34,540 bases of DNA from a virus: positions 1 to 34,540 of the IMG/VR virus record IMGVR_UViG_3300025138_000157; one strand, written 5' to 3'. Shown here in pieces: positions 1 through 34,540 of the stretch; positions within the stretch are counted from its first letter, which is position 1; each line of letters starts with the position of its first letter. The position numbers were made by a program, and so were the translations under genes. The notes beneath the pieces are model-generated. The model did no database searches and was not told the DNA's origin. It worked only from the letters and a program-made list of their open reading frames with translations.

Positions 1-22
1 AAAAGACGCCGAAGCGTCTTTT
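1..22 (-). terminator. Intrinsic terminator of the structured RNA
   Basis: A perfect 9-bp inverted repeat (1-9 with 14-22) encloses a 4-nt loop. On the minus strand the hairpin is GACGC-TTCG-GCGTC, so the loop is the very stable C(UUCG)G tetraloop. The stem runs into a U tract, which suggests minus-strand use. The plus strand also has a T run after the stem, so it may work in both directions. The sequence beyond position 1 is not visible. Confidence 0.8.
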
Positions 23-243
23 TAATATAAGCAAAATAGGTAGGACTTGGGTACACCTACAAGCACGGACCGAAATACCATTTCTAAACCGTACAACCTA
101 TCCCCGCGGGTTAGTGCGATGTGACTCAGCGTATTTCTACTACCAAGCCTGGGTACCACCCCTGGACAGTCCAGTTCGACTCTTTTGGTAGGAGCCTCTT
201 CCTGGCACTATAAACAAAAAGTAATTAGTTTTTTGTTGCTTAT
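1..243 (-). ncRNA. Candidate stand-alone structured RNA, about 240 nt
   Basis: This stretch has no ORF but has its own minus-strand promoter (250-278) and an intrinsic terminator (1-22), so it looks like an independent small RNA gene. Nested helices can be drawn on the minus strand. 113-117 pairs with 205-209, 123-127 with 192-196 (one G-U), and 140-146 with 185-191 (7 bp). The last two stack directly on one side. Inside lie small hairpins 162-165/171-174 and 151-153/159-161. A separate arm pairs 63-68 with 89-94 and, inside it, 72-76 with 80-84, and another pairs 40-44 with 56-60. I compared it with tRNA, tmRNA, RNase P, 6S, hammerhead and group I intron features and found no match. Its function is unknown. 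It could also be a long leader that ends at an attenuator for a gene left of the window. Confidence 0.6.
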
Positions 244-249
244 ATACTT

Positions 250-278
250 AATATAACATTCTTTATTCACAAAGTCAA
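250..278 (-). promoter_or_regulatory. Sigma70-type promoter for the structured RNA
   Basis: On the minus strand TTGACT (273-278) is followed by a 17-nt spacer and TATATT (250-255), with TG one base upstream of the -10 box. Transcription would start near 243. The promoter lies just beyond the gp23 terminator (313-340), so the RNA would be uncoupled from the head operon. The same -35 box and spacer precede gp47 and gp55. Confidence 0.7.
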
Positions 279-312
279 CCTCTTTTTTGCCAAAATAGGA
301 AAAAAAGTCAAA

Positions 313-340
313 AAAATAGGCCCTCGAAAGGACCTATTTT
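313..340 (-). terminator. Terminator after gp23
   Basis: An 11-bp stem (313-323 with 330-340) has a 6-nt loop and is followed on the minus strand by U-rich sequence (301-312). One position pairs only as G-U in the minus-strand RNA and would be a C/A mismatch in the plus-strand RNA, so the hairpin belongs to minus-strand transcription. It closes the head operon. Confidence 0.85.
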
Positions 341-362
341 AATTTTATTTCTACTAAGAGAC

Positions 363-1520
363 TTAGCTGAAGCTTACGTTGGCAATAGAAACTTTGCCTA
401 AGTAGTCAGCCGCGTTACCTAGTGAAGAAGCAACGTTTGATAACTCAACATAACCGTAGCGTGTCATAAATGATACTACTGGCTCAAATGTTGATGGATC
501 AAGTACAACGCCACTTGACATTAATGGAATATAAGGAGCGTAGAACGCTGGTGCGTCTGATTCGCTTGATCCTTTGTATCCAACTAATACGTCAGTAGAG
601 TCGCCTGCATATGCGTCAACGTATACTTTCATTGCACCGTTCAAAGTACCAACCATTTTAGTGTTTGTTGGAGCTTCAAAAGTACCTTCAGTTGTACGTG
701 CAAATGCACTTGTTGTTGCAGACTGTAGGATAGTTAATGCAAATGGGCTAACCACTGCATAGTTACCTGCGCCACGACGTGTTCTTGCCGCGATATCGTT
801 AGCAACTTTGTTGATCATAACAGCTAATGCCGCATGCTCGTCGCCTACGAATGTTGCAGTTCCTGAAACGCCGTTTTGATCATATGCTTGGCTAGCTGTA
901 CCAGCTAGTGAACGCAATGATGCAAGGATCTCTTGATCGATCTCAGCAGTAATTTCTTGGGCTAATGCCGCCATTACTTCTGCTTCAATATCAATACCTT
1001 GTTGTGCTTGAGCGTCTTGAGCCGCTTCAAAAGTCCATCTAGCTGATAGCTTTCTGGTTTTTGCTTCGACTGTCTGCTTTAAGATTTGGATTGACAATCT
1101 CTTGCCTGCTGTACCTTCTAAAGTAGCGGTTGCATCTGCTTTATCAGTTGAACCTCCACCTGAATATCCAACACCAATCTTAAATGGTGATAGAGCTTCT
1201 TCGCCTGCAGTCACATCATCTAATGTGTCTGAGTATCTAACTCTTAATGTGTGGATTTGACCCACTGGACCTGTCATTGGCTGTACACCGACTAATTCGT
1301 TGGCGATAACAGTTGGCATAACACGTCTGATTACTGGTAGGATAACTCTGTTAAGAGTTGCAACATTTCCTGCTGAAGATGCACCTGCTGTAGCTGATTC
1401 TGCCAAATACCTTTTGGTATTTTCCAGAGTCACGCCCATCACGGCTTTCTTATTGCCTTCTAGGCCTTCAAGAAGTGCAGTCTTTGTATCCTGCCAGCGA
1501 CTTTCTAATAGTTCTGACAT
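363..1520 (-). CDS. 23: Major capsid protein gp23
   Basis: This 385-aa protein forms the hexameric capsomers of the head. It is recognised by its overall sequence as a T4-like gp23 and by its place as the last gene of a 20-21-22-23 cluster. It is shorter than T4 gp23 (521 aa), as is common in marine relatives. The N-terminal part is predicted to be a propeptide removed by gp21. Residues 39-42 read L-A-E-S and fit the protease rule [L/I]-x-E before a small residue. A second, weaker site, L-L-E-G, lies at 16-19. The start has a good AAGGAG ribosome binding site. It lies 10 nt after gp22 and is followed by a strong terminator. The cleavage site is inferred; the identity is strong. Confidence 0.95.
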   Translation of the reverse strand: MSELLESRWQDTKTALLEGLEGNKKAVMGVTLENTKRYLAESATAGASSAGNVATLNRVILPVIRRVMPTVIANELVGVQPMTGPVGQIHTLRVRYSDTLDDVTAGEEALSPFKIGVGYSGGGSTDKADATATLEGTAGKRLSIQILKQTVEAKTRKLSARWTFEAAQDAQAQQGIDIEAEVMAALAQEITAEIDQEILASLRSLAGTASQAYDQNGVSGTATFVGDEHAALAVMINKVANDIAARTRRGAGNYAVVSPFALTILQSATTSAFARTTEGTFEAPTNTKMVGTLNGAMKVYVDAYAGDSTDVLVGYKGSSESDAPAFYAPYIPLMSSGVVLDPSTFEPVVSFMTRYGYVELSNVASSLGNAADYLGKVSIANVSFS

Positions 1521-1530
1521 TTTTTTCTCC

Positions 1531-2631
1531 TTATTTCAATCCTGCAAGTCTTCGAATATCAACTACGTTATCCGTAGCTGACGGGCTTGCATCTATGTCA
1601 TTAGTTTGTTTATTGCCTGTAATTTGTGTGCCTTCAGTAAGTGTTGCCTTGGTTTCCTTAGCTGGAGTGTTCCCTGCGATAACGCTTGGCATGTACTTTT
1701 CAAAAGACTTATTAAGTTTTTCGGTTTGTACAGATTCCAGTAAGTCAGCCATGATTTCCTTTTGCTCACCGTTTAATGGTGAAAGGAGTTCATTCATAAC
1801 TTCTTTTCTTTTAGCTGTGTCTTTTGCAATTCTAATTTCAGCGTCTTTGCTTTCTACTAGTGTTGCTTTGTCTTCAGCTACTTTTTTAGCTTCAGCTAAT
1901 TGTTTATCTTTCAACGTAACTACTTTTAATAGTTTTGCTGTTTCGGACTTCTCATTAAGATAGCTGTTAGTATATTCTGATGCAAAAGATTCAAAAATCT
2001 TACGTCCAAAATCATTCTTACGTGCTGTATCAATGTCTTCCTTCAATTGAGTCATTTCTTTATTAAGACCTTTCTCAACTGTTTCAGCAACAATTTTTGT
2101 TGCGTCTGTGATAAACTTGGATTTAACTTTAGCTAGATGTGTTTTGGCTTCGCGTACTAAGCGTACTTTTGTCTCAGCCAAGTCTTTTTTATCTTCATAA
2201 AACTCTGCGATTTCTTTAGATAGTGAATCAACAACAAAATTCTCAAGTTTGGAAAACTTTCCTGCCATAGCTTTTTGATCTTCATGTAATTCGCCGATCT
2301 CTTTGCCTAACTGCCCAACAACAAATTGTTTCATTAGTTCTGCGTTTTCACGCATCGCTACTGCATACTTTGCTCTTGCTTCGGCTAGTTTTTGACGATC
2401 ATCTGCGAACTCATTAAGTTCTTCTGCAAGTTTTTCTTCTAACATAGTATCAATAGCTTCCACCATTGTTGCTTTGTCATGCTCGTACTTTTGAGCGAAT
2501 TCCTCGCGAAGCTCAGCTGTGGCGCTCAAACGATTCTCTTGAATCCTTTGTTCCCATGCTTGTTCGATTTCTGCTCTGATATCTTCGGAAATTGCATTAT
2601 TTTCAAAGAGTGCTTTCAGTGCATCTAACAT
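1531..2631 (-). CDS. 22: Prohead core scaffold protein gp22
   Basis: This 366-aa protein is the main scaffold of the prohead core. It assembles inside the shell and is later degraded by gp21. It is almost entirely charged and helical, with long Lys/Glu/Ala-rich coiled-coil stretches from about residue 30 to 320 and few aromatics, as expected for gp22. It is larger than T4 gp22 (269 aa). Several [L/I]-x-E sites suit degradation by gp21. It sits directly between gp21 and gp23, with gaps of 10-13 nt, and has an AGGAG-type ribosome binding site. Identity rests on composition, recognised sequence pattern and synteny. Confidence 0.9.
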   Translation of the reverse strand: MLDALKALFENNAISEDIRAEIEQAWEQRIQENRLSATAELREEFAQKYEHDKATMVEAIDTMLEEKLAEELNEFADDRQKLAEARAKYAVAMRENAELMKQFVVGQLGKEIGELHEDQKAMAGKFSKLENFVVDSLSKEIAEFYEDKKDLAETKVRLVREAKTHLAKVKSKFITDATKIVAETVEKGLNKEMTQLKEDIDTARKNDFGRKIFESFASEYTNSYLNEKSETAKLLKVVTLKDKQLAEAKKVAEDKATLVESKDAEIRIAKDTAKRKEVMNELLSPLNGEQKEIMADLLESVQTEKLNKSFEKYMPSVIAGNTPAKETKATLTEGTQITGNKQTNDIDASPSATDNVVDIRRLAGLK

Positions 2632-2644
2632 TATTTTCTCCTTG

Positions 2645-3277
2645 TTAGCGGAGACCGTTGATAATGTTCACCAACGATTCCTTTAAGTATTTCTGTGCCT
2701 TTTCGTCGCCATTAAGTTCGCGAGCCATATTCATTGCCTGATAGCCACCACGGCTATTTAATAAGTGTTCGTAAATGGGAGTCGGATACGCTCCCGGAGC
2801 ACTTGGTTGAGCAACTGCGTCAACAGTAATAATTTCAAACTCGCTGACTTGGCCGCTACCATCTTCTTTAACATTTCCAGATCCCCTAGATGAGACACCA
2901 ATTTTGACGCCGTTATTAATCATTGTCTGAACTAGTTGTCCCATCGGGGTTGGAATTACTTTAAGTTTTCCGTAACCGTTTGGACCATCCATCCACATTT
3001 CTGTGATCATATGGCTTACACGATCTAAATTAATATTAAGTCCTTCAGGATGATCAACTTCACCTAATACACTATATCCACCTTTAATCTGATCGTTGAG
3101 CGTGTTGACAGCTCTACCAATTTCAGTTACAGGATATACACGCTGGTTAGCGTTTCTAACACCACCTTGTATGCAGATACCTTTAAGATAAAGGTCTTTT
3201 TCACCTTTGTCGTTTTCAGTAGTCTCGACGACCATCTTTGCTTGGTCGAATGATAGTGTTTCAGTTAAGTTTAACAT
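2645..3277 (-). CDS. 21: Prohead core protease gp21
   Basis: This 210-aa serine protease matures the T4-type head by cleaving gp23 and the core proteins. The herpes-assemblin-like fold is indicated by the His motif L-G-E-V-D-H-P-E-G (His76) and the Ser motif G-V-S-S-R-G-S-G (Ser129/130). An Asp in T-V-D-A-V-A-Q-P-S-A (Asp153) follows. Length matches T4 gp21 (212 aa). It lies between the acidic core protein and gp22, which it would digest. The catalytic residues are assigned by pattern; the family call is firm. Confidence 0.93.
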   Translation of the reverse strand: MLNLTETLSFDQAKMVVETTENDKGEKDLYLKGICIQGGVRNANQRVYPVTEIGRAVNTLNDQIKGGYSVLGEVDHPEGLNINLDRVSHMITEMWMDGPNGYGKLKVIPTPMGQLVQTMINNGVKIGVSSRGSGNVKEDGSGQVSEFEIITVDAVAQPSAPGAYPTPIYEHLLNSRGGYQAMNMARELNGDEKAQKYLKESLVNIINGLR

Positions 3278-3297
3278 CTAGTTTTCCTTAATCTCAA

Positions 3298-4275
3298 TTA
3301 AGAACCAATAGTACTTTTACTATTTGTTCCAGTTTCGCCTGCGCCTTTTTTCTCTGCGCCATGGCCTTTAGCGTTTGCACTCATTGACTTAGAAGCTTTT
3401 CCACCTGGTACATTTACATTACCCATGTTATCTTCTTTAGCCGACATTGCTGAACCTTTTTCACTACCTGTACCGCCTTTTGCGATATTAGCAGTGGATC
3501 CACCCATGTCATTTTTACCAGCAACTGGTGATTTAGTACCGTCTGTTCCAGTATCGCCCATTTTAGGTGTTACTTTCTCTACGTACTCTCTCATTTGCTC
3601 TCCAGCAGTTTTAGTGCCTTCGAAAGCTGGTGCTTCGTCTTCTACGCTAAGTTCGGATCCGACATCAAATGCCTCGTCCTTGTCTTCATCACCTTCTGGA
3701 TCCATATCTGGCATATCAGCGGCGTCTTCGTCGCCTTCTTCACCATCTTTTTCACCTGACATCATTTTTTCAAATTCCATCTTAAGGTCATCAAGAGCAT
3801 CTTCTAGATCAACTACACGGTCTTCGATTTCTTCTTCATCGCCGTCCATATCGCCGTCTTCACCTTCTTCGCCGTCTGCTTCGATGTCTTTCATCATTGC
3901 ATCTCCAGCGTCACCGCCCATTGGGTCAGCTTCTGGTGTAAATTCTCCGAAGTTTTCATCAACTTCTTCGTCTGTTGTTTCGTCTAAATCTTCATCTGAC
4001 TCATCAACTTCTTCGTCTGTTGCTTCGTTAGTCTCTTCGTCGTCTGAAGACTCATCTACTTCTTCATCTGAAGCTTCATTAGTTTCCTCATCGTCTGATG
4101 ATTCATCTACTTCTTCGTCTTTAACTTCGTCAAGATCTTCTAAATCTGTTTCTAGCATCTTTTCATAGATACCACGTGACTTTTCAATAACAAATTCGTG
4201 GAACAGTTCATCTGCGCCAGTGCGATCGTTATTGACAAGTTTTTCGAGCATTTGCTCTAATTTATTGTCTGCCAT
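3298..4275 (-). CDS. 67: Acidic prohead core protein, gp67-like
   Basis: This 325-aa, extremely acidic protein lies just before gp21, where T4 has the core genes 67 and 68. Residues 6-42 (L-E-Q-M-L-E-K-L then E-L-F-H-E-F-V-I-E-K) follow the pattern of the short N-terminal helix of T4 gp67. T4 gp67 is only about 80 aa, so this version has a long extension. Residues 53-108 are tandem acidic repeats. About 110-220 are Asp/Glu-rich with one predicted helix (156-172). About 240-325 turn Gly/Ser/Lys-rich and basic. A late-promoter-like TGTAAATA lies upstream near 4321-4328. A core-scaffold role is inferred from position and N-terminus. The long low-complexity tail could instead make it a lineage-specific scaffold. 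Confidence 0.65.
   Translation of the reverse strand: MADNKLEQMLEKLVNNDRTGADELFHEFVIEKSRGIYEKMLETDLEDLDEVKDEEVDESSDDEETNEASDEEVDESSDDEETNEATDEEVDESDEDLDETTDEEVDENFGEFTPEADPMGGDAGDAMMKDIEADGEEGEDGDMDGDEEEIEDRVVDLEDALDDLKMEFEKMMSGEKDGEEGDEDAADMPDMDPEGDEDKDEAFDVGSELSVEDEAPAFEGTKTAGEQMREYVEKVTPKMGDTGTDGTKSPVAGKNDMGGSTANIAKGGTGSEKGSAMSAKEDNMGNVNVPGGKASKSMSANAKGHGAEKKGAGETGTNSKSTIGS
3952..4119 (-). repeat. Tandem acidic repeat inside the gp67-like gene
   Basis: Residues 53-69 and 70-86 are near-identical 17-aa units (DEEVDESSDDEETNEA plus S or T). They are followed by a 15-aa variant (87-101) and a partial unit (102-108). At DNA level this is an imperfect 51-nt tandem repeat. It is a likely site of slippage and length variation between related phages. 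Confidence 0.85.
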
Positions 4276-4387
4276 TGTTTTCTCCTATATGTTTAATTAG
4301 TATGTAAGGCTGTCTAGTATTATTTACACTATGTTTAATAAATGTACGGAAAACGGCGTCAAAACGAGTCGTTTAGTCGCAAACCGT
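4276..4387 (-). promoter_or_regulatory. Gap with a possible late promoter and weak terminator
   Basis: This 112-nt gap separates the gene ending at 4388 from the acidic core gene. On the minus strand TGTAAATA (about 4321-4328) differs by one base from the T4 late promoter TATAAATA and lies about 45 nt before the ATG. Between 4337 and 4384 an AAACGG/CCGTTT pairing could form a weak stem followed by a short T run. Both are tentative. Confidence 0.3.
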
Positions 4388-4987
4388 TTAAAAATCATAG
4401 TATCTTTTAAACTCACTCACTTTTATGTGAGATAAATTCGTACATTTTTTTAATTGTTTAGGTATAAAATCATCATCATCTGCTACAATTCTAATGTATC
4501 TTTTACCTTGATGTGCATCACACGTTGATGCTGTTTGCCTTTCCCAGTTGCCAAAGTATGTTGCGGCCTCGCCTTGTCTCTTATAATTGTGTGTTCCTGC
4601 GTATAAGTTATTTACCTTACTTCGGTTGCCTTGAGTGTCCATTGAGCCGTGAAAATCCATGCCTAGCATATAAATTGTATCGTGTGCGTGTGTACTTGCT
4701 AACCATAGTGCTGTAGGACCACTACTCCAACCCTTACTAGGTTGGAAATAATGAAAGCCTTGAAAGGTATGAAACTGTTTATTTGGATTTGTCCAAACTT
4801 CGTGTTCCATTTGCCATTTGCTTTGATTAATTTCAAGTATCATTTTTACGTCAACAGCAACTAGATAATGCGGTTCAAAATGTCTAAACATTGCATTACA
4901 TGCATATACTTTTCCGTAATTTTTAAGTGGATATAAATCTATGTCTTTTCGGCTCTCGCCATTACCTATTACAAAGGCTACAGTCAT
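4388..4987 (-). CDS. Rossmann-like protein related to DUF115/glycosyltransferase-type enzymes
   Basis: This 199-aa protein opens with F-V-I-G-N-G-E-S-R (5-13), then A-C-N-A (29-32), V-A-V-D (43-46), S-S-G-P-T-A-L-W-L-A (88-97) and I-Y-M-L-G-M-D-F (105-112). This order is typical of the DUF115/MAF-like Rossmann proteins, some of which act on sugars or sialic-acid-type substrates. The exact substrate is unknown. It sits within the head operon between two core-region genes and is not part of the T4 set, so it is an accessory insertion. The start has only a weak ribosome binding site (AGGA). A sugar-related role is inferred from fold pattern alone. Confidence 0.5.
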   Translation of the reverse strand: MTVAFVIGNGESRKDIDLYPLKNYGKVYACNAMFRHFEPHYLVAVDVKMILEINQSKWQMEHEVWTNPNKQFHTFQGFHYFQPSKGWSSGPTALWLASTHAHDTIYMLGMDFHGSMDTQGNRSKVNNLYAGTHNYKRQGEAATYFGNWERQTASTCDAHQGKRYIRIVADDDDFIPKQLKKCTNLSHIKVSEFKRYYDF

Positions 4988-4998
4988 TGTACATCGTC

Positions 4999-5238
4999 CT
5001 ATACTTCAGGTTGAGCTTGAATACCGTACATTTGACGTACAAATTCTAATTCTTTTTGCTTTTCTTCTTGATGTAACTCTGATGATCTACGAGCTTTGTT
5101 TATTTGGCGTAATGTTAAACGTGTCTTACGTGTGTCATCACGGTTTACAATACTACGATCATCGGTAGCATCATAACGCTTGTCCTCAATAGGATCAATT
5201 GTTTCTTTATCAAAATAAAATAATTCTCTTAGTATCAT
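4999..5238 (-). CDS. Conserved small protein of the gp20-gp21 interval
   Basis: This 79-aa, highly charged protein has no membrane segment. It begins MILRELFYFDKET, has a Lys/Arg-rich middle (R-K-T-R-L-T-L-R-Q-I-N) and a helical acidic end. I recognise the pattern from marine T4-like phages, where it lies downstream of gp20. In T4 the short core genes 67 and 68 lie in this interval, so a head-assembly role is plausible but not shown. It lies 8 nt after gp20 and shares the operon. A CATAAATA motif just upstream is too close to the ATG to serve it as a promoter. Confidence 0.65.
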   Translation of the reverse strand: MILRELFYFDKETIDPIEDKRYDATDDRSIVNRDDTRKTRLTLRQINKARRSSELHQEEKQKELEFVRQMYGIQAQPEV

Positions 5239-5246
5239 GTTAGTAT

Positions 5247-6983
5247 TTATGCCGGAGGCGTTTCTGCGCCAGCATCTCCCCCTGCGTCTGGTGTTGTTAC
5301 TGAATCAACTCCTTCACCTTCACCGGTAACCATGCCTTCAGTATCATCTACTGGTTCTTCACCTGCTAGGTCGCCTTCAATACCAGCACCACTAATACCT
5401 GCTCCACGCATTTCTGCACTTGCATCTGTTGGTGCTGTTGATAAGTTCTCATCATTTTCTTCTTTCCAGTAGCGTTCGTTATCTGCAATCTCTGAATCGC
5501 TCATTCCTAAGAAACGTTTCATTGCATATCTGTTACTAATAAATGGAATTGTTTGAATTTGTGCAAACGTACCAATACGTTGATTATCTAATTCACTTTG
5601 TCTGTAACTTGCAAAGTTTTGTGGTGGTTGAAATAATAAGTCAAACATTGCAATATCAACATTAATACCTTTTTCTAATAGGTAACGTTTAAATTCTTGA
5701 TTGAATACTTCGGCTATAAGGTTCTGTAAACGCTCACAATACTTGTTAAAGCGTAGTTCTTGTATGTATGCAGTACCTACTCTACCGTCGTTAAATGAGC
5801 TTTGACCTTCATCTTGTGCCGCGGCTGGTAAGTATGAACTTGGAATACGTAAACCTCTTACTAGTTTGTTTGTAAAGTATTTTAAGTCATCAATCTCACC
5901 TAAGTTAGTACCACCAGGTAATGTTTCAACTTTAGATCCACGTCCTTCTGCTGTTTGTGGAAAGAAATAATCTTCGTTAGTTGATAATGGATTGTAAGCA
6001 CTATCAATAACACTTGTGCCACCGCCTGTTTTACTTGGAATACGTCTTTGATGTATTTCTGTTTTTACTCGCTCAACAAATTGCATAGCTAAATGACTTG
6101 GCATGTTACCAACGTCAACATAAAATACTCTACGCTCTGGAGCTCTTTGTGTTCTGTAAATAATAATAGCATCTTCGAGTAATTCTTTTTGTTTGTATAC
6201 TTTAAATATACCTTCTAATAATGAATTACCAAAAGGTGCATTGTTGTCTAAACCTTCGCTTAGACTCATATGTACCATATGCTTTGCATCAATAGCATGT
6301 TCTTTAGTTTTATCGTGACCAAAGCGTCCTGCACTTGACCCAGATGTTTGTGTATTTCCAACCATACCACGAACACCGCCAGTTAAGTATCCATCGCCAC
6401 CGCCTGTTACGTTACCGTTTGTAGTATAAGGAGTAGTTGCTACATTGTCTACAAAATTTAAATTAATATCTTTGACAATATATTGCTCAGGCTTTTTACC
6501 TTCAGATTCATTAACAATAATACTTGAAACTTTTGCAGGATCAACATGATGCCATTTAGTAGTTTCGGGATCTCTAATAAAAAATGCATCTCCAAACTTA
6601 AAAACATTACGCACAATTTTAAACATGCGTGTGCCAAAGTTATTAAGTTTAGTCCATTGTTGTAAGTATTGCTCTAAAACTTTAATTTCTGAATTAGTAG
6701 CCATCTTTTTAAAATCAATACTAAAACTTGTTTTATTAATAGGATTTTGCTGTGAACAAAATTCAGCTAAAATATCTAATGCGGCGTTTACTTCACTATC
6801 TTGATCCATAGTATTGTATTGTCCGTAACGCTCAACTCTATTAGGAGCACCTGTGTATACATCAGGCAAAAAGCTAGAATAATTTGATCTTGCTGGTCCT
6901 GGCTGTGTGCCTTGACCTATGCTTAAAGGACTATTTGTTCCTGCTTGTCCTTCTACTGGTGTAAAATATCTTTTCCAACTCAT
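5247..6983 (-). CDS. 20: Portal vertex protein gp20
   Basis: This 578-aa protein forms the dodecameric DNA portal on which the prohead starts and to which the tail neck attaches. It is close in length to T4 gp20 (524 aa). The gp20 family is recognised by the region Y-G-Q-Y-N-T-M-D-Q-D-S-E-V-N-A-A-L-D near residue 52 and by the central region with R-A-P-E-R-R-V-F-Y-V-D-V-G. The last 60 residues are Gly/Glu/Asp-rich and probably disordered. The start has an AGGA ribosome binding site. It lies 11 nt after the tape-measure candidate, which probably shares its transcript. Confidence 0.95.
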   Translation of the reverse strand: MSWKRYFTPVEGQAGTNSPLSIGQGTQPGPARSNYSSFLPDVYTGAPNRVERYGQYNTMDQDSEVNAALDILAEFCSQQNPINKTSFSIDFKKMATNSEIKVLEQYLQQWTKLNNFGTRMFKIVRNVFKFGDAFFIRDPETTKWHHVDPAKVSSIIVNESEGKKPEQYIVKDINLNFVDNVATTPYTTNGNVTGGGDGYLTGGVRGMVGNTQTSGSSAGRFGHDKTKEHAIDAKHMVHMSLSEGLDNNAPFGNSLLEGIFKVYKQKELLEDAIIIYRTQRAPERRVFYVDVGNMPSHLAMQFVERVKTEIHQRRIPSKTGGGTSVIDSAYNPLSTNEDYFFPQTAEGRGSKVETLPGGTNLGEIDDLKYFTNKLVRGLRIPSSYLPAAAQDEGQSSFNDGRVGTAYIQELRFNKYCERLQNLIAEVFNQEFKRYLLEKGINVDIAMFDLLFQPPQNFASYRQSELDNQRIGTFAQIQTIPFISNRYAMKRFLGMSDSEIADNERYWKEENDENLSTAPTDASAEMRGAGISGAGIEGDLAGEEPVDDTEGMVTGEGEGVDSVTTPDAGGDAGAETPPA

Positions 6984-6994
6984 ACTATTTTTTC

Positions 6995-9328
6995 CTAACG
7001 CCCATTTAAATTACCGTTTAACTTTTCAGTGGCTTTTTTGTTGCCTCTCATTACATCAATTAATCCATCTAACTTATTACTTAGCCATCCGCCTTCGCCA
7101 CCATTAGCATCTTTGGCATCGTCTTTTTTGCCTAAATCACCAGTAATTTCCTTCATTTCTGACGCAGATGCACTACCTGCTACTGCTTCTTCTATTGTAG
7201 GATTCGCTGGTGCTGAAGTAACAGTTCCAGATGCTTCTGGAGAAGCTCCAATTCCTAGTTTTCCTCTAGCCCAATCACCTATTTTTCCTGAAGGTAGCAC
7301 TGCACCAATATAACCTTTAATTGATTCCCAGCTAAACAAATGAGTTATTCCAGCCCATATTGTTTTAAACGCTGTACCAATAGCTCCCATAAATCCGCCT
7401 TCGTCAAATGCTTTTTTAAGATTATCCCAACCTATAACTGCAATAAGTCCACCAACAATTAAACTTGCAATTTTAACAAATGGATTTAATTTTGCTATCA
7501 TTTTAATTAATTTAAAGGTTATAAATCCACCTAGTGCAAGCCAACCAATACCTTCTGTTAAATCTCCAAACGCACTAATAATTTTGTCTTTAAAGGCTTG
7601 GAATAAATTCTTTATTCCATCTTTAGAAAACAATAGGCTAAAAAATTCACTAATTTTTGGTGCATACTTTTCATATAACTTTGTAAACGTTGTCATCATT
7701 TTATCAAACGTTCCACCTTCAGCAAAAAATGCATCTATCTTAGGTGTAAGTTTAGCCCATAGATCTGTAAGATATTTAAATATCTCTTTTACTTTAGGCC
7801 ATAGTGTGTCTTTAACATAGTTCCACATACCGCCTACGCCGCCGGTCATTGCGTCCATTCCTTTACCAGTGATCCAATCCCATAGGCTACTTAGACCTGG
7901 CATAATGTTCGTTGTAAAATACTTACTAGCATCTTCGTACATTGTTTTAGCTTCTTCAGTAGTAGGCATAAAGTCTGCAATTTTATCAGATAAGTCTTGG
8001 AAAATTCCACTGTCAACTATAGCCGCTTGTATGTTACCTTGTATTGTTGCTACTGTCTCAGCAAACGTACCCATCTTTTCTGTAATTTTATCGCGTTTAG
8101 CTTGTTCTTTTGCTGTAGATCCGTCTACTGTTTTTTGTACTCTTTGTATAGAACCAATAACGCCAAGCATTTGGCCTGTACTACTTCCTGCTTTTTCAGC
8201 GGCCTGTACACCTGCATCACCTAAGGTATTTGCAAACTTCATACCGTCTTTTGCAATTCCTGCAACAAAGTTGTTTGCTTGTTCAGCAGTCATGTTCTGA
8301 AGATTTGTAGCTTGGTTCCTAAACGTTTCGTTGTTGGCCATTAACTGTTTTGTCAATGGATCGTTTGCAACTCCGTCTGCCATGTCAAGTAATGCCGCTT
8401 CTAATTCTGGAGATGCCGCCGCCATTTGTTGTAATCTTAAACCAAATTCTTCACCATGTTTATTAATTGCCATTTGGCGTTTAATATCTAGGTTCTTGGC
8501 TTTCATTTCTTCTTCTAATGACTTACGACTTTTACCTGTAAGTTTTGAGATCTTATCAAGTTCACTTGAATATTTTAATGAGCCATCCATTAATTGTTTG
8601 TCTGTCATAAACTGTCGTCTACCAGATGTTTGCATCAATTCACTATAGCTTATAAAGTTTTCGTTTAATTCTGCAGATGTAAATCCTATTTCTTGTAGTC
8701 TCGTACCTAAAGGGCTTTGTCTAAGTTCTTTTGATAATCCTGCAAAACGTCTTGCACCATCTCCTACTGTATTACCAAATATACGTAGGCTCTCACTTTG
8801 TTGACTAACTAGTTCAATAAACTGTTGTTGTGGTATTGCCGCTTCGCCTGCAATTCTAGTAATTTCAAACATGCTGTTACCAAAACTAGCACCTGTTTGT
8901 GTAAGTTGTCTAAAACTATTAATTTGTCCATCTAATAAACCAGATAACATTGTAAGTCCTGGAATAGGAAGATGTTTTGTAAAATCTGATAATTGCTGTC
9001 CACCAAAGGCTAATTCAGTAGCTAATCCTGGTATTGCTCCTACTACTGCTCCTAGGCCTGCTATAAGAGAATTAAGTACTCCTCCAGTAATACTTGCTAA
9101 TCTTCCGCCAAAACTTTCTACTTCTTCACTAGCATTTTTAGTATTCTTAGCAAATTCTTTAGAAGCTTTACTTGCTTCTTTACTAGGACCGCCGCCGCCA
9201 GCACTACCAGTTTGCCCAGTAGGTGTTTTACCGCCTAATGCTTTAAGTATTTCTCTAAGAGTTCTTTCTGAAGCCGCATTTTCAGCTGTTACTTCTCCAA
9301 CTCCTGGAATATCAATTTTTACTGCCAT
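6995..9328 (-). CDS. Probable tail tape-measure protein
   Basis: This 777-aa protein is the best tape-measure candidate. It is long, helical and Ala/Gly/Lys-rich. It has hydrophobic segments at about 79-105 and 590-637, as tape-measure proteins often do. Its N-terminus (MAVKIDIPGVGEVTAENAA) recalls a protein conserved in marine T4-like phages. A Gly-rich linker lies at 31-50. The gene stands back to back with gp26, a probable tape-measure chaperone. It would replace T4 gp29, whose sequence it does not obviously share. A late-promoter-like TATATATA lies upstream at 9346-9353. Other structural roles cannot be excluded. Confidence 0.6.
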   Translation of the reverse strand: MAVKIDIPGVGEVTAENAASERTLREILKALGGKTPTGQTGSAGGGGPSKEASKASKEFAKNTKNASEEVESFGGRLASITGGVLNSLIAGLGAVVGAIPGLATELAFGGQQLSDFTKHLPIPGLTMLSGLLDGQINSFRQLTQTGASFGNSMFEITRIAGEAAIPQQQFIELVSQQSESLRIFGNTVGDGARRFAGLSKELRQSPLGTRLQEIGFTSAELNENFISYSELMQTSGRRQFMTDKQLMDGSLKYSSELDKISKLTGKSRKSLEEEMKAKNLDIKRQMAINKHGEEFGLRLQQMAAASPELEAALLDMADGVANDPLTKQLMANNETFRNQATNLQNMTAEQANNFVAGIAKDGMKFANTLGDAGVQAAEKAGSSTGQMLGVIGSIQRVQKTVDGSTAKEQAKRDKITEKMGTFAETVATIQGNIQAAIVDSGIFQDLSDKIADFMPTTEEAKTMYEDASKYFTTNIMPGLSSLWDWITGKGMDAMTGGVGGMWNYVKDTLWPKVKEIFKYLTDLWAKLTPKIDAFFAEGGTFDKMMTTFTKLYEKYAPKISEFFSLLFSKDGIKNLFQAFKDKIISAFGDLTEGIGWLALGGFITFKLIKMIAKLNPFVKIASLIVGGLIAVIGWDNLKKAFDEGGFMGAIGTAFKTIWAGITHLFSWESIKGYIGAVLPSGKIGDWARGKLGIGASPEASGTVTSAPANPTIEEAVAGSASASEMKEITGDLGKKDDAKDANGGEGGWLSNKLDGLIDVMRGNKKATEKLNGNLNGR

Positions 9329-9355
9329 TTATTAAGTACTCACATTATATATAGC

Positions 9356-9363
9356 TATAAATA
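9356..9363 (+). promoter_or_regulatory. T4-type late promoter for gp26
   Basis: An exact TATAAATA lies 39 nt before the gp26 start, matching the sequence recognised by the T4 gp55 late sigma factor. A GGAG ribosome binding site follows at 9391-9394. On the opposite strand TATATATA (9346-9353) is one base from the consensus and could serve the tape-measure gene. Confidence 0.8.
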
Positions 9364-9402
9364 TGTATGCTATTACAATAGTATTTAGCAGGAGATATAA
9401 AC

Positions 9403-10389
9403 ATGGTAGATAATAATATCCCACCAAACATGGGAAATAAAGGTATGCAAATGGGCATGCCTCAGCAACCGTCAGCAGAAAACCCGGCAATTCCGCCGAT
9501 GCCGCCGACGCAAGCTCAACCAATGCCGGTGCAAGCCCCAGTTGGTAACCCATTAGTTAAACATTTACGACAACCTAAAATCTATATCAAGTTGCCAAGC
9601 GAAGGGCATTACTGGCCGCAGAACGCTTTGACAAAAACAGAGAACGGAGAATATCCAGTTTTTGCAATGACTGCCAAAGATGAGATTACATTTAAAACAC
9701 CAGATGCGTTATTAAATGGGCAAGCAACAGTTGAAGTGATTCAAAGTTGTATGCCAAATATCAAAGATGCATGGCAAACACCTAGTATTGACTTAGATGC
9801 AATTCTAGTTGCTATTAGAATGGCTAGCTTTGGAGAAACAATTGAACTAAGTGCTACTGTTCCAGGAACTGAGATTACAAAAGAGTTTCAGTTAAACTTG
9901 CAAACTGTATTTGATAATTTAATTAGTACAGAGTATGTTGATACTTTTCAAATTGACGGGTTTAAGGTACAAATTAAACCTGCAACATATCAGTTGTCAA
10001 CACAACAAGCAATTAAAGCATTTGAGGAACAACGTATTTTTAGCACAGTTAATGATGATTCATTAGACGACGGCTTAAAATTAGAAAGGTTCCAAAAAAG
10101 TTTTGCTAATCTAACTGACATTAATATTAATGCAGTAGTTGCTAATGTAGTTGCTATTCAACCTGATGGTGATGAGCAAGCTGTAACTAATCCAAAGTAT
10201 CTTAGAGAATTCTTAGAAGGTGCTGAAGCAAAAACATATAATCAAATTGCTGATTATATTAAAGAGCAAAAAGAAAGGTTTACACAAAAACCTTTACAAG
10301 TTACTGCAACACCAGAAGAGATCGAAGCAGGTGCATCGAAAGTTTACGAAATACCAATTGTTTTTGATCAGAGTAATTTTTTCGGCTAA
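9403..10389 (+). CDS. 26: gp26 family protein (baseplate hub / tape-measure chaperone)
   Basis: This 328-aa protein belongs to the T4 baseplate family of gp26. The core contains Y-P-V-F-A-M-T-A-K-D-E followed by a P-D-A-L-L-N-G segment and I-L-V-A-I-R-M-A-S-F-G, which match the conserved family pattern. The first 55 residues are Pro/Met/Gln-rich and absent from T4 gp26 (208 aa). In T4, gp26 is needed for hub assembly and is not in the virion. Its place beside the tape-measure gene fits a chaperone role. It has a late promoter and a good GGAG site. The stop TAA (10387-10389) lies one codon after a T-TTT-TTC slippery heptamer, so a longer frameshifted product is predicted. Confidence 0.85.
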   Translation: MVDNNIPPNMGNKGMQMGMPQQPSAENPAIPPMPPTQAQPMPVQAPVGNPLVKHLRQPKIYIKLPSEGHYWPQNALTKTENGEYPVFAMTAKDEITFKTPDALLNGQATVEVIQSCMPNIKDAWQTPSIDLDAILVAIRMASFGETIELSATVPGTEITKEFQLNLQTVFDNLISTEYVDTFQIDGFKVQIKPATYQLSTQQAIKAFEEQRIFSTVNDDSLDDGLKLERFQKSFANLTDININAVVANVVAIQPDGDEQAVTNPKYLREFLEGAEAKTYNQIADYIKEQKERFTQKPLQVTATPEEIEAGASKVYEIPIVFDQSNFFG

Positions 10390-10438
10390 GGATCTTAACG
10401 TGGAGCCTCGACAAAATCCTAAGCGAGGTTAGGATCCT
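10377..10438 (+). promoter_or_regulatory. Predicted programmed -1 frameshift signal
   Basis: The heptamer T-TTT-TTC (10377-10383), read in the gp26 frame as AAT TTT TTC, fits the X-XXY-YYZ rule for -1 slippage. After a 5-nt spacer, 10389-10398 pairs with 10429-10438 (10 bp, one G-U). An inner 5-bp stem (10406-10410 with 10424-10428) continues directly on the 3' side, with a 7-nt bulge on the 5' side. A further 5-bp hairpin (10436-10440/10445-10449) overlaps it and could compete. The new frame stays open for 76 codons with no usable start of its own until 10473. Confidence 0.7.
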
Positions 10439-10613
10439 CGAAAACGAGGTCAAAGAAATCAAACATAACATTATGAAGTTAGTTTGGTGGATGCGTGGTG
10501 GGTTACAACTCGATGACGCATACTTACTGTGTCGTGAGGATCAAGACATCTTTAACGATATTATCAAAGAAAATTTAGAAACTGCTAAAAAGATTCAACA
10601 GCCGTTTTGGTAG
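10383..10613 (+). CDS. Frameshift extension of gp26 (gpGT-like; position of gp51)
   Basis: In the -1 frame relative to gp26 the reading runs open from the slippery site to TAG at 10611-10613, adding 76 residues for a 403-aa product. The extension is a charged helix (L-D-K-I-L-S-E-V-R-I-L-E-N-E-V-K-E-I-K) followed by V-W-W-M-R-G-G and D-I-I-K-E-N-L-E-T-A-K-K. These motifs resemble a short conserved marine T4-like phage protein next to gp26. No ATG, GTG or TTG occurs before ATG 10473, which has no Shine-Dalgarno site and would discard the helix. In T4 the gene after 26 is 51, another hub-assembly factor. Expression by frameshift is inferred. The alternative is a 46-aa protein from 10473. Confidence 0.65.
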   Translation, partial: RLRILTWSLDKILSEVRILENEVKEIKHNIMKLVWWMRGGLQLDDAYLLCREDQDIFNDIIKENLETAKKIQQPFW

Positions 10614-10615
10614 GA

Positions 10616-11359
10616 TTATTTTTTAATTAAAGCTGGTTTGCCAGATATTGTATATCCTGCATTTTTAACTATATCAAGAGCCTTATCAACATCAGATTTT
10701 TTACCTGCTTTAGCTTTAGGAGCGTCTGCACCATCTGGAGCATCTGCGTATGCACTTCTCTTAACTGCTCCGCTTTTACCTAAATTTGCTTGGAACCCTT
10801 GCTGTACAAAACGTTTAATTACTTTCATAACTTGACCTTTTGATAATTGTGCATCAACTTCCATTAGTTGTGATTCACTGTACATACTTTGGTTCATTTT
10901 TCCGCCTGCAAGGTCTAAATTGCCTTGTGCTCCTGGAGGAGTTAGTCCAGAATCTTGACTGCCTAATTTTTTCTTAAGTTTGCTTGCCGCGCCTGTAACA
11001 GCGGCCGCTCCGGATTTAACTTTTTTCTTAATAGCTTTTCCGCCTTTAGCTAATTGTCTTCCTAAACTAGGATCTTGATTAATATACTGCATTACTGCTT
11101 TAGGACTACTTACAAATCCTTTTGCGGCAATAAATTTAGCAAGACCTTGTGCAGTCATGCCTTTTTGTTTAGGATCTTGCTTGCTTACTGCATAGTAGTC
11201 TTTAAAAACGTTTTTAACTTCTTTGTCAATTTCCACATCTAATTGTGCGGCTTTTCCCATGCCAGTATTTTTACCTAGCGTTCTTTTCAAAAATCTAATA
11301 GGACCTTCGTCTACTTTATTTGTTTTCTTAGATTCTACTAAAATGTCATATACTTTCAT
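10616..11359 (-). CDS. Basic protein with capsid-targeting-like N-terminus; possible internal head protein
   Basis: This 247-aa protein has no family I can name. Its first residues, MKVYDILVESK, resemble the T4 capsid-targeting peptide MKTYQEFIAEA, which carries internal proteins into the prohead and is cut off by gp21. L-V-E-S (7-10) fits the gp21 cleavage rule. Residues 104-134 are strongly basic (K-K-K-V-K-S-G then K-L-K-K-K-L-G), as in DNA-binding internal proteins. The gene has an exact late promoter (11381-11388) and a GGAG ribosome binding site, supporting a virion role. It ends 2 nt from the converging gp26 extension. An internal head protein is an inference. Confidence 0.5.
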   Translation of the reverse strand: MKVYDILVESKKTNKVDEGPIRFLKRTLGKNTGMGKAAQLDVEIDKEVKNVFKDYYAVSKQDPKQKGMTAQGLAKFIAAKGFVSSPKAVMQYINQDPSLGRQLAKGGKAIKKKVKSGAAAVTGAASKLKKKLGSQDSGLTPPGAQGNLDLAGGKMNQSMYSESQLMEVDAQLSKGQVMKVIKRFVQQGFQANLGKSGAVKRSAYADAPDGADAPKAKAGKKSDVDKALDIVKNAGYTISGKPALIKK

Positions 11360-11380
11360 AGTTTAACTCCCGATTAATTA

Positions 11381-11388
11381 TATTTATA
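11381..11388 (-). promoter_or_regulatory. T4-type late promoter for the basic protein gene
   Basis: The plus strand reads TATTTATA, so the minus strand has an exact TATAAATA. It lies 22 nt before the ATG at 11359, with a CGGGAG ribosome binding site between. It is the second exact late-promoter match in the window. Confidence 0.8.
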
Positions 11389-11424
11389 CTTTTGAACTCA
11401 GAAATACTTATTAAATAACTCTAT

Positions 11425-11610
11425 ATGATTACAAGATATCGAATATTAGACAATCTCGATAATGAGATTGATATTGTAAACAGTATTGACGAAGTACAGC
11501 AATATATTGAAACAATGCGTGATACACACCCTCATCTACAGCTCAGATACGAATCATTCGAAGTTAGTAGTGTTAAGTCGGGTTTTGGAAGAGATCCTGA
11601 TCTACACTAA
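11425..11610 (+). CDS. Small conserved marine T4-like phage protein
   Basis: This 61-aa soluble protein begins MITRYRILDNLDNEIDIV and ends F-G-R-D-P-D-L-H, a pattern I recognise from marine T4-like phages. Its function is unknown. It has no membrane segment or Cys cluster. No clear ribosome binding site or promoter precedes it in the 65-nt gap shared with the divergent late promoter at 11381-11388. A possible membrane peptide starts 9 nt downstream. Confidence 0.6.
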   Translation: MITRYRILDNLDNEIDIVNSIDEVQQYIETMRDTHPHLQLRYESFEVSSVKSGFGRDPDLH

Positions 11611-11619
11611 ATAGTCTCT

Positions 11620-11691
11620 ATGTGTTCGCCCATATTCTATTTCTTAGTTTTAACAGTAGTACTAATGTGGATAATCTATAAGAACAATTAG
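11620..11691 (+). CDS. Possible 23-aa membrane micropeptide
   Basis: ATG at 11620 opens a short frame to TAG at 11689-11691. The peptide has a polar start (MCSP), a continuous hydrophobic stretch of about 17 residues (IFYFLVLTVVLMWIIY) and a K-N-N end. It would make one membrane helix with the positive end inside. It follows the 61-aa gene by 9 nt and could be translated by coupling, as no Shine-Dalgarno site is visible. It could be a chance ORF. Confidence 0.35.
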   Translation: MCSPIFYFLVLTVVLMWIIYKNN

Positions 11692-12160
11692 AATTGTTAC
11701 TTCGTAACAATTAGTTTATCGCTTACGCTCAAACTACTTACACTTCGTTTTGATTAAAGTAATAGATATGAATTAAAGCAATATTACGTAGTAATATTGT
11801 AATTGCTTCATGTAGATTGTTTCAGTCAGACGGAACCTACTACGGTTCCATCTAATCTCAAAGTTTGCACTTCATGTGAGTTCGTCACAGCCGAGATTCG
11901 GAAGTAGGTGTTTTCACTGTTCAATGGGCTCTGACCTTTCCCAACCTACGTCGACATCGCTGTTTCCAGCTACCTCTCGCTTCGTTCCTGTTGCTAAAGA
12001 GTTTTTATGAACATTGTGGTTCTTGGCTAACAGCAACTAGCCTATATTGATCGTTATGGTTCGTATGAATCAATATGTTTCGTGTGTGGTTCTCACGCCA
12101 CCCTTTACACAGCGGAATTATCTATCTGGCCCGCTATCCTTATGTGCTGTATTGATTTGC
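11692..12160. other. Hairpin-dense non-coding segment, possible structured RNA
   Basis: This 469-nt gap has no ORF of note but at least eight inverted repeats. Two have perfect 9-bp stems and 3-nt loops (11692-11712 and 11779-11799). Others are 11832-11837/11844-11849, 11876-11879/11885-11888, 11891-11894/11898-11901, 11904-11909/11944-11949, 12009-12012/12019-12022 and 12044-12051/12069-12076. TTC or TTCG recurs in the loops. The right part looks richer in GC than the neighbouring genes. It lies between converging genes, next to a GIY-YIG gene. It could be a mobile RNA element, a decayed insertion or a long structured 3' UTR. The strand is undecided. Confidence 0.5.
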
Positions 12161-12583
12161 CTATATATTTTGTAAGTGTTCTTTTAGAATTTTTGATCCA
12201 CCAACTCTAACATTAATAATACCATTATAGTATTCATCTGTTTCGAGTACTCTGCGTTCAAACTGTTCTCGTGCCTCTAAGTAACTTGCAATGCCTCTGC
12301 TTGGACAATAATGTAATATTTCTCTAGTAAAGTTATCTTCGCCTAGTTGTTCAACGTCTGCGTTAAGTCTATCACTAGATCCCCAATAGGTTTGCCAGTC
12401 ACTTTCTTTAGTTCCACGTCTTTTATTTTTTTTGCCTTTGAGCGGAGGTTTAGTTGTCTTAAATTTTGCTAGTTTCTTGCCTACGTACTTCATATCATTG
12501 GACTTATTTGTTATCAAGTATACAAATGCTTCAACGCCTTCAGGCATCTCTTCCACTTTTTCACCTTGATAAGTCCATTGCAT
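12161..12583 (-). CDS. GIY-YIG nuclease, SegE-like
   Basis: This 140-aa protein carries a GIY-YIG nuclease pattern: V-Y-L-I (21-24, for GIY), K-Y-V-G-K-K (32-37, for YIG), Y-W-G-S-S (66-70), R88, a catalytic-type Glu103 in Y-L-E-A-R-E-Q, and Asn124 in N-G-I-I-N-V-R. A Lys/Arg-rich loop (41-57) may bind DNA. Such SegE-like proteins are scattered in T4-like phages as free-standing homing or mobile nucleases. It lies between the hairpin-dense segment and a gene next to gp46, a typical intergenic insertion site. It looks intact. Whether it is an active homing nuclease or a domesticated one cannot be told. Confidence 0.75.
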   Translation of the reverse strand: MQWTYQGEKVEEMPEGVEAFVYLITNKSNDMKYVGKKLAKFKTTKPPLKGKKNKRRGTKESDWQTYWGSSDRLNADVEQLGEDNFTREILHYCPSRGIASYLEAREQFERRVLETDEYYNGIINVRVGGSKILKEHLQNI

Positions 12584-12601
12584 ATTGGTACTTACCGTTG
12601 C

Positions 12602-12802
12602 CTATGATTCTGGGGCCTCGTTCTTGGAATTATGCTTGTGGTGTATCTCGTCCATACGCTGTTTAGCTAGGCTACGTATCTCTCGTAACCATTTTCTGCT
12701 TTCGCGATGTGTTCGTACTGAATTACGAGCCTCAAACTTTTCGTTTGCCTTAAAGTATGCCATATATGCCTTAGTCAATTTATCGTGTGTATCGTCATTC
12801 AT
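12602..12802 (-). CDS. Small conserved protein downstream of gp46
   Basis: This 66-aa, helical, strongly charged protein (A-Y-M-A-Y-F-K-A-N-E-K-F-E-A-R-N-S then R-K-W-L-R-E-I-R-S-L-A-K) is recognisable from marine T4-like phages beside gp46. Its function is unknown. It overlaps the gp46 end by 8 nt, so it is translated from the same mRNA and may be coupled to gp46. The GIY-YIG gene follows after 18 nt. Confidence 0.65.
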   Translation of the reverse strand: MNDDTHDKLTKAYMAYFKANEKFEARNSVRTHRESRKWLREIRSLAKQRMDEIHHKHNSKNEAPES

Positions 12803-14570
12803 TGTGTATTTCTACATCGTTCTCATATGATGTAAAGCCGTTTTCTTTAATCACTTTGAGAACGTGTGTTACTCTTCCTACTAGTTCATCTTTATGGGAT
12901 ATAAGATAAACATTCTTCTGTCTTTCTCTACCCATCTTCTTTAAGATACCTAAAGAGTTTTCAACTCCGCTAGTATCCATACCACTATCAATTAACTCAT
13001 CGATAAACAATAAATTAATATTTTGATATAAACTTTCCCAAACATCTCTAAATGCAAAACTCATACCAAGTATAAGTCTATTACGCTCGCCTCTACTTAA
13101 ATTATCAAAGTCTAAATCTTGTCCTAGTTGTGTAATCTCAACTGACAAGTCATTTTGGAATACAACACTATGTGGTAATCCTAGTTTGTCAAGATAGTTT
13201 GTAAGTCTGTTGTTTAGATATGATAAGTTTTGATCAATAATTTTTTTACGAATAAAACTGTCTTTGTTTGTAAGTAGTTTTAACATAAAGTCTTGATGAT
13301 CTTTTAAACTTGTTAAATTATTTACAGTATCCCAATTAATTTCTTGTATAGCAGTAGTATTCAATTCATCAATTTGTTCTTGATAAGGATCAATTTCTGT
13401 TTTAGAACGATCAAATGCTTCTTGTAATTGTGCTACATTTTGTTTATGATCATATACTTCTTTAATAGTTTCATAAAACGTTGTAGGTTTACCATTAATA
13501 TCACCAATGTCATCTAATGCTTTTGTTACATCAATAACCTTGTTATCTACTTCAGCCTGATATGATATTGCATCTTCAAGTTCTTTATTCTTCTTAACTT
13601 CAAGCTCTTCTTTTTTCTCGTCGTGTAGTTCTTGTCCACACGTATGACATGTACCTTGATCTAAATTTTCTGCGTCTTTCTTTGACTTTTCAACACTTCT
13701 GTTTGCACGTACTAATGCAGGCTCTAATGTACTTAATTCTTTTTTAAGAGCCAAAATAGAATTATTTTGTTCTGACCACGTAGATAGTTTTTCGTGTTTG
13801 TCTAGTTCATCTTCTACATCTAAGTGTTCTAACTCATCAATCGAACGTTCTAGTTTAGCAATATCTTCTTTTTGTTTTGTATTCCAAGCACTTTGTTTTG
13901 TTTGCAAACTACGTACAGTTTCGCCAATACGTGTATTACTAGTTTCAATAGCATTAATACGAGCAGTTTCGTCTGTAATTGCTTCTTTAGTTTGTCTTAC
14001 TTTATCTTTAAGTACTTCGGCTTTTTCAGATAGTATTGTAATACCAAGTAATTGTTCAATAATGTCTTTTTGATCATTGACTCGCATACTTAAGAAAGGT
14101 TCTGTGTACGTGTTTAGTGCAACAATATGCTTAAACATATTATGCGACATACCTAATAGATGTATAATGTCTTCTTGCGTCTTACGTGAATCGCCTTGCG
14201 ACTCATCTAGCATTTCTTGCTCTTGACCGTCTACATAAAACTTTAATAAGTTAGGACCACGACCTCTTTCAATTTTATAATCTCGACTATCTTTTTCAAA
14301 AGACAGCGTAACCAACATACCTTTGTTGTTAGTTTTATTAATTAAATTATTGCGTTTAATATTTGTTAAAGCAAGCCCATAGAGGGCATAACTTAGTGCA
14401 TTTATAATAGTAGTTTTACCTGTACCGTTACGTGATCCGCTATCATCTCCACCTTGGTCTAGATTTTCTCCTAGCACAAGTGTTAGTTGTTGTTTATCAA
14501 AATCAACTGCTTGGGTCTGATTGCCCACACTCATGAAGTTCTTTACTGTTAAACTTTTTATTTTAATCAT
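12795..14570 (-). CDS. 46: Recombination endonuclease subunit gp46 (Rad50/SbcC-like)
   Basis: This 591-aa SMC-type ATPase works with gp47 in double-strand-end resection, recombination-dependent replication and host DNA breakdown. Walker A is G-S-R-N-G-T-G-K-T-T (45-54). The zinc hook C-H-T-C lies at 308-311 between two coiled coils (about 180-300 and 315-410). The ABC signature L-S-R-G-E is at 491-495 and Walker B N-L-L-F-I-D-E is at 519-525. Length fits T4 gp46 (560 aa). Its ATG overlaps the gp47 stop (ATGA), as in other rad50/mre11-type pairs. It lies in an operon read from the gp47 promoter. Confidence 0.96.
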   Translation of the reverse strand: MIKIKSLTVKNFMSVGNQTQAVDFDKQQLTLVLGENLDQGGDDSGSRNGTGKTTIINALSYALYGLALTNIKRNNLINKTNNKGMLVTLSFEKDSRDYKIERGRGPNLLKFYVDGQEQEMLDESQGDSRKTQEDIIHLLGMSHNMFKHIVALNTYTEPFLSMRVNDQKDIIEQLLGITILSEKAEVLKDKVRQTKEAITDETARINAIETSNTRIGETVRSLQTKQSAWNTKQKEDIAKLERSIDELEHLDVEDELDKHEKLSTWSEQNNSILALKKELSTLEPALVRANRSVEKSKKDAENLDQGTCHTCGQELHDEKKEELEVKKNKELEDAISYQAEVDNKVIDVTKALDDIGDINGKPTTFYETIKEVYDHKQNVAQLQEAFDRSKTEIDPYQEQIDELNTTAIQEINWDTVNNLTSLKDHQDFMLKLLTNKDSFIRKKIIDQNLSYLNNRLTNYLDKLGLPHSVVFQNDLSVEITQLGQDLDFDNLSRGERNRLILGMSFAFRDVWESLYQNINLLFIDELIDSGMDTSGVENSLGILKKMGRERQKNVYLISHKDELVGRVTHVLKVIKENGFTSYENDVEIHNE

Positions 14571-15577
14571 AGTTCGTCATAAATTCCCAATAATAACTTC
14601 TTGTCGTAGTTTTGTGTATCTAATGCAGTAATTTCTTTTGTAACAATTTCATCTACACTTTCAAATGTACTAATGTCAATGTCTGTATGTATTTCCTCGT
14701 CTTGTTGACTAGGAATTAGTGTAATCTCTCTGCAATCGTATTCGTTAATAAATGTTTCTTTAATAAAACTTGCTTCTTCATAACTAATTGGAAGATCAAG
14801 TGTTACTCTAAGATACATTTTGTTTTTAAGTAGTGTGTCTTTTTCGTCTAGTAGTTGACTAAGTTTAACTGTTCGATACTTAGGACAGTCAAGCCAATCG
14901 ATGTACTGAGGTTCTTTGTTATTTTCTTTATCAAGTATCATCATTCCACGTTTATCGTCCCATGCGTCTGCATAGTTGTGTGGAAAAGCATTACCCATAT
15001 AGTGTACTGCACCTTGTACTTGACGTTTGTGGAAATGTCCACTAAAAACATACTCTTGATGTTTAAAATGTTCAGCTTTTAGTTCACCGTGATCAGGCAT
15101 TTGTACCATTGCGTTCATATAGAAACTAGGCAGTTCAAAGTGACCAAACATATATTTTGTTTTTATGCCACTAATCTTCTTCCATTCTTCGCCAACGAGC
15201 CAAGGAACTAATGCAACATCATCTTCAACTAGTATTTCATCAACATATGTAATACCAGGAATATGTTTACCAAACTCTACACTGTAAACATCACGTTTGT
15301 CTTTGTAGTACAAGTCGTGATTACCTGCAAAAAAGTAAAACTTTTCAAATGCCGCACCTAGTTTTTCTAGGCAACGTGTAGTTGCATCTAGTGTTTGTAC
15401 ATTAATTGTATTTCTATTGTGATGCCAGTCACCACAAAAAATACCGGTCTCACAACCGTTAGCTTTTGCTTGTTCAATAAACCAATCTACAAAGTCTTCG
15501 CAATCTTGTAGGTGTAGTCTACTGTTAGACTTTAATCCAAGATGAATATCTGTAAACACCGCCGCTTTTTTAAACAT
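14567..15577 (-). CDS. 47: Recombination endonuclease subunit gp47 (Mre11/SbcD-like)
   Basis: This 336-aa metallophosphoesterase is the nuclease partner of gp46. The metal-binding motifs are D-I-H (10-12), G-D-W-H-H (49-53), G-N-H-D (85-88), a later G-H-F and S-G-H-F-H. Its length equals that of T4 gp47 (339 aa). A strong sigma70-type promoter (15597-15625) and a GAGGAG ribosome binding site precede the start. The -35 box overlaps the stop codon of gp55. It is translationally coupled to gp46. Confidence 0.96.
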   Translation of the reverse strand: MFKKAAVFTDIHLGLKSNSRLHLQDCEDFVDWFIEQAKANGCETGIFCGDWHHNRNTINVQTLDATTRCLEKLGAAFEKFYFFAGNHDLYYKDKRDVYSVEFGKHIPGITYVDEILVEDDVALVPWLVGEEWKKISGIKTKYMFGHFELPSFYMNAMVQMPDHGELKAEHFKHQEYVFSGHFHKRQVQGAVHYMGNAFPHNYADAWDDKRGMMILDKENNKEPQYIDWLDCPKYRTVKLSQLLDEKDTLLKNKMYLRVTLDLPISYEEASFIKETFINEYDCREITLIPSQQDEEIHTDIDISTFESVDEIVTKEITALDTQNYDKKLLLGIYDEL

Positions 15578-15596
15578 CCGTACTCCTCTTTTGTAT

Positions 15597-15625
15597 ATTA
15601 TACGCTATATTTTGATGTAAGTCAA
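15597..15625 (-). promoter_or_regulatory. Sigma70-type promoter for gp47-gp46
   Basis: On the minus strand TTGACT (15620-15625), a 17-nt spacer and TATAAT (15597-15602) form a near-consensus host-type promoter just upstream of gp47. The TGA inside the -35 box is the stop codon of gp55. Confidence 0.8.
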
Positions 15626-16467
15626 GCGTTTTTGGAAGGATTTGGAACAGTTTTAGCTTGTTGTGTTTTAACACGATCCCATTCGCCTTGTGCTTGCCTA
15701 GTATAACTAGGATTCATATTGTTCATTTCTAAAATATCATCTCTAATATTTTGATTGCGTTTTTCAATATTAATCACTCTTACAAATGAGTTGGTAACTG
15801 CCGCAGTATAATAAGCAAATGGATTGTTTGACTTTGATTCATCAAACTGTAGTCCAATTTGTGCAAGTTGCAGTATTGCCTGTCCACGCATTTCGTCATT
15901 GTAAGTATATCCACGTACATTGCCTCTTGTTGCGTATCTATCACATAACTTCATCCACATTAAAGCAAGTTTGTTAGTTGCTTTACCATGTGCTTTATTA
16001 AAGTATCCGTTGTCCATACCACCTTCCCAGTGGCTTTTGCCTACACATACTAGTTCACCAGAATCATCATGTTTAAAATGTTGGAATGGAGGAAAGTTTA
16101 ATTTTACTCTATAGTCTGCAGGTGTTTTAGGATTCTTTTTCCGTCCCGGTTCTTCTGGAATATGTTCAAATGACATAATCCTAAAAATTAACTCGTCTTT
16201 TTGTATCTTTCTATAGTCAATTTCAAACTCAGCAAGTTTTACTCTTTTACCTGCTAATTTTGCGGCTTCAAAGGCTTGTTGCTGTAAGCGTTTTGCTTTA
16301 TTGCGTTTTGCTTCAGCTATTGTTCTAATATTAATTTTACCAATTTCTGGTAGGATTATATCAAATTGGCCATATTCAGGATCAACATAACTACAGAATG
16401 TAGTCTTTGATTTGTGTATTTCCTTTAATATGTCCTTGTTGTTTAGATAATTTACACGTTTATTCAT
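15622..16467 (-). CDS. 55: Late sigma factor gp55
   Basis: This 281-aa protein directs host RNA polymerase to the phage late promoters (TATAAATA), two exact copies of which occur in this window. The sigma region 2-like part is at about 185-245 (D-E-M-R-G-Q-A-I-L-Q-L then S-N-N-P-F-A-Y-Y-T and N-I-E-K-R-N-Q-N-I-R). That S-N-N-P-F-A-Y motif is characteristic of gp55 homologues. T4 gp55 is 185 aa. Here about 90 more residues precede or extend the core, including a basic helix (52-78). Its own promoter has perfect spacing (16490-16518), which suits early or middle expression. Identity is good; the role of the N-terminal extension is unknown. Confidence 0.88.
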   Translation of the reverse strand: MNKRVNYLNNKDILKEIHKSKTTFCSYVDPEYGQFDIILPEIGKINIRTIAEAKRNKAKRLQQQAFEAAKLAGKRVKLAEFEIDYRKIQKDELIFRIMSFEHIPEEPGRKKNPKTPADYRVKLNFPPFQHFKHDDSGELVCVGKSHWEGGMDNGYFNKAHGKATNKLALMWMKLCDRYATRGNVRGYTYNDEMRGQAILQLAQIGLQFDESKSNNPFAYYTAAVTNSFVRVINIEKRNQNIRDDILEMNNMNPSYTRQAQGEWDRVKTQQAKTVPNPSKNA

Positions 16468-16489
16468 ATTTTCTCCGATTGTTTGTTAT

Positions 16490-16518
16490 ATTATAAACTA
16501 CTCTGTTAATAAAGTCAA
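16490..16518 (-). promoter_or_regulatory. Sigma70-type promoter for gp55
   Basis: TTGACT (16513-16518), a 17-nt spacer and TATAAT (16490-16495) on the minus strand, about 23 nt before the gp55 ATG, with a CGGAG ribosome binding site. The box sequences and spacing are identical to those of the gp47 promoter. Confidence 0.82.
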
Positions 16519-16548
16519 CTAAATAATGTATATAGGAGACAATTAATT

Positions 16549-17463
16549 ATGCCAGAACCAGATCTATCAGCTTTCAACGGCAAAGGACCAGATATTAAAA
16601 CCGGTACTAAAGCCCCAGGACAAAATCCATTAACTAACATTCCTTCGTTTGTAACAGGCGGACTCGATAAAATGAAAGATGTTGGCCAAGAAATGTTTGC
16701 AGACGTAGCAGGCGATTTAGGCTCTAAGATGCGAGGCAAAAATCTTCCTGGAAAAGGTTCTAATAATTTTGAAGCAAAAGAGAAAGCATATTTTAGTACT
16801 GAACTTGAAAATAAAGATTGGCGAGTCAAATTATCTGTTCCTCCGTCAATTGCCGCAGATGGGTTGCTGTCTCCCTTACAAGAATCTACTACAGGTGGAC
16901 ACATGGTTTTTCCTTATACACCTACAATTATTATTAGTCATTCAGCCGCATATAATACTGTAAGCCCTATACATAATAATTATCCGTTCTTTGCGTATCA
17001 GAACTCACAAGTGGAAGCAATGACTATTGTAGGACAATTTTATTGTCAAAATAGTGTGGAAGCACGATATTGGATGGCATGTTTGCACTATCTAAGAACA
17101 ATGACTAAAATGGATTATGGTTTGAACAGCACAGGATCTCCACCACCAATTGCAAAATTAAATGGATATGGAGATTATGTTTTTAATAATGTTCCAGTTA
17201 TACTACAAAACTTTACAGTTGATATGCCTAATGAAGTTGACTATATTAGCACAGCATTTACCACTGGACCAAAGTTGACAGGAGCAGACGCTCGCCAGGC
17301 TATGATGAATCCAGAAGGTGGAACAAAACTTAATTATGGTTGGGCACCAGCAGAATCACAATTTTCAATTACTGTACAACCTATATACAGTAGAGCTAAA
17401 CAGTCTCAATTTAACTATACAGACTTTACTAACGGATCTAATCTTGGACAAGGATATATTTAA
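16549..17463 (+). CDS. 48: Baseplate tail tube cap gp48
   Basis: This 304-aa protein is recognised as gp48, which sits on the hub with gp54 and starts the tail tube. Characteristic regions are H-N-N-Y-P-F-F-A-Y-Q-N-S (about 142-153), then N-S-V-E-A-R-Y-W-M-A and L-R-T-M-T-K-M-D-Y-G. The first 70 residues are Gly/Pro/Lys-rich and probably flexible. T4 gp48 is 364 aa. A GGAG ribosome binding site precedes it. No exact late promoter was found in the 81-nt divergent gap. It is the first gene of the baseplate operon and overlaps gp53 through TAATG. A gp54-type protein is the main alternative. Confidence 0.75.
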   Translation: MPEPDLSAFNGKGPDIKTGTKAPGQNPLTNIPSFVTGGLDKMKDVGQEMFADVAGDLGSKMRGKNLPGKGSNNFEAKEKAYFSTELENKDWRVKLSVPPSIAADGLLSPLQESTTGGHMVFPYTPTIIISHSAAYNTVSPIHNNYPFFAYQNSQVEAMTIVGQFYCQNSVEARYWMACLHYLRTMTKMDYGLNSTGSPPPIAKLNGYGDYVFNNVPVILQNFTVDMPNEVDYISTAFTTGPKLTGADARQAMMNPEGGTKLNYGWAPAESQFSITVQPIYSRAKQSQFNYTDFTNGSNLGQGYI

Positions 17464-17750
17464 TGAGTAGCCCATACAAAAATACACAATCGCAACTAAA
17501 CGGTGCTCTTGATATTTTAACAATCAGACCTGTGCCAGCATATGCTGATGATCCGTTATATACTATTGAGCCACAGTATACACATAGACCAGATTTACTA
17601 GCTCATGATATGTACGGGTCAAACAGACTATGGTGGATATTTGCACAACGAAACTTAGACGTTATCGAGGATCCTATTTACGATATGGTTCCAGGTGTAC
17701 AAATTTTTTTGCCGGACCCTAAACGTGTTAAAGAACTAATAGGAGAATAA
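17463..17750 (+). CDS. 53: Baseplate wedge protein gp53
   Basis: This 95-aa protein matches the gp53 wedge family. After an N-terminal arm, the conserved segment Y-T-H-R-P-D-L-L-A-H-D-M-Y-G-S-N-R-L-W-W-I-F (about 38-59) and the ending D-M-V-P-G-V-Q-I-F-L-P-D-P form a LysM-like fold. T4 gp53 is 196 aa, so this is a short form of about half size, as in marine relatives. In T4 it closes the wedge around the hub with gp25 and gp6. It is coupled to gp48 by a TAATG overlap. Confidence 0.85.
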   Translation: MSSPYKNTQSQLNGALDILTIRPVPAYADDPLYTIEPQYTHRPDLLAHDMYGSNRLWWIFAQRNLDVIEDPIYDMVPGVQIFLPDPKRVKELIGE

Positions 17751-17752
17751 AT

Positions 17753-20700
17753 TTGTCTACATACCGAAAGGATCCTAAAACTGGACAAACACTAATCACT
17801 CCAGGTAATAAAGTAGATCCATTAAATAAAAACGGTAAAACATATAACGAATTGGGTACAAAGCCTCCCAAACAACCTCCTGCGGCTGAAGGAGATCCAG
17901 AAGAAGCCAAAAAGTTTATGCGAGCTCTTGGCATGCACGGTCTTGCCGACATGTACGAAACAAACGGAGATGCCGCAGTAAAAAATCCTGGCCAGTTGCC
18001 ACCTATGTTTCAAAACCATCCGTTTGCTGGTGTTATTGAACAGCCAAATGTAACATCAAGTCCTACAGTTCAAATTTTAAAACCCGAAGAAATGTATCCT
18101 CAAGCACAAAATTATGGGTCACGAACCGGCGGCGGAACAGCAACCGTTGGTGATATTGCAAGAGTTAAAACACCACCTAAAAAAGTAGTATCTCAAATAG
18201 CAATGCAACCAGGATCATTACCTTTACCAAATGAATTAGAATCGTTTGCATCTTATAATAATATATTTTCGTTTGGCTGTCTAAGCCCGGAAGAATTAAA
18301 TTTTCCAGACGATACTTATAGAAAAACTGGACTTAGAAATGGACACATGGTTCTTAAATCAGGCGGCGCATTTAATGGTACTCAAAAGCCAAGAACACAT
18401 GCAGAGAAACACTACAACATAGACACACAATATTTTATAGATAATGTAGATATAGAAACTGTAATTGCACCAAACAAAAAAAGTAGAATGACTAACTTTC
18501 ATAATTTAAGTTTTGAAGTTAGAGAACCATATAGTATGGGCCAACTTCTACAAACAATGCAATTAGCATCAACTAACGCAGGATATTCTAATTATTTAGA
18601 AGCACCTTGGTTACTATCAATTAATTTCGTAGGCTGGCAGGATATAGGTGAAGGCGAGGTTAATCCTCAACTATCGGCGTCTAAACGATTGTTACCTTTA
18701 AAAATTGTAAGTGTTGATTTTAATGTTGATACAGAAGGTTCAATTTATAGATTTTCTTGTAGTGCATTTAACGATGAAGCATTTATGGACGGAACACAAA
18801 ACTTGCCATGTAATGTTACTATACACGGAACAGACCTTCAAGAAATTTGTCAATCAGGATTAGGAAGTTTGGCAACACAAATTAACACACACTTATTACA
18901 AAAACAAAAGCTTCAAAAAAACAAAATTGAAACAGATGAATTTGTATTTACTTTTCCATTAGATACTTCAAGTGCTTCGGCTTCAAATTTGTTAAAAAAT
19001 GCTACAAATTCTGGAACAACATACGGCACGAATAAAGCAACTGAAGGAGATGAATACCTAGTTAAAGAAGGAATTGATTATGAAGCGGCCTTTACAACGA
19101 TTGATTCTCGAAAAGATGGTGCAGGATTTGAACAAGACTACTACAATGAACATTCCGCCGGTGAGGCTCAGCAGAAAAAAGACTACGTTAATTCACTGTT
19201 AGGGTATAGTATTAAAAGAGGTAATCTAAGCGAAACAATTAAAAAAACATTAGCAAACAGAGATGCAGGTATTAATGCTATTGGCAGAAATAAAATTACA
19301 ACTGAAATACCAACAGCATATGGAGATACTCCATTCGGCAAATCAGGATTTGCTTTAAATCCTAAAACAATGACATATTCAAAAAATGGTACACAAATTA
19401 ATCCTAAACAACGCACTATACAGTTTAGAGCCGGAACACCAATACAACGGGTTCTTGAAGAGCTTGTGTTGTTAAGTGCCTTTGGTGAAACTATAATGAG
19501 AAAAGAACTTCAAGCTAAAGACGGTACTATACCTTGGTTTAGAGTTGAAGCTGATGTATATATTGTTGAAGATCAAGAAGCTGAAAAAGCACAAGGAAGA
19601 ATGCCAAGAATCTATGTGTATAAAGTTGTACCATATAGAGCAAATACAAGTATATTTAAACTACCTAATGATCCACCAGCAGGATATAATAAACTAGTTG
19701 AAGAAGCGGCCAAAGCATATAATTATATGTATACAGGACTTAATAAAGATATTTTAGAATTCAATATTGAATTTAATAATGCATTTTATAAATCTATAGC
19801 AACTGATTACAATAATAACAGCGGTAACAATGATGCTTCAAATCAGTCTACAACAGAAAAAGGTACTCAACTTGAGTTAGACAACGATACTTCAAATAGA
19901 ACTGGTGCTAACGTAACAAACATACAAAGCGATACATCACAGTCTAAATCAAACGAACTTGCTGGTGCAATGACTGAAACAGCAGAAAGAAGAATGGCTA
20001 GACAGTTTAACGAAGCCCTTGTAAACAGTGATGTTGACTTAATTACAATGACTATTAAGATTTTAGGAGATCCTTATTATATTGCAGATAGCGGAATGGG
20101 AAATTATAACTCAAGTGTAACTGAATGGACTAATGTTACTTCAGATGGAAGTATCAATCACCAGAACGGACAAGTTGATATACTACTAAATTTTCTAACT
20201 CCTATAGACATTGACGATCAAATTGGAAATTATAAAATGGACGGCCCAGCAGTTGGAGTTTCAAACTTCAGTGGATTGTATACTGTTATTGGAGTCAATA
20301 ATAACTTTTCAGGTAACTTGTTTACACAAGAACTTGAACTAGTAAAACGTCCTAATTTTGATTTAAAAGATCTAGAAGAAGCGGCTAAAAAGAAAATACT
20401 AGATGAAGAAAAAGCATATATAAAAAGACAAAATGAAGCTAAAAAATTCGGCGAAGATAGTCCTCAGTATAATTTTGCTGTAGCTGATAGAGACGGTGAT
20501 GGCATAATAAATGTTAGTGAACAACTACAAGCCAATTTAACTACTGAAGAAGCGGCTAAGTTAGCAAATAACAAAGATAAACCAAAACCATCACAACCAA
20601 AAATAGCTAAAAATGCACAACTAGAAGACCCTATGTTTCCAACCCAAGGGTCAGGCATAGATGGCCAAGTAACATCTGATGATACGGCTATTGTTGGCGC

Positions 20701-20782
20701 ACCAATGGATGGTGGTATCCGAACTGGTAAAGCTACAGCCGAAGAAAAACGCCTAGGATGGGAAGATAGTGATTTTGTTTAA
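17753..20782 (+). CDS. Large baseplate hub protein (gp27-like candidate)
   Basis: This 1009-aa protein starts at TTG, 7 nt after an AGGAG site and 2 nt after the gp53 stop. The first 165 residues are low complexity. A recognisable marine T4-like hub region follows (F-E-V-R-E-P-Y-S-M-G-Q-L-L-Q-T-M-Q, about 247-263, then E-A-P-W-L-L-S-I-N-F-V-G). The C-terminal half contains an EF-hand-type calcium loop, D-R-D-G-D-G-I-I-N-V-S-E (912-923). Its place just before gp5 and after gp53 fits the T4 hub ring formed by gp27, though it is far larger than gp27 (391 aa). The gp27 assignment is by position and size class, not by a firm motif. Confidence 0.6.
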   Translation: MSTYRKDPKTGQTLITPGNKVDPLNKNGKTYNELGTKPPKQPPAAEGDPEEAKKFMRALGMHGLADMYETNGDAAVKNPGQLPPMFQNHPFAGVIEQPNVTSSPTVQILKPEEMYPQAQNYGSRTGGGTATVGDIARVKTPPKKVVSQIAMQPGSLPLPNELESFASYNNIFSFGCLSPEELNFPDDTYRKTGLRNGHMVLKSGGAFNGTQKPRTHAEKHYNIDTQYFIDNVDIETVIAPNKKSRMTNFHNLSFEVREPYSMGQLLQTMQLASTNAGYSNYLEAPWLLSINFVGWQDIGEGEVNPQLSASKRLLPLKIVSVDFNVDTEGSIYRFSCSAFNDEAFMDGTQNLPCNVTIHGTDLQEICQSGLGSLATQINTHLLQKQKLQKNKIETDEFVFTFPLDTSSASASNLLKNATNSGTTYGTNKATEGDEYLVKEGIDYEAAFTTIDSRKDGAGFEQDYYNEHSAGEAQQKKDYVNSLLGYSIKRGNLSETIKKTLANRDAGINAIGRNKITTEIPTAYGDTPFGKSGFALNPKTMTYSKNGTQINPKQRTIQFRAGTPIQRVLEELVLLSAFGETIMRKELQAKDGTIPWFRVEADVYIVEDQEAEKAQGRMPRIYVYKVVPYRANTSIFKLPNDPPAGYNKLVEEAAKAYNYMYTGLNKDILEFNIEFNNAFYKSIATDYNNNSGNNDASNQSTTEKGTQLELDNDTSNRTGANVTNIQSDTSQSKSNELAGAMTETAERRMARQFNEALVNSDVDLITMTIKILGDPYYIADSGMGNYNSSVTEWTNVTSDGSINHQNGQVDILLNFLTPIDIDDQIGNYKMDGPAVGVSNFSGLYTVIGVNNNFSGNLFTQELELVKRPNFDLKDLEEAAKKKILDEEKAYIKRQNEAKKFGEDSPQYNFAVADRDGDGIINVSEQLQANLTTEEAAKLANNKDKPKPSQPKIAKNAQLEDPMFPTQGSGIDGQVTSDDTAIVGAPMDGGIRTGKATAEEKRLGWEDSDFV

Positions 20783-20791
20783 AGGAACACA

Positions 20792-23554
20792 ATGGATCAA
20801 TTAGAACCAAATCAAGTTAATAAACGATCGTCTGGAGTCGGCTTTGCAAAAATGCCTCCGGGTCCTTTTCTAGCAAAAGTAGTCAATCATTTAGATCCTA
20901 AACGTCAAGGAGCATTGCGGGTACAATTATTACCTAACACAGTTAGCGGCTCAGACGATTTAGATGACGGACAATTATTTACAGCTAGGTATTGCTCACC
21001 GTTTTACGGAACTACAGATGTTCGTAGTAACGGAAAAAATAACGACTATTATAATACGCAACAGAGTTACGGATTTTGGGCAGTACCACCTGATCCAGGA
21101 ACTAAAGTTCTTGTTATATTTGCAGAAGGATCTGCAAACCAGTGTTATTGGATAGGATGTGTTCAGGATGAATATATGAACATGATGGTTCCAGGCGGCT
21201 ATCCAGCAGACAAGTCAACTAATATTGTACAAGACGGGATACTAGAGGACTTCAAAGGTAAAAGTTTACCTGTAGGAGAATTTAATAAAAGTATTGGAGC
21301 TAACTCAACAGGACCTCAAGATATACGTAAAGGAAATAATCCAGATAAATTTCCAAGACCTATTAATCCTATGATGTCTTTGACACTTGCAAAGCAAGGT
21401 CTTGAACAAGATGTTATTAGAGGAACAACAACCACAAGTTCAAGACGTGACATTCCTAATACTGTTTATGGTTGGAATACTCCAGGACCTTTAGATAAGC
21501 GTGACGGCAAACCAAAAGGAAAATATGGAGATGTACGAAGTTCAGCTTATATGTTTAGAAGCAGACTAGGCGGATCTGCATTTACAATGGATGACGGAGA
21601 TCCTACTATTCTTAGAAATGGAATAGCAAAAGAAAATCCCGCACTATATTATGATATTGAGAATACTCCTGATAATATTAGTAAGTCAGATGTTACATTA
21701 CCGTTTAATGAACATATTAGATTACGTTCAAGAACAGGTCATCAAATTTTATTACACAACACAGAAGACTTAATTTACATTGGTAATGCAAATGGTACAG
21801 CATGGATTGAATTAACATCAAATGGTAAAATTGATGTGTATGCACAAGATAGTATTAACCTAAGAACTGAAACAGATCTTAACATAAAAGCTGATAGAGA
21901 TATAAACATCGAGTCTGGTAAAGATATTAACTTTACAGCAGGACGTAATTATAAGTTAATGGTTAATAATGATAGAGATGTTAAAACAAATAAAAACGAA
22001 ACTACATTTGTTGGAATGGACAAAAACGAATGGACAGGTAATAACCATACAGTTGCAGTAGGTAGCGACCAAGATATTCAAATTAAAGGAACACAGCGTT
22101 CTACTATTAGTGGAGATTACAACTTACAAGTCAGCCAAGATGGACATATTGCTATAAACGCAAACTTGCACAGTAAAGTAGTTGGCGATTATAGACAAAC
22201 TGTAAATGGTGCATTCAATTTAAATACCGCTGGAGACAATAAATTTACTAGTGGAGCAAGTACACAAATTAAAAGTACTCTTGCAAATAAATTAGATGCA
22301 GGAACATTAACTTCTATTTTAAGTGTAGGAACACATTCAGAAACTGCATCACAAGTACACATGAATAGTACAGTTCCTGCAACACCAGCAGATGGTGCCG
22401 ATGCAATTGGTGATACATTTACAAAATCTGCTACAAGTGCTGTAGTTGATGATAGTGATCAAGTATTAGATCCATCTGATACAGTTTTAAATGATTCATC
22501 TGGTAATCCATTAAGAGTAACAGCAGATGCACTTAGAGCAAGTGTTGCAGTTGAAGCAAACAGACCAAGACGTATTCCAAGACACGAACCATGGGACGGA
22601 CACGAAAACATTAATCCAGCAGGACATACTCCTAGTGCTACAGCAAGTATATTATCACCGTCACCAGAAGTTAGATTACAACAACCTCAGATTGATAAAG
22701 ATAGTGATATACCTGATTACTCAGAAACATCGGGTATCTATAATGCACAAGATGCATACATCCAAGATCCAGTAACAGGTGAGCGTGTAAAAGAAACGTT
22801 TGATGCTGGCAAAATTCCAACTAAAAATACAGATAATGCATCAGGCAAACAGCCAGCAGATCCAGTACCAGTAGATGATATGCAACGGTATTTCTTAAGC
22901 GAACTTATTAAAGGGTTAGGACTAGATCCAATTACATGGAAATCAAATGCACATGCACTAGCAATGGCGTGTGCCCAAGTACAAAAAGAATGTAACTTTG
23001 AACCAAGGTCAGAAAATATGAACTATAGAGTATCAACTCTACAGCGTGTATGGCCAAATAGATTTGGCGGATCAGCAGGCAAGCGTAAAGCTGAAACACT
23101 TGTTGCAGGTGGACCACCTGCTATTGCAAACTCAGTATACGGAAATAGAATGGGCAATGGCTCTTCAGAATCTGGGGACGGATTTAGATACAGAGGCAGA
23201 GGACTTATACAAATTACAGGAACAAGTAATTATAGAAAATACGGCGGACTAGCAGGTGTTGATATTTACAATAATGCTGATATGGCAAACGATCCTACAG
23301 TTGCTACAAAAGTTGCAGTAGCATATTTAAAGAGTAAAAGTGTTACTTGGACAAGTACAGATTTTAATGCTTTAGGTACACAGTTTAAAAAAGCAGTAGG
23401 ATACGCAGATGCTGGTGGATCAAACACAGCAAGCAGAATTGGATTAGGAAAAGGATTTTACCAAAAAATTATTAACAATGAACTAACACCATTAGCAAGT
23501 CTAACAACAACGACACCTATAGATAAAGGTGCAGGAACATCACAGGTACAGTAA
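20792..23554 (+). CDS. 5: Central spike gp5 with C-terminal GH19-type hydrolase
   Basis: This 920-aa protein is the central membrane-puncturing spike. An N-terminal OB domain (about 23-145, P-G-P-F-L-A-K-V-V-N-H-L-D-P-K and C-Y-W-I-G) is followed by a triple beta-helix repeat region (about 350-500, D-L-N-I-K-A-D-R-D-I-N-I-E-S-G-K-D-I type repeats). After a Pro-rich linker (about 555-680) comes a GH19 chitinase/endolysin-like domain (about 690-890) with F-R-Y-R-G-R-G-L-I-Q-I-T-G near 799. Glu733 and Glu793 are likely catalytic. It would degrade peptidoglycan during infection. T4 gp5 instead has a GH24-type lysozyme between OB and helix. The start has a GGA ribosome binding site. The gene is coupled to the next by TAATG. 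Confidence 0.9.
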   Translation: MDQLEPNQVNKRSSGVGFAKMPPGPFLAKVVNHLDPKRQGALRVQLLPNTVSGSDDLDDGQLFTARYCSPFYGTTDVRSNGKNNDYYNTQQSYGFWAVPPDPGTKVLVIFAEGSANQCYWIGCVQDEYMNMMVPGGYPADKSTNIVQDGILEDFKGKSLPVGEFNKSIGANSTGPQDIRKGNNPDKFPRPINPMMSLTLAKQGLEQDVIRGTTTTSSRRDIPNTVYGWNTPGPLDKRDGKPKGKYGDVRSSAYMFRSRLGGSAFTMDDGDPTILRNGIAKENPALYYDIENTPDNISKSDVTLPFNEHIRLRSRTGHQILLHNTEDLIYIGNANGTAWIELTSNGKIDVYAQDSINLRTETDLNIKADRDINIESGKDINFTAGRNYKLMVNNDRDVKTNKNETTFVGMDKNEWTGNNHTVAVGSDQDIQIKGTQRSTISGDYNLQVSQDGHIAINANLHSKVVGDYRQTVNGAFNLNTAGDNKFTSGASTQIKSTLANKLDAGTLTSILSVGTHSETASQVHMNSTVPATPADGADAIGDTFTKSATSAVVDDSDQVLDPSDTVLNDSSGNPLRVTADALRASVAVEANRPRRIPRHEPWDGHENINPAGHTPSATASILSPSPEVRLQQPQIDKDSDIPDYSETSGIYNAQDAYIQDPVTGERVKETFDAGKIPTKNTDNASGKQPADPVPVDDMQRYFLSELIKGLGLDPITWKSNAHALAMACAQVQKECNFEPRSENMNYRVSTLQRVWPNRFGGSAGKRKAETLVAGGPPAIANSVYGNRMGNGSSESGDGFRYRGRGLIQITGTSNYRKYGGLAGVDIYNNADMANDPTVATKVAVAYLKSKSVTWTSTDFNALGTQFKKAVGYADAGGSNTASRIGLGKGFYQKIINNELTPLASLTTTTPIDKGAGTSQVQ

Positions 23555-23757
23555 TGCATAAATTTGTAATAATGAAAAACAATGAACTTTTTACGTACAC
23601 AAATTTTGAGGATATTCCTCTAGACTTTGATCACATAATTGAATTCAATCCTTCAGTACCCCCTGAGCCACATACTGAAGAACAACACCAAGAAATTGCA
23701 CAATGGCCAGATAGATTAGAAACATTAATGGAGATAGAACGTGCCCGCAGTAACTAG
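23554..23757 (+). CDS. Small conserved protein between gp5 and PAAR
   Basis: This 67-aa acidic protein (F-T-Y-T-N-F-E-D-I-P-L-D-F-D-H-I-I then P-P-E-P-H-T-E-E-Q-H) has a pattern I recognise from marine T4-like phages. Its function is unknown. It overlaps gp5 (TAATG) and the PAAR gene (17 nt), so it is translated within the spike module and might act as an adaptor or chaperone for the spike tip. That is a suggestion from context only. Confidence 0.65.
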   Translation: MHKFVIMKNNELFTYTNFEDIPLDFDHIIEFNPSVPPEPHTEEQHQEIAQWPDRLETLMEIERARSN

Positions 23758-24031
23758 AATTGGAGATGCAGATGTAGCTCACTGTTCGGGTATGACTAGA
23801 GCAGAAGGATCAGGTGATGTATTTGCAAATGGAATATCTGTAAGTAGACAGGGTGATAATAATACTTCACATTTACTACCTCCTGTACCATGTCCAAGTC
23901 ATGCCGCACCAATAGCAGTAGGATCAACAACAGTTTTTACAAATGGCAAAGGAACAGGCAGAATAGGAGATGCGATATCAGGTTGTACAAGCGTAGCGGC
24001 TGGCAGTCCTAATGTTTTCGCCGGCGGATAA
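23741..24031 (+). CDS. 5.4: PAAR-repeat spike-tip protein (gp5.4-like)
   Basis: This 96-aa protein starts at GTG with a GGAG site 7 nt upstream. The PAAR-type pattern is seen in P-A-V-T-R-I-G-D-A-D-V-A-H-C-S-G at the start. Further turns are F-A-N-G-I-S-V-S-R-Q-G-D and F-T-N-G-K-G-T-G-R-I-G-D. Cys and His residues (His14, Cys15, His44, Cys51, His54, Cys81) could bind the metal ion at the tip. PAAR proteins cap the beta-helix of gp5 or VgrG as a sharp point. Its position directly after the spike gene supports this. Confidence 0.9.
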   Translation: MPAVTRIGDADVAHCSGMTRAEGSGDVFANGISVSRQGDNNTSHLLPPVPCPSHAAPIAVGSTTVFTNGKGTGRIGDAISGCTSVAAGSPNVFAGG

Positions 24032-24049
24032 AATAAGGTAAATATTAAT

Positions 24050-24484
24050 ATGGCAACAGATTTATACAAAACAATTAAAATTACTCCTAAAAGGCAGTCA
24101 AAACCTCCTGTATCACAGAAGGCATACAGAGGATTCAGCACAGTTAATCCTGACAACAATTCTTTCCAACAATTTGATGTTTCATTAATTAAACAAAATT
24201 TATTAAATCATCTTAATATACGCCAAGGAGAAAAGTTATCTGATCCTAGATTTGGTTGTATTATTTGGGATGCCTTATATGAGCCATTAACATCACAACT
24301 AAAAGACGCAATTACAGAAAATGTTACAAATATTGTAAATTACGATCCAAGAACTAGAGCTACAGGAGTTCAAGTTTCGGAATACGAAAGCGGATTACAA
24401 ATAGAATGTACGTTGATGTACTTAGACTACAATATTAGTGAACAACTAAGATTACAGTTTGATAAAAGCGTTGGATTGTCGTGA
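24050..24484 (+). CDS. 25: Baseplate wedge protein gp25
   Basis: This 144-aa protein is a gp25/GPW family wedge component, close in length to T4 gp25 (132 aa). It starts D-L-Y-K-T-I-K-I-T-P-K and has the conserved I-R-Q-G-E-K-L-S-D-P-R-F-G-C-I-I-W-D (about 57-74) with E-P-L-T-S-Q-L. The protein joins the wedge core with gp53 and gp6 and helps start the sheath. It lies 18 nt after the PAAR gene in the same operon. Confidence 0.93.
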   Translation: MATDLYKTIKITPKRQSKPPVSQKAYRGFSTVNPDNNSFQQFDVSLIKQNLLNHLNIRQGEKLSDPRFGCIIWDALYEPLTSQLKDAITENVTNIVNYDPRTRATGVQVSEYESGLQIECTLMYLDYNISEQLRLQFDKSVGLS

Positions 24485-24513
24485 CACAATTAACTACTAG
24501 TATTATTGTTTTC

Positions 24514-24521
24514 AATAAATA
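24514..24521 (+). promoter_or_regulatory. Possible late promoter before gp6
   Basis: AATAAATA differs by one base from the TATAAATA late consensus and lies 26 nt before the gp6 ATG, with an AAGAAGG ribosome binding site between. The 63-nt gap is the largest inside the baseplate operon, which makes an internal promoter plausible. AT-rich background makes chance matches common. Confidence 0.4.
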
Positions 24522-24547
24522 CAGTAGAGTTTAAAGAAGGATAATCA

Positions 24548-27500
24548 ATGTCATCAACCGACAGACAAAATAGATTGCTACTTGCAGAAGATTGGCAAAA
24601 AGTATATCAAAGTTACCGTAATGCGGAATTCCGTAGCTACGACTTTGACACCCTTAGACGGGCAATGATCACCTATCTAAGACAAAATTACCCAGAAGAT
24701 TTTAACGATTATGTAGATACATCAGAGTACCTTGCACTAATTGATATGATTGCATTCTTAGGTCAGAACATTAGTTATAGAGTTGACCTAAACGCAAGAG
24801 AAAACTTCTTAGAACTAGCAGAACGTAGAGAATCAGTTCTCCGTTTAGCTCGTATGCTTTCATATAATCCTAGACGTAATCAGTGTGCAAACGGACTACT
24901 TAAATTTGAGACAGTAAGCACTACAGAAAATTTAATTGACAGTAATGGCACTAACTTATCAGACCAAACTATTATCTGGAATGACCCTAGTAATGCTAAC
25001 TGGTCAGAACAATTTAGGCGTGTGTTGAATTCAGCACTTCCACAAAACGGAACAGTTGGTAAGCCATCAATAACCAAAGCAATTAATGGAGTACTTACAC
25101 AACAGTATAGATTTACATCTACAGGTAACGATGTTCCTATATATACTTTTAGTAAATCAGTTAACGGTTCTTCAACACAATTTGAAATTGTATCAACAGG
25201 TATTGATACTGACTTTAATGTAATAACAGAAGAAAATCCTGTACCAGGGAATAGTCTAGCATTTTTATATAGAGAAGATGGAAGAGGTTCAGGAAGTTCA
25301 AACTCAGGATATTTTTTACATTTTAGACAAGGAAGTTTAAAATCTAACGCATTTGACGTTTCGGCTCCGTCAGCTAATCAAAGGATTTCGATCGAAGCAG
25401 AAAATATTAATGATACTGATGTTTGGCTTTATGGTTTAAACAGTAATGGTATTCCTCAGAAAATTTGGACAAAAGTTAATTCGACTGAAGGAAACAATGC
25501 AATCTATAATAGTTTAAACAAAAAACTTAAAGATTTTTATGTTGTACAAACTAGATCAGATGACGAGATTAGTTTAGTATTTGCAGACGGCACATTTGGT
25601 AACTTGCCGCAAGGCGGATTTAGAGTTTATTATAGAACTAGTGCTAATAGATCGTTAAGTATTTCTCCAAGTGAATTAACAGATATTACTATTAGTTTTC
25701 CTTATCTTTCTAAGACAGGAACAACAGAAACAATGACTGTTGGCTTAGAACTTAAAACACCAGTAACTAATGCTACTATTAGCGAAACAACTTCGAGTAT
25801 TAGAACTAACGCTCCGCAAACTTACTATACACAAAATAGAATGGTTACTGGCGAAGATTATAATATTGTTCCTTTAACAACTAATCAAGAAATTATTAAA
25901 GTAAAATCAACAAATAGAATTGCTAGTGGTATTAGTAGATATTTTGATCTTAAAGATGCTACTGGAAAATATTCTAGTACAAATTTATATGGCAGTGATG
26001 GAATACTTTATAGAGAGCCATATGAAAGCAAAACGTCTTTTACGTTTGGTACTCAAACAGACATTGAAGGTACTATTGAAAATACAATATTGCCTATTAT
26101 ACAAAATAGAGCAATTAGTAACTTTTACTTTGCAAACTATGCTAAGATTATTGTTAGTGATCTTAATGCTACATGGAAGCAATCAACTAAGACAACTAAC
26201 AGTTCAACAGGACTATTAAATAATATTAATGATGTTGCATATCAACTTGGAACATTTACAGGCGGTTCTTTAAAATATGTAGAAGCTGGAGCATTGCTTA
26301 AATTTAAACCACCAGTAGGATTTTATTTTATTGGTAATGGAGAGCTTACAAGTAACGCATCAGCAAAAGGTGCAAGTACATATAAATGGGTAAAAGTTAT
26401 AAGCGTAGATGGTGCAGGCACAAGTGTTAACAGTGTAACAGGGTTTGGACCAGTTGTGTTTAATGAAATATTACCTGCAAACAGTATATTAGAAGAAGTT
26501 AAACCAAAACTAGTAAAAGACATTTCAACAGATGTTAGATCACAAATTATTGATCAAGTATTTTCATATAAAACTTTTGCATTAAGATATGATCAAGTTA
26601 CAAGAAACTGGCGTATTATTATTAACGAAAATTTAAACACAGTAGATGTGTTTAGTAACGGTAAAACAGGTGATGTAACAAATAACCAACTTGACTCAAG
26701 TTGGCTAATATTATTTGAAACAAACGGAGAAAAATATACAGTTACAAATAGAGGACTTAGATATATTTTTGAAAGCGATAAAGAACTTTCTTTTTACTTT
26801 GATGGACAAAATAAGATTTACGATTCACAAACAGGACAGTTAGTAAAAGACAAAGTTGCAATTATGAACTTTAATACTAAGCCTGACGCACTTACACCAT
26901 TTAATAATGATGTTAATTGGGAAATTGTTAATGCTTTCCGAAACACAGACGGATATATTAACAGCAAAAAAGTAGAAGTTAGTTTCTTTGATTTAAATGA
27001 CGATGGCAGTATTGACGATCCAGATATATTTGATACTGTAGTTGCACCTTTAACAAATACATCTACAAAATATATTTTCTTAAAGAAAGAATCATCTGAT
27101 CAAGGATTTAACAAATATAATTATTATAACGCAGGTACTGCAATTAAAACTGTTACAACAGAAACTGAAATTGGAGCATATAGTCAGTATTCAACAGGTC
27201 AAGTTTTTTATATTATTGATAACGATAACTTTAAAGTACTAACTAATAATGTCCTTGTAGTAACAGCAGATTATAAAGCACACGTTGGCAGATCAGATCT
27301 TAAATTTCAGTATGTACATAGTGCAGATGATGGTAATAGAATTGATCCAAGTGTAAGTAATATTATTGATGTATATATGCTTACACAAACATACGATCAA
27401 AACTACAGAAATTTTATTGCTGGATCTATTGCTAATGAACCTCTTCCACCAAGTACAGATGAATTATTCCAAAACTACGGTGCAGAAATTGGCCAGTATA

Positions 27501-28105
27501 AATCAATTAGTGATGAAGTAATTTATCATTCCGTACAATATAAGCCTTTATTTGGTGTGCATGCACAAGACAATTTACAAGCAACATTTAAAATTGTAAA
27601 GAATAGCGGTGAAGTAGTTAATAACAATGAAATAAAAACACAAGTGATTAGTGCAATTAATTCGTTCTTTAGTTTGCAAAACTGGGATTTTGGAAATACA
27701 TTCCATTTTACTGAACTTGCGACACATATAATGAATAGAACAGCACCAGATGTTGTTAATATTTTATTAGTACCCAAACAAGCATCTCAAGGGTTTGGAA
27801 GTTTATATGAAGTTAAAGCAGAAAATAACGAAATCTTTATTAACGATGCTACAGTTGAAGATATTGAAATTATTGATTCTGTAACAGCATCTAGAATCCA
27901 ATCGGCAGGAAATGTAGTTACATCTACAGGAACTATTAATACAGGAATTAAGAGTCAAGCATTATCAACAACTACAACAACTACTACAGCAACTACTACT
28001 AGTACAACAAGTTCAAGTAGTTCAAGTAGTTCAAGCAGTTCGGGTAGTTCAGGATCAAGCGGTGGAAGCGGAAGCTCCGGCGGCGGCGGAGGTTATGGAT
28101 ACTAA
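24548..28105 (+). CDS. 6: Baseplate wedge protein gp6
   Basis: This 1185-aa protein is the gp6 wedge scaffold, which forms the inner ring of the baseplate by dimerising around it. The N-terminus (F-D-T-L-R-R-A-M-I-T-Y-L-R-Q-N-Y-P-E-D, about 34-52, and L-I-D-M-I-A-F-L-G-Q-N-I-S-Y-R-V-D) is diagnostic. T4 gp6 is 660 aa, so this one is nearly twice as long, with extra beta-rich domains. The last 48 residues are a Thr-, then Ser-, then Gly-rich tail ending Y-G-Y. It is coupled to the next gene by TAATG. Confidence 0.92.
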   Translation: MSSTDRQNRLLLAEDWQKVYQSYRNAEFRSYDFDTLRRAMITYLRQNYPEDFNDYVDTSEYLALIDMIAFLGQNISYRVDLNARENFLELAERRESVLRLARMLSYNPRRNQCANGLLKFETVSTTENLIDSNGTNLSDQTIIWNDPSNANWSEQFRRVLNSALPQNGTVGKPSITKAINGVLTQQYRFTSTGNDVPIYTFSKSVNGSSTQFEIVSTGIDTDFNVITEENPVPGNSLAFLYREDGRGSGSSNSGYFLHFRQGSLKSNAFDVSAPSANQRISIEAENINDTDVWLYGLNSNGIPQKIWTKVNSTEGNNAIYNSLNKKLKDFYVVQTRSDDEISLVFADGTFGNLPQGGFRVYYRTSANRSLSISPSELTDITISFPYLSKTGTTETMTVGLELKTPVTNATISETTSSIRTNAPQTYYTQNRMVTGEDYNIVPLTTNQEIIKVKSTNRIASGISRYFDLKDATGKYSSTNLYGSDGILYREPYESKTSFTFGTQTDIEGTIENTILPIIQNRAISNFYFANYAKIIVSDLNATWKQSTKTTNSSTGLLNNINDVAYQLGTFTGGSLKYVEAGALLKFKPPVGFYFIGNGELTSNASAKGASTYKWVKVISVDGAGTSVNSVTGFGPVVFNEILPANSILEEVKPKLVKDISTDVRSQIIDQVFSYKTFALRYDQVTRNWRIIINENLNTVDVFSNGKTGDVTNNQLDSSWLILFETNGEKYTVTNRGLRYIFESDKELSFYFDGQNKIYDSQTGQLVKDKVAIMNFNTKPDALTPFNNDVNWEIVNAFRNTDGYINSKKVEVSFFDLNDDGSIDDPDIFDTVVAPLTNTSTKYIFLKKESSDQGFNKYNYYNAGTAIKTVTTETEIGAYSQYSTGQVFYIIDNDNFKVLTNNVLVVTADYKAHVGRSDLKFQYVHSADDGNRIDPSVSNIIDVYMLTQTYDQNYRNFIAGSIANEPLPPSTDELFQNYGAEIGQYKSISDEVIYHSVQYKPLFGVHAQDNLQATFKIVKNSGEVVNNNEIKTQVISAINSFFSLQNWDFGNTFHFTELATHIMNRTAPDVVNILLVPKQASQGFGSLYEVKAENNEIFINDATVEDIEIIDSVTASRIQSAGNVVTSTGTINTGIKSQALSTTTTTTTATTTSTTSSSSSSSSSSSGSSGSSGGSGSSGGGGGYGY
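27962..28102 (+). repeat. Thr/Ser/Gly low-complexity tail of gp6
   Basis: Short tandem repeats of ACA/ACT codons, then AGTTCA-type units, then GGC/GGA units encode about 47 residues. The order is Thr-rich, an 11-Ser run, Ser-Gly repeats, five Gly and Y-G-Y. The repeat DNA is prone to slippage, so length may vary between relatives. Confidence 0.85.
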
Positions 28106-31100
28106 TGGCACAAGATGAAAGCCCAATCCCAACAAGCGGGGATGCAAAAAGAAGAACAGCTGATTTACTACCAAGATATTTTAGAACAACAGCAAACAAA
28201 AAGTTTCTAAGTAGCACAATTGATCAGCTAACGCAACCCGGGTCGATTGAAAAGATTGATGGCTATATTGGTCGTAGAGATGCCAAAGCATTTAAGTCCA
28301 CTGACAATTATGTTTCTGATGTTTCGGCAGAGAGAGAAGACTATCAACTTGAACCAATTGCAACAGTTACAGATAACTTAGGTAATACAACGTACTACGG
28401 TGATTATCGAGATTATATAAACAGTAGCAAAATTAGAAATACAGACAATGCTAATCACAGCCTATATAGTTCACAAGAATATTATGCTTGGGATCCTCAT
28501 ATTAATTGGGACAAGTTTGTAAACTTTAGAGAATACTATTGGTTACCTTCAGGACCTGACGAAGTTCCAGTTTACGGAACAGCTCGAAATATTATTAGTA
28601 CTTTTGCAGTAGCTAGACAAGATAATGTAGATAATAATTCTTATATTTTTAGCAAAGAAAATAAAGTAAGTAATCCAACACTTACCTTGTATAGAGGGCA
28701 AACATATAACTTTGATATAGATGCTATTGATATGCCTTTGAGTATTAGAACTAGTAATAGTATTAACGATGATACAAACTTATATAACATTGGTGTTAGC
28801 CAACAAAAAGTAGAGCAAGGTAGTATGACTTGGACAGTTGATTTAGAGTCACCTAATGCGTTATATTACACAAACGGAAACGATCCTGAAGCATCAGGTC
28901 TTATCATTATTAAGGATATTAGAGATAATACACAACTTAATGTAGGCGAAGAAATTATTGGTAAGAAAACTTATACTATGCAAAATGGTTACGAATTAAC
29001 TAATGGCATGAAAGTAAAGTTTTACGGAACAATTACACCAGCCAAATACGGAGAAGGCAATTGGTATGTTGAAGGTGTTGGCGAATCTATTACATTAATA
29101 GCAGAAGAAGATTTAGTTATTACTGCCGATTATTTAACCGACGTTTCAACAGAATTTGATGCACAAGGATTTAGTGCATTGCCTTTTGACGATGCAACTT
29201 CATACGCTATCCTAAAAGATTATATTGTTATTAATAAAGCATCAAAAGATGGAAACCAATGGTCACGTTATAATAAATGGACACATAAAAGTGTCATTGA
29301 AACTATTGCGGCAGTTAATAACGTTCCTGTAGTACTAGATCAAACTTATAGAGCTACAAGACCAATTATTGAATTTGACTCAGGACTAAAACTTTATAAT
29401 TTTGGTACACAATCAAAAACATCAGTTGACGTAGTTGATACAGTTACTAAAGATGTGTTTTCAGATATTGAAGGACAAGCAGGTTACTTTGTTGACGGTG
29501 TTGAATTAGTTACAGGTATGCGAGTATTGTTTACAGCAGATCCGGATAGTTTTGTTGCTGGTAAAATTTATGAAGTAGGTTTTATTAGTCAGAATGGCCA
29601 AGCTCAAATTGCACTAAAGGAAACTACAGATACTACTCCTTTAACAAATGAAACAGTTCTTGTAAAAGCAGGCACAAACTATAAAGGTAAGATTTTTTAT
29701 TATAACGGTACTACATGGAAACAAACACAAGATAAAACAAAAGTTAATCAACAACCGTTATTTGATTTGTATAATGATGCAGGAGCACAACTTTCTACAC
29801 TAGAGTCAAGTACATTTGCTGGTAACAAAGTGTTTAGTTATAAAGTTGGAACAGGTGCTAACGATTCTCAATTAGGATTTCCGTTAAGTTATAGAACCAT
29901 TGAAAATAGCGGTGATATTGTTTTTGACTTTAACTTATTAGCAGACACGTATCAATATGACGAAGTTGCTGATGTATTTACAGTTAGTACTGACACTGCA
30001 CTATTAAGACAGTATACTGGTAGAACTTCATACACAAATGTATCAGGATGGACTAAAGCACCGACTAAATCTACACAACCAGTTGTTGAACAATTTACAG
30101 TTGCAGAAAGAACAAATAATTTTATTATTGATGTTTATTTAAATAGTGGTAACTTAAATGATTTAGACATTAAAGTTTATGTAAACAGTACTCGTAAAAG
30201 AGATGGCGTCGATTATACAATCAATCGAATTAACGGATATGCATATGTTGCATTTTATACAGACTTAGTAGAAAGTGATAAGTTAGTTTTAAAAACAACA
30301 TCAAGTGCTAAAAAAATACAAGGATTAGGACATTACGAATTTCCAATCAACTTTGAAAAAAATCCGCAGAACGAAAACGTTACAACCTTTACACTAGGCG
30401 AAGTATTAGACCATGTTGATAGTATTGTTGATAATGTAATCGGGTTCAAAGGCTTATATCCGGGTGTTAGTAATTTACGTGATTTAGGCACTCCATCAAA
30501 GCACGGTTTAAAATTTGTACAACATAGTGGACCAGTTAATCTTGCATTATATAATTTAACAGATAAAGACTATGATGCTATTGAAGCTATGAAATGGTCA
30601 GGGTTTGAATACATTAAATTTAAGAGAGAATTTTTAAGAACAGCAAATGATCTTGGATTTGAAGGATACGATAAAGTACATGTTGACAGAGTACTTACTG
30701 AACTTAATTCGAACAAAACTAATAAAGATGCATTTTATTTTAGTGATATGTTAGCCGTTGGCGGTGAAACATCAGTAAAGCATAACATTGAAGATCAATC
30801 TCAAACAATATTTTCGTTAACACGTGGTATTGACTTTACAACTTTGTCAGAAAAAGCAGTATTAGCATACCTAAATGAAAAGCAACTAGTACTTAACAAA
30901 GACTATACAGTTAGTACAGATGGATTTTTAACATTATTAAATGCTCCGAGTACTGGAGATGTATTAGACGTTTATGAATATGTTTCAACTGATGGTTGTT
31001 GGGTTCCGCCAACTCCTACTAAGTTAGGTTTGTATCCTAAGTTTACTCCTGAAATATTTTTAGACGACACTTATATTAAAACACCAACAGACGTAACAGG

Positions 31101-34100
31101 TCCTTATAAAGTATATGGCAGAGATGAAACAACAACATTGTCTTATAAAGGAAAAGTTGGTTGGTTCTATCCGTTATACACTGATGAAGTATCAGCACAA
31201 CAAGCAGATATTGCCGCAAGCGGAAACGGCACAGCCCATGTTCATATATTTGCAGGAAGTAATAAATTATTTTACATGCCAAACGGCACAATGAATCATG
31301 CTACTAATGACAGTCAACTATATTCTGAATATGAAGGTGCAAGAGCAATGCTACAAGGACATGACGGATCTTTGTGGAGATGCTTTGGAGACTTTAGAGA
31401 TAATTTGTTATTAGATCTTGAAAAAAGAATTTATAATAATTTAAAACTTCCTTATAACGAAAACATTTTAAATATTGCAGACTATGTTCCTAGTAAAAAT
31501 AGAACTACTGGATTTACTAGAAGACAAGTTTCTAAAACAATGATTTCGGAATTTAACAGTTGGTTAGAAACTGTTGGTAGCCCAGACTATGTATCTAATA
31601 CAGTTTATAGAGCTGGTGACGGATTTACATATAACTATGCATCAGCAGGAGATCCTAACAACAAACCTCTAACAGGTTTTTGGAGATCAATTTACAAAGA
31701 CTTTTATAACACAGATAGACCACACAGTCATCCGTGGGAAATACTTGGCTTTAAAGAAAAGCCAATTTGGTTTGATTCTGAGTATGGGTCAGCACCTTAT
31801 ACTAGTAGTAACTTATTACTTTGGGAAGATTTGTCTAAAGGTATTGTAAGAGGGGCTGAAGGTTCAAAGGTAACATATAGAAACAAGTTTAAAAACGAAG
31901 ATATTTACAAGTACATTCCAGTTGATGCTAACGGAAACTTATTAGCACCAAGTGCAACAGGTTATGCTGTAGGAAATATTCCTACTACTAATGGTAACGA
32001 GTTTGCATTTGGCGATGAAGGTCCTGTAGAAACAGCATGGCGTAGAAGTTCACACTATCCATTTAGTTTAATGATATCGTGGGCATTAAATCAACCAGCA
32101 CAGTTTTTTGGATTAGCGTTTGATCGAAGTAGAATTGTACGTAATGGCGCAGACCAATTAGTTTATAAAGATACAAGTAAGCGTATTGAATTAAACAAAT
32201 TAGTATTTCCAAATAGTGCAACAGATTCAGCAAGAGTATTTACAGCAGGTATTGTAAATTATATGCAAGGATATTTAGTTGACAACGATACGCTTAAATT
32301 TAATGAATATACAAAGAATTTAAAAGTAGTTGAAAACAAACTAGGATCTAAAATTGGCGGGTTTACACAAAAGTCAAAATTTAAATTAATATTAGACTCA
32401 AGAACACCAACAAATGAAGGCAATGTTTTTGTACCAGAAGAAAATTATAAAATACATTTAACTAAAAGTATTCCTTTAGATGTATATTCCTATAGTGGAG
32501 TTATAGTTGAAATAGCTCCTGGAGGATATATTGTAAAAGGATATGACAAAGATAATCCGGTATTTAAATATTACCCTATTAGAAGAAAAAACAGTGATGT
32601 AGTAATTAATGTTGGAGGAGTTAGTGAAAATTTCCTAACTTGGACAACAGGAAAAACATATCAAGTAGGACAGATTGTTGAAATATCTGATTCTTATTAT
32701 AGAGTTAAAATTTCGCATACAGCAGGTGATGCATTTAATCAAGATAATTTTCAAAAATTAGCCGAACTACCAGAAGAAGGTGGAGCAACAGCATATGTAT
32801 CAACTAACTTTGAAACAGAACTACAAGAAATGCAATACGGAACATTGCTTAGAGAAAAACAAGATGTAGTTGATTTATTACTTGGGTATCAACGATATTT
32901 AACTAGTGTAGGTTTCACGTTTGATAATTTTAATCAAGAGATTGAAGAAATTGAAAATTGGGTACTAAGTGCAAAAGAATTTTTATTCTGGACTACGCAG
33001 GCCTGGGATAGCGGAACTATTCTTACACTAAGTCCAAGTGCAAGACAAATTGAATTTACAAAAGAGTATACTGTTGTTGACGACATATACGATAATTTTT
33101 ATGATTATAGTTTATTAAAAGCAGACGGTAAACGATTGCTTGCAGATTTTGCAACAACCGAGCGTGATAATACAAATGATTTTGGAATCTTTGTAAGAAA
33201 TACAAATGATGGAATATATCATCTTAAGATTCCTGTAGTACAGCACGAACACGCAATTATTATTGATAATAATACTATCTTTGGCGATGTAATTTATAAT
33301 AGAGCCCAAGGTTACAGACAAGAAAGAATTAAAGTAAAAGGATATCGTTCAGATGAATGGAATGGCTCATATAATATTCCAGGATTTATTTTTGATGATG
33401 CAAAACCAACTGAATGGACTTCTTGGCAAGATTACTCAATTGGAGCATTAGTAAAGTACAAACAATTTTATTATGTTGCTCCAAAAAATATAACTGGAAC
33501 AGAAAAATTTGTAGATTCATCCTGGGTAAGATTAGACGAAAAACCAGAACAGAAGTTATTACCTAACTTTGATTATAAAGCAAGACAGTTTGCAGATTTT
33601 TACGATCTTGATTCTGATAATTTTGATATAGAACAGCAAAAGTTAGCACAACATCTAACAGGATATCAAAAACGTAAGTATCTTGAAAATATTATTAACG
33701 ATGATATAAGTCAGTATAAATTTTATCAAGGTGCTATACAAGATAAAGGAACAAGAAATGTCCTTACAAAACTTTTTGATAAATTAGGAAGTGCTAATAA
33801 AGATAGTTTAGAATTTTATGAAGAATGGGCTGTACGTGTAGGACGTTATGGAGCAACAACTGGTGACGAACAGTTTGATCTTATTCTTGATGAAGAAAAA
33901 TATAGACAAGAACCACAACTAATTGAACTAGTTGATGCAATTAATCCACAAGATACAAGTTTAATTTATAGATTAGATAGAAATGGAGTGTATGTTACAC
34001 CAGATAACTATGATCACAAGCCTTTACCAACAAAATATTTTAATGATGACAATAGTTATACTAAGTCAGCAGGTTATGTAAATCCTTTAGACGTTACAGG

Positions 34101-34540
34101 ATCATTAGTATCCTATGATGCTATTTTAGATCAGCCTTTATATTCTTCAGGTAGTTATATTTGGACTGCTATAGATAAAAGTCAGCAAACATGGGGAGTG
34201 TATAAAACCCAAGCAACAGATTACCGAATTACAGCAGTATCTGAAAGCCAGCAAAATATATTTACAATTACTTTAGATAAACAGGCTAATTTTACAAAAG
34301 GTGATATCATTGGTATCCATGATATATCAGACACAACTAACGGATATTATAAAGTTGATAGTATTGAGCTTAATGTTGTTAAACTAGCATCAGTTGAAGG
34401 CGAAGATGTTGACGCAACAGAAGACGATGCAGAAGTAAACGGCTTTATTACTGAACTTAAAAAAGCAAGACTATCTACACTATCACTTGCAAACGACAGT
34501 ATTAAGAAAGATCCAAACAATTTGTTTAGTTTAACCGGAA
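28105..34540 (+). CDS. 7: Giant baseplate wedge protein, gp7-like, cut by the window end
   Basis: From ATG at 28105 (in TAATG with gp6) the frame stays open to the window edge, at least 2145 codons. Order after gp6 and the marine T4-like pattern (W-D-P-H-I-N-W-D-K-F-V-N-F-R-E-Y-Y-W, about 132-149) suggest the wedge initiator gp7, though T4 gp7 is 1032 aa. The protein is beta-rich with many repeated modules. Two resemble CBM5/12-type carbohydrate-binding modules: about 1513-1553 (W-T-T-G-K-T-Y-Q-V-G) and 1771-1811 (W-T-S-W-Q-D-Y-S-I-G-A-L-V-K-Y). It would link the wedge to peripheral baseplate parts and perhaps touch the cell surface. The gp7 assignment is by position. Confidence 0.7.
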   Translation, partial: MAQDESPIPTSGDAKRRTADLLPRYFRTTANKKFLSSTIDQLTQPGSIEKIDGYIGRRDAKAFKSTDNYVSDVSAEREDYQLEPIATVTDNLGNTTYYGDYRDYINSSKIRNTDNANHSLYSSQEYYAWDPHINWDKFVNFREYYWLPSGPDEVPVYGTARNIISTFAVARQDNVDNNSYIFSKENKVSNPTLTLYRGQTYNFDIDAIDMPLSIRTSNSINDDTNLYNIGVSQQKVEQGSMTWTVDLESPNALYYTNGNDPEASGLIIIKDIRDNTQLNVGEEIIGKKTYTMQNGYELTNGMKVKFYGTITPAKYGEGNWYVEGVGESITLIAEEDLVITADYLTDVSTEFDAQGFSALPFDDATSYAILKDYIVINKASKDGNQWSRYNKWTHKSVIETIAAVNNVPVVLDQTYRATRPIIEFDSGLKLYNFGTQSKTSVDVVDTVTKDVFSDIEGQAGYFVDGVELVTGMRVLFTADPDSFVAGKIYEVGFISQNGQAQIALKETTDTTPLTNETVLVKAGTNYKGKIFYYNGTTWKQTQDKTKVNQQPLFDLYNDAGAQLSTLESSTFAGNKVFSYKVGTGANDSQLGFPLSYRTIENSGDIVFDFNLLADTYQYDEVADVFTVSTDTALLRQYTGRTSYTNVSGWTKAPTKSTQPVVEQFTVAERTNNFIIDVYLNSGNLNDLDIKVYVNSTRKRDGVDYTINRINGYAYVAFYTDLVESDKLVLKTTSSAKKIQGLGHYEFPINFEKNPQNENVTTFTLGEVLDHVDSIVDNVIGFKGLYPGVSNLRDLGTPSKHGLKFVQHSGPVNLALYNLTDKDYDAIEAMKWSGFEYIKFKREFLRTANDLGFEGYDKVHVDRVLTELNSNKTNKDAFYFSDMLAVGGETSVKHNIEDQSQTIFSLTRGIDFTTLSEKAVLAYLNEKQLVLNKDYTVSTDGFLTLLNAPSTGDVLDVYEYVSTDGCWVPPTPTKLGLYPKFTPEIFLDDTYIKTPTDVTGPYKVYGRDETTTLSYKGKVGWFYPLYTDEVSAQQADIAASGNGTAHVHIFAGSNKLFYMPNGTMNHATNDSQLYSEYEGARAMLQGHDGSLWRCFGDFRDNLLLDLEKRIYNNLKLPYNENILNIADYVPSKNRTTGFTRRQVSKTMISEFNSWLETVGSPDYVSNTVYRAGDGFTYNYASAGDPNNKPLTGFWRSIYKDFYNTDRPHSHPWEILGFKEKPIWFDSEYGSAPYTSSNLLLWEDLSKGIVRGAEGSKVTYRNKFKNEDIYKYIPVDANGNLLAPSATGYAVGNIPTTNGNEFAFGDEGPVETAWRRSSHYPFSLMISWALNQPAQFFGLAFDRSRIVRNGADQLVYKDTSKRIELNKLVFPNSATDSARVFTAGIVNYMQGYLVDNDTLKFNEYTKNLKVVENKLGSKIGGFTQKSKFKLILDSRTPTNEGNVFVPEENYKIHLTKSIPLDVYSYSGVIVEIAPGGYIVKGYDKDNPVFKYYPIRRKNSDVVINVGGVSENFLTWTTGKTYQVGQIVEISDSYYRVKISHTAGDAFNQDNFQKLAELPEEGGATAYVSTNFETELQEMQYGTLLREKQDVVDLLLGYQRYLTSVGFTFDNFNQEIEEIENWVLSAKEFLFWTTQAWDSGTILTLSPSARQIEFTKEYTVVDDIYDNFYDYSLLKADGKRLLADFATTERDNTNDFGIFVRNTNDGIYHLKIPVVQHEHAIIIDNNTIFGDVIYNRAQGYRQERIKVKGYRSDEWNGSYNIPGFIFDDAKPTEWTSWQDYSIGALVKYKQFYYVAPKNITGTEKFVDSSWVRLDEKPEQKLLPNFDYKARQFADFYDLDSDNFDIEQQKLAQHLTGYQKRKYLENIINDDISQYKFYQGAIQDKGTRNVLTKLFDKLGSANKDSLEFYEEWAVRVGRYGATTGDEQFDLILDEEKYRQEPQLIELVDAINPQDTSLIYRLDRNGVYVTPDNYDHKPLPTKYFNDDNSYTKSAGYVNPLDVTGSLVSYDAILDQPLYSSGSYIWTAIDKSQQTWGVYKTQATDYRITAVSESQQNIFTITLDKQANFTKGDIIGIHDISDTTNGYYKVDSIELNVVKLASVEGEDVDATEDDAEVNGFITELKKARLSTLSLANDSIKKDPNNLFSLTG

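Follow-up and report, generated by a model that had tools for sequence, protein, structure and literature searches.

A probable programmed −1 frameshift at the end of a gp26-like tail assembly chaperone gene in marine and jumbo relatives of phage T4

Here we report that, in a T4-like phage fragment recovered from IMG/VR, a gp26-like gene and the 76 codons that follow it very probably constitute a single recoded tail assembly chaperone (TAC) gene, from which a short protein (TAC-N) and a longer one (TAC-NC) would be produced by −1 programmed ribosomal frameshifting. An earlier note on this DNA had read the locus as a pair resembling gpG/gpGT of phage lambda, a reading that is supported, at the level of sequence, by the slippery heptamer, the relation of the frames, the downstream stem and selection on the −1 frame. 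The frameshift site is a real feature of the fragment. What appears to be new is its distribution among jumbo and marine phages, together with a covarying stem that has re-paired between clades.

A gp26-like gene ending in a slippery heptamer

The window, by which we mean the whole stretch of 34,540 nucleotides analysed (IMG/VR record IMGVR_UViG_3300025138_000157), is a linear 34.5 kb fragment of a T4-like phage carrying gp23, gp20, gp5-like and gp25 genes. It belongs to an uncultivated marine clade whose nearest relatives are jumbo phages of the Atu_ph07, Phosso and PA5oct type. The features discussed below are the following:

9403-10389, + strand: gp26-like gene, putative short form TAC-N, 328 aa (PF12322, phrog_150, AF2)
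10374-10376, + strand: −1-frame TAA immediately 5' of the heptamer, pinning the shift to it (sequence)
10377-10383, + strand: slippery heptamer T_TTT_TTC, in gp26 register (invariant in 128/128 related sequences)
10383-10613, + strand: −1-frame extension, putative TAC-C domain, 76 codons, stop TAG at 10611-10613 (ORF, pN/pS, AF2)
10387-10389, + strand: TAA, zero-frame stop of the short form (sequence)
10389-10399, + strand: 5' arm of the stem (strength against codon shuffles; covariation)
10428-10438, + strand: 3' arm of the stem (strength against codon shuffles; covariation)
6995-9328, − strand: 777-aa ORF, adjacent and divergent, tape measure candidate (by position)

The product of the gp26-like gene matches PF12322 (T4_baseplate) at E=1.2e-11, above the gathering cut-off, and phrog_150 (baseplate hub) at E=3.6e-14, which makes it homologous to the known TAC-N proteins of the T4 gp26 family; its AF2 model has a pLDDT of 84.9. 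The family assignment rests on PF12322; a profile of the window gp26, compared directly with the one T4 gp26 sequence, gave no link between the two. The role listed for T4 gp26 is that of a hub assembly chaperone (PMC3004832).

The gene ends in AAT TTT TTC GGC TAA, so that a heptamer of the X_XXY_YYZ type, T_TTT_TTC, stands in the zero-frame register required for slippage, exactly where it had first been noticed. Given the −1-frame TAA directly 5' of the heptamer, the two frames overlap by only ~12 nt. Among the 22 window genes scanned, an in-register TTTTTTC occurs in gp26 only.

Two scans of IMG/VR yielded 130 loci, with some contigs present in both. The sequences that carry both parts of the gene number 128 (the window, five isolates and 122 IMG/VR loci, in which some contigs recur) and split into 42 lineages below 85% nucleotide identity. 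The earlier note looked to related phages for conservation of the heptamer, and there TTTTTTC is invariant (128/128), the downstream ORF always lying in the −1 frame. Phe-Phe is preceded by AAT, AGT, CAT, GAT, GCT, ACT or CGT, codons that specify seven amino acids and always end in T; as this third base is non-coding in the −1 frame, its invariance speaks for constraint at the nucleotide level. Under gp26 codon usage, and for lineages that are not fully independent, log10 P over the 42 lineages is about −10.6 for the invariant third-base T and about −5.5 for the first Phe being encoded by TTT. Positions C7 and G8 are likewise invariant (42/42 lineages), which proves less, since the conserved Arg codon read in the −1 frame starts with these two bases.

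Coding selection on the −1 frame reaches back to the heptamer

As reported at the outset, the −1 frame offers 76 open codons (10383-10610). Across the 42 lineages it contains no stops, against more than 100 in each of the other frames, and in close relatives its pN/pS is 0.23 over codons 3-33 and 0.14 over codons 34-78, compared with 1.1-2.5 in the other frames. The claim that no start codon precedes the first helix also holds: the first ATG, GTG or TTG is codon 33 (ATG 10473), in the middle of a predicted helix spanning residues 9-37. Upstream of this ATG, pN/pS is 0.23 in the −1 frame versus 1.1 and 2.0 in the other two, which indicates that selection acts on the −1 frame from the heptamer on, 5' of every potential start that the window offers; codon-level conservation thus reaches back to the shift site, as the frameshift reading anticipated.

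These observations weigh against the alternative of a separate gene in the −1 frame, on which translation would start by reinitiation or internally once the gp26 stop has been passed. Small separate ORFs are annotated at the junction in databases, and junction starts do exist in a few relatives: Pseudomonas phage Cygsa01 carries TAATG but lacks TTTTTTC, phiM9 has T_TTT_TTG plus TGATG, and PBECO4 has TAATG besides the heptamer. We nevertheless consider a separate gene very unlikely in the window, where no start occurs before codon 33. Among 82 distinct sequences, −1 codons 3-12 hold no ATG, GTG or TTG in 59, and a start with a Shine-Dalgarno-like motif in only 3; moreover, purifying selection extends 5' of any start, and the T before Phe-Phe is kept as third base although the amino acid changes.

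The AF2 model of the extension has a pLDDT of 87.7, with helices at residues 9-37, 43-46 and 51-70. No PHROG or Pfam family covers it, the one exception, phrog_18291, being the truncated ORF of PBECO4. Foldseek against the PDB matched neither predicted domain at E<=0.001 (the HK97 TAC structure 2ob9 appeared only at E 3.6), so that neither shows a fold match there to the lambda gpG / HK97 gp13 structural family, and PDB sequence searches returned chance-level matches only (HSP90, coiled coils). By hhalign, the window C-domain aligns in register with the cyanophage-type C-domain at 21.7% probability and has no match to T4 gp51; its homology to the C-termini of the cyanophage proteins or of gp51 is only suggestive.

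A downstream stem with compensatory changes

Five nucleotides after the heptamer, within the ~5-9 nt at which a stimulatory structure would be placed, begins a stem of 11 bp, including one G-U pair; the earlier note had located it correctly and counted 10 bp for the outer stem. None of 100 codon shuffles produced a stem as strong. The minimum free energy of 10384-10460 taken alone is unexceptional (z −1.3), and the claim for a stem therefore rests on its strength relative to codon shuffles and on the counts of paired changes. In 31 of the 42 lineages the best downstream stem exceeds codon shuffles (P<=0.05), and about a quarter have no significant stem by this test; in most lineages the 5' arm starts 4-7 nt past the heptamer.

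The stem is thus kept in most lineages, and with compensatory changes. Counted on structures chosen from the same sequences, and with relatedness not removed by the controls, changes on both sides of the 11-pair stem in the window clade (29 sequences) number 18 cells against 6.1 expected, and compensatory cells in a more distant clade, where this 5' arm finds its partner ~20 nt further on, number 18 against 8.1 expected. The covariation score was reached in 0/500 shuffles in either clade, and in the window clade pairing falls from 80% to at most 54% when the 3' partner is slid by one base. RNAalifold returned no single consensus fold and no consensus pairs in either clade, probably because partners differ both between and within clades.

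The stem also bears on transcriptional slippage, in which RNA polymerase would slip on the T6 run and add one U, giving the same product from a conserved core that is indeed a homopolymer (T7 in XacN1 and CM1). A run of six T is short for transcriptional slippage. We hold this reading to be highly improbable, given that the run is six T followed by C in 128/128 sequences and has not drifted longer as slippage would favour (C7 being constrained by the −1 Arg codon as well), and that a conserved stem 4-7 nt downstream, with its compensatory changes, is in keeping with ribosomal frameshifting. That the frame was broken by an indel error in sequencing or assembly, for which a homopolymer is a usual place, or that the −1 frame is open by chance, has a next to negligible probability in view of the codon-level selection and of the same frame relation in 122 IMG/VR loci (some duplicate fetches) and more than 12 isolate genomes. 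The three rivals (separate gene, transcriptional slippage, assembly error) were weighed and set aside.

Under programmed −1 frameshifting, the majority of ribosomes would terminate at the TAA at 10387 and release TAC-N (gp26, 328 aa). A minority would slip back by one base on T_TTT_TTC, with tRNA-Phe in the P and A sites re-pairing in tandem (U_UUU_UUC) and the stem 5-6 nt 3' of the heptamer stimulating slippage, and would continue to 10613 to yield a TAC-NC of ~403 aa with the junction S-N-F-F-R-L-R. By analogy with lambda gpG/gpGT, the N part may coat the tape measure protein and the C part recruit tail tube subunits. We infer both the occurrence and the efficiency of slippage.

Cultured phages, T4 and the annotation of the long form

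TTTTTTC followed by a −1 ORF at the end of gp26 is present in Atu_ph07, Phosso, PBECO4, RaK2, MIJ3/PA5oct and Munch, as well as in Serratia BF, Hallingskeid, SCTP-2 and Vibrio 2.275. XacN1 and CM1 carry T_TTT_TTT with a −1 ORF at the same place, and cyanophage S-RIM8, Agrobacterium OLIVR6 and Aeromonas 65.2 share the same site and −1 ORF. In Acinetobacter Meroveus and in T4, gene 26 runs into gene 25, with neither heptamer nor extension. Where the heptamer is weakened or lost, as in phiM9 and Cygsa01, a switch from frameshifting to reinitiation is possible, and Cygsa01 suggests that the one has been replaced by the other. The stop of gp26 and the second ORF overlap in TAATG in the Cygsa01 locus (L148, 1809-1982) and in TGATG in the phiM9 locus (L147, 2154-2333).

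None of the records examined annotates the joined product. The extension is usually given there as a hypothetical protein, as a "baseplate hub assembly catalyst", or not at all, and since these records split or truncate the gene, their annotations omit the long chaperone. Looking for the octamer TTTTTTCG where a PF12322 gene ends offers a simple way to correct them. Among the papers in the library searched, none deals with this frameshift in the above jumbo phages and none with the stem.

Frameshifting is reportedly conserved in several T4-like groups, with T4 itself said to use genes 26 and 51. The earlier note had taken these two genes to be consecutive in T4, in the order 26-51, and had suggested that here they may be joined by recoding, with the −1 ORF as gp51. 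Both points need correction: in T4 they are divergent neighbours, and the −1 ORF falls short of a complete gp51, whose counterpart is the entire frameshift product. Thus gp26 matches the N-terminal part of T4 gp51 (blastp E 1.7e-6, one-sequence database), and a profile of five cyanophage-type C-domains matches gp51 residues 199-249 at 19.9 bits (best of 500 shuffles, 6.7). With an N part like gp26 and a C-terminus like the C-domain, gp51 looks, from these sequence matches, like the long (N+C) form made by a separate gene. The window gp26 shares the PF12322 family with T4 gp26; T4, unlike the window, has two divergent genes and lacks the heptamer as well as a −1 ORF following gene 26.

A 2016 review described the lambda-type tail frameshift as conserved "except T4" (PMC5009743), an exception long listed and one on which the present loci bear. 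Because the shift site recurs in distant relatives, in jumbo phages as well as in a large marine clade of uncultivated phages, the two-gene arrangement of T4 looks derived. We lean slightly towards a scenario in which frameshifting is ancestral in a broad T4-related assemblage that includes the RaK2, 121Q, PA5oct and Atu_ph07 jumbo phages, T4 being the derived exception, and in which the stem was rebuilt between clades, its 5' arm staying ~5-7 nt after the heptamer as the partner moved from ~45-55 to ~64-77 nt downstream. The re-pairing of the stem and the distribution among jumbo phages are the parts worth following.

Relation to described frameshifted chaperone genes

The TAC genes of T4-like phages were identified by Vladimirov, Gautam and Davidson (2022, Virology 566:9-15). 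According to later papers that draw on this work, some T4-like phages do not frameshift but encode the short protein in one gene and a long fusion in another (PMC10885494), and poly-T shift signals occur in T4-like TAC-N genes (PMC12846349). The earlier note's belief that the strategy had not been described for T4-like phages is thereby overturned, and this kind of frameshifted TAC gene was, on those accounts, already known. As far as the same accounts go, T4-like TAC-N/TAC-NC likewise combine a gp26-family short form, a poly-T −1 site near the 3' end and a recoded long form; the window clade differs in the build of its C-domain and in its covarying stem.

In lambda gpG/gpGT (Levin 1993; Xu 2004; PMC5009743), a −1 slip near the end of the tail chaperone gene gives a minor extended form, as we propose here. 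The lambda heptamer is G_GGA_AAG, as opposed to T_TTT_TTC; no solved TAC could be matched to the window proteins by sequence or by fold; and the tape measure candidate is divergent rather than downstream. The TAC genes of the Vandenendeviridae and Andersonviridae (phage Adele, PMC12846349) also have a poly-T −1 frameshift, deduced by comparison, and a C-domain annotated as hypothetical, but belong to different phage families and have the core GTTTTT.

Tape measure candidate and other genes of the window

The 777-aa ORF sits between portal and gp26, back to back with the latter, and has no Pfam or PHROG match. At its position RaK2 has an ORF annotated as similar to tape measure protein, and PA5oct one whose product is a structural protein detected by mass spectrometry; we regard it as a tentative candidate for the tape measure gene.

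Between the capsid genes, a 199-aa ORF (4388-4987) matches phrog_30607, and its first 50 residues only match alpha-2,3-sialyltransferase CST-I (E 2.4e-4, below the curated cut-off). A 1185-aa ORF (24548-28105) is followed by one of at least 2145 aa that runs off the right end (28105-34539), and their position after gp25 suggests that both encode large baseplate wedge proteins. The 920-aa protein encoded at 20792-23554 combines a T4 gp5 trimerisation domain with a C-terminal match to glycoside hydrolase family 19 (chitinase/lysozyme), which would make the tail-spike enzyme a different one from T4 lysozyme.
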